This document shows positions 1 through 64,000 of a DNA stretch of 64,000 nucleotides, piece by piece (the first letter of the stretch is position 1; the number at the start of each line of letters is the position of its first letter). Both the position numbers and the translations under genes were made by a program. Under the pieces are notes generated by a model. That model ran no database searches. It was not told the DNA's origin and saw nothing but the letters and a program-made list of their open reading frames with translations. The stretch is from contig JAFIFU010000001.1 in NCBI GenBank assembly GCA_020831885.1, positions 186,001 through 250,000 of the forward strand. The letters are read 5' to 3'. The stretch is from Ectothiorhodospiraceae bacterium. Its GTDB lineage: Bacteria; Pseudomonadota; Gammaproteobacteria; Nitrococcales; Aquisalimonadaceae.

Positions 1-129
1 ACCCGGAAGAAGGCGCGGGCGCTGTTGGAGCAGGCCTGGTCCATGGAACGATCCCAGGACGTCCGCCATCTGCTCAACGGCGCACTGGAGGAGGCAGGGC
101 TTGGTGGTCTGGTGCGCGCGGGGAAATGA
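1..129 (+). CDS. C-terminal end of an unidentified protein (partial)
   Basis: An open frame enters the window in frame 1 and stops with TGA at 127-129. Only 42 residues are visible. They are mostly helical and rich in Leu, Glu and Arg, ending in LVRAGK. No motif is recognisable. The codon use is GC-rich like its neighbours, and the reading frame ends just before the bfd promoter region, so it is probably a real upstream gene. No function can be assigned from this piece. Confidence 0.5.
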   Translation, partial: TRKKARALLEQAWSMERSQDVRHLLNGALEEAGLGGLVRAGK

Positions 130-146
130 AAACCCATACTGCTGTT

Positions 147-184
147 GACAATCACTCGCATTTGCATTCATGCTATGAATGCAA
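147..184 (+). promoter_or_regulatory. Fur-like box and 10-bp inverted repeat upstream of bfd
   Basis: Two overlapping signals lie between a TTGACA hexamer (145-150) and the bfd ribosome site. Positions 147-165 match the classical 19-bp Fur consensus at about 11-12 positions by eye, on either strand. Positions 162-171 (TTGCATTCAT) and 175-184 (ATGAATGCAA) form a perfect 10-bp inverted repeat with a 3-nt spacer. Iron control of bfd is well known in other bacteria, so a Fur site is plausible. The second palindrome does not resemble a Fur site and may bind another regulator. Confidence 0.45.
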
Positions 185-198
185 TGGGGAGGGTTGCC

Positions 199-426
199 AT
201 GTACGTTTGCCTGTGTCACGGCGTTACCGATGGTCACATTCGGGAGGCGGTTTCCCAAGGGGTCCGTTCCATGCGTGATCTGCGTCGGGAGCTGGGGCTC
301 TGCGGCAGTTGTGGCCGCTGCGGCCCGCATGCCCGCGAGGTGCTGACAGAGGCGACGGCGGAAATCTCCGCAACCGCGGTCCGGATTCCCCTGCCCGGGA
401 CGGAGCCGGCATATTCGTCGATCTGA
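199..426 (+). CDS. bfd: Bacterioferritin-associated ferredoxin
   Basis: A small 75-residue [2Fe-2S] protein that in known systems reduces the iron core of bacterioferritin so that iron can be mobilised. The Cys ligands are visible as MYVCLCHG at the start (Cys4, Cys6) and CGSCGRC in the middle, the Bfd-type arrangement. The ATG at 199 is preceded by a GGGGAGGG-type ribosome site; an earlier in-frame start at 145 would add residues not seen in the family. The C-terminal 20 residues are low in charge and probably disordered. Bacterioferritin follows about 140 bp downstream, matching the functional pairing. The Fur-like box upstream suggests induction under iron limitation. Confidence 0.93.
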   Translation: MYVCLCHGVTDGHIREAVSQGVRSMRDLRRELGLCGSCGRCGPHAREVLTEATAEISATAVRIPLPGTEPAYSSI

Positions 427-467
427 ATCAGAATGGGAATACATCCTGTTCGTTTCCTTTGATGCCG

Positions 468-495
468 TTACCATCGCCTGTTCTGCCTGTACTAG
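468..495 (+). promoter_or_regulatory. Candidate sigma-70 promoter for bfr
   Basis: TTACCA (468-473) and TACTAG (490-495) are separated by 16 bp, with a TG just before the -10 hexamer (extended -10). Predicted transcription would start near 502, about 65 nt before the bfr start codon. This would let bfr be expressed separately from bfd, which would make sense because the two are usually regulated oppositely by iron. This is inferred from the hexamers only. Confidence 0.4.
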
Positions 496-566
496 ACTGG
501 TGGCGCAAAGGCGCAGCATGTTGCATGCCGTGACGCGCCAGACATTCAGCCAAGGTGGAGGCAGAT

Positions 567-1031
567 ATGAAAGGCGATCCCAAGGTCATCGAATTCCTCA
601 ACCAGGTGTTGTTCAACGAACTCACCGCCATCAACCAGTATTTTCTCCATTCCCGCATGCTCCGTGACTGGGGTCTGGAGAAGCTGGCCGAGAAGGAGTA
701 CCAGGAATCCATTGAGGAAATGCAGCACGCCGACAAGCTGATCGAGCGCATACTGTTCCTGGAGGGGCTGCCCAACCTGCAGGACCTGGGGAAGCTGCTC
801 ATCGGCGAGAACGTGCGAGAGATCCTGCAGTGCGACCTGAAGCTCGAGGAAGCCGGGTGCCCGGTCCTCAGAGATGCCATCGCCTATTGTGAAACAGCGC
901 GTGACTACGTGAGCCGTGACCTGTTCCAGCATATCCTCAACGCGGAGGAAAGCCACGTGGACTGGCTGGAGACCCAGCTTGAGTTGATCGATCGTCTGGG
1001 GCTTGAGAATTACCAGCAGTCACAGCTCTGA
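567..1031 (+). CDS. bfr: Bacterioferritin
   Basis: A 154-residue haem-containing ferritin that forms a 24-mer shell and oxidises Fe(II) for storage. All ferroxidase ligands are in the expected places counting from the ATG at 567: Glu18, Glu51, His54, Glu94, Glu127 and His130. The haem ligand Met52 is present too. Tyr25 of the catalytic centre is also conserved. A GGAGG site sits 5 nt before the ATG; an upstream in-frame GTG at 555 overlaps that site and is unlikely. The neighbouring bfd gene supplies the partner ferredoxin. Length and motifs match the usual family exactly. Confidence 0.97.
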
Positions 1032-1217
1032 CTCCCGCAAGGCCTTGAGAAAGTGCCACGCTGTCCCAGCGCCGTCGTGAGACCTGTCAGTCGGGCGCCC
1101 GCGCCCGTGTGGGCATCCCACCTCAGGTGAGGGCAACGACGGGCCCTGCAGCGGCGCAGTCACCCCCTGAGTACACGGTCAGACGTTCTGAATGGTGAGC
1201 GATATCCGGCGACTCGC

Positions 1218-1246
1218 TTGTGCCGCGGGGGCGGAGCCTATATATA
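1218..1246 (+). promoter_or_regulatory. Candidate sigma-70 promoter of the zinc ribbon gene
   Basis: TTGTGC (1218-1223) and TATATA (1241-1246) are spaced by 17 bp, in a short AT-rich patch of otherwise GC-rich DNA. The predicted start lies near 1253, giving a leader of about 30 nt to the ATG at 1282. The 1032-1217 stretch before it shows no other feature. Confidence 0.5.
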
Positions 1247-1281
1247 AGGCCTCGTTGAAGTTCTAGTCGAGGAGCCCGATC

Positions 1282-1575
1282 ATGCCGATCTACGAGTATC
1301 AGTGTCAGGCGTGCGGCCACGCGCTTGAGGCCATCCAGAAGATGAGTGACGCGCCGTTGCGCGATTGCCCCGAATGCGGCAAGCCGTCGTTGGGCAAGAA
1401 GATCTCCGCGGCCGGTTTCCGCCTCAAGGGCGGCGGCTGGTACGAGACCGACTTCAAGTCCGGGAGCAAGCGCAACCTGGCCGGCGACTCCGGGGCCGCT
1501 ACCGGCAGCGATTCCGGCAGCTCCGCCGGCAGCAATTCCGGAAGCACCGGCGACAAGCAGGCGGCATCCGCCTGA
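1282..1575 (+). CDS. FmdB-family zinc ribbon protein
   Basis: A 97-residue protein beginning MPIYEYQCQACGH, the standard opening of the FmdB regulatory-protein / putative zinc ribbon family. Two CxxC-type knuckles are visible (CQAC near residue 8 and CPECGK near residue 32), enough for one Zn ribbon. The second half is a Gly/Ser/Asp-rich low-complexity tail. Its position just upstream of aspS is a common arrangement in gammaproteobacteria. A GAGGAG ribosome site precedes the ATG. The molecular role of the family is not settled; the FmdB name comes from a formamidase operon and does not define function here. Confidence 0.85.
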   Translation: MPIYEYQCQACGHALEAIQKMSDAPLRDCPECGKPSLGKKISAAGFRLKGGGWYETDFKSGSKRNLAGDSGAATGSDSGSSAGSNSGSTGDKQAASA

Positions 1576-1738
1576 TCCCGGCGGCCTTCTGTGATCCGCC
1601 CCGGACGGCCACAGCCTTGCGCCGTCCAGGGCGACGCCTTACCATCCCCGCTTCCCCGGCAGGCATCGCGCGGCGTCCGCCGTCCCCGGTGGCCTGCCCC
1701 CGATCAAGCACTTGACAGCAACCGGGCCGAACAGACTC

Positions 1739-3529
1739 ATGCGTACTCATTACTGCGGGCAGGTCACCGAAAACCATCTGGACACGGAAGTGGAACTCTG
1801 CGGCTGGGTGCATCGGCGGCGGGACCACGGTGGCGTGATCTTCATCGATCTGCGCGACCGGGAAGGCTTGGTGCAGGTGGTGTTCGATCCGGACCGTGCC
1901 GAGGTTTTCGCCACCGCCGAGCGCGTACGCAGCGAGTACGTGCTGCGTATCCGTGGCCGGGTGCGTCGCCGCCCCGCGGGTACCGAGAACCCGAACCTGA
2001 CCACCGGGCAGGTGGAAGTGCTGGGGCAGGCGCTGGAGGTGTTGAACACGGCGAAGACGCCCCCGTTCCAGTTGGACGAGGAATCCGTGGGCGAGGACGT
2101 GCGGCTGCGGTACCGTTACGTGGACCTGCGCCGGCCGGAGATGCAGCAGCGGATCCGCTTGCGGGCCCGGGTAACCCAGCGTCTGCGCAGCTATCTGGAC
2201 AGCCACGGGTTCCTGGATATCGAAACACCCATGCTGACCCGCGCCACCCCCGAGGGCGCGCGCGACTACCTGGTGCCCAGTCGCCTGCATCCGGGGGCGT
2301 TCTATGCCTTGCCCCAATCCCCGCAGTTGTTCAAGCAGTTGCTGATGATGTCGGGTCTGGATCGCTACTATCAGGTGGTGCGCTGTTTCCGCGATGAAGA
2401 CCTCCGTGCGGACCGTCAGCCGGAATTCACCCAGCTCGATGTGGAGGCCTCGTTCCTGGACGAAAACGGGATCATGCAGCTCATGGAGGGGATGATCCGG
2501 GAGCTGTTCCGGGATGAGCTGGGTGTGGATCTCCCGGACCCGTTCCCCCGCATGACCTACCAGGAAGCCGTGGCCCGCTTCGGCATCGACCGACCGGACC
2601 TGCGCATCCCGCTGGAGCTGGTGGAGGTGGGGGACCTCATGGCGGGTGTGGAATTCAAGGTGTTCGCCGCCCCGGCGCAGGATCCCAAGGGACGTGTGGC
2701 CGCGCTGCGCCTGCCGGGCGGCGCGGAGCTGACCCGCAAGGAAATCGACGAGTACACCGGCTTCGTCGGCCGGTATGGCGCCAAGGGGCTTGCCTATATC
2801 AAAGTCAATGACCCGGGTGCCGGCGTGGAGGGGCTCCAGTCCCCCATCGTGAAGTTCCTCACCCAGGATGCCGTGCGGGGCATTCTGGAGCGCACCGGCG
2901 CCCAGGCAGGGGATCTGATCTTCTTCGGTGCCGACAAGGCCAGAGTGGTGAACGAAGCCCTGGGGGCGTTGCGGGTGAAGCTGGGTCATGATCGGGGCCT
3001 GGTAGCGGAGGGCTGGCGGCCGCTGTGGGTGGTGGACTTCCCGATGTTCGAATACGACGAAACCGACGGCCGTCTGTATGCCCTGCACCACCCGTTCACG
3101 GCTCCGCGGCTGGAGGCCGTGGAGGAGCTTCGGGAAGGGGATCCGGAGCAGTTGCTGTCGCGGGCGTACGACATGGTCCTGAACGGGACGGAAGTCGGCG
3201 GAGGGTCCATCCGCATCCATCGGCCGGACATGCAGCAGGCGGTGCTCGGCCTGTTGGGCATCGGCGAGGAGGAGGCCCGGGAGAAGTTCGGCTTCCTGCT
3301 GGATGCGCTGGAGTACGGGGCTCCGCCCCACGGAGGGCTGGCATTCGGACTGGATCGTCTGGTCATGCTGATGGCCGGTGCCGGCTCAATCCGGGACGTC
3401 ATGGCCTTCCCCAAGACCCAGACCGCCAGTTGCCCGCTCACCGATGCGCCCGCGACGGTGACCGAACAGCAGCTCAAGGAGCTGCATATCCGTCTTCGCA
3501 AAACGGCGGAGCCGGGGCAGGGTGGCTGA
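1739..3529 (+). CDS. aspS: Aspartyl-tRNA synthetase, probably non-discriminating (Asp/Asn)
   Basis: A 596-residue class II synthetase. The N-terminal OB-fold anticodon-binding domain (about 1-105) is followed by the catalytic core with [16 protein letters not shown] (motif 2), the bacterial GAD insertion, and [13 protein letters not shown] (motif 3). The start at ATG 1739 (MRTHYCGQ) matches the family N-terminus; a TTG at 1712 is in frame but would add an unsupported extension. The RRRD motif is followed by His-Gly-Gly (His30), as in the non-discriminating Pseudomonas enzyme, whereas E. coli has Leu-Gly-Ser there. This suggests the enzyme also charges tRNA-Asn with Asp, which would need GatCAB, not visible in this window. 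Confidence 0.95.
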
Positions 3530-3798
3530 CGCGCTGCCACCGGGCGCACTGCCGGGACAGGGAACGCCATGCCATGGGAGCGGCGGGAACCGCCGCGTAG
3601 CACCAAAGCCGACCGGGTTCTTTGAACCGGATCACAGAGACCGGGCCCACTGCCCCGTACCCTGATAGCGCGTATCGTTGCCACCCGGCCCTGGGCCGGG
3701 GATGGACGTCACACGCTCCGTTGTCGGAACGGGCCGGGCGCAGCGCATTCGCATCTGCGCGCCGGTGTGCTTCCGGACACGATCACAGGGGAACGGGG

Positions 3799-6027
3799 GT
3801 GCAAAGAGCAGCTCACGGTGGGAAGGAATCCCGGACAGCCAGCCAGGAGACGCTGGCCCGGCGTCTGCAAGCGCTGCATTTCTCGGAAACCGATGCCGGG
3901 CTGTTGCGGGAATTGCGGCAACACCTGGACAACGCCCGAATGGAGCGGTTTCTCGCGGGTTTTCGGGATCATCTGCTGGAGATACCCGGTGCCGCCCCCA
4001 TGCTGCGGTTCCCGCAGCATGGGGATCGTCTGCGACGCCAACAGAAACGTCATCTTCACACTCTCCTGGGCGGCCGCTATGGCGGGACCTACGCCCGCAG
4101 TCGCCAGCGGATCGGTGCCGCCCACCGCGAGCTGGGTCTGGACCCGGCCTGGCTCCCCACCGCCTACGGCTGCTACATGCAGGAGCTGCTCGAGCTTGTC
4201 AGGCCCTGTTACGCGGAGGCCCCAGGGCGTTATCAGGCCTTGTGGCGGGCGCTCGGCAAGATCGTCCTGCTGGACATGTCCCTGGTGCTGGAGGCTTTTG
4301 AGCCAGTGGACAGCCGTGCTATCCGGGAGCGGGAATCCCGGCTGCGCCAGGTCCAGCGGCTGGCCAGTATCGGAAGCTGGGAATGGGATCCCGGGGCCCG
4401 TTATCTACGCTTCTCCGCCGAGGCCGCCAGCCTGTTCGGTCTGCCGCCCAGCGCCGAACGGCTTGCCGCCCAGCGGGCGCTGGAACTGGTTCATACCGAA
4501 GACCGTGCCGGGCTGCTGGCGACGGTGGAACGGGCTCAGGACGAGGGCCTGCCCTTTCAGTTGATGCACAGGATCGGCCCGGACAGCCGCGGGCGTGTGC
4601 GTTATCTGAAGCACTATGCGGAGCCCGTACGGGAGGGCCGTGGCCGGCTGCTGGTTCAGGGAGCGGTACAGGACATCACGGATCAATACCTGGCCGAGCA
4701 ACAGCTCCGGAGGATGGCGCAGCACGACCCCCTGACCGGGCTGATGAACATGTCCGGTGCCGTTGGTGCTCTGGAGACCCGCCTGGCCGAAGCGCGGCAG
4801 CGGGGCCTGCCCCTGGCCATCCTGATGGTGGGGTTGGATCGCATGAAGCGTATCAATGACAGCCTGGGGCGTGACGTCGGTGACCGGTTGCTGCGACTGG
4901 CCGCACGGCGGTTGCAGCGGGCGTTCCCCGGGCATCTGGTGGCGCGGGTCGGTGGCGATGAGTTCCTGCTTGTGCCGCGCCGCTGTGTGGAGGCGCCGGA
5001 GGCCCTGGATGAGGCAGCGTCCCGCGCCGCGGCGCTGTTTGACGGTTCCGTCAGGATTGCGGGGCAGGAGATGCCGGTGAGCATCAGTGTCGGTGGTATC
5101 CAGGCGACTCCGGGTGATCGATCGGCGCGGGATCTGGTGCGCGGCGTAAACAGTGCACTGTACCGCGCCAAGTCGGTGGGTGGGCGTGCGTGGCGGCTGT
5201 TCGATCCGGCGCTGGACGCGGGGCGGGTCAGGGAGCTGGGCCTGGAGGCCCGGCTGCGTCGTGCCATCGCATGCGATGAATTCCACCTGTGCTACCAGCC
5301 CCAGTACGACATGCATCGTGGACAACTCGTCGGCCTCGAGGCATTGCTGCGGTGGGCGTCGCCGGAAGGGGTCCAGTTCCCCGATGCCTTTATCGGCGCA
5401 TTGGAGGAATCCGGCCTGATGGTGGCGGTGGGGCAACTGGTTCTGCGCCAGGCATGCCGCCAACTGGCGGCCTGGCAGCATGCCGGGATCCACGTGCCCC
5501 GGGTGGCGGTCAATGTATCGGCGCTGCAACTGGCGGATCCCGGGTTCCTGGATTTCGTGGCGGGCATCCTGGAGGAGACGGGGATTCCCCACGGGAGTCT
5601 GGAGCTGGAGCTCACCGAACACGCGGTGATCCGGTCGCCCGAGGAAGCTGGTCAGAGGCTGCGTGGGCTCAAGGCGCTTGGCATCCGGGTGACCATGGAT
5701 GATTTCGGCACCGGTTATTCTTCCCTGTCGTACCTGAAGCGGCTGCCGGTGGATCAGATCAAGGTGGACAAGTCCTTCGTCAGCGATCTTCCCGGGGATG
5801 AGGGTGGCGCCGCGCTGACCCGCGCCATCATCGCCATGGCCCATGGGCTGGGCTTGCAGGTGGTCGCGGAGGGCGTGGAGACCCGGGAGCAGCTCGCCTT
5901 TCTGGAAACCCAGGGTTGTGACATGGTTCAGGGGTTCCTGTTGGGCCGCCCCGTGCCGGCAGAGCAGGTTCCCGCGCTGGCACGCCGCATCGACCTCCGC
6001 CCGGGTGATGAGGTATCCCCGCCGTAG
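3799..6027 (+). CDS. Globin-coupled PAS-GGDEF-EAL cyclic-di-GMP enzyme
   Basis: A 742-residue cytosolic signalling protein. Domains in order are a protoglobin-type haem sensor (about 15-180) with the IGAAH....GL signature and candidate proximal His109; a PAS fold (about 195-315); a GGDEF domain with an intact VGGDEF motif (385-389); and an EAL domain with EALLRW (Glu514), ELELTE, MDDFGTGYSSL, VVAEGVET and QGFLLGRP, all intact. No RxxD inhibitory site precedes GGDEF. Both synthase and phosphodiesterase sites look active, with oxygen or another gas ligand likely setting the balance (inference). The GTG at 3799 is chosen because AGGGGA lies 6 nt before it; a longer TTG-start form from 3622 adds low-quality sequence. 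Confidence 0.9.
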   Translation: MQRAAHGGKESRTASQETLARRLQALHFSETDAGLLRELRQHLDNARMERFLAGFRDHLLEIPGAAPMLRFPQHGDRLRRQQKRHLHTLLGGRYGGTYARSRQRIGAAHRELGLDPAWLPTAYGCYMQELLELVRPCYAEAPGRYQALWRALGKIVLLDMSLVLEAFEPVDSRAIRERESRLRQVQRLASIGSWEWDPGARYLRFSAEAASLFGLPPSAERLAAQRALELVHTEDRAGLLATVERAQDEGLPFQLMHRIGPDSRGRVRYLKHYAEPVREGRGRLLVQGAVQDITDQYLAEQQLRRMAQHDPLTGLMNMSGAVGALETRLAEARQRGLPLAILMVGLDRMKRINDSLGRDVGDRLLRLAARRLQRAFPGHLVARVGGDEFLLVPRRCVEAPEALDEAASRAAALFDGSVRIAGQEMPVSISVGGIQATPGDRSARDLVRGVNSALYRAKSVGGRAWRLFDPALDAGRVRELGLEARLRRAIACDEFHLCYQPQYDMHRGQLVGLEALLRWASPEGVQFPDAFIGALEESGLMVAVGQLVLRQACRQLAAWQHAGIHVPRVAVNVSALQLADPGFLDFVAGILEETGIPHGSLELELTEHAVIRSPEEAGQRLRGLKALGIRVTMDDFGTGYSSLSYLKRLPVDQIKVDKSFVSDLPGDEGGAALTRAIIAMAHGLGLQVVAEGVETREQLAFLETQGCDMVQGFLLGRPVPAEQVPALARRIDLRPGDEVSPP

Positions 6028-6099
6028 GGCCGGCTCTGGTCAGTGGGGAACGGCTGTGGTGAACTGTGGGGTCACGCGAACAACGGAGCAAGCCGCGTC

Positions 6100-6966
6100 A
6101 TGTCACAACCACCTTGGATGCATCCCGATGTCAGGCGTGCCTTCGACCCCGAGCGCGTCGTGCAGGTGACGCCGCTGCTGCGCCGGATCACCGCCCCCAA
6201 TCCCGGCATGATGACCGGTCCGGGAACAAATACCTGGCTGGTGGGCGGTGACGAAGTGGCCGTGGTTGACCCGGGACCGGATGATCCCGCGCACATCACA
6301 CGGGTGGCACGGGCGGCGGAGGGGCGTATCCGCTGGATTCTGGTCACCCATACCCATCCGGATCATTCGCCTGGCAGCCGACGACTGGCGGAGTTGACCG
6401 GGGCGCCGGTGCTGGGGCACTGGATTCGCCTGCAGGGGATCAGCGATGAGGCGTTCCGCCCCGACGTGCCGCTGGCCGATGGCGACCGTATCCGGGCCGG
6501 CGGATTCACGCTCCGGGCCTTGCATACGCCCGGTCATGCAGCCAACCACCTGTGTTTCCTGCTGGAAGAGGAACGCATTCTGATCGCCGGGGACCAGGTC
6601 ATGGATCGGTCCACCGTGGTGATCACGCCGCCGGACGGCGATATGCAGGAGTATCTGGACTCCCTGCAGCGGCTCAAGACCCTGGGGCTTGAGGCCATTG
6701 CACCGGCCCATGGGCGGCTGCTGGGGAATCCGGACCGGTTGCTGCAGGACATCATCGATCACCGGCTGGAGCGGGAGGCCATGGTGGTGGAGGCGCTGGA
6801 GGCGGGTGAGCAGTATATCCCCGATATGGTGCGGCGGATCTACGTGGATGTGCCGCAGGCGCTGCATCGCGTGGCGGAGGGCTCCGTGTACGCGCATCTG
6901 CTCAAGCTGCGGGACGAGGGACGCGTGGTGGGCCGCGAACGGGAAGGGCCCTGGGCCCTGCCCTGA
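6100..6966 (+). CDS. Metallo-beta-lactamase-fold hydrolase of the LACTB2 type
   Basis: A 288-residue protein with the full MBL metal site: HTHPDH at 84-89, His146, Asp165 (AGDQVM) and His204 (APAHG). The last 70 residues look like the winged-helix domain found in LACTB2-like proteins. Mitochondrial LACTB2 is an endoribonuclease, while bacterial members are mostly uncharacterised, so RNase activity is only a possibility. The ATG at 6100 follows a GGAG site; a start at 6043 is in frame but has no good ribosome site. It lies 72 bp after the GGDEF-EAL gene and 14 bp before msrA, so co-transcription with msrA is likely. Confidence 0.85.
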   Translation: MSQPPWMHPDVRRAFDPERVVQVTPLLRRITAPNPGMMTGPGTNTWLVGGDEVAVVDPGPDDPAHITRVARAAEGRIRWILVTHTHPDHSPGSRRLAELTGAPVLGHWIRLQGISDEAFRPDVPLADGDRIRAGGFTLRALHTPGHAANHLCFLLEEERILIAGDQVMDRSTVVITPPDGDMQEYLDSLQRLKTLGLEAIAPAHGRLLGNPDRLLQDIIDHRLEREAMVVEALEAGEQYIPDMVRRIYVDVPQALHRVAEGSVYAHLLKLRDEGRVVGREREGPWALP

Positions 6967-6980
6967 ACGGGAGGTGCGAC

Positions 6981-7523
6981 ATGGCGGAGCTTCGATCGGC
7001 GACGTTGGGCGGTGGCTGTTTCTGGTGTCTTGAGGCGGTTTACCAGGACATGGAAGGCGTGGAGTCGGTGGTTTCCGGCTACGCCGGCGGCGCCCGCGCC
7101 AATCCCACCTATGAGCAGGTCTGCAGCGGCGCCACCGGTCATGCCGAGGTGGTCCAGTTGCATTTCGACCCCGAGCGGATCGGCTACCGCACCCTGCTGG
7201 AGGTGTTTTTCACCATTCACGACCCCACCCAGCTCGATCGTCAGGGCAATGATGTGGGCACGCAGTACCGCTCGGTGATTTTCTTTCATGACCAGGAGCA
7301 GGCCGCCACCGCCCGGGAGGTCATGCAGGAGGTGGAGGCCTCCGGTGTCTGGGGGGCGCCGCTGGTGACCCGACTGGAACCGCTGCCCGCCTTCTATCCG
7401 GCCGAGAACTATCACCGGGACTACTTCCGCAATCATCCCGGTCAGCCGTACTGTCAGGTGGTGGTGGCGCCGAAGGTAGCGAAGTCGCGGCAACGTTTCG
7501 CCCGTCTGTACCGGGGGCGCTGA
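6981..7523 (+). CDS. msrA: Peptide methionine-S-sulfoxide reductase MsrA
   Basis: A 180-residue enzyme that repairs the S-epimer of methionine sulfoxide in proteins. The active-site motif GGCFWC is at residues 11-16 with catalytic Cys13. The family motifs SGYAGG, TGHAEVVQ and the C-terminal PYCQVVVAPK are all present. GGGAGGTG precedes the ATG by a normal distance. It lacks a fused MsrB domain. It ends before a 250-bp intergenic region that carries a terminator for the opposite strand only, so where this transcript ends is unclear. Confidence 0.95.
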   Translation: MAELRSATLGGGCFWCLEAVYQDMEGVESVVSGYAGGARANPTYEQVCSGATGHAEVVQLHFDPERIGYRTLLEVFFTIHDPTQLDRQGNDVGTQYRSVIFFHDQEQAATAREVMQEVEASGVWGAPLVTRLEPLPAFYPAENYHRDYFRNHPGQPYCQVVVAPKVAKSRQRFARLYRGR

Positions 7524-7561
7524 GCCTTGCTAAGTCCTGGCGGCTGAGGTTTTCCGGTGGC

Positions 7562-7688
7562 CCAAAGAAAAACGGCGGACCTGGAGGACAGGTCCGCCAG
7601 CCTTCGCAAAGGGGCGCGAAGAAGGAGGAGAGGAAACATCGAGCTGTCGCCACAGGCAAACAGAGTATTCTGTCATCTGTTTGCATGT
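7562..7688 (-). ncRNA. Candidate small RNA divergent from the LysR gene
   Basis: On the minus strand a perfect TATAAT hexamer (plus positions 7694-7699) is followed about 90 nt later by a textbook intrinsic terminator (7564-7598). No credible open frame lies between them. The transcript would be about 125 nt. It contains a C/U-rich segment with CUCCUCC, able to pair with Shine-Dalgarno sequences, followed by a small CTTCGC/GCGAAG hairpin and the terminator stem. No good -35 hexamer is visible, which would fit an activator-dependent promoter next to the divergent LysR gene. No transcript evidence is available. Confidence 0.45.
7564..7598 (-). terminator. Rho-independent terminator, minus strand
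   Basis: A 9-bp perfect stem (GGCGGACCT at 7574-7582 and AGGTCCGCC at 7590-7598) is followed on the minus strand by GTTTTTCTTT. There is no T run on the plus side, so it serves leftward transcription and not msrA. Confidence 0.75.
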
Positions 7689-7693
7689 AAACA
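7656..7693. promoter_or_regulatory. Overlapping inverted repeats, candidate LysR operator
   Basis: GCAAACAGA (7656-7664) and TCTGTTTGC (7676-7684) are 9-bp inverted arms. A second, 16-bp near-perfect palindrome (7678-7693, TGTTT...AAACA with one mismatched pair) overlaps it and carries a T-N11-A pattern typical of LysR-type sites. It sits next to the minus-strand TATAAT and about 90 bp before the LysR start, where autoregulatory LysR sites usually lie. Confidence 0.4.
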
Positions 7694-7775
7694 ATTATAG
7701 CCGGTTTGACGGGTGAAAAATCCCCTCATTCGGCATATCATTTGTGCCTGATTTTCAAAGATCGGGAAGGGTTTC

Positions 7776-8732
7776 ATGGATCGCGCCACCGAAATGATGA
7801 TCTTCGTCCGATGCGTCGAGGAGGGCAGCTTCTCGGCTGCGGCACGGGCGATGGACATGACGCCGTCGGCGGTGAGCAAGCAGATCCGGCGGCTGGAGGA
7901 TCGTCTCGGCGCGCGGCTGTTCAACCGTACCACACGCCGGATCAACCTGACCGATGTGGGTCGTGACTTCTACGAACGCTGCGCTCGGATCATCGCCGAA
8001 ATCGAGGAAGCCGAGGAGGTGGTCAGCTCACTGCAGGATACGGTCCGGGGGACCCTGCGTGTGGCCGCCACGGCCGCTTTTGCCCGGGGTGAGATCCTGC
8101 CCCGGATCAACGCCTTTCTGGAGCGATACCCGGATCTCAGCCTGGAGATGCAACTGACGGACCGGATGCTGGACCTGGTGGAGCAGGGGATCGATGTGGC
8201 GGTCATGTTGCAGGAGCAGGTGACCGATCCATCCCTGGTCGCCCGGAAACTGGCCAACAACCGCCGGATCGTCGTGGCCTCGCCGGACTACGTGGCCCGC
8301 CACGGAGAGCCGAAGACACCGGAGGACCTCTACCGGCACAACTGCCTGAGTCTGTACAACGTCTCCCGGTTCAACGACTGGGAGTTCGAGATGCCGGACG
8401 GGCGACGGCAGGTGATCCACGTACAGGGGAACTTCCGTGCCAACACCGCCGGTGCGCTCTATGAGGCCTGCCTGGTGGGTGTGGGGTTGGCGCGCTTGTC
8501 TGCCTGGATGGTGGCGCCGCGCCTGCGGGACGGCAGCCTGGTGGAATTGTTGCCCGACTATGTGCAGGAGGTCACCGCTTACTATGTGCTGTTCCCGCAA
8601 GGCCGTCATATGTCCCGAAAGGTGCGGGCATTCGTCGATTTTCTGGTGGAACAGTTCACCCCGGTGCCCCCCTGGGAGCAGGATGAGAGCCTGATGCTGC
8701 GCGGATATCAGCGCAGCGGAGAGCCGGCGTGA
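7776..8732 (+). CDS. LysR-family transcriptional regulator
   Basis: A 318-residue regulator. The N-terminal winged helix (about 1-60) has the family pattern with AAARAMDMTPSAVSKQIRRLE and LFNRTTR. The C-terminal effector domain has two periplasmic-binding-like lobes, including VGLARLSAWMV near the hinge. The subtype resembles the PecT/DsdC-like group that often controls nearby genes of unknown substrate. GGGAAGGG precedes the ATG. Its stop TGA overlaps the GTG start of the sirtuin gene, implying translational coupling. The effector ligand cannot be predicted. The inverted repeats at 7656-7693 are its likely binding region. Confidence 0.92.
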   Translation: MDRATEMMIFVRCVEEGSFSAAARAMDMTPSAVSKQIRRLEDRLGARLFNRTTRRINLTDVGRDFYERCARIIAEIEEAEEVVSSLQDTVRGTLRVAATAAFARGEILPRINAFLERYPDLSLEMQLTDRMLDLVEQGIDVAVMLQEQVTDPSLVARKLANNRRIVVASPDYVARHGEPKTPEDLYRHNCLSLYNVSRFNDWEFEMPDGRRQVIHVQGNFRANTAGALYEACLVGVGLARLSAWMVAPRLRDGSLVELLPDYVQEVTAYYVLFPQGRHMSRKVRAFVDFLVEQFTPVPPWEQDESLMLRGYQRSGEPA

Positions 8733-9610
8733 GCGGGGCCGCCGCGACGCCGCTGCCTACCAGGCCCGGTGCAGCGCGGCTTGCGGAGCGGTTGGCGGGT
8801 TGTGGCCATGCCCTGGCGCTGACCGGGGCCGGCTGCAGCACTGACTCCGGGATACCGGACTATCGTGACCGCTGCGGCGCCTGGAAGCGCAAGCCACCGG
8901 TTCAGATCCGGGAGTTTCTTCGCAGTAGCCGTAACAGAAAGCGCTACTGGGCCCGCAGCATGCTGGGTTGGCCTCAGGTCGCCGGCGCCTGCCCGGGGGC
9001 TTCCCATCGTGCGCTGGCGGCGCTGGAAGCCCATGGCCTGTTGCGGCACCTGATCACCCAGAATGTGGATGGCCTGCATCAGCGGGCCGGAAGCCATGCG
9101 GTGACAGACCTGCACGGGCGGCTGGATCGCGTCTCCTGCCTGGACTGCGGTGCGCCGTGGCCGCGGCGGACTGTGCAGGGGTGGCTGGAGGACGCGAATC
9201 CGGACTGGCTGGTTCTGGAGCCGCGCAGGGCCCCGGATGGGGACGTGGATCTCGAGGGGGTGGACTTCGATGCGTTCCGTGAGCCCCATTGTCCGTCCTG
9301 CGGCGGTTTGCTGAAGCCGGATGTGGTTTTCTTCGGAGAGAACGTGGCCCCACCGGTGGTGGAGGACTGTTTCCGCAGGCTGCAACAGGCGGATGTGCTG
9401 CTGGTGGTGGGGTCTTCCCTGATGGTCTGGTCCGGATACCGTTTCGTGCGTGCGGCTGCAGCGCAGGGCAAACCGGTGCTGATCGTCAACCGCGGGCGGA
9501 CCCGTGGCGAACGGGAGGCCAGTCTGGTGGTGGACGGGGATTGCGCCGGCGTGCTCTCCGCCATGCTGACGTATCTGGGCGTGAACGCGGGTGAGGGGTT
9601 CCATGGCTGA
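8729..9610 (+). CDS. NAD-dependent protein deacylase, sirtuin class II type
   Basis: A 293-residue Sir2 enzyme that removes acyl groups from lysine using NAD. Visible motifs are [14 protein letters not shown] (33-46), QNVD (111-114), catalytic His129 in LHG, a four-Cys zinc site (Cys137, Cys140, Cys188, Cys191), KPDVVFFGE and VGSSLMV. The [11 protein letters not shown] segment matches the SIRT4-like class II group. It starts at a GTG that overlaps the LysR stop (GTGA) and ends 8 bp inside murI, so the three genes form a tightly coupled operon. SIRT4-like enzymes prefer unusual acyl groups, so deacetylation is not guaranteed. Confidence 0.92.
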
Positions 9611-10448
9611 CCCGCGGCCCGTGGGCGTGGTGGACTCCGGCGTGGGCGGGCTTTCGGTGCTGCGAGAGATCCATGCGCTCATGCCGTCGGAGTCGCTGAC
9701 CTACGTGGCGGACGCCGGCTTCGTGCCCTACGGTGATCGCAGTGCGGAGGAAATCCGGGCACGCCTGGACGTGCTGACCCGGTTTCTCGTGGACGGCGGG
9801 GTCAAGGCATTGGTGGTGGCCTGCAATACCGCGACGGCGGCGGCGGTGCCCCGGCTTCGTGAACGGCTTCCGTTGCCCATTGTCGGCATGGAGCCGGCGG
9901 TGAAACCCGCCGCGGCGGTGACCCAGAACGGTGTGGTGGGTGTGCTCGCCACCCAGGGTACGCTGGCCAGCGGACGGTTCGCCGCACTCTTGCAGCGTTA
10001 CGCGGAGGGGATGCGCATCGTCACTCAGCCCTGCCCCGGGCTGGTCACCGCCGTGGAGCGGGGCGAACTGGATACGCCGGCCACGGTTCGTCTGCTGCGG
10101 TCGTATCTTGATCCGTTGCTGGCGCAGGGTGTGGACACCATCATCCTGGGCTGCACCCATTACCCGTTTTTGCGCCCACTGCTGGAGCGTCTGCTGGATC
10201 CCGGTGTGCGGATCATCGATACCGGTGCGGCGGTTGCCCGGCAGTTGCAGCGGCGTCTGGTCGAGGCGGGGCTTCAGGCATCGGCGGAGGTGCCGGCCCG
10301 GGTGCATTACTGGACCAGTGGTGATGGGGAGGTCCTGCGGCGGTTTCTCCGGCAGTATCTGCCGGAGACACTGCAGGGTCCGGTGGAGGGCTTGAGCATG
10401 GGACAGGAGCAGGGTGCCGGCTTGCGACTGGCACGCGCCGAACGATGA
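9603..10448 (+). CDS. murI: Glutamate racemase
   Basis: A 281-residue enzyme that makes D-glutamate for peptidoglycan. The two catalytic cysteines are in VACNTATA (Cys74) and LGCTHYPF (Cys184). Asp11-Ser12 of VVDSGVGG and PYGDRS complete the active site. GAGGGG precedes the ATG at 9603; an upstream in-frame start at 9591 would add four residues without support. It overlaps the sirtuin gene by 8 bp. The following 140 bp contain an 8-bp inverted repeat (10528-10535 and 10562-10569) that may form part of a transcript end, and then a dispersed repeat. Confidence 0.95.
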
Positions 10449-10588
10449 GCGGCAATGCCGGCCCCGGCTACGCCGCAAAGCCCCGCAGGGCGGGCCCTTC
10501 GCGCACGCTGAGCTGCGTTGGCGTTCTTGACAAGGACCACGGCCATTGCCTGCGAATGCCGCCTTGTCAGCCCGCTCGAAGGGCTCCG

Positions 10589-10622
10589 CAGAGCACCATG
10601 GGAATAGATCAGCGCTTTCTTA
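10589..10622 (+). repeat. Dispersed 35-bp repeat, copy 1
   Basis: Starts with CAGAGCACCATGGGAA and continues with AGATCAGCGCTT. It matches copy 2 (20922-20956, opposite strand) at about 32 of 34 positions. It lies 7 bp beyond the 3' end of the selD fusion gene. Together the two copies bracket the selenium island as inverted repeats. Confidence 0.75.
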
Positions 10623-10629
10623 AGGGAGA

Positions 10630-12879
10630 TCAGTGTTCGTTTAGCAACAGCCGAACCCCGGCACCCGTCGTTTGGTGACGCACGGTGCCGATGATCCGGG
10701 CCTCACGGTATCCCAGTGCCTGGAGGGCATGGAGGCATGCCTCGGCGCGGTCCGCAGGCACGCCGGCCAGCAACCCGCCGGCTGTCTGTGGGTCGAACAA
10801 CAGCGGATAGGCCGGGTGTTCCATCGCCTTTTCCCGGTCGTGCAGCCAGGCTGAATTGCGTGTGTTCGCCTCGTGCAGGGAACTGAGCAGCCCGCTTCCG
10901 CTGGTTTCAAGGGCGCCATCAAGCCAGGGCAGCGCGTCCAGCCGGAGCTCTGCGGTCAGCCCTGTCTTCCGCGTCATCTCCAGCAGATGCCCCAGCAGGC
11001 CGAAGCCGGTGACGTCGGTGCAGGCGGTGGCACCGTGCCCCCGCAGGCATTGGGCAGCCAGCCGGCTGGACTGGCGCATGCAGTTCAGCGCCGCATCGAT
11101 CCATCGGCCCCGGGCCCGCAACTGCGCATGCGCCGCCAGCAGCGTGCCCGTTCCCAGCGGTTTGGTGAGAATGAGCGCATCGCCCGCGCCGAGCCCCTGC
11201 TTGCGCAGCAGGGCCTCCGGCCGGTCCTCTGCCAAACCGTTTACGGCAAAGCCCAGCGCCAGTTCCCGGCCTTCACCGCTGTGGCCGCCGATGAGGGCGC
11301 AATCCGCCTCGTTCAGCACCTCCAGTGCGCCACTCATCATCTGCAACAGCGTATCCGCGACCTTGTCCGGTGGACCATGGGGCACGGTGGCCACGGCACT
11401 TGCGGAATGGGGTTCGGCGCCCATGGCGTAGATGTCCCCAAGCGCATGGTTGGCCGTGATCTGGCCGAAGGTGAAGGGATCGTGGATGAAGGCACGGAAG
11501 AAGTCCACCGTCTGCAGCAGGAGTCGGTCCGGCGGCACCCGAAGCGCCGCGGCATCATCGCTTTCCGCCAAGGCGGCGATGACGCCGGAGCGCTGCACCG
11601 GCTTCAACTGGTGCAGCACGTACCGCAACGCATCCTCACCGACCTTGGCGCCGCAGCCACCGCAGCGCATCTCCTCTGGGTGCTCCCCGGGGCCTGATGC
11701 GCCTGCTGTCATGCGGCCCGGGACGGTGGGGTCGAAGCGGGCCATAAAACGCCGGTCGATGTGGTCCTTCCAGCGCCAGACCCACCGCCCGGCCAGCATC
11801 AAGCGGCCCCGGGACGCCACCGCATAACGGTCGCCGGTGCTGATCAGGGCAAGCCACTTCCGTTGTGGTCGGTATCGGCGGACCACCCGTCCCTGGATCA
11901 GCCGCCGCAGATTGTCCGCCAGGACCCGGCCCTGGCGCACCGCGAACACGCCGGCCTTCTCCCGGGGATGTCCCTCCATGCTGGCCACATCGCCCGCGGC
12001 GAATATCCGGGGGTCGGAGAGGGATTGCAGGGTGTCGGTGACGCGGATGAAACCGTGCGCATCCAGTTGCAATCCCGTTTGCCGCAGCCAGTCCGCACCA
12101 CCGGCATGGGTCACCCAGACGATTTCGTCGGCGGCCAGATGAAAGCCGTTGCCGGCCCGCAGACATCCGGACGACACCCGTTCCACCCGCGCCTGGCAGT
12201 GCAGGACAATGCCACGTTGTTGCAGGATCCGCCGGAAGTGCCGGCGGACGGCCGCGTTATGGCTTGGGAGGATGTCGGTTTCGGCACTGAACAGATGTAC
12301 TTCCAACTGGTCAGGGGCGTGCCCCCGGGTGATCAACTCCTGCCGCAAACGGTATTGCATGGCCAGGGCCAGCTCCACACCACCGGCCCCGGCGCCCACG
12401 ACGGCGATGCGAATCGGCCCGGTGTGTTGCTGTACGCGCTGCAACAGGGTCTGCCAGCTCTGGTTGAACCGATGGATGGGCTTGACCGGAATAACGTGTC
12501 GCGCGGCGCCCGGTACCTGGCTCACCCGGGGGGCGGAGCCGGTATTGATGGATGCCAGGTCGTAGGGGACCGGCGGGCGGCCGCGGCACAGGATGCTGCC
12601 GGCCTTCCGGTCCAGTCCCACCGCCTCGGCACGGTAGAACCTCGCGCCGGCGAACTCGGCCAGGCGGCTGAGATCGATGTGGACGTCGTCGTACGTGTAG
12701 TGGCCGGCAATGTAGCCGGGCAGCATGCCGGAATAGGGGGTGTGCGTATCCCGGCATATCAGGGTCAGGCGCACTCCGGGCATGGGCCGCATGCCGAAAG
12801 CGCGCAATACCTGAACGTGACTGTGGCCGCCGCCCACCAGCACGATGTCCTTTTCCACCGGATGATCGGACGCCTGCAT
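10630..12879 (-). CDS. selD: NADH-dehydrogenase-like oxidoreductase fused to selenide water dikinase
   Basis: A 749-residue fusion. Residues 1 to about 390 form an FAD/NAD(P) oxidoreductase of the Ndh-2 type, with VGGGHSHVQVL near the start, [14 protein letters not shown] as the second dinucleotide site, and FAAGDVASM. From about 400 to the end it is SelD, which makes selenophosphate from selenide and ATP. The key motif RCGGCGAK holds Cys409 and Lys412, equivalent to E. coli Cys17 and Lys20. The active site uses Cys, not Sec. Such fusions are known in other bacteria and are thought to couple redox chemistry to selenium supply (inference). tRNA-Sec lies 60 bp upstream. Confidence 0.95.
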   Translation of the reverse strand: MQASDHPVEKDIVLVGGGHSHVQVLRAFGMRPMPGVRLTLICRDTHTPYSGMLPGYIAGHYTYDDVHIDLSRLAEFAGARFYRAEAVGLDRKAGSILCRGRPPVPYDLASINTGSAPRVSQVPGAARHVIPVKPIHRFNQSWQTLLQRVQQHTGPIRIAVVGAGAGGVELALAMQYRLRQELITRGHAPDQLEVHLFSAETDILPSHNAAVRRHFRRILQQRGIVLHCQARVERVSSGCLRAGNGFHLAADEIVWVTHAGGADWLRQTGLQLDAHGFIRVTDTLQSLSDPRIFAAGDVASMEGHPREKAGVFAVRQGRVLADNLRRLIQGRVVRRYRPQRKWLALISTGDRYAVASRGRLMLAGRWVWRWKDHIDRRFMARFDPTVPGRMTAGASGPGEHPEEMRCGGCGAKVGEDALRYVLHQLKPVQRSGVIAALAESDDAAALRVPPDRLLLQTVDFFRAFIHDPFTFGQITANHALGDIYAMGAEPHSASAVATVPHGPPDKVADTLLQMMSGALEVLNEADCALIGGHSGEGRELALGFAVNGLAEDRPEALLRKQGLGAGDALILTKPLGTGTLLAAHAQLRARGRWIDAALNCMRQSSRLAAQCLRGHGATACTDVTGFGLLGHLLEMTRKTGLTAELRLDALPWLDGALETSGSGLLSSLHEANTRNSAWLHDREKAMEHPAYPLLFDPQTAGGLLAGVPADRAEACLHALQALGYREARIIGTVRHQTTGAGVRLLLNEH

Positions 12880-12939
12880 CGGGTGTCTAGGCCTCGTGTC
12901 TGCTCCTGGGCCCGTCCTGGCGGGGACAGGCGAACATGC

Positions 12940-13035
12940 TGGCGGAAGGGGGTGGGAGTCGAACCCACCAGACGCGCCTGGCGCGTCTCACCGGATTTGA
13001 AGTCCGGGCGCTCCACCGGGAAGCGATCCCCTTCC
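12940..13035 (-). tRNA. selC: tRNA-Sec (anticodon UCA)
   Basis: The minus-strand product is 96 nt including an encoded CCA. It has the 8-bp acceptor stem GGAAGGGG/CCCCTTCC, the anticodon loop ACTTCAAA with UCA, a long variable arm (GACGCGCC/GGCGCGTC) and the T arm GGTTCGACTCC. The long acceptor and variable arms and the UCA anticodon are diagnostic of bacterial selenocysteine tRNA. It lies between selB and the selD fusion, so it may be cut from the same transcript. No clear promoter of its own was seen. Confidence 0.97.
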
Positions 13036-13145
13036 ATGTCCGTGGCACCGTTGCTGCTGTTACTGATCTTTAAGCAGGTAAAGCCATGTCTCAGTGGTTT
13101 CCGTGCCTTGCCGTCCCGTCCGACGATGCGCCAGTGTAACGCGAT

Positions 13146-15041
13146 TCAGCGCAGGCCGCGCCGTTCGCCGTCGAAACGGGTGATGCCCAGGCGGTCCAGG
13201 TGCTCCAGGACCTGGATGGTCAGATTGCGGCCGATGCCGCTGCGGTCCCGGTAACCGGCCGCATCGAACAGCCTATCCGGGGATTCCTCGGCCAGTTCTC
13301 TGGCCAGATCCGCCAGCGTCTCCACAGTTTCTGGCAGAAAATAGCGGTTGGGCGCAACCCGTTCCAGATAGCCCAGGCGGCTCAGTGACTGCAGTCGCTC
13401 CATCAGCGCCTGGCGCTCCAGTCCCAGTTGATCGGCAAGCTCGCCGACCAGGGGCGGCCGCAGTCCGGCGCCGCGTAGTGCGTGGGTGACCGCCTCCAAC
13501 AGGGCCGCATCCGCGGTTTCCAGGCGTGGCCGGTGATCGGGCAGGCGCAGGTTGAAGCCCTGCCGCACCAGGAGCGACTTCTCCAGCAGTGCCCGGATCG
13601 CCGCCCGGACCAGGGCGCCGGGGAGCGTCCGTCCCAGACGCTCGGCCAGAGCGGATTCGCCAGGGCCGACACTGGCGGGGTCCAGCGCGTGCCAGCGGGC
13701 TACCGCGTTCAGCACCTCCCTCTGGACCTCCTGCCAGCGGTTTTCCGTGATCAGCAACGGCCCCTCCCGGGTGGCAATCCGCAAGCCGGGTGTTGCGTCG
13801 GCGAGCGCCGCTGCCTGTTCCGGCGTGAGGTTCCTGGTGCGGACGAAGGCCGGCAGAAAAATGCCCGTTGGGCTGAGTTCCAGCAGCGAGCCAAGCGCCC
13901 GGGCGTGGTCCGCGTCGGCCAGTGCCTCCAGTAGGGACAGCCGCTCCGGTCGACCGCGCCCGCGACGGGGAGGGGTCGGATCGATCACCTTGCCGCCGCC
14001 CAGGGTCCGCCAGGCGGACTGATCCCGGATGATGAAACGGTCACCATGCAGGCCATGGATCGGCCGCTCCAGCACCAGCTGTGCCAGGCCGCGCTCACCG
14101 ACGCCCAGGCTGTGGCGGCCCAGCAGTGCAACCCTTGCGGTGACATCAGCCGCACCCAGGTGCAGATGGACCGGTGTCCAGTGTTTCAGGGCGCGCTGCT
14201 CGGACGGCAGCAGCCCAAGCTCCACGTCCAGTCGCCGGGTGACCAGTTCCGCGGGCTCGGCCACGACCCAGTCGCCGCGACGGATCGCCTCCCGGTCCAA
14301 CCGGCTGCCGGACAGGTTCAGGGCGCAGCGTTCGCCGGCGACCACCTGGTCCCGCCGCTGTCCCTGTCCTCGCAAATCCCGCACGCGGGCGGGTATGCCG
14401 CCGGGGACCACGCGCAGATGCTCGTCCTTTCGGACGCTACCGTCGAATACCGTGCCGGTGACCACAAGACCCGCCCCATCCACGGTGAAGCAGCGGTCCA
14501 CCGCCAGGCGGAAATTGCCGTCGGCCTTCCTCCAGGGGAGCGTTTCGCTGCACCGGGTCAGATGCCGTTTCAGTGCATCCATCCCGGCTCCGGTCTGCGC
14601 GGAGACAGGAAAAACAGGCGCACCCGTCAGGCAGGTGCCTTCCACCAGCTCCGGGATCCCTTCCGTCACCTGCAGCAACCGTTCCCCACTGACCCGATCC
14701 GTCTTGCTCACCACCACGGCGCCATGACGCAGGCCGAGCAGATGGAGTATCGCCAGATGCTCCCGGGTCTGGGGCATGGGCCCGTCATCGGCGGCGATCA
14801 CCAGCAGCACGAAATCCACGGCGGCCACACCGGCCAGCATGTTACGGATGAAGCGTTCGTGTCCCGGGACGTCCACGAAGCCGATGCGCCGCAGCGACGG
14901 GCCGTCCATGTAGGCGAATCCCAGGTCGATGGTCAGCCCGCGACGCTTCTCTTCCTCCGTCCGATCCGTGTCGACGCCTGTCAGCGCCCGCACCAGCGCG
15001 GTCTTGCCGTGATCCACATGGCCTGCGGTTGCCACGATCAT
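13146..15041 (-). CDS. selB: Selenocysteine-specific elongation factor
   Basis: A 631-residue GTPase that carries Sec-tRNA-Sec to the ribosome at UGA codons next to a SECIS hairpin. GTP-binding motifs are GHVDHGKT (7-14), [14 protein letters not shown] and VSKTD. EF-Tu-like domains II and III follow, and the C-terminal third is a series of winged helices that in known SelB bind the SECIS RNA. The ATG at 15041 overlaps the selA stop as ATGA. Length is close to E. coli SelB (614). It is the expected partner of selC and of the two UGA-containing genes upstream. Confidence 0.96.
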
Positions 15042-16420
15042 GGTGCCAAGGGCTCCGTGAACTGCGCCCGGAACGTCTTCTCGTCTTCCAGGCAGCGCAG
15101 ATCCAGCAGCACCGCACCACTCCTGATGCGGCCGATCACGGGGACCGGGCGTCGGCGGAGGGTTTCCGCCAGGCTCAGCGCCGACGTGGCTGCCGGGCGC
15201 AGGCGCAGGGCGACGCTGGGCAGCAGGTCCACCGGCAGCGACCCACTCCCTATCTGGCTCTGCACGGAAATCACATCCACCCGCCCGGCGGCACCCAGCC
15301 AGTGGGCGAGCACCGGTTGCAGCCGTTCCGCCAGCGTCCGGATCTCGTCGGTGCCCCGCGTCAGCAGCCGCAGTGCCGGTACACGCTCCGCCAGGTGGTC
15401 CGGATCGGCACACAGGCGCAGCACCGCCTCCAGGGCCGCCAGGGTAAGCTTGTCGCAGCGCATGGCGCGCTTCATCGGGTTCCGCCGGATGCGGCCGATC
15501 AGATCCGCACGGCCGGCGATGATGCCCGCCTGTGGCCCTCCCAGCAGTTTGTCCCCGCTGAAGGTGACCAGGTCGGCGCCACGGGTGAGGGTGTCCATCG
15601 GGGTGGGCTCCGCCGGCAGGCCGAAGCGGGTCAGGTCGGCGAGGGAGCCGCTCCCGAGATCCACCAGAAACGGCACGCCCTGCTTCCGGCATAAATCGGC
15701 CAGGGCGGATTCATCCGCCTCGGCGGTGAATCCCTGGACCTGGTAGTTGCTGGTGTGTGCCTTGAGGACCAGGGCGGGCTTCACCGTGTCCATGGCCTCG
15801 GCGAAGTCATGGACGTGGGTGCGGTTGGTGGTGCCCACTTCCTGCAGCCGGCAGCCCGCGCGGCGCATAATGTCCGGTAGCCGGAATGAGCCGCCGATCT
15901 CGATCAGCTCACCCCGGGAGACCAGCACACGGCGTCGCAGGGCCAGGCTGTTCAGGGCCAGCAGGACGGCGGCGGCGTTGTTGTTGACCACGGTTGCCGC
16001 CTCCGCACCGGTCAGCCGGCACAGCCAGCGCTCCACGTGGACATCCCGGTCGCCGCGCCTGCCCCGTTCCAGATCGTATTCCAGGTTCGAGGCTCCGGCG
16101 GCGATCCGGGTCATCGCGGCGATTGCTTCCGGGGGCAGGGGGGCGCGGCCGAGATTGGTATGCAGCACGGTGCCGGTGAGATTGAACACCGGCTTCAGGG
16201 ATGGGGATATCTGTGCCTGCAAGGCGGTGGTGATGCCATCTGTGATGGCGGTATCGGTGCAGGGGCGCTGGCCGCGGCGGCACTCTTCCAGGGTTCTGCG
16301 CACGGCCTCCACGGTCAGGGGGCGGCCATGGGTCTGCAGGAGCGCCGCCACCACCGGCCAGGCCAGTATACGGTCCACCGACGGCGGCCGGGGATACGTC
16401 GACGGGTTGCGGGAGCTCAT
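15038..16420 (-). CDS. selA: L-seryl-tRNA(Sec) selenium transferase
   Basis: A 460-residue PLP enzyme that converts Ser-tRNA-Sec to Sec-tRNA-Sec using selenophosphate. The PLP lysine is Lys291 in SGDKLLGGPQAG, near E. coli Lys295. NLTGTVLHTNLGRAP, EYDLERGRRGDR and VNNNAAAVLL match conserved SelA segments. The N-terminal tRNA-binding region (about 1-70) is present, so this is the long bacterial form. It begins 132 bp after the UGSC gene in the same direction and overlaps selB by 4 bp. A 7-bp stem-loop lies in the gap before it. Confidence 0.97.
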   Translation of the reverse strand: MSSRNPSTYPRPPSVDRILAWPVVAALLQTHGRPLTVEAVRRTLEECRRGQRPCTDTAITDGITTALQAQISPSLKPVFNLTGTVLHTNLGRAPLPPEAIAAMTRIAAGASNLEYDLERGRRGDRDVHVERWLCRLTGAEAATVVNNNAAAVLLALNSLALRRRVLVSRGELIEIGGSFRLPDIMRRAGCRLQEVGTTNRTHVHDFAEAMDTVKPALVLKAHTSNYQVQGFTAEADESALADLCRKQGVPFLVDLGSGSLADLTRFGLPAEPTPMDTLTRGADLVTFSGDKLLGGPQAGIIAGRADLIGRIRRNPMKRAMRCDKLTLAALEAVLRLCADPDHLAERVPALRLLTRGTDEIRTLAERLQPVLAHWLGAAGRVDVISVQSQIGSGSLPVDLLPSVALRLRPAATSALSLAETLRRRPVPVIGRIRSGAVLLDLRCLEDEKTFRAQFTEPLAP

Positions 16421-16506
16421 GGGGGACCGCCTCCGGTTGGCGGACCGTCAAGCCGGTGGACCGGCCCGAGACGCGCCCCTAACCCCCTGTTCCCGAGACC
16501 GTGCCG

Positions 16507-16536
16507 GGGAGCGACGTCCGGACGGGCGCCGCTCCC
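16507..16536 (-). other. Stem-loop between the UGSC gene and selA
   Basis: GGGAGCG (16507-16513) pairs with CGCTCCC (16530-16536) around a 16-nt loop. There is no T run on either side, so it is not a standard terminator. It could stabilise or partly separate the upstream and downstream messages. Confidence 0.35.
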
Positions 16537-16552
16537 AGGATTGCGCGAACAT

Positions 16553-17077
16553 TCAGGTGGCGCGCAGGGCACCCAGGATGGCATCAAGCGCGTCATCGGC
16601 CAACTGCCGCATCTCCGCGTCGGTGCGGTCCTGAATCGGATGGGCGACAAACACCATCGCCGGATCGAAACCCAGCGAACGGCTCTGCATCTCTGCGGCC
16701 TGGACGAACTCCGTTGATGCAACGCCAACTCCGGGTATGCCTCGACCTTCCAGGTCTGCGATGTCATGCATACAGCACGACGTGCAGGAGCCTCAGTCGG
16801 CCAGACCTTCCACCACCAGATCGCATTCCGCGGCAATCTGCTGGCGCAGGGCCGTGGGGGCAACCCGGGTGAACGTGGGTTTCCGGTAGCGCCGTACCTG
16901 AATGCCCCGGGACTGCAGCAAGGCGTCGACACGGTCTAGGAACACGTCGCCGCGGGCCTTGGAGATGTCCAGCAGGCCGACGGTGAGCCCATCCAGGCTC
17001 GCCGGTCGCGCCAGCCGCTCCCGGGCCGCCGGGGACCGTTCCGACGTCGGGTCCAGCAGGTGTAGATCTGCGTTCAT
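16553..17077 (-). CDS. UGSC-motif selenoprotein (in-frame UGA read as Sec95)
   Basis: A 174-residue protein if the TGA at 16793-16795 is read as selenocysteine. The frame before (94 residues, ending VVEGLAD) and after (GSCTSCCMHDIADLEGRG) runs on without a shift, giving Sec-Gly-Ser-Cys. UGSC proteins were described earlier from ocean metagenome surveys of selenoproteins, and their function is unknown. A SECIS-type hairpin follows the UGA (16756-16787). The gene ends in a normal TGA at 16553-16555. Its ATG overlaps the stop of the thioredoxin-fusion gene (ATGA). The Sec and neighbouring cysteines point to a thiol/selenol redox role (inference). Confidence 0.88.
16756..16787 (-). promoter_or_regulatory. 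bSECIS hairpin of the UGSC gene
   Basis: Counting from the base after UGA, nt 6-10 pair with 32 and 34-37, and nt 12-18 (GUCGUGC) pair with 24-30 (GCAUGAC) including one G-U pair. The apical loop is UGUAU at 19-23, with G as its second base. The position, 18 nt from UGA, and the loop G fit the published bacterial SECIS rules. Folding was done by eye. Confidence 0.7.
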
Positions 17078-18540
17078 CCAGTGATCTCCCTGGTAACGGG
17101 CGATGAGCCGACCGGGCCGGAGGCGGCCCAGCCGGCGATCACCGCGGAAAACAGACCGGCGGTGCCGCCGGCCCGAACGATCAGCAACCCCCCGGGGCGG
17201 AACTTGGGAATCCTCTGGCCAGCGGCGCTGGCCGGCAGGCCTTCCGCGATGCCGTCAGCCCCCGCCAGCAGTTCGTCGCCCGGCATGAGCAGTAAACGTT
17301 CCAGTTCTTCCCGTAGCCGCTGCCGCGACCAGCCGGCCTCGCTGAACACGCGATGATGCTCCGGCGATACCACGAGCGTGGCGTCGCCGGCCATGGCCAT
17401 CTTGGTGTTGTCCACCGCGCGCAGCGAGTTGGCGAAGCTGCGCGCCAGGGACTCCGGTGTGCGGGATTTCTGGTCCACGATGCCCTGCACACCCTCGCCG
17501 GCAAACAGCGTGACGGTGGACGCCTCGGGCGGAAAGCCCCGCTCCACGGACAGGGAGCCCCAGTCGCTGTCTTCTGCTTCCGCGAAACAGAACGTGTACT
17601 TGCCGGGGTTGCCCAGGGTGGCCCGGTCGATCTCGCCCGGGCGGCCGCCCCCCACATTGCGGATAACCAGTTGCAGTGCCCGGCCGATGGTTGCGTTGGC
17701 GCGGTTGCCCTGGCCCAGGGCATTGACCCCGGAGTTCATGCCGATGGCCCGGGTGATTGGCCCGTTCACGATCACCATCGGCCCGGCGAACATGGTGGTG
17801 CAAAGCAGGCCGTGCATGCCGAATTCCTCGGTCAGGGCCGCTTCCACGGCGGCGATGACCACAGGCAGGTATTCCGGTTTGCAGCCGGCCATCACGGCGT
17901 TGATGGCGACTTTCTCGACGGTGCAGGGAGCCAGATCCGGGGGTACCTCCCCCAGATTCTCGGATGGTGCGCGATGCGTGCCCTGGAGCATGCGGAGGAC
18001 CCGCTCCCGGGTTGGCGGCACAACCGGAAGACCGTCCGTCCAGCCCCGCTCGTAGCAGGCCTCCATCACGTCCTCGGCATCACCGAGATCGATCTCCCGC
18101 GAACGCAGCAGACTCCGGTCAAAGCGGGCGGCGAGCTTGTCCGCCATCCCCGGATCCTGGGTCTTCGAGCCGCAGCCAGGCCGCGTCTCCGGCAGCTCGG
18201 CGCCCAACGGTTGCTGGCCACTCAGTGTCTGCCAGTCGCCGCGATGCCATCCGTAGGTGCGTCCCACCTCCCGACCGTTCTCCACCCGGATCAGCGTGGG
18301 CACGATTTCCACGTCCAACTGCCAGGACGTTTCCAGGCTCGCATCATGAACGACCTTGGGCAGGCCGTTGCCGTAAGCGGGGTCGTCCTGACTGTACACC
18401 GTGAGTGGCAGCGGTCCGTCCGCCAGCTCGTGCAGCACGGGCTCGATCAGTGTGCAGGTGGGGCAATCGCGCTTGGCGATGACGATGAGGCCGTCGGGCA
18501 GGGCGGGCACGGGCGAATCCTCAGTGACAGGAGAAGACAT
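17074..18540 (-). CDS. Thioredoxin-fold domain fused to a large UGSC-associated domain
   Basis: A 488-residue protein of unknown function. Residues 1 to about 110 look thioredoxin-like: RDCPTCTLIEP near residue 26 gives the CxxC motif, and IVPTLI gives the cis-Pro loop. A linker with RPGCGSKTQ (a Cys-Gly-Ser) follows. The remaining 340 residues have the motifs TDGLPVVPPT, INAVMAGCKPEYLPVV, VIVNGPI, NSGVNALGQGNRANATIGRA and PGKYTFCFAE. They are Gly-rich and may bind a substrate or cofactor, but no enzyme class is evident. The gene overlaps the UGSC gene by ATGA and lies 90 bp after the GrdB-like gene, so the three probably act together. ATG 18540 is preferred over a TTG just upstream. Confidence 0.8.
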   Translation of the reverse strand: MSSPVTEDSPVPALPDGLIVIAKRDCPTCTLIEPVLHELADGPLPLTVYSQDDPAYGNGLPKVVHDASLETSWQLDVEIVPTLIRVENGREVGRTYGWHRGDWQTLSGQQPLGAELPETRPGCGSKTQDPGMADKLAARFDRSLLRSREIDLGDAEDVMEACYERGWTDGLPVVPPTRERVLRMLQGTHRAPSENLGEVPPDLAPCTVEKVAINAVMAGCKPEYLPVVIAAVEAALTEEFGMHGLLCTTMFAGPMVIVNGPITRAIGMNSGVNALGQGNRANATIGRALQLVIRNVGGGRPGEIDRATLGNPGKYTFCFAEAEDSDWGSLSVERGFPPEASTVTLFAGEGVQGIVDQKSRTPESLARSFANSLRAVDNTKMAMAGDATLVVSPEHHRVFSEAGWSRQRLREELERLLLMPGDELLAGADGIAEGLPASAAGQRIPKFRPGGLLIVRAGGTAGLFSAVIAGWAASGPVGSSPVTREITG

Positions 18541-18629
18541 CAATCAGAGCCTAGCATACGCCTGAAACGAAATGCATGGCCTGGCAGGGGCGGCCAATGC
18601 CACGGGGACAGGCTGTGGATCCGGGTGCG

Positions 18630-19844
18630 TCATAGACCGAGTCGCACCCGTTGCTCAGCGGGGATCAACTGGCCCCCGGCCACCGCGCGAAGTATCTTGT
18701 CGTCCGAGGCCATTGCCGTGGCCCGCAGGCGGATCAGCACCTGGGCCGCGGTGGTTGTGTCCCAGAACCAGTGCTGCAATTGACGACTGGAAGGCCGTCC
18801 CCCCATGGACGCGGCCTCCAGATACTGCGCCTTCAGGTCGTCCGCCGCCAGCCGCATGGCGATGGCCAGGCGCTGTTCCGGCATCGGGTTCTCCGGCACC
18901 GTGCCGCTGGCCATGGCACAGAGAAATTCGGTGATGCGCTCGGCAGGCAAGGCGCTGTTACCGACCGTGGTTCGCCCGCGGCTTGCCACCGCTTGCCGGT
19001 AAACAGGGGCGATGGCCTCCTGCTCGGCCGCAAGGGCATCCCGCAGGGAGGCCGGGTTCCTGGATCCGTTCGGTCCCGCCGGCAGCGCTGGCGGTTGCCA
19101 GGCCGGGTCATCGGCGAAGCCGGCGGCCTGCCGTGGGAAGTCCATGATCAAACCAGGCTCCCGAACCTGCTCCAGCAGTCCTAACGCCTGGCTTAGCACC
19201 AGCCGCTGGAACGCCCCGTCACCGGGTTCACCCAGAGGGCGACCCAGCTCGAAAGGCACCCACAGCGTACGGGGCGGCCGGATCCGCTCGCTGTGTGGCC
19301 GGAAAAGACTGATGCAGATCGTGGCGATGCCCGCTGACTCCAGGTAATGCCCCAGCGCGCTCACGGCGCGCGTGCAATGGGGTCAGACGGGGAGCAGGAC
19401 GGCTGCCGTCACCCCTTGATCGCGGAAGTCCCGGACCAGTTCCTCGGCGTGGGGTTGCATCAGTTCCGGGTCGGTTGCGCCCATGAAGCTGTAATGGGTG
19501 TCCGCGGCATTCCCGATCAGGTCCTGTTCCGCGAGTTCCCGCAGCCGCTGCCGTGGAAGCATGACTTCCACGTCCTGTTGGAAGCCGGTCCGATCGAAGT
19601 TGACCGAAACGTGCGTGATCAGCAGGTCTTCGTCCCCGGTCTCTTTCGCAATACTGCGGAAGTCTTTCGCATTCGGTTTGAAGGGCGGTTCCCCCCGCAC
19701 GCTCAAGCCCGCCGTGGAAACCAATGCGACGGTGTGCTGGAGCAAGGGCCGGGGCGGTACCAGGGCCGTGGACCCGAATGTCGGGCATGACAGCGCGAGC
19801 ATGTTCTCCCGCAGCACCGGGGGCAGATCGTCCAGTCGGGCCAT
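18630..19844 (-). CDS. GrdB-like selenoprotein (in-frame UGA read as Sec154)
   Basis: A 404-residue protein of the glycine/sarcosine/betaine/D-proline reductase selenoprotein B family if the TGA at 19383-19385 is decoded as Sec. The frame is uninterrupted on both sides: residues before end AAVLLPV, and the Sec is followed by PHCT, giving the UxxCT motif of the family. VALVSTAGL and SFMG are further family-like motifs. Known members cleave a C-N bond reductively through a Sec-bound intermediate; the substrate here is unknown. A GGAGG site precedes the ATG. A SECIS hairpin begins right after the UGA, and the gene ends in an ordinary TGA. Confidence 0.88.
19350..19382 (-). promoter_or_regulatory. 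bSECIS hairpin of the GrdB-like gene
   Basis: Immediately after UGA, nt 1-5 (CCCCA) pair with 29-33 (UGGGG), nt 8 pairs with 28, and nt 11-15 (CGCGC) pair with 23-27 (GCGCG). Unpaired UU and CA bulges lie on the 5' side. The apical loop is GCCGUGA (16-22) with G first. Distance and loop composition fit bacterial SECIS rules. Folding was done by eye. Confidence 0.7.
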
Positions 19845-19919
19845 AAGAGCGGCCTCCGTTTGTGTCTCAATGGGGGAGTTTGCGGCCCGGGGTGAACCGG
19901 AAGCAAATCTCCTGCGGCC

Positions 19920-20906
19920 TCAGCCGATGGTCTCGTCAATGACCAGCAGCGATTTGCCGATCGCCTTGCCTGACAGCGCGAACGCCAGCGCCTCCGTATG
20001 CCGATCAAAACCGAAACGACGCCCGATGGGCGGCCTCAGTTTTCCGGCAGAGACCCAGGATAACAGACGATCAATCATGTCATCCGCCGCATCGGGTTCA
20101 AGGATCTGCCCGAATTGCCGGGTGTCGACACCGATCAGGGCCGCGCCTTTGAGCAGGGGGAGATTGAGCCGCAATGCCGGAATGTCTCCGTGGGCGAAAC
20201 CGATCACCAGGTAGCGACCCCGCCATTTCAATGAACGGAATGCGGGCTCCATCAGCGGACCACAGACCGGATCGTAGACCACGTCAATGCCGTGGGGCGC
20301 TAGTTCCCTGAGCCGCTCCCGCCAACCATCCGGCTCCCGGTCCAGTACAGCGGCCGCCCCGGCTTCCCGGGCTGCCGTACGCTTCTCTTCCGTGGAGGCG
20401 ACGGCGATGACCCGCGCACCGAGCGCTCGGCCCACGTCCACCGCTGCCAGTCCGGTGCCGCCCGCGGCTCCCATCACCAGCACGGTTTCGCCGGATTCGA
20501 GGCTGCCTCGATCCATCAAGCCGTGCATGGCGGTCAGGTAGTTGCCTCGGAAGACGGCGGCTTGCGGGAGCGTCATCCCGTCAGGCAGCACCTTCACGTC
20601 CTTCGCCTCGGCGGCGGCGTACTGGGCGAAGCCGCCCTGAACGCTGGCCAGAACACGCATTCCCGGCCTCAGGCCGGTGACGCCGGGACCGATCGAGTCG
20701 ATGACGCCGGCAACCTCGCTGCCGGGTACGTGGGGAAGCGCGGGCTTCGTCTGGTATCGGCCCAAGGCGATCAAGGCGTCCACGTAACCGATACTGCAGT
20801 ATGCCACCCTGATCCGGACCTGACCGTCACCGGGTGCCGGTGTCGGCAGATCGACGACGCGGTACGCATCCAGGGCGTCCAGATTGTCCGCCTGAACAGC
20901 TTTCAT
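19920..20906 (-). CDS. NADPH:quinone reductase-like MDR oxidoreductase
   Basis: A 328-residue medium-chain dehydrogenase/reductase of the zinc-less quinone oxidoreductase / NDUFA-like group. The N-terminal GroES-like fold has HVPGSEVAGVI near residue 60, and the NAD(P) site is VLVMGAAGGTGLAAVDVGRALGA cut here as VMGAAGGTGLAA around residue 145. No structural or catalytic zinc cysteines are present. It lies 75 bp upstream of the GrdB-like gene in the same direction and inside the repeat-bordered block, so it may feed electrons to, or process a product of, the selenoprotein system (inference). Alternatively it is a general detoxification reductase. Confidence 0.85.
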   Translation of the reverse strand: MKAVQADNLDALDAYRVVDLPTPAPGDGQVRIRVAYCSIGYVDALIALGRYQTKPALPHVPGSEVAGVIDSIGPGVTGLRPGMRVLASVQGGFAQYAAAEAKDVKVLPDGMTLPQAAVFRGNYLTAMHGLMDRGSLESGETVLVMGAAGGTGLAAVDVGRALGARVIAVASTEEKRTAAREAGAAAVLDREPDGWRERLRELAPHGIDVVYDPVCGPLMEPAFRSLKWRGRYLVIGFAHGDIPALRLNLPLLKGAALIGVDTRQFGQILEPDAADDMIDRLLSWVSAGKLRPPIGRRFGFDRHTEALAFALSGKAIGKSLLVIDETIG

Positions 20907-20921
20907 GATTCTCGCTTTTGG

Positions 20922-20956
20922 TAAAGGAAGCGCTGATCTGTTCCCATGGTGCTCTG
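20922..20956 (-). repeat. Dispersed 35-bp repeat, copy 2
   Basis: On the minus strand it reads CAGAGCACCATGGGAA, then C, then AGATCAGCGCTT, then CCTTTA. It matches copy 1 (10589-10622, plus strand) at about 32 of 34 positions in inverted orientation. It lies 16 bp upstream of the MDR oxidoreductase start. The two copies enclose selD through the MDR gene and nothing else. Confidence 0.75.
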
Positions 20957-21035
20957 TCTTTGCAGCGTGTCCGGGGGCAAGGTGCTATCGAAGGGCCCGT
21001 CCGTGGGCCCGGAGCGAACCGTCCCTGACCAGATT

Positions 21036-22199
21036 TCAGCGGCCGTGCTGTGCCGGATCCACCTGGGACAGGACTTCGGTCCAGTACAACTCGGCCAGTT
21101 CTTCCTTGCTGCTCACGTCGCTGACCAGCTCAATCCAGCGCTCCAGTACCGGTCGGAACTCGTCCAGCATCTCTGCGCCCCGCTGTACCCCGCGCTGATC
21201 CCGATAGACCTCCACCAGGGTTTCCATGTCACCTTCCACAAACTTGCGGGTTGCCTCCATCAGTTCCGGGGCCGCCTCGTGCACGCGCAAGCCGCGCTCC
21301 GCCTTGGCGCGTTCCAGCACCTCTTCCTCGCGCTGGTGGTATACCCACGGGATCTCGGCGGAAATATGGGCCGCCGCCCGCAGCAGCGCGCCACGCTGGT
21401 TGTCGTCAAGCGACTGCCAGGTATCCCGATTGACGCTGGTGATGGCGGCGCCGGCGAACACGCCCCCTGGGACATCGATGGTGGTGTCGGTGGTGGCCTC
21501 GATGATGCCCAGATTGGCCAGGTCCGGCGTGGAGATGATCACGCAATCCACGATGCCCTGCCGCAGGGCTTCCAATGCCTCGTTGCCCGACATGGTGACC
21601 GGCGTGGCGCCAAACTCGTTGGCCCACCGGGACCACTGCGAACCCGCCGCGCGCACCCGCTTGCCCTGCAGTTCCTCCAGGGTTCGTACCGGTGCATTGC
21701 AGTGCAGGCCGTAGTTGGAGCTGGAAGCCAGGCCCGTGAAGACCTGCTGCTGCTGCGCATACTCGTCATGGCACTCGGGGCAGTTGAAGAAGATGTACTC
21801 GAGCATGGCGCCAACGTAGGCCGGCCCTTCGCGGCCGCGGACAGCGTCGCCATAGAGTTGCATCTGCATGGCGGCTTCGGCAATGAGATTGGTGTGGGCG
21901 TACTCCGACGGGAAGTAGGCGGTGAGCAGATAACCGATATCGGCAATGCCGTCGCGCACACCGGCCGAGGTTTCGGCGAAGTTGAGCAGTGACAACGGGA
22001 AAACCCGCACCGACAGCTCGCCGTCGGAATACGTGCTCACCTTCTCGGCGTAGTTTTCGGCGGCTTTCGTGGCGTCACTGCCTGGCGGATAGCCGAGTGC
22101 GTAACGGAGAGTTTCCGCCGATGCCTGGCCCGCCAAGGCGATTCCGGCACTGAGTAGTACTGAGGCCGCACCCAGCAGGAAGCGGTTGCTGTACTTCAT
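21036..22199 (-). CDS. TRAP transporter solute-binding protein (DctP family)
   Basis: A 387-residue periplasmic binding protein. A Sec signal peptide with a cleavage site near GQASA-E (residue 28) precedes a DctP-type mature domain (YALGYPPGSDATKAAENYAEKV). RVRAAGSQWSRWANEFGATPV contains the conserved Arg region that usually contacts a substrate carboxylate. A CPECHDE segment near residue 145 is unusual for the family and could form a disulfide. No TRAP membrane subunits are adjacent, so it is an orphan here. GGAGGAG precedes the ATG. A GntR-like operator lies upstream. It could supply a substrate for the nearby GrdB-like enzyme, but that is speculative. Confidence 0.88.
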   Translation of the reverse strand: MKYSNRFLLGAASVLLSAGIALAGQASAETLRYALGYPPGSDATKAAENYAEKVSTYSDGELSVRVFPLSLLNFAETSAGVRDGIADIGYLLTAYFPSEYAHTNLIAEAAMQMQLYGDAVRGREGPAYVGAMLEYIFFNCPECHDEYAQQQQVFTGLASSSNYGLHCNAPVRTLEELQGKRVRAAGSQWSRWANEFGATPVTMSGNEALEALRQGIVDCVIISTPDLANLGIIEATTDTTIDVPGGVFAGAAITSVNRDTWQSLDDNQRGALLRAAAHISAEIPWVYHQREEEVLERAKAERGLRVHEAAPELMEATRKFVEGDMETLVEVYRDQRGVQRGAEMLDEFRPVLERWIELVSDVSSKEELAELYWTEVLSQVDPAQHGR

Positions 22200-22236
22200 T
22201 TTTCATCTCCTCCAGATATATTGTGTGCTACGCGAT

Positions 22237-22285
22237 TTGGTCCAACCAAGCGTTTGGTATAGCAGCTAAGGGGCAGAGTCTGCAA
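22237..22285 (-). promoter_or_regulatory. Promoter with GntR-like triple half-site
   Basis: On the minus strand TTGCAG (plus 22280-22285) and TATACC (22256-22261) are 18 bp apart. Overlapping and just downstream of the -10 are three alternating half-sites: TTGGT (22237-22241), ACCAA (22245-22249) and TTGGT (22254-22258). TTGGT-N-ACCAA is typical of FCD-type GntR repressors that often control TRAP importers. No gntR gene is in the window. Confidence 0.5.
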
Positions 22286-22395
22286 GCGGAGCCTTGTCCG
22301 GATGGCGGGTGCCATTGGTGAACGACCGACGTGGTGTGTGCCGTTGGGGTGGACGGCGTATGGCGTATGCGTGGCCCGGGGCGGGCAGGAGGGTG

Positions 22396-22423
22396 TCAGG
22401 CAGTTAATCCCTTAACTGCCTGA
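22396..22423. other. 12-bp perfect stem-loop next to tRNA-Lys
   Basis: TCAGGCAGTTAA (22396-22407) and TTAACTGCCTGA (22412-22423) form a perfect 12-bp inverted repeat with a 4-nt loop, 6 bp past the tRNA 3' end. There is no T run in the tRNA direction (CACCC follows). It probably limits read-through or guides 3'-end processing. Confidence 0.5.
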
Positions 22424-22429
22424 ATTTGT

Positions 22430-22505
22430 TGGTGGGTCGTGTAGGATTCGAACCTACGACCAGCGGATTAAAAGTCCGATGCTCTACCAACTGAGCTAAC
22501 GACCC
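22430..22505 (-). tRNA. tRNA-Lys (anticodon UUU)
   Basis: A 76-nt minus-strand tRNA with acceptor stem GGGTCGT/ACGACCC, D arm GCTCAGTTGGTAGAGC, anticodon loop CTTTTAA (UUU), T arm GTAGGTTCGAATCCTAC and an encoded CCA. All arms pair fully. Confidence 0.98.
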
Positions 22506-22518
22506 GAACAGGGCGCAC

Positions 22519-22546
22519 ATGATACTGAAACCGGGTTGCGAGTCAA
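22519..22546 (-). promoter_or_regulatory. Promoter of tRNA-Lys
   Basis: On the minus strand TTGACT (plus 22541-22546) and TATCAT (22519-22524) are 16 bp apart. A GC-rich discriminator (GTGCGCCC) follows, as in stringently controlled tRNA promoters. The start would lie about 8 nt before the mature tRNA. Confidence 0.65.
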
Positions 22547-22565
22547 TCGCCGGAGCGCCCGCCGG

Positions 22566-23393
22566 TCAACGTCCTTCCTCGCGCATACGCTGGAGCCGGT
22601 TTTCCGCTAGTGTTGCCACCGTCGTCCCTGGATAGCGGTCCCGGGCTTCCTCCAGGGCGGTGCGGGCCTGCTGCCATTGGCCGCGTTCGTAATGGATGTA
22701 ACCCTTCTTCAGCAGGGCGTCCGGCCGCTTGTTGTTGTCCTCGTCCGCGATGACCGCCTCGAAGTGTTCCATGGCTGTATCGAACTCGCGCACCACATAA
22801 TAGGATTCACCCAGCCAGTACAGCGCGTTCTCCGCGTACAGTGTCCCGGGATGCCGCTCCAGCACGACCCGGAAAGCATCCCCCGCCTGGGCGTAGCGGC
22901 CTTCCCGAAGCAACTCGAACGCCTTCTGGTAATCCGCTTCCGCGTCACCATCCGCCCGGGTGTCCATGTCGGCGTCCGCGATGTCGGTCTCACCATCGGG
23001 AGTGGCCGGTGGTGTTTCCCGGGCAAGCTCCGCATCCAGGGCAGGGGTGTCCGGTACCGTGGGCGCCGGCGCCACGGTTTCCGTTCCCCGTTCCAGCGCC
23101 TGCAGGCGTGAGTCCAGGTCCTCGTACAGGTTCCGTTGCTGACGTTCCAGGTCCGTGATGGTCCGCTGCATGACTTCCACTTCCCCCCGCAGCGCCTGGA
23201 CTTCCTGCCGCAAGCGTTCCTGCAAGCGGTTCATGTCCATGAGGGTGCTGCCATCCAGCAGGCGCTCGATGCGGTCCAAACGGCGCTCCACGTCCGCGGC
23301 CGCTGGTTGCGCGGTCAACCCCGCGGCCAGCATCAGTGCCACCAGGCCGCGACGCCAGTTGATTGTTGTAACGCTGATTGCAGGCACAGCCAC
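22566..23393 (-). CDS. cpoB: Cell division coordinator CpoB (YbgF)
   Basis: A 275-residue periplasmic protein that links Tol-Pal constriction to peptidoglycan synthesis by PBP1B. A signal peptide (cleavage near AAADVERRL, about residue 34) leads into a coiled coil (about 35-100) used for trimerisation. An acidic Pro/Ala/Asp linker (about 100-150) comes next. Three TPR repeats follow (DYQKAFELLREGRYAQA and two more). The linker is longer and more acidic than in E. coli, in line with a halophilic proteome. It is the last gene of the tol-pal set. The predicted start is a GTG after AGGGG and is not certain. Confidence 0.92.
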   Translation of the reverse strand: MAVPAISVTTINWRRGLVALMLAAGLTAQPAAADVERRLDRIERLLDGSTLMDMNRLQERLRQEVQALRGEVEVMQRTITDLERQQRNLYEDLDSRLQALERGTETVAPAPTVPDTPALDAELARETPPATPDGETDIADADMDTRADGDAEADYQKAFELLREGRYAQAGDAFRVVLERHPGTLYAENALYWLGESYYVVREFDTAMEHFEAVIADEDNNKRPDALLKKGYIHYERGQWQQARTALEEARDRYPGTTVATLAENRLQRMREEGR

Positions 23394-23458
23394 CCCCTGT
23401 GCTTGGGGCCGGTAGGCGTTGGTAGAACGCCTGCCGGCCGGTTCGCCATGTGTTTCGC

Positions 23459-24028
23459 TCAGTAGCGGTAGACCAGTTCTGCGCGGCGGTTCTGGGCCCA
23501 GGCTTCCTCGTTACTGCCCAGGTCCACCGGATTCTCTTCACCGTAGCTGGTCACGCGGATCTGATCCGCCGATGCGCCATAGAGTACCAGAGCGCGCTTC
23601 ACCGCTTCCGCACGGCGTTCCCCCAGCGCCAGGTTGTATTCGGGCGCGCCGCGTTCGTCGGTGTGGCCTTCCACGGTAATGCGCTGATCCGGGTGGTCGG
23701 CCAGAAAGGCAGCATGGGCTTCCAGTATGGAGACATCCTGCTCCCGGATCTCGCTGCTGTCGAAGGCGAAGTAAACCGTGCGTTGGCCGATGGGGCTGCT
23801 TGGATCCTCCAGCAACTGATCCAGCGCATCGCCCTCGACCAGGCGGCGGCCTTCCAGTCCACGGGCCTCGGCCGCGCGTTCCCGGTCGATGGCCGCCATT
23901 TCCTCCTCCGACAGTTCCCCGTCGGGACGATCCTCCACGCGCTCCTCGTCGCCCACCGTGGCGCAGCCGGCGAGGAAAAGGGCAAGGGCGGCCGGCAGCA
24001 GCCAGCGTGTCAGATTGGTTCCGTGCAT
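23459..24028 (-). CDS. pal: Peptidoglycan-associated lipoprotein Pal
   Basis: A 189-residue outer-membrane lipoprotein. The lipobox LAGC places the lipidated Cys at about residue 22. The C-terminal OmpA-like domain has VYFAFDSSEI, ITVEGHTDERGAPEYNLALGERRA (shown here only as GHTDERGAPEYN) and the NRRAELVY end, which bind meso-DAP in peptidoglycan. GGAGG precedes the ATG. An acidic linker (about 25-75) is longer than in E. coli. It partners TolB and, across the envelope, TolA. Confidence 0.96.
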   Translation of the reverse strand: MHGTNLTRWLLPAALALFLAGCATVGDEERVEDRPDGELSEEEMAAIDRERAAEARGLEGRRLVEGDALDQLLEDPSSPIGQRTVYFAFDSSEIREQDVSILEAHAAFLADHPDQRITVEGHTDERGAPEYNLALGERRAEAVKRALVLYGASADQIRVTSYGEENPVDLGSNEEAWAQNRRAELVYRY

Positions 24029-24097
24029 GATGGTCCTCCAGTTCGATCAGCCATGGAGTGCCGGGGTGGCAACTCCGGTTCATGTTCGGGCAGCCGC

Positions 24098-25399
24098 TCA
24101 GGGCGACCAGGCCGGCTCCCGGATCCGTTCCCCTTGGGTTGACAGTATCTGACGCGCCTCCCCGTACAGGGAAGCGGTCCCCAGCACGGCCCGGCCGTTG
24201 GCGCGCGTGGCGTAGAGCACCATGGCCCCGTTGGGGGCGAAACTGGGGCTCTCGTCCTGGCCTCCACGGGTGAGCACCCGGAAACGGCCGTTGCCTTCCA
24301 GTTCCTGGACCGCGATGCCGTAGCCGTTGTCCGTACGGTGGACCATGGCCACACGGCGCCCGTCCGGGGAGATCGTGGGGGAGGCATTGTAGTTCCCCTG
24401 GTAGGTGACCCGCTCCACGTTGCCGTTGCGCAGATCCGCCCGGTAGATCTGCGGACTGCCGCCCCGGTCGGACGTGAACAACAGTGATCGGCCGTCCGGG
24501 GTCCAGGTGGCCTCGGTGTCGATGGCCCAATGGTTCGTGATCTGACGCAGTTGACCGCTGTCCAGTTCCAGCACGTAGATATCGGTCTGCCCGTCCCGGG
24601 ACAGGGTCACCGCCAGGCGCCGCCCGTCCGGCGACCAGGCGGGGGCGCTGTTGATGCCTTCGAAGCTTGCCACGTTCTCCCGTTCACCGGTGCCGATAGT
24701 CTGCACATAGACCTCGGAGCGGCGATTCTCGAAGGAGACGTAGGCAAGCCTGTCGCCCCCGGGAGACCAGGCCGGCGACATGATCGGCTGGCGGGAGGTC
24801 AGAATGCTCTCCGGGTAGTGACCATCGGCATCGGCGATCACCAGGCGCCATTCACGCTGTTCGCCCCGGTCCTGCATGGCCACGTAGGCAATGCGGGTGT
24901 TGAAGGCGCCGGGCCGGCCCAGCAGGGCCTCATAGATCTCGTCGCTGATGACGTGGGAGACGGTGCGCATGGCATCGCGGGGTGAGGTAAAGGTCTTACC
25001 GGTCATGCGCGAGCCCGTGAACACGTCCAGCAGCTCGTAGCGCACACGGAAGCGATCGCCGTCCGGCCGTATGTCGCCCACGATCAGATTGTCCACGCCC
25101 AAGGCCCGCCAGTTGGCGAAGCGGACATCCGCCTGGGCGCTGGGCGTCTCAATGAATTCCGAGCGGGGCAGGGCCTGGAACTGGCCCGTGCGGGTCAGGT
25201 TGTCGGTGATGATCCTGGCCACGTCCTCGGGCGGTTCGCCGTTGCCCTGCCAGGCAAAGGGGACAACGGCCACCGGGATAGCCGACTCGGCACCACCGAT
25301 GATGTCAATGACCAGCTCCGCCTTTGCAAGGCCGGGCGTGAGCAGGATAAACAGGGCCGCGGCCCAGTGACTGGCAAAACGTCTCAGCATGGTAGTCAT
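24098..25399 (-). CDS. tolB: Tol-Pal system protein TolB
   Basis: A 433-residue periplasmic protein with a signal peptide (cleavage near AKAELVIDI, about residue 27), an N-terminal mixed domain (to about 165) and a six-bladed beta-propeller made of repeats such as PAWSPDGRRLAVTLS and PTISPDGRRVAMV. It cycles between Pal and TolA during outer-membrane constriction. Its ATG at 25399 overlaps the tolA stop (ATGA); a second ATG three codons later is also possible. Length is the family norm. Confidence 0.97.
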   Translation of the reverse strand: MTTMLRRFASHWAAALFILLTPGLAKAELVIDIIGGAESAIPVAVVPFAWQGNGEPPEDVARIITDNLTRTGQFQALPRSEFIETPSAQADVRFANWRALGVDNLIVGDIRPDGDRFRVRYELLDVFTGSRMTGKTFTSPRDAMRTVSHVISDEIYEALLGRPGAFNTRIAYVAMQDRGEQREWRLVIADADGHYPESILTSRQPIMSPAWSPGGDRLAYVSFENRRSEVYVQTIGTGERENVASFEGINSAPAWSPDGRRLAVTLSRDGQTDIYVLELDSGQLRQITNHWAIDTEATWTPDGRSLLFTSDRGGSPQIYRADLRNGNVERVTYQGNYNASPTISPDGRRVAMVHRTDNGYGIAVQELEGNGRFRVLTRGGQDESPSFAPNGAMVLYATRANGRAVLGTASLYGEARQILSTQGERIREPAWSP

Positions 25400-26367
25400 C
25401 CGTCCGGCATGAATCGAAACGCGACGTTATCCAGGCCCGCCCGTCGGAATGCCGATGCATCATCCGGCACCGGCAGTGGGGAGGCACGTTCTATGGCATT
25501 GCGCACCGAGCGGTCGAAGGCATCGTCGCCACTGCTTTCGATGATCTCGATGGAGATAACCTGGCCCGTAGGCAGCAAACGTACTCTGACTGCGGTAGAG
25601 AGCCCCGCAGCCGAGCCCGGTGGGCGCACCCAGGCATCGGTTAGGATTCGTCTCCATACATTAACCGCCTGCGCCTGCGCACGTTGCGCGGCCTGAGCCT
25701 GCTGCTCCTCTTCCATCCGCTGGCGCATCTCTTCCTCCCGCCGGCGCTGCTCCGCCTCCTGGCGACGGCGTTCCTCCTCGGCCCGGCGCCGCTCTTCCTC
25801 CTGGCGACGGCGCTCCTCCTCTTCCCGCCGCTGGCGCTCAGCCTCTTCCTGGCGCCGGCGTTCCTCCTCGGCGCGGCGCTGTTCCTCTTCACGGCGCTGG
25901 CGTTCGGCTTCCTCCCGGCGCCGTTGTTCCTCAGCCCGTCGCTGTTCCTCCTCGGCGCGGCGCTGTTCCTCCTCCCGCCGCTGCCGTTCGCGTTCCTGCT
26001 GGCGCTGGCGTTCCTGTTCCGCCTCCTGTTGCCGCTGGCGTTCTTCTTCCTCCTGGCGGCGGGCCTCTTCTTCCTGGCGGCGGCGTTCTTCCTCGGCGCG
26101 GCGGCGGGCCTCCTCTGCCTCCTGCCGGCGGCGTTCCTCCTCTTGCTGCGCCTGGGCAATGGCGTCCCGCTGGGCATCGAGACGGCTCTCGATCTCTTCC
26201 TGGTCCACCGTCACGGCGTGGATGATCTCCGGCGGCTCGGTCTGTTGGACCTGAACCGACATGGGTCCCAGGTTCACGAACAGCAGCGCCCCCGCCACCA
26301 CGTGCACTCCCAGCGAGTACAGCAGGTATCGGCTGCCCCGTGCCGGATTGCCGAACCACCGTCGCAT
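25396..26367 (-). CDS. tolA: Tol-Pal system protein TolA
   Basis: A 323-residue inner-membrane protein. One membrane helix (about 14-34, YLLYSLGVHVVAGALLFVNL) is followed by a very long helical domain (about 60-225) made almost only of Glu, Arg, Gln and Ala, then a short TonB-like C-terminal domain that contacts TolB and Pal. The central part is charge-patterned with repeats of EEERRRQ type, unlike the Ala/Lys-rich stretch of E. coli, but the architecture is the same. The C-terminal residues TGQVISIEIIESSGDDAFDR (about 265-285) match the TonB_C pattern. It sits between tolR (5-bp gap) and tolB (ATGA overlap). Confidence 0.95.
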   Translation of the reverse strand: MRRWFGNPARGSRYLLYSLGVHVVAGALLFVNLGPMSVQVQQTEPPEIIHAVTVDQEEIESRLDAQRDAIAQAQQEEERRRQEAEEARRRAEEERRRQEEEARRQEEEERQRQQEAEQERQRQQERERQRREEEQRRAEEEQRRAEEQRRREEAERQRREEEQRRAEEERRRQEEAERQRREEEERRRQEEERRRAEEERRRQEAEQRRREEEMRQRMEEEQQAQAAQRAQAQAVNVWRRILTDAWVRPPGSAAGLSTAVRVRLLPTGQVISIEIIESSGDDAFDRSVRNAIERASPLPVPDDASAFRRAGLDNVAFRFMPDG

Positions 26368-26372
26368 CAGGC

Positions 26373-26801
26373 TCAGCGCTCCTGCGGCGGCTGGGTCATC
26401 AGCCCCACTTGCGGCACGCCGGCCCGTTGCAGTGTGGACATGGCGGTCAGCACATGCCCGTAGGCCACGTTCCGGTCACCCCGCACCAGCACCGGCGTCT
26501 GTGGATTGTTGCGGACAACCCGTGCCACCAGTTCCGTCATCTCTTCGGGTGAGATGGGCTGTTCCGGATCGATGCCAATGCTCAGCATGTATTCGCCGCC
26601 GGCGGTGACGGTCACGATCACCGGGTCCTGTTCCTGTTGGCTGAGTGGTTCCGCCTCGGCCTGGGGCAGGTCCACGTCAACGCCCTGATACAGCAGCGGC
26701 GCCGTCACCATGAAGATCACCAGCAGCACCAGCATCACGTCGATGTAGGGCACCACGTTGATCTCGCCCATGGGCTTATGGCGCTTGCGACGCATGCTCA
26801 T
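26373..26801 (-). CDS. tolR: Tol-Pal system protein TolR
   Basis: A 142-residue ExbD-type inner-membrane protein with a single N-terminal membrane helix (about 16-36). The helix carries the conserved Asp in PYIDVMLVLLVIFMV that takes part in proton-driven motor function with TolQ. The periplasmic part has VDVDLPQAEAEPL, as in the family. It is followed 5 bp later by tolA. Confidence 0.96.
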   Translation of the reverse strand: MSMRRKRHKPMGEINVVPYIDVMLVLLVIFMVTAPLLYQGVDVDLPQAEAEPLSQQEQDPVIVTVTAGGEYMLSIGIDPEQPISPEEMTELVARVVRNNPQTPVLVRGDRNVAYGHVLTAMSTLQRAGVPQVGLMTQPPQER

Positions 26802-26818
26802 GCCGGCCCCCTTCGCCT

Positions 26819-26843
26819 GGGGAAGCGTTGATCGGTTCTCATG
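26819..26843 (-). repeat. Dispersed repeat, diverged copy 3
   Basis: In the tolQ-tolR gap the minus strand reads CATGAGAACCGATCAACGCT then TCC. It matches copy 2 at about 20 of 23 positions (CATG-GAAC-GATCA-CGCTTCC). It has the same orientation as copy 2 and shows that the repeat is not limited to the selenium island. Confidence 0.5.
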
Positions 26844-26855
26844 CCATGTTACCGC

Positions 26856-27566
26856 CTAGCCATGCTGCCGCTCGTCCGCATGGGGAACGCGGCTGCTGCT
26901 GTGGGCATGGCGCTGGAGTATGCTGATGAATTCCTCCATGAAGGTCTCGTATCGGCCACACAGCCGTTCCACCTGATGCGCATAACGGTTGTAGCCGATC
27001 ACTGCCGGTATGGCGGCGAACAGGCCCAGTGCCGTTGCGATCAGCGCTTCGGCGATACCCGGGGCCACCGTGGCCAGCGTGGCCTGTTGTTGCATCCCCA
27101 GCGCCCGAAACGAGTTCATGATGCCCCAGACCGTCCCGAACAGCCCGATGTAAGGGCTGGTGGAGCCCACGGTTGCCAGAAAGGGCACCCGGGACTCCAG
27201 TTCTTCCTCTTCCCGGGAGAGCGTGATGCGCATGGCGCGTTGGGCGGCTTCCACTTGCGCTTCCGCCGAGACGCCTTGTTTGCGCATGCGCGAGAACTCG
27301 CGGAAACCGGAACGGAAGATGCGCTCCATGCCGCTTTCCACGTCGTCGTTGGAATTGATGCGGGTGTAGATTTCCCCCAGATTGCCGCCGGACCAGAAGC
27401 GGTCCTCGAAATCCTCCGCGGTCTCCTGGGCTCCCCGCAGTTGAGCGCGCTTCTGGAAGATCAGGGCCCAGGAGGCCACAGACAGGCCGGCCAGGATCAG
27501 CATGACCAACTGGACCAGCAGACTGGCGTCCAGGATCAGCCGGAGGATGGACATGTCATCGTGCAT
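26856..27566 (-). CDS. tolQ: Tol-Pal system protein TolQ
   Basis: A 236-residue ExbB-type inner-membrane protein with three membrane helices: about 12-35, and a pair near 135-200 that includes PYIGLFGTVWGIMNSF and GIAEALIATALGLFAAIPAV, the motor-forming segments. The ATG at 27566 (MHDDMSILRL) follows GGAG and aligns with the E. coli start; it overlaps ybgC by 11 bp. An ATG at 27554 is the alternative. The start of the longer open frame upstream is not supported. Confidence 0.96.
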   Translation of the reverse strand: MHDDMSILRLILDASLLVQLVMLILAGLSVASWALIFQKRAQLRGAQETAEDFEDRFWSGGNLGEIYTRINSNDDVESGMERIFRSGFREFSRMRKQGVSAEAQVEAAQRAMRITLSREEEELESRVPFLATVGSTSPYIGLFGTVWGIMNSFRALGMQQQATLATVAPGIAEALIATALGLFAAIPAVIGYNRYAHQVERLCGRYETFMEEFISILQRHAHSSSRVPHADERQHG

Positions 27567-27966
27567 GGGCGATCTCCGCGATGAGCGCCTTCGGTATGGG
27601 GCGTGGAACCTGCCGGTCGGCATCGATGCAGGCCACGGTGACGCTTGCCTCGCACAGCGTCGAGCCACCGTCCTCGGACAGGATGCGCTGATCGAATTCC
27701 AGGCTGACGCCCCGGTGCCGGCTGATGCGGGTCACGACCTGGAGCAGGTCGTTGAACACGGCCGGTCTGTTGTAGCGAATATTCAGCGAATGGACCACGA
27801 ACAGCGTGCCCAGTTCCGCGCGCATGCGGTCCTGTTCGAATCCCAGGCTGCGCAGCCATTCCGTGCGGGCCCGTTCGAAGAATCGCAGGTAGTTGGCGTG
27901 ATAAACAATGCCACCACTATCGGTGTCCTCATAATAGACCCGGACTGGCCACACGAAAGCGGTCAC
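27556..27966 (-). CDS. ybgC: Acyl-CoA thioesterase YbgC
   Basis: A 136-residue hot-dog-fold thioesterase. The 4-hydroxybenzoyl-CoA-thioesterase-type motif YYEDTDSGGIVYHANYL is at the start, with the catalytic Asp in TDSGG, and FERARTEWL follows. It is the usual first gene of the tol-pal cluster and is linked to phospholipid-related acyl-CoA hydrolysis. It overlaps tolQ. Confidence 0.94.
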   Translation of the reverse strand: MTAFVWPVRVYYEDTDSGGIVYHANYLRFFERARTEWLRSLGFEQDRMRAELGTLFVVHSLNIRYNRPAVFNDLLQVVTRISRHRGVSLEFDQRILSEDGGSTLCEASVTVACIDADRQVPRPIPKALIAEIAHAR

Positions 27967-28078
27967 GGTCTGTCCTGTGCTGTGGTGTTCATAGCCGGTG
28001 ATGGCGCCACCAAATGTAAAGAACCGCCGTTACCATCGCAAGGGTTCGCCTGGCGTCGTGGGGTGCTTTCCTGGTTCT

Positions 28079-28116
28079 CTGCCGCCTCTGTCGCCGACAA
28101 GCGACAGAGGCGGCAG
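28079..28116. other. 16-bp perfect stem-loop upstream of ybgC
   Basis: CTGCCGCCTCTGTCGC (28079-28094) pairs perfectly with GCGACAGAGGCGGCAG (28101-28116) around a 6-nt loop. There is no T run on either side. A second inverted pair, GGGCTGAT (28116-28123) and ATCAGCCC (28150-28157), adjoins it. The structure separates the glrR end from ybgC and may act as an mRNA barrier or protein site. Confidence 0.5.
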
Positions 28117-28144
28117 GGCTGATCCCGTAACGGCCTGGATTCTA

Positions 28145-28180
28145 TGAAAATCAGCCCCGTCGCCAAACAGAGACAGGGCT
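28145..28180 (-). terminator. Candidate terminator after glrR
   Basis: On the minus strand AGCCCTGTC, starting at the glrR stop, pairs with GACGGGGCT (one G-U) around a 10-nt loop, followed by GATTTTCA. The T run is short, so termination may be partial. Confidence 0.45.
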
Positions 28181-29541
28181 CACTGGCCCCGTTCCATGCT
28201 CTTGAACAGGCCCGGGTCGATGGCATGCCGGTGCAGCAGCTTGTAGAACTCCGTGCGGTTGCGCTTGGCGAGCCGTGCCGCCTGGCTCACGTTGCCGCCG
28301 GTGGTTTGTAACAGCCGCGCCAGGTAATCCTTCTCGAAGCGCCGCCGGGCGTCGGCAAACGGCAGTATGGTCCCGGGCTCGTCCCGCAGCGCGTTCTGGA
28401 TCAGGGTGTCGTTGATCATCGGTGTGGTGGTCAGCGTGACCACCTGTTCCACCACGTTGTACAACTGCCGGATGTTACCGGGCCACGGGGCGCTGACCAG
28501 CCGCTCCATTGCGTCCGGGGCGAAGCCGCGCACCGTTTTGTGATACTTGTCCGCCAGGTGCTTGAGAAAGTGATTGGCCAGCAGCGGGATATCCTCGCGC
28601 CGGTCGGCCAGGGCCGGCAGTTCCAGCGAGACCACGTTCAGGCGGTAGTAGAGATCCTCGCGGAAACGGCCCTCTTCCATTTCCTCTTCCAGGTTGCGGT
28701 GCGTTGCCGAGATGATGCGCACGTTCACCGCAATCGAGCGGGTGGCCCCCACCGGCCGCACCTGCTGTTCCTGCAGAACCCGGAGCAGTTTGACCTGTAA
28801 CGGCAGTGGCATGTCCCCGATTTCGTCCAGAAACAGCGTGCCACCGTCGGCGGCCTGGAACAGGCCGCTGTGATCCTGCGTCGCGCCCGTGAACGAACCC
28901 TTGCGATGCCCGAACAGCTCCGATTCCAGGAGCGGTTCCGGGATGGCGCCGCAGTTCACCGCCACAAAAGGCATGTCCTTGCGCCGGCTGGCGTCATGAA
29001 TGGCGCGCGCCAGCAGCTCCTTGCCGGTGCCGCTGTCGCCGCTGACGAAGACGCTGGCATCGGAATCCGCCACCATGCGCGCCTTGCTCAGCACATCCTT
29101 CATGATCGCGCTGCGGGTCACGATGCTGTCCGCCCAGCCCGCCGTGATGGGGTTGCCCGTCTCGCTCATTCCTCCGGAGATTTCCATCGCGGCGGCCACC
29201 TGCTCAAGCAGCTTCTGGCTGTCGAAGGGCTTGGTGAGGAAGCTGAACACACCGTTGCGGGTGGCCTCCACCGCTTCCGGGATCGAGCCGTGTGCGGTCA
29301 GGATGATCACCGGCAGGGTGGGATGCTCCCGGTGAACCGCTTCGAACAGGGCGAGCCCGTCCATGCCATCCATGCGGAGGTCGGTGATGATCAGCTCCGG
29401 GCGGAAGGCGGCGAGCAGGGCCAGGGCCTGTTCCCCGCTCTCCGCCGTGTTCACCTTGTAGCCCGCCGACTTGAGCCGGATGGACAGCAGCCTGAGCAGG
29501 CCGGGATCGTCGTCAACCAGAAGTATGCTGCGCCGTTCCAT
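28180..29541 (-). CDS. glrR: Sigma-54-dependent response regulator GlrR
   Basis: A 453-residue NtrC-type activator. The receiver domain (1-120) has the phosphorylation site Asp54 (IITDLRMDG) and Lys104. The AAA+ domain has the Walker A GDSGTGKE, a GSFTGA loop (a variant of GAFTGA) for sigma-54 contact, and LFLDEIGDM. The C-terminal Fis-type helix-turn-helix is [20 protein letters not shown]. The ATG at 29541 ([12 protein letters not shown]) is clear; the open frame extends much further upstream without meaning. It forms a two-component system with the kinase and lipoprotein encoded just before it. In enterobacteria GlrR controls glmY-type small RNA and rpoE promoters. Confidence 0.93.
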
Positions 29542-29545
29542 TGTT

Positions 29546-30142
29546 TCAGTCCTCACGCGAATTGCCTTGGCCCCGCTGGTGGATGCTGCGCTCGATGGCC
29601 TTGAGGGCCTCCAGCTGTTCCGCCAGCTCAGCGTTTCGTTGCCGCTCCTGGCGCAGGCTGCGTTCCAGTTCCAGAGCGCGGGCCTGCTGCCCTTCACGGG
29701 TCGTAATCTGGGCATGCAAGACCTGGACCAGGCCTGGCGAAATCTCCGCATTCCCGGAGTCGATCCAGCAGTGCTGCAACCGGTCTGCCAGCAGTTCCGT
29801 ATCGTCCAGCGGCGGTTCGGGATGCAGCAGAAACAGGCCGGCCAGGCGCAGTTGGCGCTGGTCGCAGCCGGTTTCCGGTGTGGATTGACGCAATACCGCG
29901 TAGGTTGCCTGTCGCCGCTCCGGGGACATGGCTGCCACGCCATCAAGGTAGGCCAGCAGGTGTTCGGATGGGGTTGGACCGTCGTCTTCTGGAGACAGTC
30001 TGTCCGCGCAGTCGGTCATTTCACAAATCCGGTCGCCCAGTGCCTGGCAGCCGCCAAGGCCCAAGGTCAGCAGCGTCAGCACCAGCAGTCGGCCGATGGG
30101 GCGATTGAGGCGGTCGGACTGGTGTCTCCCGTTCACGTTCAC
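29546..30142 (-). CDS. qseG: QseG/YfhG-like outer-membrane lipoprotein
   Basis: A 198-residue lipoprotein with a lipobox LGGC (Cys at about residue 32). The C-terminal third is a coiled coil rich in Glu, Arg and Gln (LERSLRQERQRNAELAEQL). It lies between glrK and glrR, exactly where qseG is found in enterobacteria, and overlaps glrK by 4 bp. QseG modulates the kinase through the periplasm in known systems. Sequence likeness to the family is moderate, so the identity rests partly on position. Confidence 0.75.
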   Translation of the reverse strand: MNVNGRHQSDRLNRPIGRLLVLTLLTLGLGGCQALGDRICEMTDCADRLSPEDDGPTPSEHLLAYLDGVAAMSPERRQATYAVLRQSTPETGCDQRQLRLAGLFLLHPEPPLDDTELLADRLQHCWIDSGNAEISPGLVQVLHAQITTREGQQARALELERSLRQERQRNAELAEQLEALKAIERSIHQRGQGNSRED

Positions 30143-31569
30143 TGGCCCTCCCGGGGCAGACAGACCTGGATGCGGGCGCCGCTCCGGTGGCTGTCGTCCA
30201 CCCGGATACTTCCACCGTGGGCTTCCACGAATTCGCGGGCGATTGACAACCCCAGGCCGGAACCTTTTACGTAACCCTGCGCCTGGTGGCGCCCCTGGTA
30301 GAAGGCCTCGAACACGGCCTCCCGTTCGTCTTCGGGGATTCCGGGCCCTTCGTCGGCGACCTCGAGAATGACGGTGTCGCCCTGGCGGCGGGCTCCGATC
30401 TCGATTGCGCCGCCCCGGGGCGAGTACTTGATGGCATTGGACAACAGATTGTCCACGATTGTCTCCAGTCTGTCTGCATCGGCCATGAGGTGCAGATCCT
30501 GTACCCGCATCCGAAGTTCCACCTCCCGGGACAACAGGGTGGGCTTGTGGTTGCGGGCCACCCTGTCAACCACCTGCCGAAGCCGCACGTGGCGGCGGAT
30601 CAGTTGCGGGGGCTGGTTGTTGGCGGTACTGAAATTCAGCAGATCCTCGATCAGGCGCTGCAAGGCCACCGTGTTGCTGCGCAGGATATCGGCCACTTCC
30701 TGCTGCTCCACGCTGAGCTGACCCACGGAGTGGTCCTGCAGCAGCTCTGCACCCTCGCGGATCGCGGTCAGCGGGGTTTTCAGTTCGTGGGACATGTGGC
30801 GCAGGAAACGCGCTTTCTGCTCCTCCAGGTCCATCAGCCGCTGGCGCAGCCAGTCCAGGCGCACGCCGAGGTATTCCAGATCCTGCGGGCCGGTGACCAT
30901 GACCGGCTGCTCGAATCGTCCGTCGCCCAGTCGGCGGATGGCCCGGTCCAGTTGGCGCACCGGGCGGGATATCAGCGTGGTGAACACGCCCACCGAGATC
31001 AGGGTCAGCGGAATGACCGCCAGGGCCAGCCAGAACAGGAGGCGACGGGCGGTACCCGCGGTCTCCTGCATGATGCTGACCTCCCGGTCCACTATGCGGT
31101 TGCTGCCGGATAGCACCTGCTGGGCCAGCGTATTCAGCTCGAGGAAATCGGAGGCCACGGCCAACTGGTCCACCTGGGTATCACTGTCGATGATCAGTTC
31201 GGCAACGCGCTGCTGTGCGGCGATGAGCTCATCCACGCGATCCTGATGGGTCTCGTCCAGGGGCAGCCGGTGGAGGCGCTGGGCGGTGTCCCGGAACTGG
31301 CGATGCGAGTCCTGGAAGGCCTCGAGCAGGGTCTCGTCCCGCAGGATCAGATACTGGCGGCCGGTGCGCTCCATGGTGGTGAGCAGGTCAATGAGCTGAC
31401 GGCTGTTGCTGATGGCCTGCACGGCCTGGTAAACCGCGTGCTGGGACTGATGGGCCAGGCGGTCCACGTTCAGCCCGGCGTAGCCGAGCACCAGGATCAG
31501 CGGCAGCGAGGCGAAGCCGAATCCGTACAGGATCAGTTTTAGCAGTGACTTCGGCCGGTAAATCTGCAT
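30139..31569 (-). CDS. glrK: Sensor histidine kinase GlrK (QseE)
   Basis: A 476-residue membrane kinase. It has a first membrane helix at about 10-30, a helical periplasmic sensor domain (about 35-170), a second helix at about 172-195 (RRLLFWLALAVIPLTLISVG), then HAMP. HisKA follows with the phospho-His in RHMSHELKTPLTA, and an ATPase domain with NLLSNAIKYSP, DEGPGIP and GSGLGLSIA. The ATG at 31569 comes 12 bp after ruvB, so the set may read on from the ruv genes. The signal sensed is unknown; envelope stress is the usual proposal for GlrK. Confidence 0.92.
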   Translation of the reverse strand: MQIYRPKSLLKLILYGFGFASLPLILVLGYAGLNVDRLAHQSQHAVYQAVQAISNSRQLIDLLTTMERTGRQYLILRDETLLEAFQDSHRQFRDTAQRLHRLPLDETHQDRVDELIAAQQRVAELIIDSDTQVDQLAVASDFLELNTLAQQVLSGSNRIVDREVSIMQETAGTARRLLFWLALAVIPLTLISVGVFTTLISRPVRQLDRAIRRLGDGRFEQPVMVTGPQDLEYLGVRLDWLRQRLMDLEEQKARFLRHMSHELKTPLTAIREGAELLQDHSVGQLSVEQQEVADILRSNTVALQRLIEDLLNFSTANNQPPQLIRRHVRLRQVVDRVARNHKPTLLSREVELRMRVQDLHLMADADRLETIVDNLLSNAIKYSPRGGAIEIGARRQGDTVILEVADEGPGIPEDEREAVFEAFYQGRHQAQGYVKGSGLGLSIAREFVEAHGGSIRVDDSHRSGARIQVCLPREGQ

Positions 31570-31580
31570 GTGTCTGCCTT

Positions 31581-32633
31581 TCAGCGCAGTCCGTCACTGC
31601 CGGCGTCGAACAGATCCCCCGAGGGGGGCCGGCCGGGCGGAGTGCGCCCGAAGTGCATATACGCATTTGCCGTGGCCACGCGGCCCCGGGGGGTCCGCAT
31701 CAGATAACCCTGTTGGATCAGATAGGGTTCCAGGACTTCCTCGATGGTTCCCCGTTCTTCGCCGATGGCCGCCGCCAGGTTGTCCAGTCCCACGGGGCCG
31801 CCATCGAACTTGTCCAGGACCGTGAGTAGCAGTCGGCGGTCCTGTTCATCGAAACCGCTGTCGTCCACGTTCAGCATTTTCAGCGCCGCGTCCGCCACCT
31901 CCGTGCTGATGCGCCCGTCGGCCTTCACCTCCGCATAATCCCGCACACGGCGCAGCAGCCGGTTGGCTATGCGCGGCGTGCCCCGGGCCCGACGGGCGAT
32001 CTCCCGGCCGCCCTCGCCATCCAGCGCCACGCCCAGCAGCGCTGCCGAGCGTTCAACGATATGGGTCAGATCTTCCACCGAGTAATATTCCAGCCGTTGG
32101 ACGATGCCGAACCGGGCCCGCAACGGTGCTGTGAGCAGGCCGGCCCTGGTGGTGGCCCCCACCAGGGTGAACGGCGGCAGGTCCAGCTTGATGGAGCGGG
32201 CGGTGGGACCCTCGCCAATCATGATATCGATCTTCTGGTCCTCCATGGCGGGGTAGAGCACCTCTTCCACCGGTGCGCTCAGGCGGTGGATCTCATCCAC
32301 GAACAGGACATCGCCCGGTTCCAGATTCGTGAGCAGCGCCGCCAGGTCCCCCGCCTTTTCCAAGACCGGTCCGGATGTCTGGCGCAGATTGACGCCCATC
32401 TCCGTGGCCACGATGTGGGCCAGGGTCGTCTTGCCCAGCCCGGGAGGACCGAAGATCAGCAGATGATCCAGCGCTTCCTGGCGGCCCCGTGCGGCATGAA
32501 TGAAGATTTCCAGTTGCTCGCGCACGGCAGGCTGGCCCACGTAGTCCCGCAGGCGCTTTGGCCGGATGGCCTTGTCCAGCGCCTCGTCTTCCGGCGCGGC
32601 GTTCACGGTTACCAGACGGTCGTTCTCGATCAT
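31581..32633 (-). CDS. ruvB: Holliday junction DNA helicase RuvB
   Basis: A 350-residue AAA+ ATPase that drives branch migration with RuvA. It has Walker [10 protein letters not shown], Walker [11 protein letters not shown], sensor ATTRAGLL and arginine finger region [10 protein letters not shown], and a C-terminal winged helix with [10 protein letters not shown]. It follows ruvA by 7 bp. Confidence 0.98.
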
Positions 32634-32640
32634 GGCGCGC

Positions 32641-33246
32641 CTATTTCACGGTTTTCTGCAGGGCCAGGCGGATGATCTCCTCGCTGGGCAGTCCGCTGGT
32701 GTCGATGCGTCCCACCAGCTTGTTCGCCTCCGCAGGCCGGTAACCCAGCGCCACCAGTGCGCTGACCGCATCGGCCGTGGCGTCGTCGGCGACTGCTCCC
32801 AGGGGCGCGGTGGCCGTCGAGGCGGTGGCCGCGGGTTGCCGGAGATCGCCCATGCGATCCTTGAGATCGATCACCAGGCGCTGCGCGGTCTTTTTGCCAA
32901 CGCCGGGCATGCGTGTAAGGCTCGCGTCGTCCTGCTGCTGGATGCAGTGGATCAGATCCTCCACCGGCATGCCGGAAAGCAGGGTCAGGCCCAGCTTGGG
33001 GCCCACGCCGTTAACCCGGATCAGGCTGCGGAACAGGCTGCGTTCCAGCCGCGTGAGAAAGCCATACAGGTAATGGCCGTCCTCCTTGACCACCAGGTGC
33101 GTGTAGAGTTGCACCGGCTCACCGACTGCGGGCAGTGAATAGAACGTGGACATGGGCGCCTCGAGCTCATAGCCCACGCCCCGCACATCCATCAGCAGCC
33201 CTGGAGGCTGTTTCTCGGCCAGTACGCCGTTCAGACGTCCGATCAT
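32641..33246 (-). CDS. ruvA: Holliday junction DNA helicase subunit RuvA
   Basis: A 201-residue protein that binds four-way junctions as a tetramer. The start MIGRLNG at 33246 fits the family; the open frame extends 12 codons further without support. Helix-hairpin-helix motifs are visible ([10 protein letters not shown] and [12 protein letters not shown]). A flexible Ala/Thr linker leads to the C-terminal RuvB-binding domain ([17 protein letters not shown]). The gap to ruvC is 1 bp. Confidence 0.97.
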
Positions 33247-33247
33247 G

Positions 33248-33760
33248 TCAACGTGCCCATTGCGTGGTGGCGGCCCGGGCAAGCCGTCCGGACAGCCGCT
33301 CCTGGTTCAGGTGGCACAGCGCCAGGGCCAGGGCATCGGCCGCATCCTCGGGTGGTGTGCGCTCCAGTTCCAGGAGCAGGCGCACCATGTACTGGACCTG
33401 CGCCTTGTCTGCATTGCCGGACCCCACCAGTGCCTGTTTCACCACCGCCGGCGTGTACTCGTGCACCGGCAGGCCGCGGTTGGCACCGGCACAGATGGCG
33501 GCCCCCCGGGCCTGGCCCAGCTTGAGTGCGGAGGCGACATTGTGCCGGACGTGCACCTGTTCCACCGACAGGGCGTCGGGCTGGTATTCCCCGATAATCC
33601 TGTCCAGGTCCTGGAAAATGATCCGCAGCCGGTCCGGAAAGTCGGCGCCGGCGGTCCGGATCACACCGCTGGCCACGTAACGGAAGCGCTGTGCACTGCC
33701 CTCGACGACACCGTAGCCGGTTATCCGCGAACCGGGGTCGATGCCAAGAATACGGCTCAC
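33248..33760 (-). CDS. ruvC: Holliday junction resolvase RuvC
   Basis: A 170-residue endonuclease. Catalytic acids are in GIDPGS (Asp7), LSVEQVH (Glu near residue 66) and EDAADALALA (two Asp near 139-142). The loop after the Glu is VHVRHNVAS, differing from the FFAKN form of E. coli but within family range. It overlaps no neighbour; yebC ends 21 bp upstream. Confidence 0.96.
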   Translation of the reverse strand: MSRILGIDPGSRITGYGVVEGSAQRFRYVASGVIRTAGADFPDRLRIIFQDLDRIIGEYQPDALSVEQVHVRHNVASALKLGQARGAAICAGANRGLPVHEYTPAVVKQALVGSGNADKAQVQYMVRLLLELERTPPEDAADALALALCHLNQERLSGRLARAATTQWAR

Positions 33761-33781
33761 TGCGGGTTCTCTCCACCGTGA

Positions 33782-34522
33782 TCAGTCGGCATAGGCGTCC
33801 TCGTTGATCTCGGCGTTATGGTAGACGTTCTGGACATCATCCAGGTCTTCCAGCGTATCCAGCAGCTTCAGCATGCCGGCGGCATCATCGCCCGCCAGGG
33901 AGACCGTGGTGGACGGGCGTTGTGTCACCTCGGCATCGGCTGGCTCCAGGCCTGCCTGTTGCAGTGCGTCCTTCACCGCCATGTACTGTTCCGGGGCAGT
34001 GAGCACCTCGATGGAGCCATCATCGTTGGTGAGGATGTCTTCCGCGCCGGCCTCCAGCGCCACCTCCATAACGGTGTCCTCGTCCGTATCCGGACCGAAG
34101 GTGATGACGCCGGCGTGGCTGAACAGGAAGGCCACGGATCCGTCTGTTCCCAGGTTTCCGCCGTGCTTGGTGAAGGCGTGGCGCACTTCCGCCGCCGTCC
34201 GGTTCCGGTTGTCGGTCATCGCCTCCACCATGACCGCCACCCCGTGGGGGCCGTAGCCTTCGTAACGGATTTCGTCGTAGACCGTATTCCCGTCCTGGCC
34301 GGAGGCCCGTTTGATCGCCCGCTCGATGTTGTCCTTGGGCATGTTGACCGACAGCGCCTTGTCCACGGCCAGCCGGAGTCGCGGATTGGCGGCCGGATCC
34401 GGGTCACCCATGCGTGCCGCCACGGTGATCTCCCGGATGAGCCTGGTGAAGATCTTCCCGCGCTTCGCGTCCTGCGCCTTTTTACGGTGCTGGATATTGG
34501 CCCATTTGCTATGGCCTGCCAT
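33782..34522 (-). CDS. yebC: YebC/PmpR-family protein
   Basis: A 246-residue protein starting [14 protein letters not shown], the family hallmark. The rest shows [38 protein letters not shown] and the acidic C-terminal part. Family members were first described as transcriptional regulators and more recently as ribosome-associated factors helping at difficult proline stretches. The ATG at 34522 is four codons inside the longest frame. It heads the yebC-ruvCAB group. Confidence 0.95.
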
Positions 34523-34921
34523 CGGTGCTCCCAATCCTCTGTCAGTGTTGAAAATTATCCGGCATATGCTCGTGCGGAACCGGCTCCGGCGATCCGGGAG
34601 AGCTTAGCATGACGGCGCGCCGGGGCGTGAAACACCCGGTGGCACCCGGGTCGAAGCCTTCAACAGGACGCCGCAGGCATTGTTCCGGGCCGCACATGCG
34701 CCCGCAGGCGGTGTTCCGGGGTGTCGTTACGAACAGTTGATTATGCGTTAAATAATTGATTTTCAGTTCTTTTAACGATTGTTTCCGGTTTTCGTTTCCA
34801 GAGGGTTGCAGAGAGGTGATTCATTTGTCATCTTATGACGGACGACAGGGCAGCGCGGCTGGCTGCCGCTGGATCGCCGGCAACAACGATAAGGTCGGAG
34901 CGACCATCGGGAGGAAGTACC
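34523..34921. other. Intergenic region between yebC and the ABC importer
   Basis: About 400 bp separating divergent operons. On the yebC side a GATAAT element lies near the start without a convincing -35. Positions 34735-34800 form an AT-rich island that probably contains the importer promoter, but no clean hexamer pair was found. A GGGAGGAAG ribosome site ends the region. No credible small gene or tRNA is seen. Confidence 0.5.
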
Positions 34922-36139
34922 ATGAAGCGAGTTCTCACCGGCGCGGTGTTCACCGCCTCCGTTTTCGCCATCGGCGCCGCACAGGCGGCCGATTCCATTC
35001 GCATTGCCCATATCACCCCGTTCAGCGGTGCGCTGGAAGCCTATGCGGCTCAGTCTTCCAGAGGCCTGGAGCTCGGCTTCGAGTACGCCACCAACGGGGC
35101 GATGGAGATTGAGGGCCGGCCCATCGAGATCATCAACAAGGATGATCAGATGAACCCGGCCCGGGCACGGGCCCTGACCGAGGAAGCCTACGCCGAGGAT
35201 GATGCCCATATCGTCATTGGCTCGTTGGCTTCCGGTATTGCCCTGGCGATGCTGCCCATCGCCGAGGAATACGAGCGGATCATCATGCCCGAGGGCGTGG
35301 CTGACGCCATCACCGGTGCCGAGTGGAACCGTTACGTGTTCCGCATCGGCCGCAACTCATCCCAGGATGCGGTCTCCAATGCCGTGGCCATCGGTGACGA
35401 GAACGTCTGCGTTGCCACCATTGCCCAGGATTACGCTTTTGGCCGCGACGGGGTTGCCGCCTTCAAGGAGGCACTGGAAGCCGAAGGCGGGCAGATCGTC
35501 CATGAAGAGTATCTGCCTACGGATGCCACGGACTTCACGGCGGCGGCCAATCGTCTCTTTGACGCTCTGCGGGATCTGGACGGTTGCGACAACGGCAAGT
35601 ACATCTTCGGCATCTGGGCCGGTGCCACCAACCCGTTCGGCCGCATCCAGGACCTGGGGCCGGAGCGCTTCGGCATCCGCATGGCCACCGGCGGCAATAT
35701 TCTGCCGGCGCTGGTCGGCTACTCCGCCTTCCCGGGCATGGAGGGGGCCGGATTCTATTATTTCGAATCGCCGGACAACCCCATCAATGACTGGCTGGTG
35801 GAGCAGCATTTCGAGCGTTATAACGCGGCGCCGGACTTCTTCACCGCCCAGGGTTTCTCCCAGGCCATCGCCATTACCGAGGCCATCCGCAAGACCGGGG
35901 GCTCCACGGATGCCGAGGATTTGATCGAAGCCTTCCGCGGTCTGCGTTTCGATACGCCCAAGGGCGAGATGTGGATCCGTCCGGATGATCATCAGTCCAT
36001 GCAGGACATGTATCACTTCCGGATCGAGGTGCAGGAGCGTGATGACTGGTTCGCGGACCGCACGGTCACCGCCGGCGTTCCCGTGCTGATCCGCCGGATC
36101 GACAAGGATGAGATGGAGATTCCCATCCGGAACCGTTGA
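34922..36139 (+). CDS. ABC transporter substrate-binding protein (branched-chain amino acid / LivJ type)
   Basis: A 405-residue periplasmic binding protein of the Leu/Ile/Val-binding superfamily (PBP1 fold). A signal peptide (cleavage after AAQA, about residue 21) is followed by DSIRIAHITPFSGALEAYA. VCVATIAQDYAFGRDG and TDFTAAANRLFDALRDL match the second lobe. The ATG at 34922 follows GGGAGGAAG; an earlier in-frame GTG/ATG at 34835 lacks a signal peptide start. It precedes two ATPases and two permeases. The true ligand may be an amino acid, an amide, or an aromatic acid. Confidence 0.9.
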   Translation: MKRVLTGAVFTASVFAIGAAQAADSIRIAHITPFSGALEAYAAQSSRGLELGFEYATNGAMEIEGRPIEIINKDDQMNPARARALTEEAYAEDDAHIVIGSLASGIALAMLPIAEEYERIIMPEGVADAITGAEWNRYVFRIGRNSSQDAVSNAVAIGDENVCVATIAQDYAFGRDGVAAFKEALEAEGGQIVHEEYLPTDATDFTAAANRLFDALRDLDGCDNGKYIFGIWAGATNPFGRIQDLGPERFGIRMATGGNILPALVGYSAFPGMEGAGFYYFESPDNPINDWLVEQHFERYNAAPDFFTAQGFSQAIAITEAIRKTGGSTDAEDLIEAFRGLRFDTPKGEMWIRPDDHQSMQDMYHFRIEVQERDDWFADRTVTAGVPVLIRRIDKDEMEIPIRNR

Positions 36140-36145
36140 GCGTCC

Positions 36146-36179
36146 GCGCCCCGGCCGCCTTGGACGGCGGTCGGGGCGC
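36146..36179 (+). other. Strong hairpin between binding protein and ATPase genes
   Basis: A 14-bp stem (36146-36159 with 36166-36179, one G-U) around a 6-nt loop. No T run follows. Such hairpins after binding-protein genes usually protect the 3' end and raise expression of the binding protein over the membrane part. Confidence 0.55.
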
Positions 36180-36241
36180 CTCCGGCTACCGGCGCGACCG
36201 GTCAACCGCATTCATCACTATTCACTGACGAGGTCGAACAC

Positions 36242-37015
36242 ATGACTTCGCAATCCCCCGTGCTCGAAACCCGTGAGCTGACCATCAACTTCGGCGGCCA
36301 CTATGCCGTCAACCGGGTTTCCTGCGCCTTCCATCCCGGCACCCTGACGTCCATTGTGGGCCCGAACGGGGCGGGCAAAACCACGTGGTTCAATCTGATC
36401 TCCGGCCAGCTCAAGGCCAGCGCGGGCAGCGTGCTGCTGTTCGGGGAGGACATCACCCGCCTGCCGGCACCGGCCCGGGCCGACAAGGGGCTGGGGCGTG
36501 CCTTCCAGTTGACCAACCTGTTCCCCAATCTGACGGTGCTGGAGAACGTCCGGCTGGCGGTGGCTGCCCGGCATCGCACCGGATACAACTTCTGGCAGAT
36601 GGTTTCCCGGCGCAGGGATATCATCGATCACGCCATGCAGTACCTGGAACAGGTGCAGTTGGGCAAGCGGGCTGATTCTCTTGCCGCCGGACTGCCCCAC
36701 GGCGACCAGCGCAAGCTGGAAGTGGCCATGCTGCTGGCACTGGAGCCGGAGGTGTTCATGTTCGATGAGCCCACCGCGGGCATGAGCGTTGACGAGGTTC
36801 CCGTCATCCTGGAGCTGATTGCCGAGATCAAGCGTCGGCAGGACAAGGTGATCCTGCTGGTGGAGCACAAGATGGACGTGGTGCGCTCGTTGTCGGATCG
36901 CATCGTCGTGCTGCACAACGGCGAACTGGTGGCGGACGGCGAACCGGCGGAGGTGATTGCATCGCCGGTGGTGCAGGAAGCCTATCTGGGAACACCGCAG
37001 CAGGCGGCGGGCTGA
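36242..37015 (+). CDS. ABC transporter ATP-binding protein (LivG type)
   Basis: A 257-residue ATPase with Walker A GPNGAGKTT (40-48), a Q-loop region, the signature-like LPHGDQRKLEVAMLL, Walker B VFMFDEPTAGM and the switch His in LLVEHKMDVV. The LivG type is indicated by GLGRAFQLTNLFPNLTVLEN. One of two ATPases serving the importer. Confidence 0.93.
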   Translation: MTSQSPVLETRELTINFGGHYAVNRVSCAFHPGTLTSIVGPNGAGKTTWFNLISGQLKASAGSVLLFGEDITRLPAPARADKGLGRAFQLTNLFPNLTVLENVRLAVAARHRTGYNFWQMVSRRRDIIDHAMQYLEQVQLGKRADSLAAGLPHGDQRKLEVAMLLALEPEVFMFDEPTAGMSVDEVPVILELIAEIKRRQDKVILLVEHKMDVVRSLSDRIVVLHNGELVADGEPAEVIASPVVQEAYLGTPQQAAG

Positions 37016-37032
37016 GTCAGGGAGTCACGCAC

Positions 37033-37758
37033 ATGTCCGAGCCCATACTCACACTCTCCGGTGTCCATGCGGACATCGACCAGTACCACATCCTGCACGG
37101 GGTGGACCTGCAGGTCCCCCGTGGTGAGCTCACCGTACTGCTTGGCCGTAACGGTGCCGGCAAGAGCACCACCATGCGGACCATCATGGGGCTGACCCGG
37201 TTGCGCCGCGGCGAGGTGCGTTTCAACGGGGAATCCATTGGCGGCCTGCCCACCCCGGAGATCGCCCGCAGAGGCATCGCCTTCGTCCCGGAGAATATGG
37301 GGATCTTCGCCCTGCTCAGCGTGCGCGAGAACATGGAACTGGCTGCCAACAGCGGCCCCATCGATGAAAGCCGTCTGGAGTGGATCTTTCGACTGTTCCC
37401 GCCCCTGAAACGGTTCTGGAACCGTTCGGCCGGGAACCTCTCGGGCGGCCAGAAGCAGATGCTGGCGATCGCCCGGGCCATCATCGAGCCCCGGGAGTTA
37501 CTGCTGGTGGATGAACCCACCAAAGGGTTGGCGCCGGCCATCATCAGCGATCTGGTGGGGGCCTTCGAAGAACTCAAGGCCCAGCAGGCGACCATCCTGC
37601 TGGTGGAGCAGAATTTCAATTTCTCCCGGCGTCTCGGCAAGAGCGTGGCGGTCATGGATGACGGCCGCATCGTCTACACCGGCCAGATGGCCGATCTGGC
37701 CGAGGACGACGACCTGCAGAAGGAGTTGCTGGGTCTGAGCCTGGGCGCACATGCGTAA
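37033..37758 (+). CDS. ABC transporter ATP-binding protein (LivF type)
   Basis: A 241-residue ATPase with Walker A GRNGAGKST (38-46), signature LSGGQKQMLAIAR, Walker B LLLVDEPTKGLAP and LLVEQNFNFS. The LivF pattern GIAFVPENMGIFALLSVREN is clear. It lies 17 bp after the LivG-type gene. Confidence 0.93.
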   Translation: MSEPILTLSGVHADIDQYHILHGVDLQVPRGELTVLLGRNGAGKSTTMRTIMGLTRLRRGEVRFNGESIGGLPTPEIARRGIAFVPENMGIFALLSVRENMELAANSGPIDESRLEWIFRLFPPLKRFWNRSAGNLSGGQKQMLAIARAIIEPRELLLVDEPTKGLAPAIISDLVGAFEELKAQQATILLVEQNFNFSRRLGKSVAVMDDGRIVYTGQMADLAEDDDLQKELLGLSLGAHA

Positions 37759-37770
37759 AGGAGTTCACCG

Positions 37771-38832
37771 ATGAGTGCGCAATACGAAATGCTGGACCGG
37801 GAGGTGGCGCAAGGGTTCCGCCAGCGCTTCTCCCAGTTTCGCGAACACCGCCCGCACCTGTTTCTGCTGGCGCTGATGGTGATCGTGCCACTGTTTTTCA
37901 TGGATCTGGTCACCTGGGTCACGCTGACCGTCAGTGGTCTGGCCATGGGGCTCATGCTGTTCATCATGGCGTCGGGCATGACCCTGACATTTGGCCTCAT
38001 GAGCGTGCTGAACCTGGGGCACGGGGCATTCATCTCGTTGGGGGCGTTTTCCGGGGCGACGGTGATCGTGTTCTGGATGGGCGATCTGGCCGGTAGCGGG
38101 TCATTGGGTGCGACCATGCTCGCCCTGCTGGCCGCCTTTGTTTTCGCCATGGCCGTGGCGGGCAGCCTGGGACTGCTGTTCGAGCGTTTCGTGATCAGGC
38201 CGGTGTATGGCGATCATCTGAAGCAGATTCTGGTCACCGTGGGCGGCGCCATCATCATCATGGAATTGATCCACGTGATCTGGGGGCCGAACGAAATCCC
38301 CGTCCCGCGACCGAACCTGCTCCGTGGTGCCGTGATTCTGGATGATGCCGTGCCGCTCATCGGCGGCGTGGCGGTGGAGACCTATCGCCTGGCCGCGGTG
38401 CTGCTGGGGCTCCTGGTCTACGCCGTGATGAGCTGGGTGATCGACCGCACCAAGGCCGGCATCCTGATCCGCGCCGGGGTGGAAAGCACTGAAATGGTGG
38501 AGGTCATGGGCTACCGCATCAAGCTGCTGTTTCTCGGCGTGTTCATCGCCGGCTCGGCGTTGGCCGGACTGGGCGGTGCCATGTGGTCCATGTACCAGGA
38601 AATCATCACCGCGCATATGGGCGAAACCCTGATGATCTCCGTGATCGTGGTGATCATCCTGGGCGGCCTGGGTTCCATCAAGGGCTGCTTCTACGGTGCC
38701 ATCCTGGTGGGCCTGATCAACCTGTACGTGGGCTACCTGGCGCCGGTGTTCGCCGCCATCGCCACCGTTGGCCTCATGGTGGCGATTCTCATGTGGCGAC
38801 CCCAGGGGCTGATCCCGGTGATCAAGGTTTAG
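37771..38832 (+). CDS. ABC transporter permease (LivH type)
   Basis: A 353-residue permease with about eight membrane segments and the LivH signature region GMTLTFGLMSVLNLGHGAFI near residue 70. A charged cytosolic N-terminus of about 30 residues is longer than in E. coli LivH. The C-terminal ILGGLGSIKGCFYGAILVGL matches the family. GGAG precedes the ATG. Confidence 0.92.
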   Translation: MSAQYEMLDREVAQGFRQRFSQFREHRPHLFLLALMVIVPLFFMDLVTWVTLTVSGLAMGLMLFIMASGMTLTFGLMSVLNLGHGAFISLGAFSGATVIVFWMGDLAGSGSLGATMLALLAAFVFAMAVAGSLGLLFERFVIRPVYGDHLKQILVTVGGAIIIMELIHVIWGPNEIPVPRPNLLRGAVILDDAVPLIGGVAVETYRLAAVLLGLLVYAVMSWVIDRTKAGILIRAGVESTEMVEVMGYRIKLLFLGVFIAGSALAGLGGAMWSMYQEIITAHMGETLMISVIVVIILGGLGSIKGCFYGAILVGLINLYVGYLAPVFAAIATVGLMVAILMWRPQGLIPVIKV

Positions 38833-38836
38833 GAGC

Positions 38837-40012
38837 ATGCCCATGCTGAACACGATACTTTCCGGAGACTACCCGCGGAGCCGGATCCTCAGTGTCCTGC
38901 TGGTGGCCATATTCATCTGTCTGGCCCTGGGACCGTTCCTGTTTTCCGGTACCCGGGCCTTCACCACGCTGGGCATGATCTGCATCTTCATCGTGGTGGT
39001 GGCCTCCTACGATGTGATGCTGGGCTATACCCACATCGTGTCCTTTGCACACACCATGTTCTTCGGTATCGGCGCCTATGCCGTTGCCATGGCCATCGGC
39101 GCCATGGGCAGCAGTTTCAGCGCCATTGGCCTGGGTGTGCTCGCCGCCGTGCTGGCGGCCACAGCCCTGGCGCTTCTGCTGGGCATGCTCTCCCTCCGCG
39201 TGAAGGCCATTTTCTTCGCGCTGGTCACACTGGCGGTGGCCTTTGCCTTCATGAGCCTGGTGAACCAGCTCTACACCATTACGGGTGGCGAGGATGGGCT
39301 GCGCGTGCGGGTTCCCCGTGAGCTGGGCCCGGCCTTCCGCCTGATCGAGAGCGATCTGTACGGGTTCAGCATCACCACCTTCCTCAGCGGGCTGTTCACC
39401 CAGCCGTGGAATCTGGGAGAGGTGATCCGGGAATCGGTCTACAACGTCCGGGTGAATGGGCGCGTGGTCATGTACTACGTCTGCTTCTTCTTCAGCCTGG
39501 GCATGTTCCTGTTGATGCTGCGGATGATGAACTCGCCGTTTGGCCGGGTACTGCAAGCCATCCGGGAGAACGAGTTCCGCGCCGAAGCCCTGGGGTACCG
39601 CACGGTCTACTACCGCACGGCGACAGTGGTGCTGGCCGCCGTGGTCACCGCCCTGGCCGGCGTGTTGTTCGCCCTGTTCAACCGCTACGTGAATCCGGAG
39701 AACACGCTGGACTTCGAACTCATGGTGTTTATCCTGCTCATGTGCGTGATCGGCGGTATGGGTACCATGTACGGCGCGGTTGTCGGTGCCACCCTGTTCC
39801 TGCTGGCCGAGAACTATCTGCAGGATCTGCTACGGGTCATTGGCGGCCTGGTGGACGGGGTCCCGCTGGTCAGTGGCCTGGTGGGTCCCGAGCGCTGGCT
39901 GCTCTGGTTCGGCGTGCTGTTTGTGCTCAGCGTGTATTTCTTCCCCAAGGGCATGGTCGGGCAACTCAGGGTCTGGGCCGACGCGCGACGAAGGCGACGT
40001 GAAACCGGCTAA
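38837..40012 (+). CDS. ABC transporter permease (LivM type)
   Basis: A 391-residue permease with about ten membrane segments, including GMICIFIVVVASYDVMLGY and GYTHIVSFAHTMFFGIGAYA. The LivM hallmark loop SPFGRVLQAIRENEFRAEALGY is present at about residue 230. It starts 4 bp after the LivH-type gene and its stop codon overlaps that of the convergent patatin gene (CTAA). Confidence 0.92.
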   Translation: MPMLNTILSGDYPRSRILSVLLVAIFICLALGPFLFSGTRAFTTLGMICIFIVVVASYDVMLGYTHIVSFAHTMFFGIGAYAVAMAIGAMGSSFSAIGLGVLAAVLAATALALLLGMLSLRVKAIFFALVTLAVAFAFMSLVNQLYTITGGEDGLRVRVPRELGPAFRLIESDLYGFSITTFLSGLFTQPWNLGEVIRESVYNVRVNGRVVMYYVCFFFSLGMFLLMLRMMNSPFGRVLQAIRENEFRAEALGYRTVYYRTATVVLAAVVTALAGVLFALFNRYVNPENTLDFELMVFILLMCVIGGMGTMYGAVVGATLFLLAENYLQDLLRVIGGLVDGVPLVSGLVGPERWLLWFGVLFVLSVYFFPKGMVGQLRVWADARRRRRETG

Positions 40013-41031
40013 ACGTGATGCCTTAGCCAGGCTTCGGCGCGTTCCCGGCCCCGGTCCCGCAGATGGGTCAGAAATTCCCAGTCGGTATTGAGCCGGGAGG
40101 CGTTGCCAAGATCACGGGTGACGCCTTCCGTGTCGATCCGGTGCAGACGCAGCGACCTGCCCAGCCGGTTCCGGCGGGCCAGCAGATCGAGCAGGTGCAG
40201 TTCACGCATGACGTTGGCATGAAAGCTGATCTCGGCAGCCCGGTTGATGATGTCGTTGGCCTTGTGCGGTACATCCCCCAGGTGGGGCGGCGTCAGCTGG
40301 ATGAGAAGCAGATCCGGCGCCCGGCACTCGAACACCAGCGGGTACAGTGCCGGGTTCCCGGTGTAGCCGCCATCCCAGTAGTGCTGACCGTTCAGTTCCA
40401 CGGCGTGGAACAGCAGGGGCAGACAGGCGGAAGCCGCGAGCACCGCGGGCGTGATCTCCGGATTGCTCCGTAGCTCCAGTTCCCCCGTATGCACATTGGT
40501 CAGGGATATGAACAACCTGGGCGCGCGGGGATGACGCAGGGCCTCGAAATCCAGGCTGCGTTCCAGGATCGGGATCAACGGATTGTAACCCGTGGGATTG
40601 AACTGGTAAGGCGAGGTCATCCGGCTCAGGCCGCTGAACAACAGGTAACCGGGGTTCAGATCCCGGTTCCAGCCGTGGAAAAGCTGCTCCAGCGGAGTGC
40701 TGCGAATGGGGTTCAGCACGGATTGCGCACTGACCGTATGCCACAGCGCCTGTAGTGATTCCCGTGCACCGTCCGCGCCACCGCGCTGCCAGCCGCTGGC
40801 CAGTGCCGCCGCGTTCATGGCTCCGGCGCTGGCGCCGCTGATGCCTTCCGGCTCATGGCCCTCCTCCAACAACCGATCCAGCACTCCCCAGGTGAACGCG
40901 CCGTGACTTCCGCCTCCCTGAAGCGCCAGGGTCAGCCGTCGACTGGTGCCGGATCCTCGGCGCCGTCCCAGGCGATCCGCCCATCGGCGAAGAACACTGC
41001 GCCAGCCCTGACCTTGGGGTGATCCGGTCAC
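40009..41031 (-). CDS. Patatin-like phospholipase
   Basis: A 340-residue lipid acyl hydrolase. The oxyanion loop GGGSHG (39-44), nucleophile Ser68 in GASAG and catalytic Asp220 in DGGYTGNP complete the Ser/Asp dyad. No signal peptide is visible, so it is probably cytosolic. It starts inside the end of fadD (ATGA overlap), suggesting that released fatty acids are passed to acyl-CoA synthetase. The RssA-like subgroup is the closest guess. Confidence 0.9.
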   Translation of the reverse strand: MTGSPQGQGWRSVLRRWADRLGRRRGSGTSRRLTLALQGGGSHGAFTWGVLDRLLEEGHEPEGISGASAGAMNAAALASGWQRGGADGARESLQALWHTVSAQSVLNPIRSTPLEQLFHGWNRDLNPGYLLFSGLSRMTSPYQFNPTGYNPLIPILERSLDFEALRHPRAPRLFISLTNVHTGELELRSNPEITPAVLAASACLPLLFHAVELNGQHYWDGGYTGNPALYPLVFECRAPDLLLIQLTPPHLGDVPHKANDIINRAAEISFHANVMRELHLLDLLARRNRLGRSLRLHRIDTEGVTRDLGNASRLNTDWEFLTHLRDRGRERAEAWLRHHV

Positions 41032-42746
41032 CCCTTGTTGTCCCGCTCGCGCAGATCCTTCCTCAGGATCTTGCCCACCGGCGTCTTCGGTAGCTCGCTG
41101 CGGAAAACGACCTCCTTGGGCACCTTATACTTGGTGAGCTGTTCCTGTGCATGGGCGATCACCTCCTTCTCGGTCAGCTTCGGGTTGCGGCTGACCACAT
41201 AGGCGCGGACGAACTCGCCCATGCCCTCCTTGCGGGGCACTCCGATCACCCCGGCCTCGGCGATGTCCGGATGGGATTCCAGGACTTCCTCGATCTCGTT
41301 GGGGAACACCGCGAAACCGCTGACGTCGATCATGTCTTTCTTGCGGTCCACGATGCGCAGATAGCCGCGCTCGTCCATGGTGGCCACGTCGCCGGTGAGC
41401 AGCCAGCCGTCCCGCATGGTTTTTGCCGTCTCGTCAGGGCGGTTCCAGTAACCGAGAAACACCTGCGGGCCCCGGACGGCGAGTTCCCCGGGCTCTCCGG
41501 GCGGAACCGTGTTCCCGTCATCGTCGACGATGCGGATATCGGTGCCAGGGAGGGGGACGCCGATGCTGCCTAGAATGATCTCGCCGGTGGGCTGGTTGGC
41601 CGCCACCACCGGACTGGCCTCGGTAAGCCCGTATCCTTCGCAGAGTTCGGAGCCCACCAGCTCCTTCCATTCCTGTGCCACCGAGGCGTGCAGCGCCGTG
41701 CCGCCGGAGATGGTCATGTCGATGGGGGGAACCGATTTGCGGAACCAGTCCTCGTGACACAAGGCGTGAAACAGCACGTTGACGCCGGAGAACTTGGTTA
41801 CCCGGAACTGTTCGAAGGCCTTGCGCAAATTGCTCGGCGGCCGCGGGTTCGGGCAGAGGATGTTGCGGCAGCCCTCCATGTAGAAGGTCATCAGGTTAAA
41901 GGTGAAGGCGAAGATGTGATAAAGGGGCAGGGCGGTCAGTATCACATCCTCGCCCTTGCGGATGGTGGGCCCTGCCACCTGTCGGGTCTGGGCCAGGTTG
42001 GCCAGCAGGTTGCCGTGGCTGAGCATTGCGCCCTTGGGGACGCCGGTGGTGCCGCCGGTGTACTGGAGCAACGCCAGCGTATCGGTGTCCAGCGCCTTTT
42101 CGGCAAAGGGCTTTCCGTCCAGGCGCCTGGCGCCAAGGTCCAGTGCCTCGGCAAAGGCCACGGTGGGCCGGGAGGTGGACGGCAGTTGGCGCCGCAGCTT
42201 CAGCACCAGACGAATCAGGGTCTTCTTGAACCAGGGAAAGAACTCCGCAATCCCGGCCAGGAGCACGGTCTTGACCTGGGTCTCCTTCAGCGCCGGCTCC
42301 AGCTTGTCGGCGAACATGTCGATCAGCACCAGGACGCTGGCGCCGGAGTCGCGCAACTGCTGGTTCATCTCGCGGGCGGTGTAGAGCGGGTTCATGTTCA
42401 CCAGCACCAGGCCGGCCTTGAGAATCCCGAAGGCCGCCACCGGATAGCTGAGGCAGTTGGGCATCTGCACCGCTACGCGCTCTCCTGGCTGCAGGCCCAG
42501 TTCATCCCGCAGCCAGGAGGCGAACCGGTCGGAAAACTGATCCACCTCCCGGTAGTTCAGTGACGCATGCATGCCATTGTCCAGGCACAGGGTGAAGGCC
42601 GTCTTGTCCGCGTACTCCCGGGCGCTGCGCCGGAGCAGTTCGTTTATGCTACGATCCGGCAGCGTCTCCAGCTCGGCGGCGACGCCTTCCCCATAGCTGC
42701 TCAGCCAAGGCCGGTCGTCGTAGAACGCGTCGTTGTTCTCGGTCAT
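41028..42746 (-). CDS. fadD: Long-chain fatty acid-CoA ligase
   Basis: A 572-residue ANL-family enzyme that adenylates fatty acids and transfers them to CoA. Motifs are YTGGTTGVPKGAMLSH (AMP binding), GYGLTEASPV, WLLTGDVATMDERGYLRIVDRKK and the C-terminal Lys of PKTPVGKILRKDL. Length and pattern fit FadD of gammaproteobacteria. It overlaps the patatin gene and is divergent from pabB. Confidence 0.93.
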   Translation of the reverse strand: MTENNDAFYDDRPWLSSYGEGVAAELETLPDRSINELLRRSAREYADKTAFTLCLDNGMHASLNYREVDQFSDRFASWLRDELGLQPGERVAVQMPNCLSYPVAAFGILKAGLVLVNMNPLYTAREMNQQLRDSGASVLVLIDMFADKLEPALKETQVKTVLLAGIAEFFPWFKKTLIRLVLKLRRQLPSTSRPTVAFAEALDLGARRLDGKPFAEKALDTDTLALLQYTGGTTGVPKGAMLSHGNLLANLAQTRQVAGPTIRKGEDVILTALPLYHIFAFTFNLMTFYMEGCRNILCPNPRPPSNLRKAFEQFRVTKFSGVNVLFHALCHEDWFRKSVPPIDMTISGGTALHASVAQEWKELVGSELCEGYGLTEASPVVAANQPTGEIILGSIGVPLPGTDIRIVDDDGNTVPPGEPGELAVRGPQVFLGYWNRPDETAKTMRDGWLLTGDVATMDERGYLRIVDRKKDMIDVSGFAVFPNEIEEVLESHPDIAEAGVIGVPRKEGMGEFVRAYVVSRNPKLTEKEVIAHAQEQLTKYKVPKEVVFRSELPKTPVGKILRKDLRERDNKG

Positions 42747-42850
42747 CGGGGCCCCTCCATGCGGGCGCGGGCGGCGTAGGATGTCTCTTCAATGGTAACG
42801 GGTCCGCCCATGATGTCAGTACAGACTTGGTTAATGGCTTGACCACGGTC

Positions 42851-44173
42851 ATGATTGAGTCACCCCGGCTGGACGTTCTTCCCTACCTGAGCGGCGAATG
42901 CATCATGGCACGGCTGCGCCGCCTGCCCTGGCCGGCCTGGCTGGATGGCGGCGGGGCGGGGGGCTGGGACATCATCACCGCCGAACCCACGGATACCCTG
43001 GTTTGTCGCGCTGGCCAATGCCGCCACAACGGCCAGCAGGTGCCGGGCCGGCCGCTGGATCTGCTTGAGCGCTTGCTGGGGCGCCGGCAGGTGGCGCCCA
43101 CGGCCTGGCCCTTCGCAGGCGGGGCGCTGGGCGCCTTCGGCTACGATCTCGGCGAGGAACTGGTGGTTATTCGGAACCGGCGACCGCCCTCGGCGCTTCC
43201 GGCGGTCAGTCTGGGTTTCTATGACTGGGCCGTGCTGATGCATCATGAGCAGCGTCGGGGATGGCTGCTGACATTGCCGGGGAGTTCCATGAACCCGGCG
43301 CGCTGGCGCGCATTGATGGCGGAGCCTGCGCCGCCCTGGGGGAGGTGGCGGGCGGGGCCCGTGGAGGTGGATCTTGACGCCCAGGCCTATGGACGTGCCT
43401 TTCGTCGCTTGCAGGCCTACATCCGCGATGGCGACTGCTACCAGGCCAATCTCGCCCGTTGTTTCAGCGCCACGTTCCGTGGGGATGCCTTTGCCGCTTA
43501 TCGGCAGTTGCGGGGGCTCAGCCCGGCGCCCCACGGCGCCTACCTGGAGCATCCCGGCTTTCAGGTCCTGAGCATATCGCCGGAGCGATTCCTGAAGGTG
43601 CGCACCGGGCGGGTGGAGACACGGCCGATCAAGGGGACGCGGCCACGCGGGCGCACCGCGGATGAGGATCGCCTGCTGGCCAGGCAACTGCGGCACAGCG
43701 ACAAGGATCTGGCTGAGAACGTCATGATCGTTGATCTGCTGCGCAATGATATGGGGCGTGTCTGCCGCACCGGCAGCGTCAGGGTCAGAAAGCTGTTCGA
43801 ACTGGAAAGCCATCCGTCCGTGCACCACCTGGTGAGCACCGTGGAAGGCGAATTACCGCCGGGGTGCGGCCCGGTGCGCCTGCTGGAGGCCGCATTTCCG
43901 GGCGGGTCCATCACCGGAGCCCCGAAGCGCCGCGCCATGGAGATTATCGCCGAACTCGAACCCAGCCCCCGGGGTCTGTACTGTGGTTCCATCGGCTATC
44001 TGGGTTACGACGGCAGCATGGATGCCAGTATCGCCATTCGCACGGCGGTTTGTGCTGACGGCCGGATCAGCTATCGCGCCGGAGGCGGTATAGTGGCTGA
44101 TTCCCGGGAAGCGGACGAGCGGCTGGAGACCGAGCACAAGGCGAGGCCCTTTTTCCAGTTGCTGGGTTGTTGA
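42851..44173 (+). CDS. pabB: Aminodeoxychorismate synthase component I
   Basis: A 440-residue chorismate enzyme that makes 4-amino-4-deoxychorismate for folate with PabA. The PabB-specific Lys261 is in PIKGT (anthranilate synthase has PIAGT). DLLRNDMGRV, HHLVSTVEGEL, FPGGSITGAPKRRAM and GGGIVADS are all present. The ATG at 42851 is preferred; an upstream TTG at 42827 is in frame. The ribosome site is weak. Confidence 0.92.
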   Translation: MIESPRLDVLPYLSGECIMARLRRLPWPAWLDGGGAGGWDIITAEPTDTLVCRAGQCRHNGQQVPGRPLDLLERLLGRRQVAPTAWPFAGGALGAFGYDLGEELVVIRNRRPPSALPAVSLGFYDWAVLMHHEQRRGWLLTLPGSSMNPARWRALMAEPAPPWGRWRAGPVEVDLDAQAYGRAFRRLQAYIRDGDCYQANLARCFSATFRGDAFAAYRQLRGLSPAPHGAYLEHPGFQVLSISPERFLKVRTGRVETRPIKGTRPRGRTADEDRLLARQLRHSDKDLAENVMIVDLLRNDMGRVCRTGSVRVRKLFELESHPSVHHLVSTVEGELPPGCGPVRLLEAAFPGGSITGAPKRRAMEIIAELEPSPRGLYCGSIGYLGYDGSMDASIAIRTAVCADGRISYRAGGGIVADSREADERLETEHKARPFFQLLGC

Positions 44174-44184
44174 TCAGCGCTTTC
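44172..44184 (+). repeat. Core of the dispersed repeat, short copy
   Basis: GATCAGCGCTTTCC-type core immediately at the pabB stop, sharing the 12-13-bp centre of copies 1 and 2 but not their flanks. A similar core (GTCAGCGCTTCCCTAAAG) occurs at about 51245-51262, at the 3' end of bcp. Confidence 0.35.
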
Positions 44185-44434
44185 CGCGGTTCCGACGGTC
44201 GCCCGCGCCGGGAATCGGCTTATCGTCGCCGAGCCACGGCTTGACACCTCCAGGACCGCTACCTAGTCTGTCCTGGTCACGCCTGATGCTGCGCTGCGGT
44301 ACGGGCGATTCCTTCCCGTGGTATGCGATTCCGAATCAAGCAGTTGCAGCAGGGCCCGGAGGATGCAAAGCTGGGCGGACAGCAATGATCGACGGGCGCA
44401 GCGAACGCGCGTCAAGCAGGCCAGGGTGATAACC

Positions 44435-44965
44435 GTGAGCGATATCCGCATTATCAAGAAGTATCCGAACCGCCGGCTCTATGATACGGCCATCAGCAGT
44501 TACATCACGCTGGCTGACGTCAAGCGTCTGGTGGTGGACGGCGTCGAGTTCCGGGTGGTGGACGCCAAGAGCAAGGATGATCTGACCCGCACTATCCTTC
44601 TGCAGATCATCAGCGAGGAGGAGGAAGGTGGGGAGCCGATCTTCAGCACGGACCTGCTGGCGCAGATCATCCGGTCCTATGGCGGGAACATGCAGAACCT
44701 GCTGACCAGTTATCTGGAAAAGAGCATGGCCATGTGGGCGGAGCAGCAACGTGCCTTTCGGGAGCAGACCCGGGATTTCATGGATGCCAATCCCATGACC
44801 ATGCTGACCCAGATCGCCGAACGCAACCTGGCCATGTGGCGGGCGATGAGCGGGGTGCAGAAAGACACACCGCCGGGTGACAAGGCCGGCGGCGACACCG
44901 CCGGCGGGGATGACGAGGACACCCGGGCAACCGCCGCAGGCAAGCGCCCCCGCAGGCGTTCCTGA
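44435..44965 (+). CDS. phaR: Polyhydroxyalkanoate synthesis repressor PhaR
   Basis: A 176-residue regulator. The N-terminal DNA-binding domain starts IRIIKKYPNRRLYDTAISSYITL and continues to about residue 65, the PHB/PHA accumulation regulator pattern. The second domain follows, with ISEEEEGG and FSTDLLAQIIRSYG. The C-terminus is a charged linker rich in Gly and Asp. In known systems PhaR senses PHA polymer and represses phasin and synthesis genes through TGC-rich sites. The GTG at 44435 is chosen for its AGGGTGA site and fit to the family N-terminus. Confidence 0.92.
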   Translation: MSDIRIIKKYPNRRLYDTAISSYITLADVKRLVVDGVEFRVVDAKSKDDLTRTILLQIISEEEEGGEPIFSTDLLAQIIRSYGGNMQNLLTSYLEKSMAMWAEQQRAFREQTRDFMDANPMTMLTQIAERNLAMWRAMSGVQKDTPPGDKAGGDTAGGDDEDTRATAAGKRPRRRS

Positions 44966-45080
44966 TCCCCTCCCATTTGCGGTGCGGCCGGATACCGGTC
45001 GCTTTTGCGCCCGTGTCCGCCCGGGATCAGGCTCTGTTCCCGGTGCTCTGTGCACGCCTTCACGGTTCCGTAATCCTGAA

Positions 45081-45147
45081 TTGACAGGTGGGTCACCTGT
45101 CGATATTCTGCCCGGCAATGGAATGATGCAACGCACAAGTTTGTGCG
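45081..45147 (+). promoter_or_regulatory. phaB promoter with two palindromic operators
   Basis: TTGACA (45081-45086) and TATTCT (45104-45109) are 17 bp apart. GACAGGTG (45083-45090) and CACCTGTC (45094-45101) form a perfect 8-bp inverted repeat inside the spacer. A second one, CGCACAA (45132-45138) and TTGTGCG (45141-45147), lies just after the predicted start near 45116 and is TGC-rich as PhaR sites are. The rest of the 324-bp gap from 44966 shows nothing else; the leader would be about 174 nt. Confidence 0.6.
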
Positions 45148-45289
45148 CGCAGGAAGTGCGTTTGCCGGTTTCGCGCGCCCCTTGGCCCAGGCCAGGTCGG
45201 ATATGCCGCGCACCGGACGCGTAAACCGGCCTGGTTGGGGTAAGCGCGGGCAGCCGAGGGTGCCCCGCGCACGTAACAAGGAGTCTGGG

Positions 45290-46036
45290 ATGAACAAGCG
45301 AGTTGCACTGGTCACCGGGGGTAACGGTGGAATCGGGACCGAGATCTGTAAGCAGCTGAACGCCAGTGGCCACAGGGTGATCAGCACCTGTGTGGATGCG
45401 GAGCGGGAGAACGTCCGGGCCTGGCAGCAGGGGTTGGCCGAAAAGGGGATGGAGGTCGACTGGGTTGAATGCAACGTTGCGGATTTCGACGCCTGCGCCG
45501 CCATGGCGGAAGTTGTTCTGGCACGGCATGGCCAGGTGGACGTGCTGGTGAACGCGGCAGGCATCACCCGGGACGGATTTCTGCACAAGATGGCGCGCCA
45601 CAACTGGGAGTCGGTGATCAGCATCAATCTCAGCGGAGCCTACAATGTGACCCGCCAGTTCATTGAGGGCATGCGTGAGCGCGGCTATGGCCGCATCATC
45701 AACATCTCGTCCGTCAATGGGCAGGCCGGCCAGTTCGGGCAGACCAACTACTCGGCCGCCAAGGCCGGTCTCCATGGATTCTCCATGGCGCTTGCCAAGG
45801 AGGGAGCCCGGAAGGGCATCACGGCAAACACGGTCTCCCCGGGCTATGTGGATACTGCAATGACCGCGGCCATGCCGGACGAAGTGCGGAACCAGATCGT
45901 CAGCCAGATTCCAGCCGGCCGCATGGCCCGGCCGGAGGAAGTCGCCCGGGTGGTGGCCTTTCTGGCGGAGGAAGCCTCGGCTTACATCAACGGTGCGAAT
46001 ATTCCCGTAAACGGTGCCCAGTTCACCAGTTTCTGA
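45290..46036 (+). CDS. phaB: Acetoacetyl-CoA reductase
   Basis: A 248-residue SDR enzyme that reduces acetoacetyl-CoA to (R)-3-hydroxybutyryl-CoA with NADPH, the monomer for PHB. TGGNGGIG (9-16), NAAG (88-91), Ser140, Tyr154 and Lys158 (YSAAK) make the SDR site. The PhaB hallmark ISSVNGQAGQFGQTNYSAAK is clear. AAGGAG lies 7 nt before the ATG; the open frame extends well upstream but without family likeness. Confidence 0.95.
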   Translation: MNKRVALVTGGNGGIGTEICKQLNASGHRVISTCVDAERENVRAWQQGLAEKGMEVDWVECNVADFDACAAMAEVVLARHGQVDVLVNAAGITRDGFLHKMARHNWESVISINLSGAYNVTRQFIEGMRERGYGRIINISSVNGQAGQFGQTNYSAAKAGLHGFSMALAKEGARKGITANTVSPGYVDTAMTAAMPDEVRNQIVSQIPAGRMARPEEVARVVAFLAEEASAYINGANIPVNGAQFTSF

Positions 46037-46185
46037 GTTTTCCCCCGGCCGCCCCCGGGCCTGGGCCGGACGGCCGGGGGCAGAGGATGGGAACTTTTCA
46101 TACCCTGCGTAGTCACAGGGGCAGTGATGGTCAGGGGAAGCTTACTTGGTGCTAAGTAAAATTCCAAAAGACGGAATTCAGGGTG

Positions 46186-46214
46186 TTGACAGAGTGGAAT
46201 GGGCGGTCTAATAT
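46186..46214 (+). promoter_or_regulatory. Strong sigma-70 promoter of the small RNA candidate
   Basis: A perfect TTGACA (46186-46191), 17-bp spacer and TAATAT (46209-46214). A TTGCT/AGCAA inverted repeat with a TGC core lies right at the predicted start, which could be a PhaR-type operator. The stretch 46037-46185 before it holds only a GC-rich inverted repeat (46042-46051 with 46071-46080) after phaB. Confidence 0.75.
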
Positions 46215-46220
46215 TGCTGC

Positions 46221-46446
46221 ATAGCAACAACGGAAAGCCAAAAAAAAGGGAGTCAGCTGGAACACCGCCTCCCACAGTCGCGATCTAGGTCGTTGTTGGT
46301 ATTATAGGTTTTATTGTTGGAAGCTCTGATTGACGCTGCCGCGATGAGCTTTCATCAGGACCGGAACGAAAGCCGGTCTAAGGTCTCCTCCAAGGCGACA
46401 CCCGTGTCGCCTACTCCTTGCCCCCTCGCCCGAGGGGTTTTTTTTT
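46221..46446 (+). ncRNA. Candidate small RNA in the PHA locus
   Basis: A unit of about 225 nt runs from the strong promoter at 46186-46214 to a strong intrinsic terminator at 46422-46446 with no believable open frame. The 3' half is a series of hairpins: GATGA/TCATC (46343-46356), GACCGG/CCGGTC (46359-46378), GGCGACAC/GTGTCGCC (46394-46411), then the terminator. The 5' half has an A8 run and GGGAG. It does not fit 6S, SRP, tmRNA or a clear Csr-type pattern. It lies between phaB and the convergent phaC and points at the phaC 3' end. Confidence 0.65.
46422..46446 (+). terminator. Rho-independent terminator of the small RNA
   Basis: CCCCTCG (46422-46428) pairs with CGAGGGG (46431-46437), followed by nine T. 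It ends about 110 bp before the phaC stop. Confidence 0.9.
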
Positions 46447-46554
46447 GTCCGGCATTCCTGTCGGATGCCGGACAGATGAATTCCATGAACGCGATTCTAC
46501 CCGCTCAGATCGGTCTGGCAAGCACTTTCGATTGTGCGTCGCAACAGTTGTTCC

Positions 46555-47580
46555 TCATGGGCTTAAATGTGTCATGGCGTGTTCCGAAATGGCGTCGACT
46601 ACCCGTGACCGTGTGCCCCTGGACAGAAACAGTCCCAGGTGACCGCCACGTAAGGCCAGGGACCGGTACGGGGCATCGGTGGAGAGCGCCCCTTCCAATG
46701 CCTGGCTGCTTTCGACCGGTACCAGGTGGTCGTCCCGGGCGTAAACGTTCAACACCGGGCAGCGGACGGCGGTGAGCCGCAACGGCTCATCCGCCAGCCG
46801 CATGGTTCCCGCAATGAGCCGGTTCTCCAGGTATCCCTCACGCAGAAAACGGTGAAACATCGGTGCCGGCTGGTCCGGACAGTCATACATCCAGGCTTCC
46901 ATGCGCAGGAATTCGTCCAGTTTGGCCGGATCGCGGGCCAGCTCCGGTAACGGAAGGTAGCGACGAAGCAACAGGTCGGCGGGGCGCAGGGCGGTGAAGC
47001 CGGCGCTGAGCCGGTGCCCCGACACCAACCCGGGCGCGGCAGCATCCGTCGGCAGTGGCCAGGTCCGCGCCAGGCGAGCGAGTTGCCCGTTACCGGCATG
47101 AAAATCCACCGGGGCAGCCACGGTCGCCAGTGCCGGGATCCCGTCCGGCCGGTGGGCGGCCAGCATCAGCGCCAGTGTTGCCCCCTGGCAGATGCCAACC
47201 ACCATGGGCGCGCGCCCGGCATCGGTCTCCACGGCCGTGACCGCGCGTCGCAGGAATCCGCAGACGTAATCCTCGAGATCCAGCGTGCCGTCCGCCAGGA
47301 CCGGATAGCCCCAGTCCACCAGATAGACCGGGAATCCGGCGGCCTGGAGATCCCGCACCAGGGAACGGTCCGGGCTCAGGTCCAGCAGGTCGGGGCGGTT
47401 GACCAGGGAATAGACCAGCAGAACCGGAGGGCGATCCCCCGGCGGCTCGCCGCCGTAGCGGTCCAATCGGAATGGCCCGCTACGGGTAAGTTGATGGCGC
47501 GCAAGCGTACCCCGGGGGACGGGTTGTCTCGCGGCCGCCGCCCGCAGCCCGGCGAGCCAGGCGTTGGTCGCTTCAGTCAT
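46555..47580 (-). CDS. phaC: Class III poly(3-hydroxyalkanoate) synthase subunit PhaC
   Basis: A 341-residue alpha/beta-hydrolase-type polymerase. The lipase-like box GICQG holds nucleophile Cys131; Asp284 (DDHLVP) and His314 (GGHLG) complete the triad. The length is near the 355 residues of class III enzymes and far below class I (about 590). PhaE is encoded just upstream and overlaps by 8 bp. Together they polymerise 3-hydroxybutyryl-CoA on storage granules. Confidence 0.95.
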   Translation of the reverse strand: MTEATNAWLAGLRAAAARQPVPRGTLARHQLTRSGPFRLDRYGGEPPGDRPPVLLVYSLVNRPDLLDLSPDRSLVRDLQAAGFPVYLVDWGYPVLADGTLDLEDYVCGFLRRAVTAVETDAGRAPMVVGICQGATLALMLAAHRPDGIPALATVAAPVDFHAGNGQLARLARTWPLPTDAAAPGLVSGHRLSAGFTALRPADLLLRRYLPLPELARDPAKLDEFLRMEAWMYDCPDQPAPMFHRFLREGYLENRLIAGTMRLADEPLRLTAVRCPVLNVYARDDHLVPVESSQALEGALSTDAPYRSLALRGGHLGLFLSRGTRSRVVDAISEHAMTHLSP

Positions 47581-48364
47581 CCGTCGCCCGCTCCCGGCGA
47601 CGGTGGACGAGCTGGCGTAACTCGGCCAGTTCCCGCCGGACTTCCCGGAGTTCCTCCCGCTGCCGTTGCCGGAGCCCCAGCAGGTCGCTCCGGGTGGCGA
47701 GCCCCAATGCGTCCCACAGCGGCTGGATCAGGGCCAGCGCCGCTTCCCGCAGCCCGGCGGCGCCGGATTCCACCTGCTTCTGGGCGGCCATGTAGTCCGG
47801 GTCCTCCAGCAGTCGGCGATGATGGCGCTCAAGGCAGCGGGCCGCCAGTTCCACCGTTCCCTCGGGCCCTGTATCGGGACATGACGCCGCTTCCCGGTGG
47901 AAGTCCTCCAGCACGGCGGCCGCCGCGGTGCCGATATGCTGTTGCCAGAGCTGCACCGCGGCGCACCAGGCGGCGTGGCAATGGGCGAAGTCCCGGGCCT
48001 GTCGCTGATACTCCGGTGCCAGGCCCAGAATGGGCCAGGGGTCATCCGTGGGGGGGCGGCCAAGGTCGGGAAATATCCGCAGCACGGCTTCCGCCGCCGG
48101 CCCGGGGGAGGTCCCGGGGAGCTCACGGGCCTGGTCCAACCAGGCAGCCAGCACCTCCCGGCTCCGGTCGCCGTGCCCGGCGAACTCCGCCGCAAGGGAG
48201 GCGGCCAACGCGGCCCCGGGAGCCAGCGATGCGAACTCCGGGAAGAGCCGATCAATGCTCTGATAGCGCTTGTGCTCGCTCACGACACCGTTGGTCCGCC
48301 AGGTCACGATCACTGATGGGAATGCGTGTGGAGGCGCAACGGCCCCTCCGGGGCGCTGCACCAC
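47573..48364 (-). CDS. phaE: Class III PHA synthase subunit PhaE
   Basis: Up to 263 residues. The C-terminal part (LGLATRSDLLGLRQRQREEL and a heptad-rich end) matches the PhaE pattern. The N-terminal two-thirds is helical and Ala/Leu-rich with weak conservation. It is shorter than Allochromatium PhaE (about 357). The GTG start at 48364 is uncertain; a GTG at 48283 (VSEHKRYQS) is a plausible alternative. It overlaps phaC by 8 bp, and the pair form the active synthase. Confidence 0.85.
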   Translation of the reverse strand: MVQRPGGAVAPPHAFPSVIVTWRTNGVVSEHKRYQSIDRLFPEFASLAPGAALAASLAAEFAGHGDRSREVLAAWLDQARELPGTSPGPAAEAVLRIFPDLGRPPTDDPWPILGLAPEYQRQARDFAHCHAAWCAAVQLWQQHIGTAAAAVLEDFHREAASCPDTGPEGTVELAARCLERHHRRLLEDPDYMAAQKQVESGAAGLREAALALIQPLWDALGLATRSDLLGLRQRQREELREVRRELAELRQLVHRRRERATDD

Positions 48365-48409
48365 CCTGCATTGTGCCGTTGCCGTGGAGCTGTGTCACGG
48401 GCAGGCGGT

Positions 48410-49849
48410 TCAGCGATTGCGGCTCTCGAAGGCGCGGACCAGTTCCTGGCGTCGGGAAACGGCCCGGGACTTGTCGTAAAGATCCGCATCCCCGCCATCG
48501 ATCACCTGATTGAGCTGCTCGATGGCCAGGCGGAACTGTCCATGAAGCTGGTAGTACTCCGCCATGGCCATGCGGCTTTCCTGTGGACGGCCGGCATCGC
48601 TGGCGGCCTGCGCCAGCAGCCTGTACAACGCCGGATCCTGGCCGGACTGACGGAGCTGGCGTTGCAGCACATTCCGCGCTTGTTCCGGTTCCCCGGCCTG
48701 AATCAGCGTTTCAGCGTAGCCGTGGGCCAGTGGCCTGTTGTCGGGAAACAGATCCAGCCCCAGTTGGTAGGTGGCCAGGGCCTGATCCCGTTCTCCTTGC
48801 TTCCACTGGGCTCTGGCCAGGGCGCTGAAGTAGAAGACATGTTCTCCCTGATCCTTCATCAAACCCTCAAGGATCTCCTTGGCATCGGCGGTCTGCCCCT
48901 GGGCGGTGAGTGCGAGGGCGAGTCCGTAACGTGCTCCGGCATGATCCGGTGCGTTCTCCAGCAGGGAGCGGAAGTGGGTGACCGCATCTCCGGGGCTACT
49001 TGCCTGGGCCACCAGCAGCCGGGCCCGGACCATGTCGTACATGGGGCTCTCCTGGACCTCTCGTGGGCGGTAGCCCTGCGCCCGGGCCCGGCTCTCGGCG
49101 ATGCGGTTCTCCGTCACCGGGTGCGTGCTGAGAAACTCCGGCGGGCGGGTCTGGAACTGCGTGGCCTGGTGCAGGCGCTCGAAGAAACGGGGCATGCCCT
49201 CCGGGTCCAGCCCGGCATCGGCCAGAATCCGGATGCCGATGTTGTCAGCCTCCCGCTCATGATTCCGGGAGTAGTTCAGTTGTTCCTGCACGGAGCCGGC
49301 GATACCGGTCATGGCGGCCGCGCTGCCCATTTCCGGGTCGTGGATGCCCATCAGGATGGCCGCCATGAGGATGCCCAGGGTCCGGAATCCGCTGCCGCGC
49401 TGGGCTTCCAGGCGCCGCGCGATGTGGCGCTGGGTGACGTGGGCGATTTCGTGGGCCATCACTCCGGCCAGCTCACTTTCCGACTGGGTTCTGAGGATCA
49501 GGCCGGTGTTGATGCCGATATTGCCCCCGGGCATGGCAAAGGCATTGATGGTGGAGCTGTCCACGACAAAGAAGTTGTAATCGAATTCGGGTCCCTCGGC
49601 CCGTGCCAGCAAGCGCTGCCCGAGATCCGCGATGTAGTACTGGATCTCCGGATCCTCATGCAGCGGCAGGCGCTGACGGATTTCCCGGATCAGTTCCTCG
49701 CCCAGGCGGCGCTCCTGGGTGATGCTCAGGCTCCGGCTGGCGCTGTCCCCCAGTTGCGGCAGGCGTACCTCGTCCTCCCCCCGCTCCGCCCACAACGGGG
49801 CGGGCAGCATGAACAGAACAGTCAGCAGTGCAATCAGCAGGCGTTTCAC
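48410..49849 (-). CDS. bepA: Beta-barrel assembly-enhancing protease BepA (M48 family)
   Basis: A 479-residue periplasmic metalloprotease and chaperone for outer-membrane proteins. A signal peptide (cleavage near LWAERG, residue 21) precedes the M48 domain with HEIAH (His133, Glu134, His137) and a third ligand in NHEREAD. The C-terminal half has TPR repeats (GARYGLALALTAQG and others). Length and order match E. coli BepA (487). Confidence 0.95.
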   Translation of the reverse strand: MKRLLIALLTVLFMLPAPLWAERGEDEVRLPQLGDSASRSLSITQERRLGEELIREIRQRLPLHEDPEIQYYIADLGQRLLARAEGPEFDYNFFVVDSSTINAFAMPGGNIGINTGLILRTQSESELAGVMAHEIAHVTQRHIARRLEAQRGSGFRTLGILMAAILMGIHDPEMGSAAAMTGIAGSVQEQLNYSRNHEREADNIGIRILADAGLDPEGMPRFFERLHQATQFQTRPPEFLSTHPVTENRIAESRARAQGYRPREVQESPMYDMVRARLLVAQASSPGDAVTHFRSLLENAPDHAGARYGLALALTAQGQTADAKEILEGLMKDQGEHVFYFSALARAQWKQGERDQALATYQLGLDLFPDNRPLAHGYAETLIQAGEPEQARNVLQRQLRQSGQDPALYRLLAQAASDAGRPQESRMAMAEYYQLHGQFRLAIEQLNQVIDGGDADLYDKSRAVSRRQELVRAFESRNR

Positions 49850-50030
49850 CCGGTTATGCCCCCCGGCGGATGGTGCCAGTGTCGTACGACATGGTACTTG
49901 GACCGGCGTCGGGCTTCAGTGTTCCGGTTTACGGTGGCGCGGCGAGCCGGTGTATGATGCGCGGGGCGGGGGTGGATCAGCACGTCTCTGGCGCCGCCGC
50001 CACGAATGTTCTCGTCGGGGGCTTCCGGGC

Positions 50031-51113
50031 ATGCAGTTGATCCGAGACTGGTACAAGCGGCATTTCGACAACCCCCAGGTCATGGGGCTGGCCGTGGTGC
50101 TGGTGGTCGGCTTTCTCGCTTTCCTGGTGTTCGGCAGCATGCTGGCGCCGGTGCTGGCCGCGTTGGTGCTTGCCTACCTGCTGGAGGGCTTGGTGCGAAC
50201 CCTGGAGCGCTGGCGGATACCCCGCCTGCTGGCGGTCAACATCGTGTTCCTGTTTTTCTTCGTCGGGCTTCTGCTGCTGTTCTTCGCCATCATCCCGGTG
50301 GTGGCTGGACAGGTCGCGCAGTTGGTGGATGAGTTGCCGCGTATCCTGAACTCCGCCCAGGCACTGCTGCTGCAGTTGCCCCAGCACTATCCCCAGCTTT
50401 TCTCCGAGGAACAGGTCACGGAGATGATCTTTGCCGTCCGGCGGGAGGCGCTGGACTTCGGTCAGCGGCTGCTCACTTCACTATCGGTGCAGTCGGTACT
50501 GGTCCTGATAACGCTGTTGGTCTACCTGGTGCTGCTGCCGTTCCTGGTGTTCTTCTTCCTGAAGGACAAGGCGCGCCTGGTGGGGTGGCTGAGCAGTTAC
50601 CTGCCCCGGGACCGGGACCTTCTGGTGACCATCTGGCGGGATATCGACCGTCAGATCGGCAATTACATCCGCGGCAAGTTCCTGGAGATCTTCATCGTCT
50701 GGATTGTCACCTACGTCACGTTCAGCTTCTTCGGGCTTTCCTTCGCCATGCTCCTGTCGCTGACGGTGGGCCTGTCCGTGATCATCCCCTACATCGGGGC
50801 GGCGGTGGTAACCGTGCCCATCGGCATCATCGCCTACTTCCAGTTCGGGTTCAGCGACACCTTCATCTGGATCATGGTGGCCTATGCCATCATCCAGGCC
50901 CTGGACGGCAACGTGTTGGTGCCCATCCTGTTCTCCGAGGTCGTGAACCTGCACCCGGTGGCGATCATCGTGGCCATCCTGGTGTTCGGTGGTATCTGGG
51001 GGTTCTGGGGCGTGTTCTTCGCCATCCCGCTGGCAACCGTGATCCAGGCGATTCTCAAGGCCTGGCCCACCGTGGACTCCGAACTTGCAGGGGGACGCAG
51101 CGAATCGGCCTGA
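50031..51113 (+). CDS. AI-2E family / PerM-type permease
   Basis: A 360-residue membrane protein with about eight helices and a long cytosolic or periplasmic loop between helix 3 and 4. FFFLKDKARLVGWLSSYLPRD, VGLSVIIPYIGAAVV and NLHPVAIIVAILVFGGIWGF are characteristic of the family. Members include PerM, TqsA and a Na+/H+ antiporter group, so the substrate is uncertain. The ATG at 50031 begins the conserved part; the upstream frame crosses the bepA promoter region. Confidence 0.85.
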   Translation: MQLIRDWYKRHFDNPQVMGLAVVLVVGFLAFLVFGSMLAPVLAALVLAYLLEGLVRTLERWRIPRLLAVNIVFLFFFVGLLLLFFAIIPVVAGQVAQLVDELPRILNSAQALLLQLPQHYPQLFSEEQVTEMIFAVRREALDFGQRLLTSLSVQSVLVLITLLVYLVLLPFLVFFFLKDKARLVGWLSSYLPRDRDLLVTIWRDIDRQIGNYIRGKFLEIFIVWIVTYVTFSFFGLSFAMLLSLTVGLSVIIPYIGAAVVTVPIGIIAYFQFGFSDTFIWIMVAYAIIQALDGNVLVPILFSEVVNLHPVAIIVAILVFGGIWGFWGVFFAIPLATVIQAILKAWPTVDSELAGGRSESA

Positions 51114-51258
51114 CTGTTCCTTCCGGCCCGCGCCCGGTTGAGAGGCCGGCACGGGTTCCGGAATCCCTTCGGTCAGTGGGGCCAGCGGGGGCGGCGTGCC
51201 CGGCAGCCCCGTCTGTCGCCGTAAGCCCGTTGCCCTTGTCCAGGTCGTCAGCGCTTCC

Positions 51259-51726
51259 CTAAAGCTCCCTGACCGCCGCCAGCACCTCGGCGGCATGTCC
51301 CTTCACCTTGACCTTGCGCCACTCACGTCGGAGCACGCCGTCCGCGTCGATGAGGAAGGTGCTGCGCTCGATCCCCATGACCTTCCGGCCGTACATATTC
51401 TTTTCGTGGATTACGTCGAACAGGCTGCACAGCGTTTCGTCGGTGTCGGACAGCAGCTCGAACGGGAAGGCGTATTTGTCCTTGAAGTTCTGCTGCGCCT
51501 TCACACTATCCCGGGAGGCACCGAGCACATCCGCGCCCAGGGCGCGGAATTCCTGGTACAGGTCGCGAAAGTCCTGACCCTCCTGCGTGCACCCCGGGGT
51601 GCTGGCCTTGGGGTAAAAATAGAGAACCAGGGGGCCGTCGCGGTAGTCCGACAGGCTGACGGTCTTTCCGCCGGTGGCCGGCAGTGTGAAATCGGGCACG
51701 GCTTGATCCAGGCTCACGGTGTTCAT
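51259..51726 (-). CDS. bcp: Thioredoxin-dependent peroxiredoxin Bcp/PrxQ
   Basis: A 155-residue peroxidase for hydrogen and lipid peroxides. The peroxidatic Cys46 is in STPGCTQEG. The resolving Cys five residues later found in E. coli is missing (a Gln is near there), and Cys100 is the only other one, so it may resolve from helix 3 or act as a 1-Cys type. AAGGAG precedes the ATG. It is divergent from dapA. Confidence 0.92.
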   Translation of the reverse strand: MNTVSLDQAVPDFTLPATGGKTVSLSDYRDGPLVLYFYPKASTPGCTQEGQDFRDLYQEFRALGADVLGASRDSVKAQQNFKDKYAFPFELLSDTDETLCSLFDVIHEKNMYGRKVMGIERSTFLIDADGVLRREWRKVKVKGHAAEVLAAVREL

Positions 51727-51873
51727 CGGCACTCCTTGACTGGGTCGATGTCTGCATACGACGGGGCGCGGTGAAGGTGGCCGGAAGGCGCCGTCAGGCG
51801 GAGCCGGACCGCGTGTTCCGGTGGGCCCGCAACCCTCGCCGCGACTGCTGCCAGAGTGTAGCATGGAGGCTGC

Positions 51874-51902
51874 TTGCGGGCCCCCGGGGGCGCAAGTACT
51901 AT
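51874..51902 (+). promoter_or_regulatory. dapA promoter with palindromic spacer
   Basis: TTGCGG (51874-51879) and TACTAT (51897-51902) are 17 bp apart. CTTGCG...CGCAAG arms (51873-51896) with a C5/G5 centre fold the whole -35 and spacer into an imperfect inverted repeat. The start would be near 51909, 23 nt before the ATG. Confidence 0.55.
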
Positions 51903-51931
51903 GCACGTTTCGTTTTGCGGGGAGTCAAGCG

Positions 51932-52807
51932 ATGTTCCGTGGAAGCATGGTTGCCATGGTCACCCCCATGCATGAGGACGGCGCGGTGGATGAGGCCGCG
52001 CTGGAACGGCTGGTGGAGTTCCATGTGGAGAACGGTTCGGATGCCATCGTTGCCGTTGGCACCACAGGTGAGTCCGCCACGCTGGACTATGACGAGCATT
52101 GCCACGTCATGCGCCTGGTGGTCCGTTTCGCGCGGGGACGGGTGCCGGTCATCGGCGGCACCGGCTCCAACTCCACCTGGGAGGCCATCAAACTGACCCG
52201 CTGCGCCATGGAAGGCGGTTGCGATGCGGCGCTGTTGGTGACGCCGTATTACAACAAGCCCACCCAGGAGGGCCTCTACCAGCACTACAAGGCGGTGGCC
52301 GAGGCGGTGCCGATCCCGCAGATCCTGTACAATGTGCCCAGTCGCACGGCCGTGGACCTGGTGCCGGAGACGGTGGAGCGGCTCTCCGATATCCCCAACA
52401 TCGTTGCCATCAAGGAAACCGTCGGTGTGGATCGCGTCCGCGAACTGGTGGATCGCTGCGGCGAACGGCTGGACGTGTACAGTGGCGAGGATGCCCATGC
52501 CCGCGGCACTATCATGGGGGGGGGCAAGGGCGTGATTTCCGTGACAGCCAATGTCGCCCCGCGGCAGATGCACGACATGTGCGTGGCCGCCCTGAAGGGC
52601 GACTGGGAAACCGCGGAGGCCATCGACGCCCGGCTGGCCGCGCTGCACAGCGCGCTGTTCGTGGAATCCAACCCCATCCCGGTCAAGTGGGCGGTGAATC
52701 AACTGGGTCTGTCCGGCCCAACCCTGCGGTTGCCCATGACGCCGCTGTCGGAACAGCATCACGAGACCGTCCGGCAGGCCCTCAAACTCGCCGGCACCAT
52801 GGAGTAG
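51932..52807 (+). CDS. dapA: 4-hydroxy-tetrahydrodipicolinate synthase
   Basis: A 291-residue class I aldolase-type enzyme of lysine and DAP synthesis. Schiff-base Lys161 (AIKETVG), Tyr133 (LYNVPSRT), Thr44-Thr45 (GTTGES) and Arg138 are all in place. GGGGAG precedes the ATG at 51932. It is followed by bamC, as in E. coli. Confidence 0.97.
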   Translation: MFRGSMVAMVTPMHEDGAVDEAALERLVEFHVENGSDAIVAVGTTGESATLDYDEHCHVMRLVVRFARGRVPVIGGTGSNSTWEAIKLTRCAMEGGCDAALLVTPYYNKPTQEGLYQHYKAVAEAVPIPQILYNVPSRTAVDLVPETVERLSDIPNIVAIKETVGVDRVRELVDRCGERLDVYSGEDAHARGTIMGGGKGVISVTANVAPRQMHDMCVAALKGDWETAEAIDARLAALHSALFVESNPIPVKWAVNQLGLSGPTLRLPMTPLSEQHHETVRQALKLAGTME

Positions 52808-52818
52808 CGGATACACGC

Positions 52819-53895
52819 ATGATTGCGAATGCCTGGATCAACCCGGGTCTGCGGCTTGTTCTGGCAGGCCTCCTCGCCGCTTTTCTGGTGAGCGGCTGCG
52901 GCATGTTCGGCCGCAGCCAGACAGACGGGGGTTCGGAGACGGAGCGTTTGATCGTTCCGCCCGATCTATCCGATGAGCGCATCGGCGAAGTCCCTGAGCT
53001 GCGCCGCCAGCCCGGCACCTCCCTGGCCGAGCTGGCGCGTACCGGAGGGCGTGCGGGCAGCCCGTTGCTCACCGAGCCGCCTGGCATGCGCATCGTGCGC
53101 TCCGGGGAAACCCGCTGGCTGACCGTGTCAGCACCCCCGGAAGAGGTCTGGAGCTGGCTGCAGCAGTTCATGCAGGATTCCGAGGTGCCCGTCCTGCGCG
53201 AGTCGTCAGCCCTGGGTGTGCTGGAGACGGATTGGCTGCCGCGTCCGCTGGGGCAGGCGGGCGGCGTTTTCATGCCCGTGCCGGCGGAGACGGAGGCGCC
53301 CCTGCGGGAGCGCTACGTGTTCCGACTGGATCGGGGTGACGAGGCGGGTAGCAGTCTGGTTCAGGTTGCCCACCTGCAAGCCGTGGCTGATAACGGTGAC
53401 TGGGTTCCCGGGCGTCCCGACCGGGGCCGTGAGGCGGAAGCCCTGCGCACCTTCATGCTTTACCTGGGAGTGCAGGAGGCCGAGGCCACCCGGGCCCTGG
53501 CAACGGCGGAGGAGGACGCCTTTACCCGTTTCGACGTCCTTGACGACGGTCAGCTCTCCTTGTTGATCAATGAATCGTTCCTGCAGGGCTGGCGCCGGGT
53601 GGGATTGGCGCTGGATCGGGCCGGTTTCACGGTGGAGGACCGGGACCGTTCCACCGGACAGTATCTGGTGCGTTATGACCCTGCCGCCGAGGCTGAACGG
53701 CGGCGGCGCGGATTTTTCTCGCGGCTTGCCTTCTGGCGTGAGCGGGAACCGGAGCTGGAGCCCGGTAACTACGCTTATCTCGTGCGCTCGGATGGCGGGC
53801 GTACCCGGGTCACCATCGCCACCGAGGACGGTGAACCGGTGCCCGAATCCCTGGCCGAGCGCCTGCTCGGCCTGATGGAAGAGCAACTCCGCTAG
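52819..53895 (+). CDS. bamC: Outer-membrane assembly lipoprotein BamC
   Basis: A 358-residue lipoprotein subunit of the BAM complex. The lipobox VSGC gives the lipidated Cys near residue 28. An unstructured N-terminal segment that binds BamD (LIVPPDLSDERIGEVP) and two helix-grip domains follow. It starts 11 bp after dapA. Sequence is diverged, but the position and architecture are typical. Confidence 0.9.
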   Translation: MIANAWINPGLRLVLAGLLAAFLVSGCGMFGRSQTDGGSETERLIVPPDLSDERIGEVPELRRQPGTSLAELARTGGRAGSPLLTEPPGMRIVRSGETRWLTVSAPPEEVWSWLQQFMQDSEVPVLRESSALGVLETDWLPRPLGQAGGVFMPVPAETEAPLRERYVFRLDRGDEAGSSLVQVAHLQAVADNGDWVPGRPDRGREAEALRTFMLYLGVQEAEATRALATAEEDAFTRFDVLDDGQLSLLINESFLQGWRRVGLALDRAGFTVEDRDRSTGQYLVRYDPAAEAERRRRGFFSRLAFWREREPELEPGNYAYLVRSDGGRTRVTIATEDGEPVPESLAERLLGLMEEQLR

Positions 53896-54191
53896 CGTCC
53901 CGTAACACGCGTTCGTTGTCTTTGTGAACAAGGGAGCCGCCGCGGGACGGTGCTGTGTGCCCGGGCCGTATTGCCATACGCCCACCGACCCGCCGCCGTG
54001 ACCGGAACGCGGACAGAACCGCACAAAGGTAACTAATGCGTTGCGGGACGCTGGAGAAGCGCTGTTCCAAACGACAGGGCTTCTGAAAACACTGAGCCGA
54101 CAGCGGCCGTGGCCGCCGTCGCGGGGTTGTTCCGCGCCGGTAGCCCGGTTGTCGTCAACCTGCCCGGATCGTCGACTACAGAGCCATAGCC
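53896..54191. other. Intergenic region before purL
   Basis: About 296 bp. CGTCCCG (from 53897) and CGGGACG near 53950 form a 7-bp long-range stem that may end the bamC transcript. No clear promoter pair, purine operator or riboswitch pattern was recognised before purL. Confidence 0.4.
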
Positions 54192-57100
54192 ATGCTGCGT
54201 CTTCGTGGAAGCCTCGCCCTTTCCCCGTTCCGGATTCGCCGACTGTTGGAGGATCTGCGCGCCATAAACCCCCAGGTACGGGGGCTGCATGCGGAGTTCG
54301 TGCATTTCGTGCTGGTGGACACCTTCCTCCAGGCGGAGCAGGAGCGTCTGCTGGAAGCACTGCTGCGGTACGGCGATCCGGCCGATGGGCTGCCCGCCGG
54401 TCAACTGCAACTGGTAACACCCCGGCCGGGCACGATTTCACCCTGGTCCACCAAGGCCACGGATATCGCCCACAACGCCGGTCTGGGGCAGGTGCTCCGT
54501 GTGGAGCGGGGTGTGGCTTACTACATTGACGCGGCCCAATCCCTGTCCTCGGACCGGCTCCGTGAGCTGAGGCCGCTGTTGCACGACCGCATGACCGAAA
54601 CCGTCCACGATTCACTGGAGGAGGCCGATGCGCTGTTCCACCGGCAGCCGCCTGCGGCGCTGGGAACGGTGGATGTTCTGGGCGGTGGGCGACCCGCTCT
54701 GGTACAGGCAAACCGGGAGCAGGGTTTCGCTCTGGCCCCGGACGAGATCGACTACCTGCTGGAGCGGTATCAGGCCCTGGGCCGAAATCCCACCGACGTG
54801 GAACTGATGATGTTCGCCCAGGCCAACTCCGAGCATTGCCGGCACAAGATCTTCCGTGCCGACTGGATCATCGACGGCCAGCCGCAGCAGCGCTCCCTGT
54901 TCGACATGATCCGGAACACTCACCAGCAGCGTCCGGCGGGGGTGCTGTCCGCGTACAGCGATAACGCCGCAGTAGCGGAAGGCTACCGGGCCCATCGGTT
55001 TTTCGCCGATCCCCGCAGCGGCGAGTACCGGGAACGGGCGGAACCGGTACACCTGGTGATGAAGGTGGAGACCCACAACCACCCCACGGCCATCTCGCCC
55101 TTCGCCGGTGCGGCCACCGGCGCCGGCGGGGAGATCCGCGACGAGGGGGCCACCGGCATCGGTGCACGGCCCAAGGCGGGCCTGGCCGGGTTCACCACCT
55201 CGCACCTGCGCATTCCCGGCTTCGAGCAGCCCTGGGAGACGCAGGGCCCGGGCCGCCCCGGTCGTCTGGCCTCGCCCCTGCAGATCCTGCTGGACGGCCC
55301 CATCGGTGCGGCCTCCTACAACAACGAGTTCGGGCGCCCCAACCTGGCCGGCTACTTCCGTACTTTTGAGCAGCGTGCCCAGGGGAGTGAAGGCCCGGAA
55401 TGGCGCGGATTTCACAAACCCATCATGATCGCCGGCGGCATGGGGGCGGTGCGGGACCAGCATGTGCACAAGCGCGAAGTGCCGCCGCGGGCGAAGATCA
55501 TTGTGCTGGGGGGGCCGGCCATGCTGATCGGATTGGGAGGCGGCGCCGCCTCCTCCGTGGCCAGCGGTGCCGGTGACGAGGATCTGGATTTTGCCTCGGT
55601 GCAGCGGAGCAACCCGGAGATGCAGCGCCGTGCCCAGGAGGTGATCGATGCCTGCTGGGCGCTGGGCGACGACAATCCCATTTGTTCCATCCATGATGTG
55701 GGGGCGGGCGGATTGTCCAACGCGGTGCCGGAGATCCTCGAGGACAGCGGGCGGGGTGGCCGGCTGGAACTGCGGGAGGTGCCCAGTGATGACCCGGGCA
55801 TGTCACCCATGCAGCTCTGGAGCAACGAATCCCAGGAGCGCTATGTGCTGGCGGTGATGCCGGAGGATCTGGAGCGGTTCCGGGATCTGTGCCGACGGGA
55901 GCGCTGTCCCTGCGCGGTGATCGGTGAAGCCACCGGGGACCGGCATCTGCTGCTGTCGGATCGCCGCTTCGACAATGCCCCGGTGGATATTCCCATGGAT
56001 CTGCTGTTCGGCAAGCCGCCCAGGATGCTGCGGGACGTGCGGAGCGTGCGGGTCGCGCAGCCGGTGTTCCACCACCGGGAACTGGACGCCGGGACTGCCG
56101 CGCTGCGTGTGCTCCGCTTCCCGGCGGTGGCCGCCAAGCACTGGCTCATCACCATCGGGGACCGCACCATCACCGGCCTGGTTGCCCGGGATCAGATGGT
56201 GGGTCCCTGGCAGGTGCCGGTGGCGGACGTGGCGGTGACGCTGGATGACTACCAGGGCTATACCGGCGAAGCCATGGCCATGGGGGAAAGACCCCAACTT
56301 GCCCTGCTGAGCGGTCCGGCCTCCGGTCGCATGGCGGTGACGGAAGCCCTCACCAATCTGGCGGCGGCTCCGGTGGGCAGTCTGCGGAAGGTCAATCTCT
56401 CCGCCAACTGGATGGCCCCCGCCGGTCACCCGGGGGAGGACGCCCGCCTGTACGAGACGGTCCACGCGGTGGGGATGGAACTCTGTCCGGCGCTGGGTGT
56501 GGCCATCCCTGTGGGCAAGGACTCCATGTCCATGAAGACCGTGTGGCAGGAGCAGGGGGAAGAGCGGGCGGTGACCTCGCCGGTTTCGCTGGTTGTCTCG
56601 GCCTTCGCCACCGTGGAGGACGCCCGCCGGACGCTCACCCCGGAGCTGCGGCGGGATGCCGGTGACACCCGCCTGCTGCTGATCGATCTCGGTCGTGGCC
56701 GCAACCGACTGGGCGGCTCCGTGCTGGCACAGGTTTACGGTCAACTGGGCCGGGAAGCGCCGGATCTGGACCGGCCGGAAGACCTGGTGGCCTTGTTCGA
56801 TACCGTGCAGGCCTTGAATGCGGAAGGCCTGTTACTGGCCTATCACGACCGCTCCGACGGCGGTTTGCTGGTCACCCTGGCGGAAATGACCTTTGCCGCC
56901 CGTTGCGGCATCGATGCGGATCTGGAGGCGCTGGGCGGGGATGCGCTGGCGGCACTCTACGCGGAGGAACCCGGTGCCGTGGTGCAGGTCCGGGCCGCGG
57001 ATGCGGATGCCGTGCAACGGCGCCTAAAGCAGGCCGGGCTGGAAGGTGCGGTGCATCAGCTTGGCGGCCTGAACGCGGAGGACCGCCTGCGCATCCACCA

Positions 57101-58085
57101 CGGCGGCCGGGCGGTTCTGGATATGGACCGGGTGGAACTGCAGCGTGCCTGGCAGGAGACCACCTACCACATGCAGCGGTTGCGCGACGATCCGGACTGC
57201 GCAGGCGAGGAATACGATGCCGTGCTGGATCGGGGCGATCCCGGCCTGCAGGTGCAGTTGAGCTACGATCCGTCGGAGGACGTGGCAGCGCCCTTTATCG
57301 CCACCGGCGTTCGGCCGGCGGTAGCCATCCTGCGCGAGCAGGGAGTGAACGGCCAGTTGGAGATGGCCGCCGCCTTTCACAAGGCCGGTTTCCGGGCCGT
57401 CGACGTGCACATGACGGATATTCTGGCCGGGCGGACCGCGCTGGACGGATTCCAGGGGCTGGCGGCCTGCGGCGGCTTCTCTTACGGGGATGTGTTGGGT
57501 GCCGGCGGCGGCTGGGCCAAGTCCATCCTGTTCAATCCGGCCGCCCGTGACGTCTTCGCCGCCTTTTTCCACCGGGATGACACCTTTGCCCTGGGGGTCT
57601 GCAATGGCTGTCAGATGCTCTCTGGTCTGCATGCGCTGATTCCGGGCACCGAACTCTGGCCCCGCTTTGTGCGCAACCGCTCGGAGCAGTTCGAGGCGCG
57701 TCTGGTCCAGGTGGAAGTGGTGGCCTCCCCGTCGCTGTTCCTGGCCGGCATGGCCGGTTCCCGCATGCCCATCGCCGTGGCGCACGGGGAAGGGCGCGTC
57801 CGGTTCAGCGGCGACAAGGGGCCGGGCAAGCTGGAAAGCGCCGGTCTGGTCTCGTTGCGCTATGTGGATGCAAACGGTCAGCCGGCCAGTCGCTACCCCG
57901 CGAACCCCAACGGTTCTCCGCGGGGCATTACCGGCCTGACCAACCGGGACGGACGCGTCACCCTCATGATGCCCCACCCCGAACGCGTCTTCCGGACGAT
58001 CCAGCATAGCTGGCATCCGGCGGACTGGGGCGAGGACGGCCCCTGGATGCGGATGTTCCGAAACGCCCGCGTCAGCGTGGGGTAG
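54192..58085 (+). CDS. purL: Phosphoribosylformylglycinamidine synthase (large form)
   Basis: A 1297-residue enzyme of purine synthesis that converts FGAR and glutamine to FGAM. The N-terminal domain is followed by two AIRS-like halves ([41 protein letters not shown]) and a C-terminal class I glutaminase with nucleophile Cys1137 (GVCNGCQ) and HGEGR. Length and order match the single-chain PurL of gammaproteobacteria (E. coli 1295). Confidence 0.98.
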
Positions 58086-58117
58086 ACCGCTGGCGGTACG
58101 GGATCGGTGCGTCCGGA

Positions 58118-58141
58118 GCGTCGGTACCCGGGTACCGACGC
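58118..58141. other. 24-bp perfect palindrome after purL
   Basis: GCGTCGGTACCC and GGGTACCGACGC abut without a spacer. It lies 33 bp after the purL stop. Only a loose T-rich stretch (from 58148) follows, so it is at most a partial terminator; it could instead be a protein-binding site. Confidence 0.5.
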
Positions 58142-58368
58142 GGATAGTTTGTTGACCAAATGTTCGTTTTTTGTTTATCTGGCGTGGCGGCCGGCCATGG
58201 AGACCCTGCCGCCTTTGCGCCGTTCAAGGATTCGGCCGCGGCCGCTTATGCAACGGTCTGCATGCTTGCACTTGACAAGTATCGTTTCCGCGGTAAGCCT
58301 GAGTAGGCCGTCAATAACGTATAAGATTCGAGTACGCTGCCATGCAATGACATGGGTGCGGAGGAGAT

Positions 58369-58887
58369 ATGGGGCTACTCGCCTGGGTTGACCGCCTGAC
58401 CATCGCTTTCGGCAAGGTCGTCAGCTTCCTGATCTGGTTCGGAATCGCCATCATCGTCCTGGAGGTGGTTCTCCGGTATGTGTTCAACATGCCCACGGTG
58501 TGGGGCCCCGGGTACACCCAGCGGATATTCGCCGCCTACTTCATCCTGATCGGAGCCTATACCCTGATCCAGGGCGGCCATGTACGGGTCGACCTGCTGC
58601 TGGGAACCCGCTCACCGCGCTGGAATGCCTTTCTGGACCTGCTCAACTACGTGATTTTGATCATCTGGGCCGGTGCGCTCACCTACGAGGGCTGGTACTA
58701 CTTCGAGGAAGCCTGGAGCTTCAACGAGACCGACGACAGCGCCCTGGGTCACCCCATGTGGCCCGTGAAGCTGGCTCTGTTCGTCGGCGTTCTGATGATC
58801 ACCCTGCAGGGTGTCGCGGAAGCGATCCGCTCCGCCGTTCTGGTGGTGCGGCCTGATGCCGACGTCAAAAGAATAGGAACCGCATGA
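58369..58887 (+). CDS. dctQ: TRAP transporter small permease (DctQ)
   Basis: A 172-residue protein with four membrane helices (about 15-35, 50-70, 90-110, 130-150). The pattern AYTLIQGGHVRVDLLLG is typical of DctQ. GGAGGAG precedes the ATG, which overlaps nothing; the following dctM starts 4 bp inside it (ATGA). A possible promoter is TTGACA (58272-58277) with TAAGCC 16 bp on. Confidence 0.92.
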   Translation: MGLLAWVDRLTIAFGKVVSFLIWFGIAIIVLEVVLRYVFNMPTVWGPGYTQRIFAAYFILIGAYTLIQGGHVRVDLLLGTRSPRWNAFLDLLNYVILIIWAGALTYEGWYYFEEAWSFNETDDSALGHPMWPVKLALFVGVLMITLQGVAEAIRSAVLVVRPDADVKRIGTA

Positions 58888-60191
58888 GCCCGGAATTGCT
58901 GACGATAGGCATGTTCGGCCTGCTGTTGCTGCTGATCATGCTCGGGGTTTCGCTGTCTTTCGCGCTTGGCGGCGTGGCGGTGATCTTCACCCTGATCCTC
59001 CATGGGCCCCATGGCCTGTTTCCCATGATTTCCGCGGTCTTCGGCACCATGTGGTCGATTCTGCTGGCCGCCATCCCCCTGTTCGTGTTCATGGGGGTGG
59101 CGCTTTCGCGGTCGCAGATATCCACAGACCTGTACCGGGCCTTCTATGTCTGGTCCGGGCGGGTGAACGGCGGCCTCCTGCTGGGGACCACGGGCTTCGC
59201 CTCCATCCTCTCGGCAATGACCGGGAGTTGCGCGGCGTCCACCATCACCACCGGTATGGTGGGTATGCCGGCCATGGAGAAACACGGCTACAACCGTGCC
59301 TTCGTCCTGGGCACCATCGGCGCCGCCGGCACACTGGGTATCCTGATCCCCCCTTCCATCACCCTGATCATCATCGGCATGACCACGGGACTGTCCGTGG
59401 GGCGGCTGTTCATGGGCGGGCTGGTGGCGGGTCTGATCGTGCTGGCAGCGATCATGGTCTTCGTTTTCATCCGGGCCCGGCTCAACCCCGAGTCCGCGCC
59501 GGCCGCCGACGTTCGCGTCCCCATGACGGACAAGATCCGGGCGCTGCGGTCGGTCATCGCCCCGCTGACCATCATCGTGGTCGTGCTGGCATCCATCTTT
59601 GCCGGTCTGGCCACACCCACGGAGGCGGCCGCGGTAGGCGCCGCCGCCGTGGTGATTGCCGTTGCCATGCGGGGGGAGGTGAACTGGAAGTTCATCCGGG
59701 AGGTGAGTTATGCCTCGGCATCCACCACCGGGATGGTGATCTGGATCGTGTTCGGCGCCACGGCCTTTGTTTCGGTCTACTCCGGCGCCGGGGGCATCAT
59801 GTTCATGCAGGGGGTGTTGCTGGGGCTGGACGTCAATCCGTGGACCCTGGTGATCGTGATGCAGTTGGTGGCCCTGGTGCTGGGCATGTTTCTGGATCCC
59901 ATCGGCATCATTCTGCTGGTACTGCCGATATTTTTCCCGGTGGCGGTGAACCTGGGCTTCGATCCCCTGTGGTTCTGCATCGTGTTCCAGTTGAACCTGT
60001 GCATCGGCTACATCACGCCGCCGTTCGGCTACAACATCTTCTACCTCAAGAGCCTGAGTCCGCAGACGCCCATTTCGGTGCTCTACCGCGCCGTGGGGCC
60101 GTACGTGCTCCTGATGATCGGTTGCGGGGCCGTGTTCATGGCGTTCCCCAGCATCCTGATCGATGGGACCAACTTCCTGCTCGGGCGCTGA
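58884..60191 (+). CDS. dctM: TRAP transporter large permease (DctM)
   Basis: A 435-residue membrane protein with about 12 helices. MTGSCAASTITTGMVGMPAMEKHGYN, shown here as GSCAASTITTGMVGMPAM, and GTLGILIPPSITLIIIG are DctM hallmarks, with a repeat near GMFLDPIGIILLVLPIFFP. It carries out sodium-driven transport with DctQ. The ATG overlaps the dctQ stop. Confidence 0.95.
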   Translation: MSPELLTIGMFGLLLLLIMLGVSLSFALGGVAVIFTLILHGPHGLFPMISAVFGTMWSILLAAIPLFVFMGVALSRSQISTDLYRAFYVWSGRVNGGLLLGTTGFASILSAMTGSCAASTITTGMVGMPAMEKHGYNRAFVLGTIGAAGTLGILIPPSITLIIIGMTTGLSVGRLFMGGLVAGLIVLAAIMVFVFIRARLNPESAPAADVRVPMTDKIRALRSVIAPLTIIVVVLASIFAGLATPTEAAAVGAAAVVIAVAMRGEVNWKFIREVSYASASTTGMVIWIVFGATAFVSVYSGAGGIMFMQGVLLGLDVNPWTLVIVMQLVALVLGMFLDPIGIILLVLPIFFPVAVNLGFDPLWFCIVFQLNLCIGYITPPFGYNIFYLKSLSPQTPISVLYRAVGPYVLLMIGCGAVFMAFPSILIDGTNFLLGR

Positions 60192-60279
60192 GATACCGCC
60201 CCGTGCTGGAAACCGGGCAGTTGGACGAGCGGCGGGTCCGTCAAGAACGCCGCACTCACGCAGGGATTCGCGAGCCTGC

Positions 60280-60309
60280 CCGTCGCCGGGTCATAGCCCC
60301 CGGTGACGG
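60280..60309 (+). other. Hairpin between dctM and dctP
   Basis: CCGTCGCCGGG (60280-60290) pairs with CCCGGTGACGG (60299-60309, one G-U) around an 8-nt loop. No T run follows. It may raise dctP mRNA stability relative to the permease part, as with the hairpin at 36146-36179. Confidence 0.5.
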
Positions 60310-60339
60310 CGCTAAAGAGAAGACTGGAGGAGATAAGCG

Positions 60340-61401
60340 ATGAGCAACGATAACGCGATGTCCCGACGCAAGTTCCTCAGCGTGGGAGCCGGTGCGACGG
60401 TCGGTGCGGCGGCGGCCATTGGCGCGCCGGCAGTGATCGCCTCGCGGGAGACCAAGTTCAAGTGGCGGATGCAGACCCATTGGCCCCGCGGCACCTGGTA
60501 CTACGATGAGATCTTCCTGAAAATGGCGGATGAGATCAAAGCCGCCACGGACGGGGAGTTGGAGATTGAAACCCATCAACCGGGCTCGGTGGTTTCCACT
60601 GGTGACACGCTGCGGGCGGTCCAGCGGGGAACGCTGGACAGCGCCTTCACCTGGCCCTCCTACTGGATCGGCCAGATCCCGGTGGCCGGTCATCTCAACG
60701 GCAACCTGGCCACCTGGGAAAGCCACGAGGAAATGCACCTGTTCTTCTATGACATGGGAGCCCTGGACATCATCCGGGAAGCCTATGCGGAGCGTGGTGT
60801 GTACCAGTTGGGTCCGTACTCCTCGGCAGGTATCGCCCTGTATTCCAATCGGCCGATCAGGACCCTGCAGGATTTCCGGGGCTTCAATATCCGCTCCACC
60901 GGCACTGCCGGCCGCGTGTTCGAGAAGATGGGGGCGGCGCCGGTGTCCATCGGTGGCGGCGAGCTTTATCAGGCGCTGCAGACCGGCGTGGTGGAGGGTA
61001 CGCACTGGGGCGGCATCGCCGCAGGCTGGGGCATGAACCTGCAGGAGGTGACGGATTACATCATCCGGCCGGACCTGGTGGCCCACACCAACGGCGAGGT
61101 GATCATCAACATGAACAAGTGGAACGAGCTGGGCAGCGACCACAAGCAGGTGCTGGATACCGTGATCCGGGCCACCAGCATCAATTCCAGTTCCAAGTTC
61201 AGCCATCGCGATTACCTGCATATGGAAGAGTTCGTCAACGATTACGATGGCGAGGTTGTGCATATGGAGAGCGAGGTGATCGAGCAGATGCGCGTGCACT
61301 CCATGGCCGTGGTGGATGAGGTCTCCGAGCGTGACCCCGACTACTCCGGCAAGGTGGGCGCTCTGCTGCACGAGTTCATGGAGATCACCGGCAAGATGTA
61401 G
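60340..61401 (+). CDS. dctP: TRAP transporter solute-binding protein with Tat signal (DctP)
   Basis: A 353-residue protein. The N-terminus has SRRKFLSVGAGATVGAAAAI, a twin-arginine signal, so it is exported folded. The mature part shows FKWRMQTHWPRGTWYYDEIF and GFNIRSTGTAGRVFEKMGA, with the conserved Arg that binds the ligand carboxylate. The subfamily resembles binders of larger 2-oxo or aromatic carboxylates. GGAGGAG precedes the ATG. Confidence 0.93.
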   Translation: MSNDNAMSRRKFLSVGAGATVGAAAAIGAPAVIASRETKFKWRMQTHWPRGTWYYDEIFLKMADEIKAATDGELEIETHQPGSVVSTGDTLRAVQRGTLDSAFTWPSYWIGQIPVAGHLNGNLATWESHEEMHLFFYDMGALDIIREAYAERGVYQLGPYSSAGIALYSNRPIRTLQDFRGFNIRSTGTAGRVFEKMGAAPVSIGGGELYQALQTGVVEGTHWGGIAAGWGMNLQEVTDYIIRPDLVAHTNGEVIINMNKWNELGSDHKQVLDTVIRATSINSSSKFSHRDYLHMEEFVNDYDGEVVHMESEVIEQMRVHSMAVVDEVSERDPDYSGKVGALLHEFMEITGKM

Positions 61402-61461
61402 GTTCTGGCGTAGCGGCCGGTGCCCCGGGGTGCCGGCCGCCCTGTTCACAGGTGAGGTGTC

Positions 61462-62646
61462 ATGGCCATTTCCAGCGAGCATCTGAAAGAGTTGATCGCG
61501 TTCCGGCGGGAGCTGCACCAATGGCCGGAGCTGGGTTTCCAGGAGCACGAGACCTCGCGCAGGGTCTGCAGTTACCTGGATGCCCTGGGCGTGGAGTACG
61601 TGGCCGGTGTCGGCGGCACGGGTATTGTCGCCTGGCTGGATGGGAAGAAATCGCCCTCCACTGCTGCGGTGGGCCTCCGTGCGGATCTGGACGCGCTGCC
61701 TCTGGAGGAGCATAGCGGTGTTCAGCATGCGTCCCGCAACAACGGCTGCATGCATGCCTGCGGACACGACGGGCATACCACCATGCTGCTGGGAGCTGTG
61801 GCGGAGCTCCAGCGCAACAACGATTTTTCCGGGAGGGTCTATTTCGTGTTCCAGCCGGCGGAGGAGGGGGTCGGTGGCGCCCGCGCCATGCTGGAGGATG
61901 ATCTGTTCGGCCGCTTTCCCATGGGCGAGATCTTCGGTCTGCACAACTGGCCCGCCCTGCCGGTGGGGCGTTTCGGCCTGATTTCCGGACCCATCATGGC
62001 CAGCGGCGACCGGGTGGATATCGTCATTCACGGCCGCGGCGGTCACGGTGGATTGAATCCCCACGGCTGCATCGATCCGATCCGCATTGCGGCGGAGCTG
62101 ATCCACAGGGCCCACACCATCGTCAGTCGCGAGGTGGATCCACTCAGCCCGGCGGTACTGAGCATCTGTGCCATGGAGAGCGGGCAGTTGAGCGGTTTCA
62201 ACGTGATTCCGGACACCGCCCGCCTGGCCGGCACGATCCGGGCGCTGGACGAGCCGGCTGCCGACGCGGTGCGGGACGGGTTGCGGCGCCTGTGCCGGAG
62301 CCTCGAGGACTACCATGGTGCGCGCATCGAGCTCGCCATCGACACCAGGTTCCTGGCCACGGTGAACGATCCGCAGGCGACCGAGACAGCCCGCGGGGTG
62401 ATTGAAAGCCGGTTCGGCGCCGATGCCCTGGAACCCGGCTACAAGCCCAGCATGGGCAGCGAGGATTTCGCCTTCCTGCTGGCGGAGTGTCCGGGCGCCT
62501 ACATCCATGTCGGCTCCGGCGACGACGCGCACCCTCACGGCTTGCATAACCAGCACTACGACTTCAATGATCGCATCATCCCCCACGGCGTCACGTTGCT
62601 GGTGGGGCTGGCCCGCGCATCTCTGGATCGGCAGCAGGCCGGGTGA
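61462..62646 (+). CDS. M20 family amidohydrolase (hippurate hydrolase-like)
   Basis: A 394-residue metal-dependent amidohydrolase. HACGHDGHTTML gives the first metal ligands, QPAEEG the catalytic Glu, and HGGLNPH the dimerisation-domain region. SMGSEDFAFLL and the C-terminal HNQHYDFND are typical of hippurate/IAA-amino-acid hydrolases. It lies 60 bp after dctP and 40 bp before the acyl-CoA synthetase. Likely role: cleaves an N-acyl amino acid taken up by the TRAP system (inference). Confidence 0.92.
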   Translation: MAISSEHLKELIAFRRELHQWPELGFQEHETSRRVCSYLDALGVEYVAGVGGTGIVAWLDGKKSPSTAAVGLRADLDALPLEEHSGVQHASRNNGCMHACGHDGHTTMLLGAVAELQRNNDFSGRVYFVFQPAEEGVGGARAMLEDDLFGRFPMGEIFGLHNWPALPVGRFGLISGPIMASGDRVDIVIHGRGGHGGLNPHGCIDPIRIAAELIHRAHTIVSREVDPLSPAVLSICAMESGQLSGFNVIPDTARLAGTIRALDEPAADAVRDGLRRLCRSLEDYHGARIELAIDTRFLATVNDPQATETARGVIESRFGADALEPGYKPSMGSEDFAFLLAECPGAYIHVGSGDDAHPHGLHNQHYDFNDRIIPHGVTLLVGLARASLDRQQAG

Positions 62647-62684
62647 GTCTGACCGGCGCCAGTCCCTTGCGGAGGAACCGTTCA

Positions 62685-64000
62685 ATGCAATCGACCATGA
62701 TGGATGCCCCGCTGCGGGTGGACCAGTTGCTGGAGCGCGCCGGCCGGGTTTTCTCGGGAGTGGAGGTGGTGACCCAGCGTCCGGATCGCAGCCGCCACCG
62801 TTACACCTATGGCGACTTCTACCGCCGTGCCCGAGCGTTGGCGGAGATGCTGGTGACAGCGGGGTTGCGCCCCGGCGACCGGGTGGCCACGCTCATGTGG
62901 AACAATTACGCCCACCTGGAAGCGTACTATGGCGTGCCGGCGGCGGCAGGGGTGGTTCACACCCTGAATCTGCGGCTGCATCCGGACGAGATCGCCTGGA
63001 TCGTCAATCATGCGGAGGACCGCTTTCTTATCGTCGACGACGTGCTGCTGCCCCTGTATGAACAGTTCCGTGACCAGGTGGACCTGGAGCGGGTGCTGGT
63101 TGTCCCCTTCAGCGGCGAACCGGTGCCGGCGGGCTACGACAGTTATGAGGATTTCCTGAGCCGGGCCAGCGGTGATTTCGAGTACGTGGAGAAGGACGAA
63201 CGGGCCGCCGCCGCCATGTGCTACACCTCCGGCACCACCGGCCGGCCCAAGGGCGTGATGTACTCCCACCGGTCTATCTGCATCCAGGCCCTGGCCTCGG
63301 CGCTGCCGGACGCCATCAACCTGTCCTGCCATGACAGCGCCTTGCCCGTCGTGCCCATGTTCCATGCCAACGGCTGGTCCCTGCCGTATGCCGCGGCCAT
63401 GGTGGGTGCCCGCCAGGTACTGCCGGGGCCGCATCTGGATACAGAGAGCCTGCTGCGCCTGTTCGCCGAGGAGCGCGTGACCCTGACGGCGGGTGTTCCC
63501 GCCATCTGGCTCGGGGTGCTGCAGGCCCTGGATGCGGAACCGGAGCGCTGGAAGCTCGCCGGCCTGAGAGTGCTCTCGGGCGGTTCCGCCATTCCGGAAG
63601 CCCAGATCCGCGGCTTCGAACGCCACGGTCTCCATGTGTCCCAGGGTTGGGGCATGACGGAGACCCAGTCCCTGGCCACCACGCTGGCGGTGCGGCCGGA
63701 GGTGGCGGCCCGGGGCAAGGATGCGGAGTTTGCCTGCCGGGCCCGTATGGGGATCATCTCTCCGCTGCTGGAGGCGCGGCTGATTGACGATGACGGCAAT
63801 GAAGCGCCTTGGGACGGCGAAGCCGTGGGCGAGTTGCAGGTGCGGGGACCCTGGGTGACCGGCCGTTATCACGGCATGCCTGCCGGCAACGACAAGTTCG
63901 CCGACAACGGCCAGTGGCTGCGCACCGGCGATGTGGCCAGTATTGATCCCATGGGGTCCATCCGCCTGGTGGATCGCACCAAGGATCTGATCAAGTCCGG
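62685..64000 (+). CDS. Acyl-CoA synthetase (AMP-forming), cut by the window end
   Basis: A frame of 438 codons runs from ATG 62685 (GGAGGA upstream) to the window edge without a stop. It is an ANL-family enzyme: YTSGTTGRPKGVMYSH near residue 180, VPMFHANGWSLPY, GWGMTETQSL and LRTGDVASIDPMGSIRLVDR. The HANGW motif resembles medium-chain and long-chain fatty acyl-CoA ligases of the AlkK/FadD3 type. The gene follows the amidohydrolase, suggesting CoA activation of the released acid (inference). Confidence 0.93.
   Translation, partial: MQSTMMDAPLRVDQLLERAGRVFSGVEVVTQRPDRSRHRYTYGDFYRRARALAEMLVTAGLRPGDRVATLMWNNYAHLEAYYGVPAAAGVVHTLNLRLHPDEIAWIVNHAEDRFLIVDDVLLPLYEQFRDQVDLERVLVVPFSGEPVPAGYDSYEDFLSRASGDFEYVEKDERAAAAMCYTSGTTGRPKGVMYSHRSICIQALASALPDAINLSCHDSALPVVPMFHANGWSLPYAAAMVGARQVLPGPHLDTESLLRLFAEERVTLTAGVPAIWLGVLQALDAEPERWKLAGLRVLSGGSAIPEAQIRGFERHGLHVSQGWGMTETQSLATTLAVRPEVAARGKDAEFACRARMGIISPLLEARLIDDDGNEAPWDGEAVGELQVRGPWVTGRYHGMPAGNDKFADNGQWLRTGDVASIDPMGSIRLVDRTKDLIKS

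Follow-up and report, generated by a model that had tools for sequence, protein, structure and literature searches.

A UGSC-family selenoprotein with a near-constant partner domain: a possible thioredoxin-driven reductase remotely related to GrdB and PrdB

Results

Organization of the locus

The window, by which we mean the whole analysed stretch of 64,000 nucleotides from an Ectothiorhodospiraceae bacterium, contains a run of minus-strand genes in which a UGSC selenoprotein gene is preceded by the gene of a thioredoxin-containing partner and by a second selenoprotein gene, and is followed by the machinery for selenocysteine (Sec) insertion. The name DGLP, used here for the C-terminal domain of the partner, was coined in this analysis from a conserved motif. 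In the order of transcription, the features are:

18630..19844, minus strand: PrdB-like selenoprotein gene, 404 aa, motif UPHC, TGA at 19383-19385
19355..19371, minus strand: hairpin GCGCGC-CGUGA-GCGCGC behind the UGA of this second selenoprotein gene
17074..18543, minus strand: partner gene, 488-489 aa, with an N-terminal thioredoxin domain (CPTC) and a C-terminal DGLP domain
18211..18495, minus strand: thioredoxin domain of the partner, about residues 16-110, placed by profile and fold matches
17077..18093, minus strand: DGLP domain of the partner, about residues 150-488, for which neither Pfam nor NCBIfam gave a family
16553..17077, minus strand: UGSC selenoprotein gene, 174 aa, start ATG 17075-17077, final stop TGA 16553-16555
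16793-16795, minus strand: in-frame TGA read as Sec95 (UGSC), with Cys98 three residues further
16763..16781, minus strand: SECIS-like hairpin GUCGUGC-UGUAU-GCAUGAC, with its apical loop 18 nt beyond the UGA
15038..16420, minus strand: selA, L-seryl-tRNA(Sec) selenium transferase (TIGR00474, 555.2 bits)
13146..15041, minus strand: selB, selenocysteine-specific elongation factor (TIGR00475, 414.5 bits)
12940..13035, minus strand: tRNA-Sec (selC), anticodon TCA, 80.1 bits, also called by ARAGORN
10630..12879, minus strand: selD with an N-terminal pyridine nucleotide-disulfide oxidoreductase domain (Ndh-SelD; TIGR03169, 523.5 bits; TIGR00476, 283.5 bits)

The original prediction, which was made from the letters of the DNA, had described a UGSC gene with a start overlapping its neighbor, in an operon with the full Sec machinery. 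The overlap is there, as the start of UGSC and the stop of the upstream gene share the four nucleotides ATGA at 17074-17077. SelA, SelB, tRNA-Sec and SelD were likewise all recovered downstream of UGSC on the same strand, in one operon-like run of genes. Absent from that prediction was the PrdB-like selenoprotein gene, which lies upstream of UGSC in the same run; among the stretches from six near relatives (L121-L126), only that of L121, a member of the same genus, has it. A search of the own genome for formate dehydrogenase as a further user of Sec returned eight matches to molybdopterin oxidoreductases, none of them with a stop within the match.

Identity of the UGSC gene and reading of its internal UGA

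The translation of the gene runs through the in-frame TGA as ...VVEGLADUGSCTSCCMHDIADLE..., and the continuous frame that had been predicted over 16793-16795, giving Sec-Gly-Ser-Cys, was correct in its coordinates; the strand, which had not been given, is minus. The UGSC assignment is borne out by single unbroken matches that span the TGA, both to Pfam UGSC PF24696 (150.8 bits against a cut-off of 25) and to NCBIfam NF041046 (157 bits against a cut-off of 125), and the UGSC/CGSC motif of the family is present as U95-G-S-C98. The gene thus shares with the family NF041046/PF24696 a score above both cut-offs, the motif, the length and the Sec site, and the UGSC gene of the window itself shows no difference from it.

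We retrieved relatives from a species-genome collection with an alignment begun downstream of the Sec codon, which kept any bias for TGA over Cys out of the query, and retained the best 80 of at least 579. The codon at the Sec position is TGA in 79 of these 80 and TAA in the remaining one. Among 68 aligned family members, Sec or Cys occupies site 95 in 66, the more distant members having Cys, and Cys98 is likewise present in 66; the two proteins that lack the one residue lack the other as well. An in-frame UGA at a position that is Cys in homologues, as found here, is a criterion for bacterial selenoproteins. Homologues extend past the UGA, with homology unbroken through the codon, so the original prediction stood on this point as it did on Sec/Cys conservation at the site.

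L010 and L013/L016/L133 were omitted from the alignments. L010, returned by the family search, was taken as a false match since its translation reads as a P-type ATPase-like frame, and in L013/L016/L133 the UGSC copy is split across two frames, with a TGA at a second place, and is probably broken. The TAA, at L081:36-38, belongs to one UGSC copy of its genome. The same genome holds a second UGSC copy with TGA together with a tRNA-Sec with anticodon TCA, which disfavors recoding of UAA; a sequencing error, a defective copy or foreign sequence in the metagenome-assembled genome is the likelier source. In PMC5330540, selenoproteins with a UGSC motif are reported from genomes with tRNA-Sec of anticodon CUA.

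Bacterial SECIS elements are recognized by their distance from the UGA and by their loop. In the window the hairpin is conserved, its loop follows 18 nt on, and the loop contains a G. Across 67 distinct sequences, 98.3% of cells are paired, and ten double-change cells were counted, where shuffles, which ignore relatedness, gave 1.6 on average; when the partner strand was slid along as a control, pairing reached at most 53.5%. The outermost pair, both sides of which are third codon positions, is G-C in 52 sequences, A-U in eight and unpaired in seven.

Could the UGA nevertheless be a true stop, separating two short proteins, or mark a gene in decay? Two plasmid homologues have a deposited annotation that stops or splits at the TGA, as this would require; that standard gene callers would split the gene there had been foreseen in the original prediction. 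The unbroken frame and homology over the codon, the TGA in 79 of the 80 best of at least 579 relatives, the Cys that other members have at this site, the conserved and co-varying hairpin, and a gene run that also holds SelA, SelB, SelD and tRNA-Sec make it hardly credible. Judged from its sequence, the gene is a UGSC-family selenoprotein, because it passes the family cut-offs, its TGA recurs in 79 of 80 homologues, the hairpin co-varies and the Sec machinery lies in the same gene run; it is a fresh member of an already described family, and nothing beyond that. Near UGSC, SelA occurs in 27 and SelB in 29 of the best 80 of at least 579 loci, mainly in gamma- and betaproteobacteria, and with these frequencies it looks as if the Sec machinery travels with UGSC.

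The partner and its DGLP domain

A thioredoxin-fold partner had also been predicted, and it proved to be a thioredoxin domain (CPTC) in the upstream gene, the N-terminus of which matches solved thioredoxins both by profile (E 4.5e-4) and by fold (Z 9.9 over 86 residues, rmsd 2.5). For the DGLP domain, no convincing Pfam or NCBIfam family was found among 39 partner members, and ten distant DGLP homologues searched against Pfam returned nothing except UGSC itself, in three fused ones. Foldseek placed class I fumarases at the top for the partner model (E 1.8e-4), with TM-scores near 0.2. This resemblance to the class I fumarase fold can serve as a lead only; a TM-score of this size is too low, and the partner has no sequence family match, so that we rejected its assignment as a class I fumarase.

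In 76 of the 80 best of at least 579 loci, the partner is the next gene upstream of UGSC, in the same orientation; the other four comprise three contig edges (L021, L081, L091) and one locus with a different N-terminus (L046). A DGLP profile was also applied to 14 more distant loci (L002, L003, L011-L015, L106-L112), which include plasmids of haloarchaea and actinomycetes, and in every one of them it hits next to UGSC or in fusion with it. When the search was started from DGLP, UGSC was adjacent or fused in all seven further plasmid regions inspected, out of 24 matching records, two of the seven having a UGSC form without the redox residues. Fusions of UGSC and DGLP that keep the motif were found in L003 (Sec) and L119 (Cys). 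By this distribution DGLP, which the original prediction did not contain, is a near-constant partner domain of UGSC. On the haloarchaeal plasmids L111, L112 and L120, DGLP genes flank UGSC on both sides, and a second, divergent pair of UGSC and DGLP lies at L065:1-1896, about 9 kb from the first on one contig.

The GOS survey (PMC2398784) reports a fusion of UGSC with a domain called Unknown_1. Unknown_1 is probably DGLP, and the fusion would then correspond to those of L003 and L119; the thioredoxin fusion and the linkage to thioredoxin reductase, in contrast, come from the present analysis.

Supply of electrons

A thioredoxin reductase is encoded within 5 kb in eight of 18 loci whose partner is not fused to thioredoxin, against one of 88 thioredoxin-fused loci (Fisher p 1.2e-6), a comparison to be taken as indicative because four of the eight supplied query sequences, the stretches differ in length and relatedness is uncorrected. 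The other ten of the 18 show none within this distance, and TIGR01292 matches five of the eight reductases, just one of them above its curated cut-off. The genes trxB-trxA-DGLP-UGSC are consecutive in Arthrobacter, and trxB lies within the UGSC cluster in Roseovarius and Variovorax SRS16. The electron carrier would be either built into the partner or encoded nearby, which forms part of the reductase-class reading discussed below, a reading that, taken as a whole, falls a little short of an even chance in our estimate.

Relation to GrdB and PrdB

We searched a chosen set of 53 UGSC members, made up of the window gene, 46 of the 76 usable among the best 80 of at least 579 loci, and six more distant ones. 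With E up to 10, 40 of the 53 match GrdB (TIGR01917, best E 8.1e-6) and 36 match GrdF (best E 1.5e-5); where shown, the matches lie around the UxxC motif and partly extend to a His-Pro region. In the reverse direction, 16,085 ORFs from the fetched loci were searched with a UGSC profile, and PrdB-like proteins ranked first among those that are not UGSC (E 0.002, 0.012 and 0.075). Alignment of UGSC with six PrdB-like proteins by hhalign set UxxC on UxxC at E 0.01, with a probability of just 4.1%. The UGSC of the window reaches 11.8 bits with TIGR01917, whose cut-off is 602.2. Because every score lies well under the curated cut-offs of those families, we regard UGSC as neither GrdB nor PrdB, and propose a remote common origin, with UGSC as a one-domain relative.

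PMC13188914 describes GrdB with its UxxCxxC motif, its homologue PrdB and the part played by thioredoxin. UGSC resembles GrdB/GrdF of glycine and sarcosine reductase and PrdB of D-proline reductase in having UxxC with a further Cys (UxxCxxC), in the similar strand-helix-strand surroundings and the His-Pro region of the alignment, and in that thioredoxin is the presumed donor in both. It differs in its 174 aa and in scores far under the curated cut-offs, in its occurrence in genomes of several phyla and of haloarchaea, and in its partner, which is DGLP. None of 39 partners matches Gly_reductase PF09338, of the GrdE/PrdA type, with E up to 10. In the own genome PF09338 has no match either, but the control was equally silent everywhere; the GrdA selenoprotein (PF04723) likewise gave no own-genome match with E up to 10, the control matching in five of 14 cases, none over the cut-off.

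Predicted fold of UGSC

The UGSC model, with pLDDT 92.6, shows five alternating strands and helices and places Sec where the helix following strand 3 begins. Its top structural matches are flavodoxin-, receiver- and PurE-like, so the modeled fold looks flavodoxin-like rather than thioredoxin-like, the match being to a very common shape. The GOS survey suggested a thioredoxin fold (PMC2398784); the order of elements in the model and its top matches disfavor this, although thioredoxin matches may lie outside those listed. Searching PDB sequences with the UGSC profile gave one unconvincing match (E 0.99) and no thioredoxin. We also rejected chain H of 8s7v, from the MCR activation complex, as a relative, since its Z of 11.4 equals the 11.4 of a designed protein and unrelated rows come near 10; the portion of PMC12176620 at hand names Mmp7 and McrC and makes no link to selenium.

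These observations bear on the first guess of the metagenome surveys, which saw in UGSC a general thiol oxidoreductase or peroxidase of a thioredoxin-like kind. The UxxC motif would suit such an enzyme. However, the model has the alternating strand-helix order and the matches just described, the thioredoxin domain is located in the partner instead, the PDB search found no thioredoxin, and the nearest remote sequence relatives are GrdB and PrdB, all of which leave this explanation improbable.

Discussion

We suggest that UGSC is the catalytic redox subunit of a two-part, thioredoxin-driven reductase akin to glycine and proline reductase, a proposal that we consider somewhat more probable than not. 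In such an enzyme, the DGLP domain of the partner would hold a small organic substrate, and the selenolate of Sec95 would attack it, resulting in reductive bond cleavage that follows the Sec chemistry of glycine and D-proline reductase. Cys98 would then resolve the selenium adduct with formation of an Se-S bond, which the thioredoxin domain of the partner (CPTC) could reduce again with electrons coming from NADPH via thioredoxin reductase. At the level of translation, the hairpin inside the coding region would direct SelB and tRNA-Sec to decode the UGA, and the ATGA overlap might couple the translation of UGSC to that of its partner.

A wider claim can be put forward more tentatively, with slightly less than even confidence: UGSC and DGLP may together constitute a reductase class not described before, driven by thioredoxin and in most cases dependent on selenium, which breaks a bond in small organic acids, shares an ancestor with GrdB/PrdB but uses a different substrate subunit, and occurs in several bacterial phyla and in haloarchaea. 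As to the substrate, UGSC is grouped on haloarchaeal plasmids with genes for CoA transferases, for lyases and for TRAP or other transporters, which suggests organic-acid catabolism. No constant catabolic neighbor emerged near 24 thioredoxin-fused loci, where the commonest family among 112 of 131 selected ORFs, the 19 longest being omitted, was that of short-chain dehydrogenases with nine; de novo clustering of neighbor ORFs yielded mainly spurious antisense frames.

It is also conceivable, though in our judgment unlikely, that the module is not a reductase, but that DGLP is a lyase, hydratase or similar enzyme acting on organic acids, for which UGSC and thioredoxin provide a redox switch or protection. 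In two unrelated bacteria, Vibrio europaeus and Sporomusa termitida (L116:6407-8092 and L117:6320-8044), fused UGSC-DGLP proteins read MGTS, Met having replaced Sec/Cys and Ser the Cys, and yet keep DGLP; both are encoded near genes for aconitase X and DUF126. For this reason DGLP may have a chemistry of its own that is not redox, a point that also weighs against the reductase proposal in its simple form, and the fumarases at the top of the Foldseek matches, in spite of their low TM-scores, would agree with it. On the other hand, Sec/Cys95 and Cys98 are retained in 66 of 68 proteins, Sec is retained in 79 of the 80 best of at least 579 relatives, which usually signals catalysis over regulation, and thioredoxin reductase clusters with the module. 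The reductase thus remains our preferred reading.

In the accessible literature on UGSC selenoproteins, our search found no stated function, no relation to GrdB/PrdB and no link to thioredoxin reductase. What the present analysis adds to the original prediction is this relation, the partner domain, the thioredoxin reductase link and the second selenoprotein gene.

In summary, the interest of the locus lies in comparative evidence that yields a testable functional proposal for the UGSC family. A single partner domain, the link to thioredoxin and the relation to GrdB/PrdB make the function of UGSC directly testable, and the compact run of genes in the window, with its own SelA, SelB, tRNA-Sec and SelD, offers a handy starting locus.

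Follow-up and report, generated by a model that had tools for sequence, protein, structure and literature searches.

The UGSC family of selenoproteins is known from the Global Ocean Sampling study, where it figured as an orphan family under the name “UGSC-containing protein” (PMC2398784). In that study's account of the family a thioredoxin-like fold was guessed, with neither a function nor an obligate partner, and a fusion to a domain called Unknown_1, which is not equated here with the U1 described below, was recorded in 2008 (PMC2398784). Among selenium-dependent enzymes, the PrdB and GrdB proteins of amino-acid fermenters carry a UxxC selenol and work with a substrate-holding partner subunit and a thioredoxin-type reductant, in systems that also include a PrdA/GrdE-type pyruvoyl proprotein or GrdA. 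The Tso and SAO operons, for their part, encode several selenoproteins together (PMC13188914). The locus analysed here resembles each of these in part. It lies in a stretch of 64,000 nucleotides from a bacterium of the Ectothiorhodospiraceae (the window), and its features are as follows.

21036–22199, minus strand: TRAP transporter solute-binding protein DctP, co-directional and just upstream of the MDR gene
19920–20906, minus strand: MDR-family NAD(P)H reductase, quinone-reductase-like; not conserved with the pair
18630–19844, minus strand: PrdB/GrdB-like selenoprotein, 404 aa; a lineage-specific companion, not part of the core
19383–19385, minus strand: Sec codon TGA of the PrdB-like gene (codon 154, LLPVUPHCTR)
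19346–19385, minus strand: hairpin right after the PrdB-like Sec codon, predicted from a single sequence
17074–18540, minus strand: thioredoxin-U1 fusion (thioredoxin domain, residues 1–120; U1, residues ~150–489)
16553–17077, minus strand: UGSC selenoprotein, 174 aa, with an in-frame TGA and matches to PF24696/NF041046; flavodoxin-like fold predicted
16793–16795, minus strand: Sec codon TGA of the UGSC gene (codon 95, LADUGSCTSCC)
16764–16780, minus strand: SECIS-like hairpin (bacterial type) of the UGSC gene, 12 nt past the Sec codon; synonymous sites fixed in 35 relatives
15038–16420, minus strand: selA
13146–15047, minus strand: selB
12940–13035, minus strand: tRNA-Sec (selC)
10630–12879, minus strand: Ndh-SelD fusion, Cys form (RCGGCG)

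Transcription runs from 22.2 to 10.6 kb in the order DctP, MDR, PrdB-like, thioredoxin-U1, UGSC, selA, selB, tRNA-Sec and Ndh-SelD, with short gaps between the genes and a 4-nt overlap between those of the fusion and UGSC. An earlier sequence-only reading had placed and typed its genes correctly, leaving out only the co-directional DctP: its four co-directional genes do run into selA-selB-tRNA(Sec)-selD, all on the minus strand, and the two Sec proteins and the CxxC thioredoxin that it named were borne out, both in-frame UGAs being supported and a CPTC motif present. The G+C content changes smoothly along the cluster and gives no compositional sign of an island. The cluster begins right downstream of the 3′ end of a tRNA-Lys gene (22430–22505), near the tol-pal genes, which is a common integration site; a second copy of the tRNA end, as expected of an att repeat, was not found in the window.

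Several independent lines support the reading of both in-frame UGAs as selenocysteine. In the 83 loci whose UGSC gene is complete, the Sec position is occupied by TGA in 80, TAG in two and a Cys codon in one. As in other bacterial selenoprotein genes, a stem-loop follows shortly past the UGA of the UGSC gene, and its wobble positions are constrained: among 35 aligned genes, columns 21, 24, 27 and 33 are fixed in all and column 18 in 34, whereas codons outside the hairpin vary. No compensatory double changes were seen in the hairpin among these genes, so that its support comes from synonymous constraint and not from covariation. In the PrdB-like gene, the TGA aligns to the invariant Cys/Sec of PrdBs and their Cys homologues (VPNCPVCHQ), and a TGA is found at the same position in one sampled genome. 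Chance or sequencing-error TGAs are ruled out by these alignments to Cys/Sec, by a position restricted to TGA, TAG or Cys, and by the constraint on the hairpin. The two TAG codons belong to Blastococcus and Geodermatophilus (L043 11020–11514; L094 11020–11484). The Geodermatophilaceae are a group that uses UAG for Sec; no tRNA-Sec(CUA) was seen within these two loci.

The small Sec protein of the window is a full member of the UGSC family (PF24696, NF041046; PMC2398784), scoring 157 bits against NF041046 (cut-off 125) and 150.8 bits against PF24696 (cut-off 25; E 5e-44), with the (U/C)GSC motif present as UGSC at residue 95. Its structure model (pLDDT 92) predicts a five-stranded, doubly wound alpha/beta, flavodoxin-like fold in which Sec95 opens helix 3, and the thioredoxin-like fold guessed in the published account of the family is rejected on this model. 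Chain H of 8s7v, from the methyl-coenzyme M reductase activation complex, ties as its best structural match (Z 11.1, rmsd 3.4 Å over 132 residues). As judged by profile comparison, UGSC is probably a remote homologue of PrdB/GrdB with its Sec at the equivalent place. Against the PrdB-like profile it aligns Sec on Sec (E 2.5e-6, probability score 88.7, although a narrower UGSC profile reached only 29), and a wider set gave E 3.3e-6 and a score of 87.9; the control gave E 0.61.

The protein encoded next to it opens with a thioredoxin domain, recognized by its fold (Z 9.9, rmsd 2.5 Å over 90 residues) and by CPTC at residues 27–30. The remainder, U1 (residues 150–489), has no match by sequence in Pfam, NCBIfam or the PDB, and comparisons with PrdA and PrdB showed no homology to either. 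On plasmids of Vibrio europaeus (L015 7407–9092) and Sporomusa termitida (L016 7320–9044), U1 is found in single proteins together with a UGSC-like domain that has Met at the Sec position. Because the two domains are fused there, it is very likely that U1 and UGSC act together, and the Met in place of Sec suggests that the selenol is dispensable for some U1 proteins, which could then work without it.

The second Sec protein of the window is PrdB-like. Its UxxC Sec aligns to the Sec/Cys of PrdB, but it scores 94.7 bits against TIGR04483 (D-proline reductase PrdB), below the 300-bit equivalog cut-off, and 21.7 bits against Pfam GRDB, under the cut-off of 22. Its C-terminus is extended by 160 aa, an addition found elsewhere in one congener alone, and a scan of viral contigs for the protein found nothing. 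Seen beside the PrdB/GrdB systems, the cluster lacks a PrdA/GrdE-type pyruvoyl proprotein and GrdA (no PrdA or GrdE model matched any of the eight cluster proteins scanned), U1 is not similar to PrdA, and carriers of U1 and UGSC, in contrast to the amino-acid fermenters, are spread over many phyla. The co-encoding of several selenoproteins recalls the Tso and SAO operons, but none of the four proteins upstream of selA matched a TsoA-C, TsoX/Y or Sao NCBIfam model.

When GTDB genomes were searched with a U1 profile, at least 588 stretches were recovered, of which the top 80 loci were read. A complete UGSC gene is present in 77 of these; U1 lies next to it and in the same direction in 71 of them, and no more than 8 kb from it in all 77. 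Of the other three loci, two are on short contigs without UGSC and the third is truncated by the end of its contig. Thioredoxin-fused U1 occurs with UGSC in eight phyla: Proteobacteria, Acidobacteriota, Chloroflexota, Actinomycetota, Myxococcota, Gemmatimonadota, Hydrogenedentota and Thermodesulfobacteriota. A sample of 398 Pseudomonadota genomes yielded U1 in five and UGSC in the same five (p 1.2e-11), and the pair was present at every one of 19 loci looked at in sampled genomes. Plasmid matches to UGSC tell the same story, ten of ten adjoining U1, including those of halophilic archaea, Arthrobacter, Embleya, Acidovorax and Paracoccus. Judged by their genes, U1 and UGSC thus form an all but obligate pair, and the conserved unit is one of two genes, not four. 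No further conserved neighbours of the pair were found across phyla at the loci read, where a simple ORF caller that admits spurious antisense ORFs was used. Four loci (L156, L157, L160, L162) carry two U1 paralogues on either side of, or after, a single UGSC gene, and U1 may be heteromeric there.

What, then, might such a pair do? We think it fairly likely that U1 and UGSC, the core of the locus, make up a selenol enzyme of two components coupled to thioredoxin, in which a UGSC selenolate fed by thioredoxin acts on a small acid held by U1 in the manner of PrdB/GrdB, and that this enzyme drives the retention of the sel genes. NADPH and thioredoxin reductase would reduce the CPTC of the thioredoxin domain, which would in turn reduce a UGSC selenenylsulfide, Sec95-Cys98; the freed selenolate would then attack the U1-held substrate in a reductive reaction, by analogy with PrdB/GrdB. 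As in those systems, a substrate-holding partner and a thioredoxin-type reductant would be involved. The natural reading of the fusion itself, whose C27 and C30 never vary among 68 fusions, is a thioredoxin-fed selenol. Moreover, in Arthrobacter, Roseovarius and Variovorax the unfused pair has trxB or trxA-trxB as its neighbour, and in Paracoccus trxB-selA is found close to it. Next to several unfused pairs lie genes for TRAP or TTT binding proteins, for CoA-transferases and for related catabolic functions, which may point to imported organic acids as substrates; the substrate would probably be some small organic acid taken up through a TRAP or TTT transporter. The chemistry and the substrate are both inferred.

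The sequence-only reading had instead grouped all four genes in one redox system. In such a four-gene pathway the MDR reductase would feed in electrons from NAD(P)H, and the PrdB-like protein and UGSC would serve as two selenol stations. This would suit the co-directional genes with their short gaps and the two Sec proteins adjoining the sel genes, as well as the congener (G010) in which the pair has kept the PrdB-like gene and a further locus (L211) where such a gene lies 1.4 kb from the pair on the opposite strand. Within the best 80 loci, however, only the window and that congener have the PrdB-like gene at the pair locus. Five of the seven pair-bearing genomes of the host's order have the pair without it at the locus, and a genome-wide search of six of these carriers found it only in the window's genome and G010, and not in the other four. 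Its relatives occur in 16 of the 398 sampled genomes, mostly as Cys proteins; their overlap with UGSC, own genome aside, comes to one genome (p 0.14, not significant), and that with SelB to three of the 16 (p 0.35, no significant association). Nor is the MDR gene conserved beside the pair at the loci read. The expectation that the four families would co-occur beyond chance therefore held for the thioredoxin fusion and UGSC, which are not independently distributed, and failed for the PrdB-like and MDR genes, which are. A conserved four-gene system is ruled out by the locus comparison and the genome searches, and a single pathway of this kind has very little chance of being right; the PrdB-like protein, MDR and DctP are rather lineage-specific additions.

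Two other readings keep the pair and change its role. According to one, U1-UGSC would be a stress or detoxification system for the reduction of peroxides, electrophiles or metalloids, and not a catabolic reductase. Thiol oxidoreductases indeed make up most selenoproteins of aerobic marine bacteria in the survey's account (PMC2398784), and the thioredoxin-fused pair often stands alone, with no conserved metabolic neighbours. Yet the unfused pairs adjoin transporters and CoA-linked catabolic genes, the several copies per genome in one order suggest different substrates, and the UGSC model has no peroxidase-like fold, so we regard such a role as unlikely. According to the other, U1 would be mainly a hydratase or lyase with a fold like that of class I fumarases, the UGSC selenol acting as a nucleophile or redox switch with no net reduction. 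The top 21 Foldseek matches of the fusion model are all class I fumarases (best E 8e-4), although with a TM of only 0.24 and an rmsd of ~16 Å, so that the predicted structural similarity is weak, and the VIA list of structural matches is filled by thioredoxins, with U1 barely covered. Class I fumarases bind their cluster through three cysteines. U1 retains two, conserved throughout, a feature that could suit a lyase but falls short of the fumarase set. The Met-bearing fusions of Vibrio and Sporomusa lie near aconitase X and DUF126 genes, which also fits this reading; taken as a whole, it seems improbable.

If U1 and UGSC do form a thioredoxin-coupled selenol enzyme, how closely is it tied to the Sec machinery? 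In the host's order, thioredoxin-fused U1 and SelB occur in the same seven of 54 genomes, each of which has selA and selB in physical linkage with the pair, so that the identical distribution partly reflects co-transfer. Outside this order sel linkage is uncommon, yet SelB is above the cut-off in 38 of 40 carrier genomes, the exceptions being L064, where tRNA-Sec is present and SelB is cut by a contig end, and L088, a Cys carrier. In a second order (that of G192, genomes G491–G564), UGSC is present in 75 of 76 genomes and SelB in 72, and the sole genome without UGSC is also without SelB. In nearly every genome of that order UGSC is multicopy (two to six genes), and almost all the copies have an in-frame TGA; this is an unusual expansion of one selenoprotein family. 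Cys-type carriers behave as the earlier reading had anticipated of Cys versions: the three genomes searched (G196, G330 and L088) all lack SelB. On the U1 tree the Cys state requires at least five changes, with L088 and G196 nested within a Sec-type, thioredoxin-fused clade; Cys forms have arisen repeatedly. The Cys-type UGSC gene of L143 (G330) has a further in-frame TGA after SEKF and may be a pseudogene or contain a sequence error.

The window itself falls in a well-supported clade of 13 members on the same tree, made up of gamma- and betaproteobacteria, most of which have selA-selB beside the pair, a pattern suggesting that the cassette was passed among them in one piece. On a Paracoccus plasmid (pFER4, L011 486–16143), trxB-selA, a Sec-type UGSC-U1 pair and selB share one region, and on a related plasmid, pBEN, SelB is also close to the pair. 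By distribution and linkage, then, the pair either travels together with the sel genes or needs them, and UGSC is Sec-dependent in most carriers. A selenium-dependent formate dehydrogenase was rejected as a Sec user, the formate dehydrogenase homologues of the window's genome (G000) and five relatives having no in-frame stop; this was the sole other Sec family searched genome-wide. The need for the U1-UGSC enzyme is the likeliest reason for the retention and transfer of the sel genes in this lineage. The stronger proposal, that U1-UGSC is a new many-phylum class of selenium-dependent reductase, the need for which alone keeps and horizontally moves a self-sufficient Sec cassette (thioredoxin-U1, UGSC, selA, selB and selC), is tentative and on balance doubtful.

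UGSC was known as an orphan family. The U1 partner, the thioredoxin-U1 fusion, the probable kinship with PrdB/GrdB and the distribution matched to SelB appear to be new here, no description of them having been found in the open-access literature. A widespread orphan selenoprotein family thus gains a testable partner, U1, and a candidate job. With a nearly obligate partner, a probable source of electrons and a plausible relationship to PrdB/GrdB, the function of UGSC becomes directly testable, and the host's lineage offers a clear case of one enzyme pair tracking the presence of the Sec code.

Follow-up and report, generated by a model that had tools for sequence, protein, structure and literature searches.

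The locus reported here is closest to two described systems: the glycine, sarcosine and betaine reductases (GrdB-GrdE, TrxA-TrxB), the selenocysteine (Sec) of which resides in a UxxC(xxC) protein, and D-proline reductase (PrdA/PrdB), a two-component Sec enzyme with a UxxC subunit. In Clostridia, the grd operon carries trxA/trxB to reduce GrdA (PMC10880999), GrdE-type pro-proteins possess two conserved cysteines for processing, and GrdB/GrdE-like pairs were proposed to act on new substrates, e.g., fluoroacetate (PMC10838667). The 2008 GOS survey described a "UGSC-containing protein", for which a Trx-like fold and a redox role were guessed, and included a UGSC fusion to "Unknown_1" (PMC2398784). 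Here, a gene is described which joins a thioredoxin-fold domain to a large domain, referred to as the TDGLP domain, and the neighbour of which is a member of the UGSC family (PF24696, NF041046); the fusion gene encodes the partner and not the UGSC protein, and its product yielded no PF24696 match in Pfam. With a probability of roughly 0.6, the fusion gene is suggested to encode a thioredoxin together with the substrate-side subunit of a two-protein, Sec-dependent reductase. Given a near-constant TDGLP partner and an own or borrowed thioredoxin system, UGSC would no longer be an orphan selenoprotein but part of a defined two-component enzyme that is open to testing, and the unit suggests glycine-reductase-type selenol chemistry well outside the anaerobic amino-acid fermenters. 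In the literature searched, the coverage of which was partial, neither the fusion with thioredoxin nor the trx operons nor the obligate TDGLP/UGSC pairing was found to be described; the "Unknown_1" of the GOS survey may be the large domain described here.

Organization of the locus

The window, i.e., the whole stretch of 64,000 nucleotides that was analysed, carries the following features:

17074..18540, minus strand: thioredoxin-TDGLP fusion gene, an ORF of 488 aa from ATG, with 82 relatives of the same architecture
18211..18513, minus strand: thioredoxin-fold domain, residues about 10-110
18454-18465, minus strand: CPTC of the thioredoxin-fold domain, residues 26-29
18166..18180, minus strand: linker PGCGS, residues 121-125, with the Cys123 codon at 18172-18174
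17077..18093, minus strand: large TDGLP domain, residues about 150-488 (~340 residues)
18010..18039, minus strand: motif TDGLPVVPPT, residues 168-177
17881..17883, minus strand: Cys220 (AGC-x-PE), candidate active-site thiol
17587..17589, minus strand: Cys318 (YTFCFAE), absent from UGSC-fused copies
16553..17077, minus strand: UGSC-family selenoprotein gene (PF24696, E 1e-43; NF041046, E 7e-46)
16793-16795, minus strand: Sec codon UGA of the UGSC gene (UGSCTSC), the sole internal UGA of the frame
15038..16420, minus strand: selA, identified by translation, first gene of a selA-selB-tRNASec-selD block
12940..13035, minus strand: tRNA-Sec with anticodon TCA (ARAGORN; Rfam RF01852, 80 bits)

The stop codon TGA of the fusion gene (17074-17076) overlaps the ATG of the UGSC gene (17075-17077), forming an ATGA, and just 3' of the UGSC UGA a hairpin is located, the inner pairs of which are kept in 74 distinct relatives. 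Directly downstream of two selenoprotein genes, a compact Sec block (10630-16420, minus strand) comprises selA, selB, tRNA-Sec and a NADH-dehydrogenase-like/SelD fusion, hence UGA is very probably read as selenocysteine in this host. In many beta- and gammaproteobacterial loci, selA homologues likewise come after UGSC. The second selenoprotein gene is PrdB-like (18630-19844, minus strand; TIGR04483, E 6e-27) and contains an in-frame UGA at 19383-19385 (UPHC), with standard gene calling splitting it into two ORFs. A PrdA/GrdE partner gene for it was not found in its own genome, and it was rejected as a core part of the system, as just one other locus has such a gene, at 30%. A sub-threshold Rfam match to "Plastid-ycf2" at 22432-22505 is an artefact antisense to tRNA-Lys.

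The fusion protein and its linker cysteine

The fusion protein consists of a thioredoxin fold and a large domain of so-far unnamed function, by which the earlier note's description of a CPTC thioredoxin-like domain joined to a domain of about 340 residues and unknown function was confirmed. Its N-terminal domain gave a weak match to thioredoxin profiles (HMM, E 0.02-0.3); within the AlphaFold model of the full protein (pLDDT 93.0) it adopts a clear thioredoxin fold (VIA-align to 2fa4_A: Z 9.9, rmsd 2.5, 86 residues), in which Pro81 (VPT) occupies the usual cis-Pro position. C26, T28, C29 and P81 are invariant among the fusion proteins. For the large domain, and also for its relatives, no sequence relative was identified in Pfam, NCBIfam or the PDB, and a PDB search likewise found no homologues of the complete fusion protein or of UGSC. 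Comparison of 62 diverse members identified D169, G170, P172, V216, A218, P226, G260, R287, N295 and E321 as invariant throughout the family and C220, located within GCKPEYLPVV (residues 219-228), as nearly so (60/62), with N214 also belonging to the conserved polar residues. Judged by the conservation of D169, G170, P172, R287, N295, E321 and C220, the large domain looks like an enzyme. In-frame TGAs reported for two of its matches (L085 and L087), considered as a possible Sec in the large domain, fall outside the real gene.

Between both domains lies the sequence RPGCGSK (residues 120-126), the CGS of which had been taken as an echo of the UGSC motif. When the window's fusion protein was aligned with its 82 relatives, C26, C29, G122, C123 and C220 were found to be kept in all 83 sequences, which is more than chance. 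Conservation of the linker, proposed earlier as a check, therefore holds for its cysteine, with P121 being present in 82 of the 83 sequences, but not for the complete motif, as G124 (80/83) and S125 (72/83) vary. Furthermore, the linker lacks the second Cys of UxxC, the fusion protein gives no match with the UGSC profile (hhalign E 0.15, at a site away from the linker), and an alignment of family members revealed no counterpart of the linker in stand-alone TDGLP proteins. Homology of the linker CGS to UGSC was consequently rejected. As G122 and C123 are invariant while G124 and S125 are not, it is the cysteine that matters and not the likeness to UGSC, and Cys123 is probably functional.

Pairing of TDGLP and UGSC across genomes

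Scanning bacterial and archaeal genomes yielded more than 500 relatives, 80 of which were kept, and a phylum search contributed two more fusions. In all 82 fusion loci, which belong to several phyla, the UGSC gene directly follows the fusion gene, its product containing Sec in nearly all cases and Cys in one. The ATGA overlap recurs in 52 of the about 76 fusion loci with an assignable start. Within one class, a profile search detected TDGLP domains in 28 of 289 genomes, many of them without thioredoxin and with up to seven per genome, and searching the same 289 genomes for UGSC (PF24696) identified exactly the same 28; the p-value for this co-occurrence (Fisher, 1e-39) is uncorrected for shared ancestry, so that the true significance is lower. 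Taken together with natural UGSC-TDGLP fusions, these findings bear out the coupling of both genes that had been read from the overlap in the window.

Three arrangements recur, namely (i) thioredoxin-TDGLP followed by UGSC, (ii) one or two copies of TDGLP with UGSC and (iii) UGSC and TDGLP within a single protein, after which a second TDGLP mostly follows. The latter include six alphaproteobacterial single-chain selenoproteins of the type UGSC(Sec)-TDGLP (L119, L120, L123, L125, L131 and L132), in which the fused copy is devoid of Cys318. Cys replaces Sec (CGSC) in haloarchaea, Arthrobacter, Roseovarius and Variovorax. For a few TDGLP genes (L133, L137 and L138), no UGSC was found nearby; an Acidobacteria locus (L065) holds two UGSC genes (5658-6167 and 9137-9397), only one of them directly after the fusion gene. 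A quick tree unites the thioredoxin fusions in a single clade (SH-aLRT 97) with members in Pseudomonadota, Actinomycetota, Chloroflexota, Myxococcota and Hydrogenedentota, which suggests that fusion occurred once and was followed by transfer.

A plasmid of Vibrio europaeus (L145, 4407-6092) encodes a UGSC-TDGLP fusion of 561 aa (UGSC match, E 2.5e-5), the motif of which has neither Sec nor Cys and the gene of which adjoins aconitase X, DUF126 and enolase genes. These features hint at a non-redox offshoot; with both residues lost, not every family member can be a Sec/thiol reductase.

Probable electron supply and gene neighbourhoods

Stand-alone TDGLP/UGSC pairs are often found beside thioredoxin system genes, with the gene order being trxB-trxA-TDGLP-UGSC in Arthrobacter and TDGLP-UGSC-trxB in Roseovarius, trxB lying near the pair in Variovorax and a TrxR-like flavoprotein being encoded beside other pairs. 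Within the flanking DNA covered, a TrxR-like gene was identified in 0 of the 82 fusion loci as compared to 12 of 32 other regions, a comparison made between flanks of unequal length and among non-independent relatives. Considering this, the fused thioredoxin most plausibly corresponds to a thioredoxin which, in other systems, has a gene of its own.

The thioredoxin fold and the Sec within a UxxC motif would also be expected of a general thiol or peroxide defence, in which UGSC, kept reduced by the thioredoxin domain, would act on peroxides or disulfides and the large domain would serve as a scaffold or sensor; the fold and role guessed for UGSC in the 2008 survey (PMC2398784) agree with this. 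However, the invariant polar residues of the large domain (D169, N214, C220, R287, N295 and E321) are typical of an active site, many TDGLP paralogues are present per genome, and genes of a catabolic kind lie in the neighbourhood (TRAP transporters, CoA transferases and ligases, amidohydrolases, LysR regulators), which renders a defence function unlikely.

Fold of the large domain

As thioredoxins dominated the structure search carried out with the full model, the large domain was folded separately, resulting in a confident AlphaFold model (pLDDT 93.5, pTM 0.92). This structure prediction had been recommended in the earlier note, by which a confident assignment of the domain to a known unrelated enzyme was regarded as a refutation; such an assignment was not found, and the fold is regarded here as unassigned. 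In Foldseek and VIA searches no fold stood out, whereby a missing match is no proof of a new fold, and the best matches were class I fumarases (Foldseek E 4e-4; VIA Z 4.4 over 193 residues). This overall resemblance is what a hydro-lyase, or another non-redox relative of class I fumarase, would be reasoned from, with UGSC and thioredoxin merely serving in regulation or repair, and the Vibrio fusion next to aconitase X and enolase genes would fit. Yet the resemblance is weak (TM-score 0.28, rmsd 6.0), almost every partner UGSC contains Sec and, unlike in class I fumarase, the three conserved cysteines ligating the 4Fe-4S cluster are missing from TDGLP, only C220 and C318 (54/62) being kept family-wide. 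A lyase function is consequently judged quite improbable.

Relation to glycine reductase and proposed reaction

Profile comparison indicates that UGSC is a distant homologue of the GrdB Sec domain. The alignment, obtained with one divergent GrdB sequence, extends over 122 columns and places the UGSC motif of one protein on that of the other (hhalign E 8.5e-6; controls 0.15-0.75), both proteins carry UxxCxxC, and a second signal is a weak HMM match (E 0.13). With PrdB-like proteins, UGSC aligns around the motif only (E 0.017-0.024), and, differing in this from D-proline reductase, no PrdA-like gene was found. That the large domain has diverged from GrdE/PrdA and forms a pyruvoyl group at Cys, as operon logic, the UGSC-GrdB relation and two conserved cysteines as in GrdE-type pro-proteins (PMC10838667) might imply, is highly improbable, as Pfam and NCBIfam gave no match to PF09338/PrdA, similarity to the one GrdE sequence compared was not detectable (hhalign E 0.11) and a search of the own genome yielded no PF09338 match, although control genomes gave none either.

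Shared with glycine reductase are, next to the related Sec protein, an own thioredoxin system within the operon (trxB-trxA in Arthrobacter, the fused thioredoxin in the window) and several, presumably substrate-specific, copies per genome. Differences concern the partner, which is without detectable GrdE homology and to which thioredoxin is fused, the neighbourhoods read, which hold neither GrdA nor GrdC/D, and the hosts, which include haloarchaea and many proteobacteria. As UGSC is related to GrdB while the large domain resembles neither GrdE nor PF09338, TDGLP/UGSC is, by analogy, suggested to work like a glycine/proline-type reductase, but it cannot be filed as a member.

For the two-protein, Sec-dependent reductase favoured here, in which both proteins would form a complex, the following reaction model may be suggested. 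Electrons would pass from NADPH via thioredoxin reductase to the fused thioredoxin, the CPTC of which, probably via linker Cys123, would re-reduce the selenenyl-sulfide of UGSC. A small catabolic substrate would be bound and activated by the TDGLP domain near Cys220; the UGSC selenol would then attack this substrate, and one of its bonds would be cleaved or reduced. Different substrates would be served by the paralogous TDGLP/UGSC pairs, the neighbours of which include transport, CoA and hydrolase genes. On a wider scale, it is tentatively proposed that TDGLP/UGSC pairs could constitute an unrecognised, widespread class of Sec-dependent reductive enzymes, the catalytic fold of which would be new and the many paralogues of which would each act on a different substrate, occurring in bacteria and, in their Cys form, in haloarchaea. 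Just upstream of the Arthrobacter trxB-trxA-TDGLP-UGSC genes, a gene annotated as phosphosulfolactate synthase is located (L141, 3722-4510), which is a possible substrate clue pointing to sulfonate or coenzyme M-like chemistry.

Follow-up and report, generated by a model that had tools for sequence, protein, structure and literature searches.

Gene, reading frame and Sec codon

GrdB- and PrdB-type selenoproteins are textbook parts of the Stickland fermentation carried out by strict anaerobes. A gene of this type in the window analysed here, a 64,000-nucleotide stretch of an Ectothiorhodospiraceae genome, raises the question of what such a protein does in a bacterium that is apparently aerobic, as a preliminary description of the locus had supposed and as the five heme-copper oxidases (COX1-type) of the genome (4.13 Mb, 99.99% complete) bear out. 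The gene and the elements within it are as follows.

18630..19844, minus strand: PrdB/GrdB-superfamily selenoprotein, 404 amino acids (translation, family matches, AlphaFold2, profile-profile comparison, tree)
19383..19385, minus strand: in-frame TGA, read as Sec154 of the UPHC (UxxC) motif (TGA in 80 of 80 relatives)
19348..19385, minus strand: SECIS-like hairpin starting at the UGA (hairpin search, synonymous-codon test)

The gene runs from an ATG at 19844 to a terminal TGA at 18630-18632. Standard ORF calling yields two ORFs of 153 and 244 amino acids, while reading the single internal TGA (codon 154, context LPVUPHCTRAV) as Sec gives one frame of 404 residues. A single-sequence scan of the genome collection found no relatives and an alignment-based scan was needed, which returned 234 relatives from 84,980 species genomes; the best 80 were kept. 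These 80 are full length, with 41-72% identity to the window protein, and cover essentially all of it on both sides of the TGA, so that the joined halves do align to a family. All 80 carry TGA at the Sec column, as do five extra paralogues within the same loci, and the loss of this column in close relatives that the preliminary description had named as a possible refutation is not seen. The carriers among these best 80 of 234 span Alpha- and Gammaproteobacteria, Desulfobacterota, Chloroflexota and other groups; searches at the level of class, phylum and genome collection gave no full-length Cys member among the same best 80 loci. Cys157 of the UPHC motif is invariant in the alignment of the long-family relatives. 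Two full-length long-family members lie close together in loci L026, L083, L087, L088 and L099, both with TGA, and in L088 and L099 they stand in tandem.

Of 81 genes, 80 have a hairpin of the bacterial SECIS type just 3' of the UGA, whereas at the twelve control offsets 9-39 do; in the window gene its apical loop, CGUGA, is placed 20-24 nt after the first base of the UGA. Because the genes are related and have residues in common, synonymous codon use was also tested, in 45 non-redundant genes with a GC3 of 0.35-0.91. Codons 158-161 (ACG CGC GCC GTG), which lie 12-23 nt after the UGA and within the SECIS-like hairpin, show the four highest single-codon excesses among the 88 conserved columns, and the codon bias at this position is therefore due to selection on the RNA and not on the protein.

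The genes for Sec insertion lie downstream of the PrdB-like gene on the same strand, together with a second selenoprotein gene, of the UGSC family, that is described below.

15038..16420, minus strand: selA, L-seryl-tRNA(Sec) selenium transferase (family matches)
13146..15044, minus strand: selB, Sec-specific elongation factor (family matches; start inferred at [14 protein letters not shown])
12940..13035, minus strand: tRNA-Sec, anticodon TCA
10630..12879, minus strand: Ndh-SelD fusion, selenophosphate synthetase in a Cys form, CGGC (family matches)

SelB was sought in 20 carrier genomes and scored over the cut-off in 19, the exception being a 1.3 Mb Chloroflexota bin, and selA or selB lies within 10 kb in about 25 of the 80 loci. 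The 153- and 244-residue ORFs of the standard call would also be expected if UGA154 were an ordinary stop, with the region made up of a pair of short genes or of a pseudogene with a nonsense codon. Against this stand the TGA and the coding sequence either side of it in 80 of 80 relatives, codon constraint at the level of a SECIS element, the hairpin itself and the adjoining Sec machinery, and we have rejected the idea as having practically no chance of being correct. Judged by these features of its sequence the window gene is a true selenoprotein with Sec at position 154, as first described.

Family, fold and missing partners

In profile-profile comparison residues 13-230 match PrdB at 99.9% and the C-terminal half of GrdF at 98.9% (hhalign), while the C-terminal ~160 residues (~245-404), which are helical, gave no match. 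The best NCBIfam match is to TIGR04483, PrdB, with 94.7 bits against an equivalog cut-off of 300, followed by GrdH, GrdF and GrdB (TIGR01917, TIGR01918, NF040794, NF040795) with 27.9-38.1 bits against cut-offs of 65.45-800. The Pfam family GRDB (PF07355; cut-off 22 bits) scores 21.7 for the whole protein and 23.4 in a genome scan; all of 52 long-family members match PF07355 at E<=0.1 and also match TIGR04483. Residues H78, P97, U/C154, C157, E169, R192 and G201 are common to the long family, the short family, PrdB and GrdF, and D336 and W359 are invariant in the C-terminal domain of the long family. In a maximum-likelihood tree the long family forms a single clade (100/100) that is distinct from PrdB, GrdF and a family of ~310-residue proteins. 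The term 'GrdB-like' thus holds as far as the superfamily is concerned, but the nearest characterized protein is PrdB (94.7 bits, against about 28-38 for the Grd proteins), and the phylogeny sets the joined protein in a clade of its own with an extra C-terminal domain. From alignment and tree, then, the window protein is a member of a widespread and separate clade of the GrdB/PrdB superfamily.

The AlphaFold2 model is confident (pLDDT 92.5) and, as regards the structure prediction at the Sec site that had been called for, places U154 between the strand 147-151 and the helix 155-170, at the N-terminus of the latter. A fold search of the PDB with the whole model gave no Foldseek match at E<=0.001, the best hits being generic alpha/beta folds (best Z 7.5), and sequence searches of the PDB found neither PrdB nor the long family among the solved structures.

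Genome-wide searches with PF09338 (GrdE/G/I, PrdA) and PF04723 (GrdA) found neither in six carrier genomes: the window genome, its congener, two other gammaproteobacteria, Enhydrobacter aerosaccus and Reyranella soli. The positive controls all matched (Peptoclostridium records for PF09338 and PF04723, Ligilactobacillus and Terrisporobacter records for PF09338). That no GrdA partner is visible near the gene is hereby extended to the whole genome, and GrdE/PrdA is absent likewise. Membership of the D-proline or glycine reductases was accordingly rejected, the scores lying below the family cut-offs and GrdA and GrdE/PrdA being absent; with the protein also falling in a separate clade, it is, as predicted from these comparisons, not a glycine or D-proline reductase of the known kind. 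The earlier conclusion that the reaction must differ follows for pyruvoyl-dependent reactions, but it says nothing about the reaction that actually takes place.

The adjoining genes and the UGSC selenoprotein

Three further genes flank the PrdB-like gene on the same strand.

19920..20906, minus strand: quinone oxidoreductase-like (MDR) gene, 75 bp upstream of the selenoprotein gene
17074..18543, minus strand: 489-residue protein with a thioredoxin-like N-terminus (CPTC) and a ~370-residue conserved partner of UGSC proteins
16553..17077, minus strand: UGSC-family selenoprotein, 174 amino acids, Sec95 (TGA at 16793-16795; NF041046)

Clustering of the 80 loci and Pfam scanning of the immediate same-strand neighbours revealed no widely recurring neighbour beyond the sel genes; LysR regulators, glyoxalase-like proteins and CoA-transferases are each neighbours in only 2-4 loci. 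An apparent recurrence of the quinone oxidoreductase was rejected once the loci were checked, as it came from an ORF antisense to the quinone-oxidoreductase gene. The absence of a conserved non-sel neighbour fits a stand-alone enzyme.

The UGSC protein scores 156 bits with NF041046 (cut-off 125) and its gene also has a hairpin; the 489-residue protein has no match in Pfam or NCBIfam. For the partner domain there is no clear fold match in the PDB, a match to class I fumarate hydratase being weak and non-significant. The PrdB-like gene is followed after an 86-bp gap by the overlapping genes for the thioredoxin-fused protein and the UGSC protein, and the congener has the same arrangement. Both proteins accompany the PrdB-like gene in four of the 80 loci (L021, L022, L041 and L067), three of which (L022, L041, L067) are alphaproteobacterial, the remaining one being the congener. 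Elsewhere UGSC forms a pair with a ~350-residue homologue of the fused part, the PrdB-like gene not being in view, as is the case in many aerobes and haloarchaea; such pairs sometimes lie beside trxA and/or trxB (Arthrobacter, Roseovarius). The ~370-residue partner adjoined UGSC in every plasmid locus read, from bacteria and haloarchaea, and in several of these loci trxA/trxB, TRAP transporters, CoA-transferases or phosphosulfolactate synthase lie alongside.

The motif UGSCTSC of the UGSC protein resembles UGTCTRC of GrdB, and its profile matches PrdB at 90.6% and GrdF at 92.0% over 45-72 columns; against the long family it reaches 21-34%, a weak match. On account of the motif and the profile matches UGSC may be a distant relative of GrdB and PrdB rather than the thioredoxin fold supposed in 2008. 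The PrdB-like protein, the thioredoxin-fused partner and UGSC could be imagined as one thioredoxin-driven reductase unit with two selenoproteins, for which the shared strand, the short gap and gene overlap, the same order in the congener, the linkage in four loci of different lineages and the likeness of UGSCTSC to UGTCTRC (profile 92%) would speak. The 4 of 80 count, the frequent occurrence of UGSC and its partner with no PrdB-like gene in view, and the fact that the linkage may reflect mere clustering of sel genes, all argue against such a unit, which we regard as decidedly unlikely.

A proposed reaction, its rivals and known systems

In the mechanism usually put forward for glycine and D-proline reductases, the amine forms a Schiff base with a carbonyl (pyruvoyl) group, Sec then attacks the alpha carbon and a thiol resolves the selenoether (PMC10298544; PMC13188914). 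With the pyruvoyl subunit absent here, this mode of activation would not be open to an amino-acid substrate, and a clade that forms its own group and has no partner proteins probably performs a reduction different from those of the known amino-acid reductases. We favour, with a probability of roughly 0.6, the view that the gene encodes a true selenoprotein, that it belongs to a long (~400-residue) and stand-alone clade within the GrdB/PrdB superfamily, and that it works with no pyruvoyl group. The selenolate of Sec154, at the helix N-terminus, would attack a small electrophilic substrate that has not been activated as a Schiff base, Cys157 would resolve the Se-substrate adduct to leave a selenenylsulfide, from which a thioredoxin-like dithiol donor would regenerate the Sec154/Cys157 pair. 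Glycine reductase is reduced by thioredoxin (PMC10298544), which is hence a plausible donor for the window protein by analogy; the thioredoxin fusion in the neighbouring gene, which accompanies the family in only 4 of 80 loci, suggests the same. The description of the protein as a partner-less, dithiol-dependent selenol reductase is our own reading of these data.

The main rival reading is a general antioxidant selenol enzyme, a peroxidase or a disulfide or sulfoxide reductase, for which the GrdB fold would be a mere scaffold. A UxxC motif at the start of a helix, as placed by the AlphaFold2 model, would suit disulfide or peroxide reduction equally well; the hosts are aerobic, the gene stands alone among varied neighbours, and thiol oxidoreductases make up most seawater selenoproteins (PMC1088965). 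The retention over long branches of the non-redox residues H78, E169, R192 and G201 goes beyond the needs of a scaffold, and the extra C-terminal domain has invariant residues of its own, D336 and W359, so that on balance this reading appears rather unlikely. An adduct reductase with a C-N, C-S or C-halogen bond as its target is favoured over a plain disulfide or peroxide reductase, since the core of the superfamily is kept. Less probable again, and in our view very unlikely, is the function that the name used in ocean surveys would imply, that of a D-proline reductase (PrdB) working in an aerobe. In its favour are the top family match to TIGR04483, found in 52 of 52 members, the UxxC motif and the literature label 'proline reductase' (PMC2398784; PMC9402790). 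This match falls far below the 300-bit equivalog cut-off, and PrdA (PF09338), present in the control records, is absent from the six carriers; the separate clade, the extra domain and UPxCTR in place of UGTCHR likewise point away from it.

The partner-less reductase preferred here may be a common one in the sea. In the Sargasso Sea survey of 2005 'PrdB' ranked third in abundance among known selenoprotein families, with 42 genes (PMC1088965); it accounted for 235 Sec sequences in GOS in 2008 (PMC2398784) and, as 'PrdB'/proline reductase, contributed 6.4% of the selenoprotein genes in the marine survey of 2021 (PMC9402790). The ocean proteins resemble the long clade in belonging to pfam07355, in the UxxC motif, in being mainly Sec forms and in coming from aerobic marine bacteria; the passages of these surveys that were consulted contain no PrdA/GrdE test and no separate long clade, and keep the proline-reductase name. 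Nor was a paper found that sets the long clade apart or remarks on a missing partner. A GrdB-like selenoprotein in an aerobe is thus not the first of its kind and is in part anticipated, 'PrdB' UxxC proteins having been reported as abundant in oxic seawater since 2005. SAR116 and other marine carriers fall inside the long clade, and ocean 'PrdB' may therefore well be the same protein. It is a tentative proposal, with the odds somewhat against it, that the long clade represents a selenoenzyme of aerobic bacteria in its own right, pyruvoyl-free and with a new substrate and chemistry, and that ocean 'proline reductase' is largely this enzyme misnamed. A large Sec-keeping clade in aerobic-capable bacteria that lack the substrate-activating partner implies that the Sec half works alone or with another partner. 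If carriers at large lack PrdA, as the six tested do, the label 'proline reductase' is unsupported, and a common selenium-dependent reaction of oxic water then lacks an assigned function. The cultured carriers Enhydrobacter aerosaccus and Reyranella soli make the clade accessible to experiment.

Compared with known systems, the window protein is homologous to PrdB (TIGR04483) over residues ~32-237, with Sec in UxxC at nearly the same position and with R159 added to the common residues H78, P97, C157, E169 and R192. It differs in having UPxCTR where PrdB has UGTCHR, a further 160-residue C-terminal domain, no PrdA, an aerobic-capable host and a separate clade. With GrdB, GrdF and GrdH (PF07355, TIGR01917/01918) it shares homology to their C-terminal half and the motif U-x-x-C-T-R (UGTCTRC there, UPHCTRA here), whereas the GrdB N-terminal half is lacking, all subfamily scores fall under the cut-offs and the window genome has neither GrdA nor GrdE/G/I. 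The ~310-residue proteins listed by NCBI as 'glycine/sarcosine/betaine reductase selenoprotein B family protein' (e.g. WP_035710215.1 and WP_207415257.1) share the superfamily, the stand-alone state and the occurrence in aerobes, but are mostly Cys forms (CPVCHQ), have no long C-terminal domain and form a separate clade. Several of these Cys-family genes of aerobes (L118-L126) are closely followed by a reading frame for a CaiB/BaiF-like CoA-transferase. Two other gammaproteobacterial genomes carry a shorter Sec relative (VAMUPVCHQT; L014 in G365, L015 in G143), which in G143 directly adjoins an Ndh-SelD fusion. FarB of Cloacibacillus, a GrdB-like Sec protein for which a role in fluoroacetate reduction has been proposed (PMC10838667), provides a precedent, as this GrdB-type Sec enzyme is supposed to need no pyruvoyl Schiff base; unlike the window protein, it has the GrdE homologue FarE, is believed to supply GrdA/GrdC and belongs to an anaerobic rumen bacterium.

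Follow-up and report, generated by a model that had tools for sequence, protein, structure and literature searches.

Storage of PHA matters both ecologically and industrially, and what is known of PhaR mostly concerns its repression of phasins and associated genes. In Sinorhizobium meliloti, EMSA revealed binding of PhaR to the promoters of phaP1, phaP2, SMa1961, phaZ and mmgR, binding was lost when the palindromes were excluded or mutated, and PhaR was found to repress the small RNA (sRNA) gene mmgR (PMC12542648). MmgR itself is a 77 nt, Hfq-dependent RNA, repressed by PhaR (AniA), that lowers phasin protein and PHB (PMC8401924, PMC12542648). A second point of reference is provided by the double-hairpin RNAs ncS03, ncS05, ncS27 and ncS62 of Burkholderia, whose CU-rich stretches complement ribosome binding sites and among which ncS27 is processed from a longer to a short form (PMC5688073).

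The window considered here is the whole stretch of 64,000 nt analysed from Ectothiorhodospiraceae bacterium (GCA_020831885.1, JAFIFU010000001.1, 186,001-250,000, forward strand), within which a sequence-only reading had proposed an sRNA gene inside the pha locus. The locus contains phaR, the PHA synthesis repressor gene (44318-44965, plus strand; TIGR01848, 162.6 bits, above cut-off), which sits two genes upstream of the predicted sRNA, phaB for acetoacetyl-CoA reductase (45290-46036, plus strand; TIGR01829, above cut-off), and a phaC-like PHA synthase subunit gene that is convergent with the sRNA (46555-47580, minus strand; TIGR01836, 242 bits, below the 365-bit cut-off). The near-consensus promoter named in that reading was recovered on the plus strand as a sigma-70 type element with TTGACA at 46186-46191, a 17-nt spacer and TAATAT at 46209-46214. 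A promoter scan of 3 kb gave four promoter-like hits versus 0.4 expected from shuffles, two of the four being one site read with two spacings, and the -35/-10 layout is conserved among orthologues with a constant spacing of 17 nt. The nine-T terminator that was said to frame about 225 nt is also present, with the stem CCCCTCG..CGAGGGG at 46422-46437 and nine T at 46438-46446 (together 46422-46446, plus strand), identified from the terminator scan and from covariation. The scan by itself was not above chance (one terminator found versus 1.9 expected), and the terminator is accepted nonetheless because conservation compensates. The predicted sRNA accordingly extends from 46221 to 46446 on the plus strand, about 226 nt, an assignment drawn from promoter, terminator, conservation, covariation and the lack of a conserved ORF. 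Upstream lies a palindrome, TTACTT-N6-AAGTAA (46142-46159, no strand assigned), with similar palindromes in some relatives; in several of them CTTAC-N6-GTAAG-like palindromes occupy a comparable position upstream of the sRNA promoter. Elsewhere the window carries a selenocysteine tRNA gene (12944-13035, minus strand; RF01852, 80.1 bits).

A DNA search located the 3′ 70 nt of the sRNA in 14 relatives, and further relatives were added with R1, a covariance model built on the 3′ module. A covariance search had been suggested for the phaB-phaC interval and, when run, it recovered the sRNA there in relatives. Of the 14 genomes in the window's family, 13 have the sRNA in the pha locus, as do 12 of 12 in the sister family; the sole exception in the window's family is a draft that is 87% complete (G007). 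Two further families contribute one genome each with the sRNA in the pha locus, G034 and G014, the latter with a degenerate terminator. The usual position is between phaB and phaC; exceptions are contig ends, G011, in which no phaC match was found downstream of the sRNA, and G006, in which the sRNA is flanked by phaR and an M48 protease gene and no phaB or phaC match was found. A second model, R2, built from only six family sequences with the two-hairpin structure specified, recovers the sister-family copies with E of about 1e-11 to 1e-6 (173 kb searched). Many weak matches to R1 and R2 in distant genomes were rejected as plain terminators, and L165/L166 and L203 were left out of the membership since their resemblance is weak. 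Aquisalimonas-type genomes hold extra copies of the sRNA. In G003 a tandem pair occupies the interval between phaB and phaC (L103 9660-10055), with identical 60-nt 3′ modules and different 5′ parts. Three Aquisalimonas-type paralogues outside the pha locus (L053, L050, L106) keep the 3′ module, but at their start site a TGTACAA..TTGTACA-type palindrome takes the place of TGC-N3-GCA, as though control had passed to a different regulator.

A TGC-containing palindrome at the start of the transcript had been read as a possible PhaR site tying the RNA to PHA storage, and the comparison with relatives strongly supports this view. The candidate operator CTGC-ATA-GCAA (CTGCATAGCAA; 46217-46227, plus strand) spans the predicted start, and 22 of the 23 orthologous promoters carry the consensus [CT]TGC-N3-GCA[AG]; a regex picked out 18 of these, and in four more it overlaps the -10 element (G005, G008, G010, G012). 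Two of the 22, G027 and the pair G037/G039 taken as variants, depart slightly in the centre or in one arm, and the operator is absent from the sRNA promoter of G004. The motif YTGC-N3-GCAR is rare, with 45 occurrences in 362 kb of the window genome. In the same genomes TGC-N3-GCA occurs at most 220 nt upstream of 18 of the 20 phasin genes examined, often as two operators 27 nt apart, the second positioned, like that of the sRNA, at the -10/start region. The likeness to PhaR-controlled phasin promoters consists in the operator core and in one site placed over the -10/start region; these promoters differ in driving a protein gene and in often having two operators, whereas the sRNA promoter combines one operator with a consensus -35. 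A promoter-like site upstream of phaB (TTGACA-17-TATTCT with CTGC-CCG-GCAA; 45081-45118, plus strand) has the same layout as the sRNA promoter; this exact layout belongs to the window genome only and is not common to relatives.

Location in the pha locus is weak proof of regulation by itself because the neighboring genes also keep their order, and the sRNA could be real and yet be bound by a protein other than PhaR or expressed constitutively, its place in the locus then being inherited synteny. PhaR binding is a prediction, and the three paralogues outside the pha locus that carry a TGTACAA..TTGTACA palindrome imply that the module is open to control by other regulators. However, operator core and spacing equal those of published PhaR sites (PMC12542648), the same core precedes phasin genes in the same genomes, and the operator has been kept while its flanks diverged, which together make regulation independent of PhaR improbable, though it is the most durable of the alternatives. 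Control of the sRNA by PhaR is the reading we pursue below.

The 3′ module consists, in order, of UCUCCUCC, a hairpin, a CU-rich linker and the terminator. UCUCCUCC (46384-46391, plus strand) is a candidate anti-Shine-Dalgarno pairing site, where every one of the 37 aligned copies has CUCCU[CU]C; the hairpin GGCGACA/TGTCGCC that follows (46394-46411, plus strand) has seven of seven pairs changed on both sides across relatives, and the second CU-rich linker, ACUCCUU (46413-46419, plus strand), is CU-rich in most relatives and less conserved. Preceding the module is the inverted repeat of the hairpin GACCGG...CCGGTC (46359-46378, plus strand), with similar hairpins in several relatives. Closer to the 5′ end, the arms of the hairpin GGGAG...CTCCC (46248-46273, plus strand; GGGA...UCCC in relatives) and a long-range GCGCUC/GAGCGC pairing seem to covary, as judged by eye. 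Stable hairpins had been expected in the 3′ half and are indeed there; the folding energy of the sRNA is only mildly below that of shuffles (z -1.8) and was rejected as proof of structure, so that the structure is convincing because of covariation, not folding energy. In the R2 alignment standard pairs fill 97.4% of cells versus 46-71% with the partner slid, values to be read knowing that a model-fitted alignment favors the model's own structure. The two 3′ hairpins show changes on both sides in 12 of 14 pairs, and none of 500 shuffles reaches any observed measure, where kinship alone can lift sequences above shuffles and the pair and type counts are the robust measures. MAFFT misplaced sister-family copies and model-based alignment mended most of them, with rows L051, L056, L058 and L063 of that family remaining registered on the second CUCCUCC. 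As read from the alignment, the sister family has the same stem as GGCGGC/GUCGCC plus an extra apical hairpin whose arms change jointly.

These features also bear on the possibility that the stretch is a termination zone between convergent phaB and phaC, with the terminator serving phaB and no separate RNA. The position between convergent genes and the terminator at the end would fit such a zone, as would the GC-rich hairpin after phaB in the window, which lacks a T-run. A termination zone would not account for a promoter whose -35 and -10 elements are conserved at a constant distance of 17 nt, nor for a covarying hairpin and a conserved UCUCCUCC ahead of the terminator; moreover, G008 has its own terminator after phaB, ahead of the sRNA promoter, and there are copies located away from phaB and phaC, all of which renders this explanation very unlikely. 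The notion that the transcript encodes a small protein is scarcely credible, since the ORFs of 20-48 codons in some homologues are not common to them, none being shared among the 18 homologues checked, the window copy holds no ORF of at least 12 codons, and the RNA varies in length from about 109 to 240 nt among homologues. The absence of coding potential claimed at the outset therefore holds up: a conserved short protein, named beforehand as the finding that counts against an sRNA, was sought among the homologues and not found. With covariation and a conserved place in the pha locus, the proposal of an sRNA gene made from the window is strongly supported, and it is comparison between genomes that establishes the predicted RNA gene, its structure, its motif and its tie to the pha locus.

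With respect to targets, the sequence-only reading had observed that the 3′ end of the RNA points toward phaC. The orientation is as described, phaC lying on the minus strand, but a functional link did not emerge, as neither phaC nor the other pha-locus genes showed consistent pairing with the sRNA. Phasin starts ranked 155, 245, 294 and 298 of 303 by duplex energy and were not enriched, in a rough set made up of 299 called genes and four phasins. Pairing with acyl-CoA synthetase starts, seen in three genomes, was set aside since it occurs merely via an ordinary Shine-Dalgarno. The window genome encodes Hfq (103 bits) and the sRNA ends in a nine-T terminator; use of Hfq is likely because the gene and the U-run at the RNA end fit an Hfq-dependent trans-acting sRNA. 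Judging from motif, position and known PhaR behavior, PhaR would occupy TGC-N3-GCA across the start and block transcription when polymer is lacking. As PHA granules form they would titrate PhaR, so that the sRNA would be made alongside the phasins. Single-stranded UCUCCUCC and the second CU-rich stretch would most likely pair with the Shine-Dalgarno of selected mRNAs, and this pairing, probably with Hfq, would shut off translation as a post-transcriptional arm of the PHA regulon. In sum, we infer expression of the sRNA, PhaR binding, Hfq use, targets and mode of action, and consider it likely on the available sequence comparisons that this is a PhaR-controlled trans-acting sRNA, probably Hfq-dependent, of anti-Shine-Dalgarno type. 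Cells filling with polymer probably turn the sRNA on to adjust protein synthesis.

Beyond the order, the survey took in 60 PhaR neighborhoods, almost every one of them from another order of the class. Two distant genomes (L157, L180) have phaR followed by a promoter with TGC-N3-GCA and then by an RNA that ends in a similar module. In L167 (6576-7182; G164), and also in L078 (G280), a phasin gene located downstream of phaR carries a module of UCUCCUCC, hairpin and terminator at its 3′ end; the phasin promoter in L167 resembles the sRNA promoter of L180, and the arrangement suggests an mRNA-derived version of the sRNA. Similar modules stand alone in G190 and G302, and no PhaR was found in either genome. 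Searching the other PhaR loci by regex for a promoter of the sRNA type gave no excess over shuffles (4 versus a mean of 2), a null result that arises in part because the regex misses sites overlapping the -10 element. The window genome carries, outside the window, a second CUCCUCC RNA (L343 1501-1563 = G000:C107:131422-131484) that resembles RF02278 and scores below its cut-off. RNAs of this RF02278-like type were found in 11 genomes of the order (L334-L344), and 11 of 11 have a TGC-N3-GCA type site in the promoter region, ten exact and the operator of G014 having a 4-nt centre (N4), and the operator mostly lies between -35 and -10. RF02278-like loci of other Gammaproteobacteria (L306-L332) form a separate observation: many have in common, close to the start, a ATATTAGAA-type stretch and then CTTACATACTGATT, which seems to be another promoter or operator shared among them.

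Since two sRNA types of the order have such an operator, the wiring may be recurrent. We see roughly even chances that across Proteobacteria PHA regulation repeatedly includes an arm of PhaR-controlled anti-Shine-Dalgarno sRNAs, comprising MmgR in rhizobia, the phaB-phaC RNA, the RF02278-like RNA and the phasin-mRNA 3′ module in one gammaproteobacterial genus. If so, cells would express the level of storage polymer as a brake on translation in addition to phasin synthesis. The setting is halophilic Gammaproteobacteria whose pha locus contains a conserved PhaR-linked sRNA, accompanied in the same order by a second sRNA type with a similar operator; here polymer load would be converted into post-transcriptional control by RNAs that resemble MmgR in wiring, not in family.

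No Rfam family matched the sRNA at gathering score: RF00519 suhB (MmgR/alpha-r8) gave 13.4 bits versus a cut-off of 41, RF02278 (double-hairpin RNA) 15.9 versus 50, and RF02837 (anti-hemB) 17.4 for the window and 26.9 for L057 versus 49.5, with all copies tested below that cut-off. In the open-access papers searched, no report of this phaB-phaC sRNA was found. Anti-hemB shares a CU-rich stretch, hairpin and terminator with the window RNA, whose relatives score weakly against it. Like the Burkholderia double-hairpin RNAs, the window RNA has two 3′ hairpins and CU-rich stretches of anti-RBS type; in the Burkholderia RNAs, as the account used here presents them, CUCC occupies the 5′ terminus and sites inside or next to hairpin 1, and in the window RNA it flanks the covarying GGCGAC/GUCGCC stem. 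That account, in the portions drawn upon, reports no PhaR link for the Burkholderia RNAs (PMC5688073). The likeness to MmgR lies in a TGC-N3-GCA type operator in the promoter and in a tie to PHB/PHA metabolism. MmgR is alphaproteobacterial and, at 77 nt, far shorter than the 226 nt of the window RNA; its operator lies between -35 and -10 whereas that of the window RNA lies across the start, and the location between phaB and phaC is not common to MmgR. The phaB-phaC sRNA thus appears to be a new RNA family, separated from described ones by Rfam cut-offs, with a known, MmgR-like kind of wiring.
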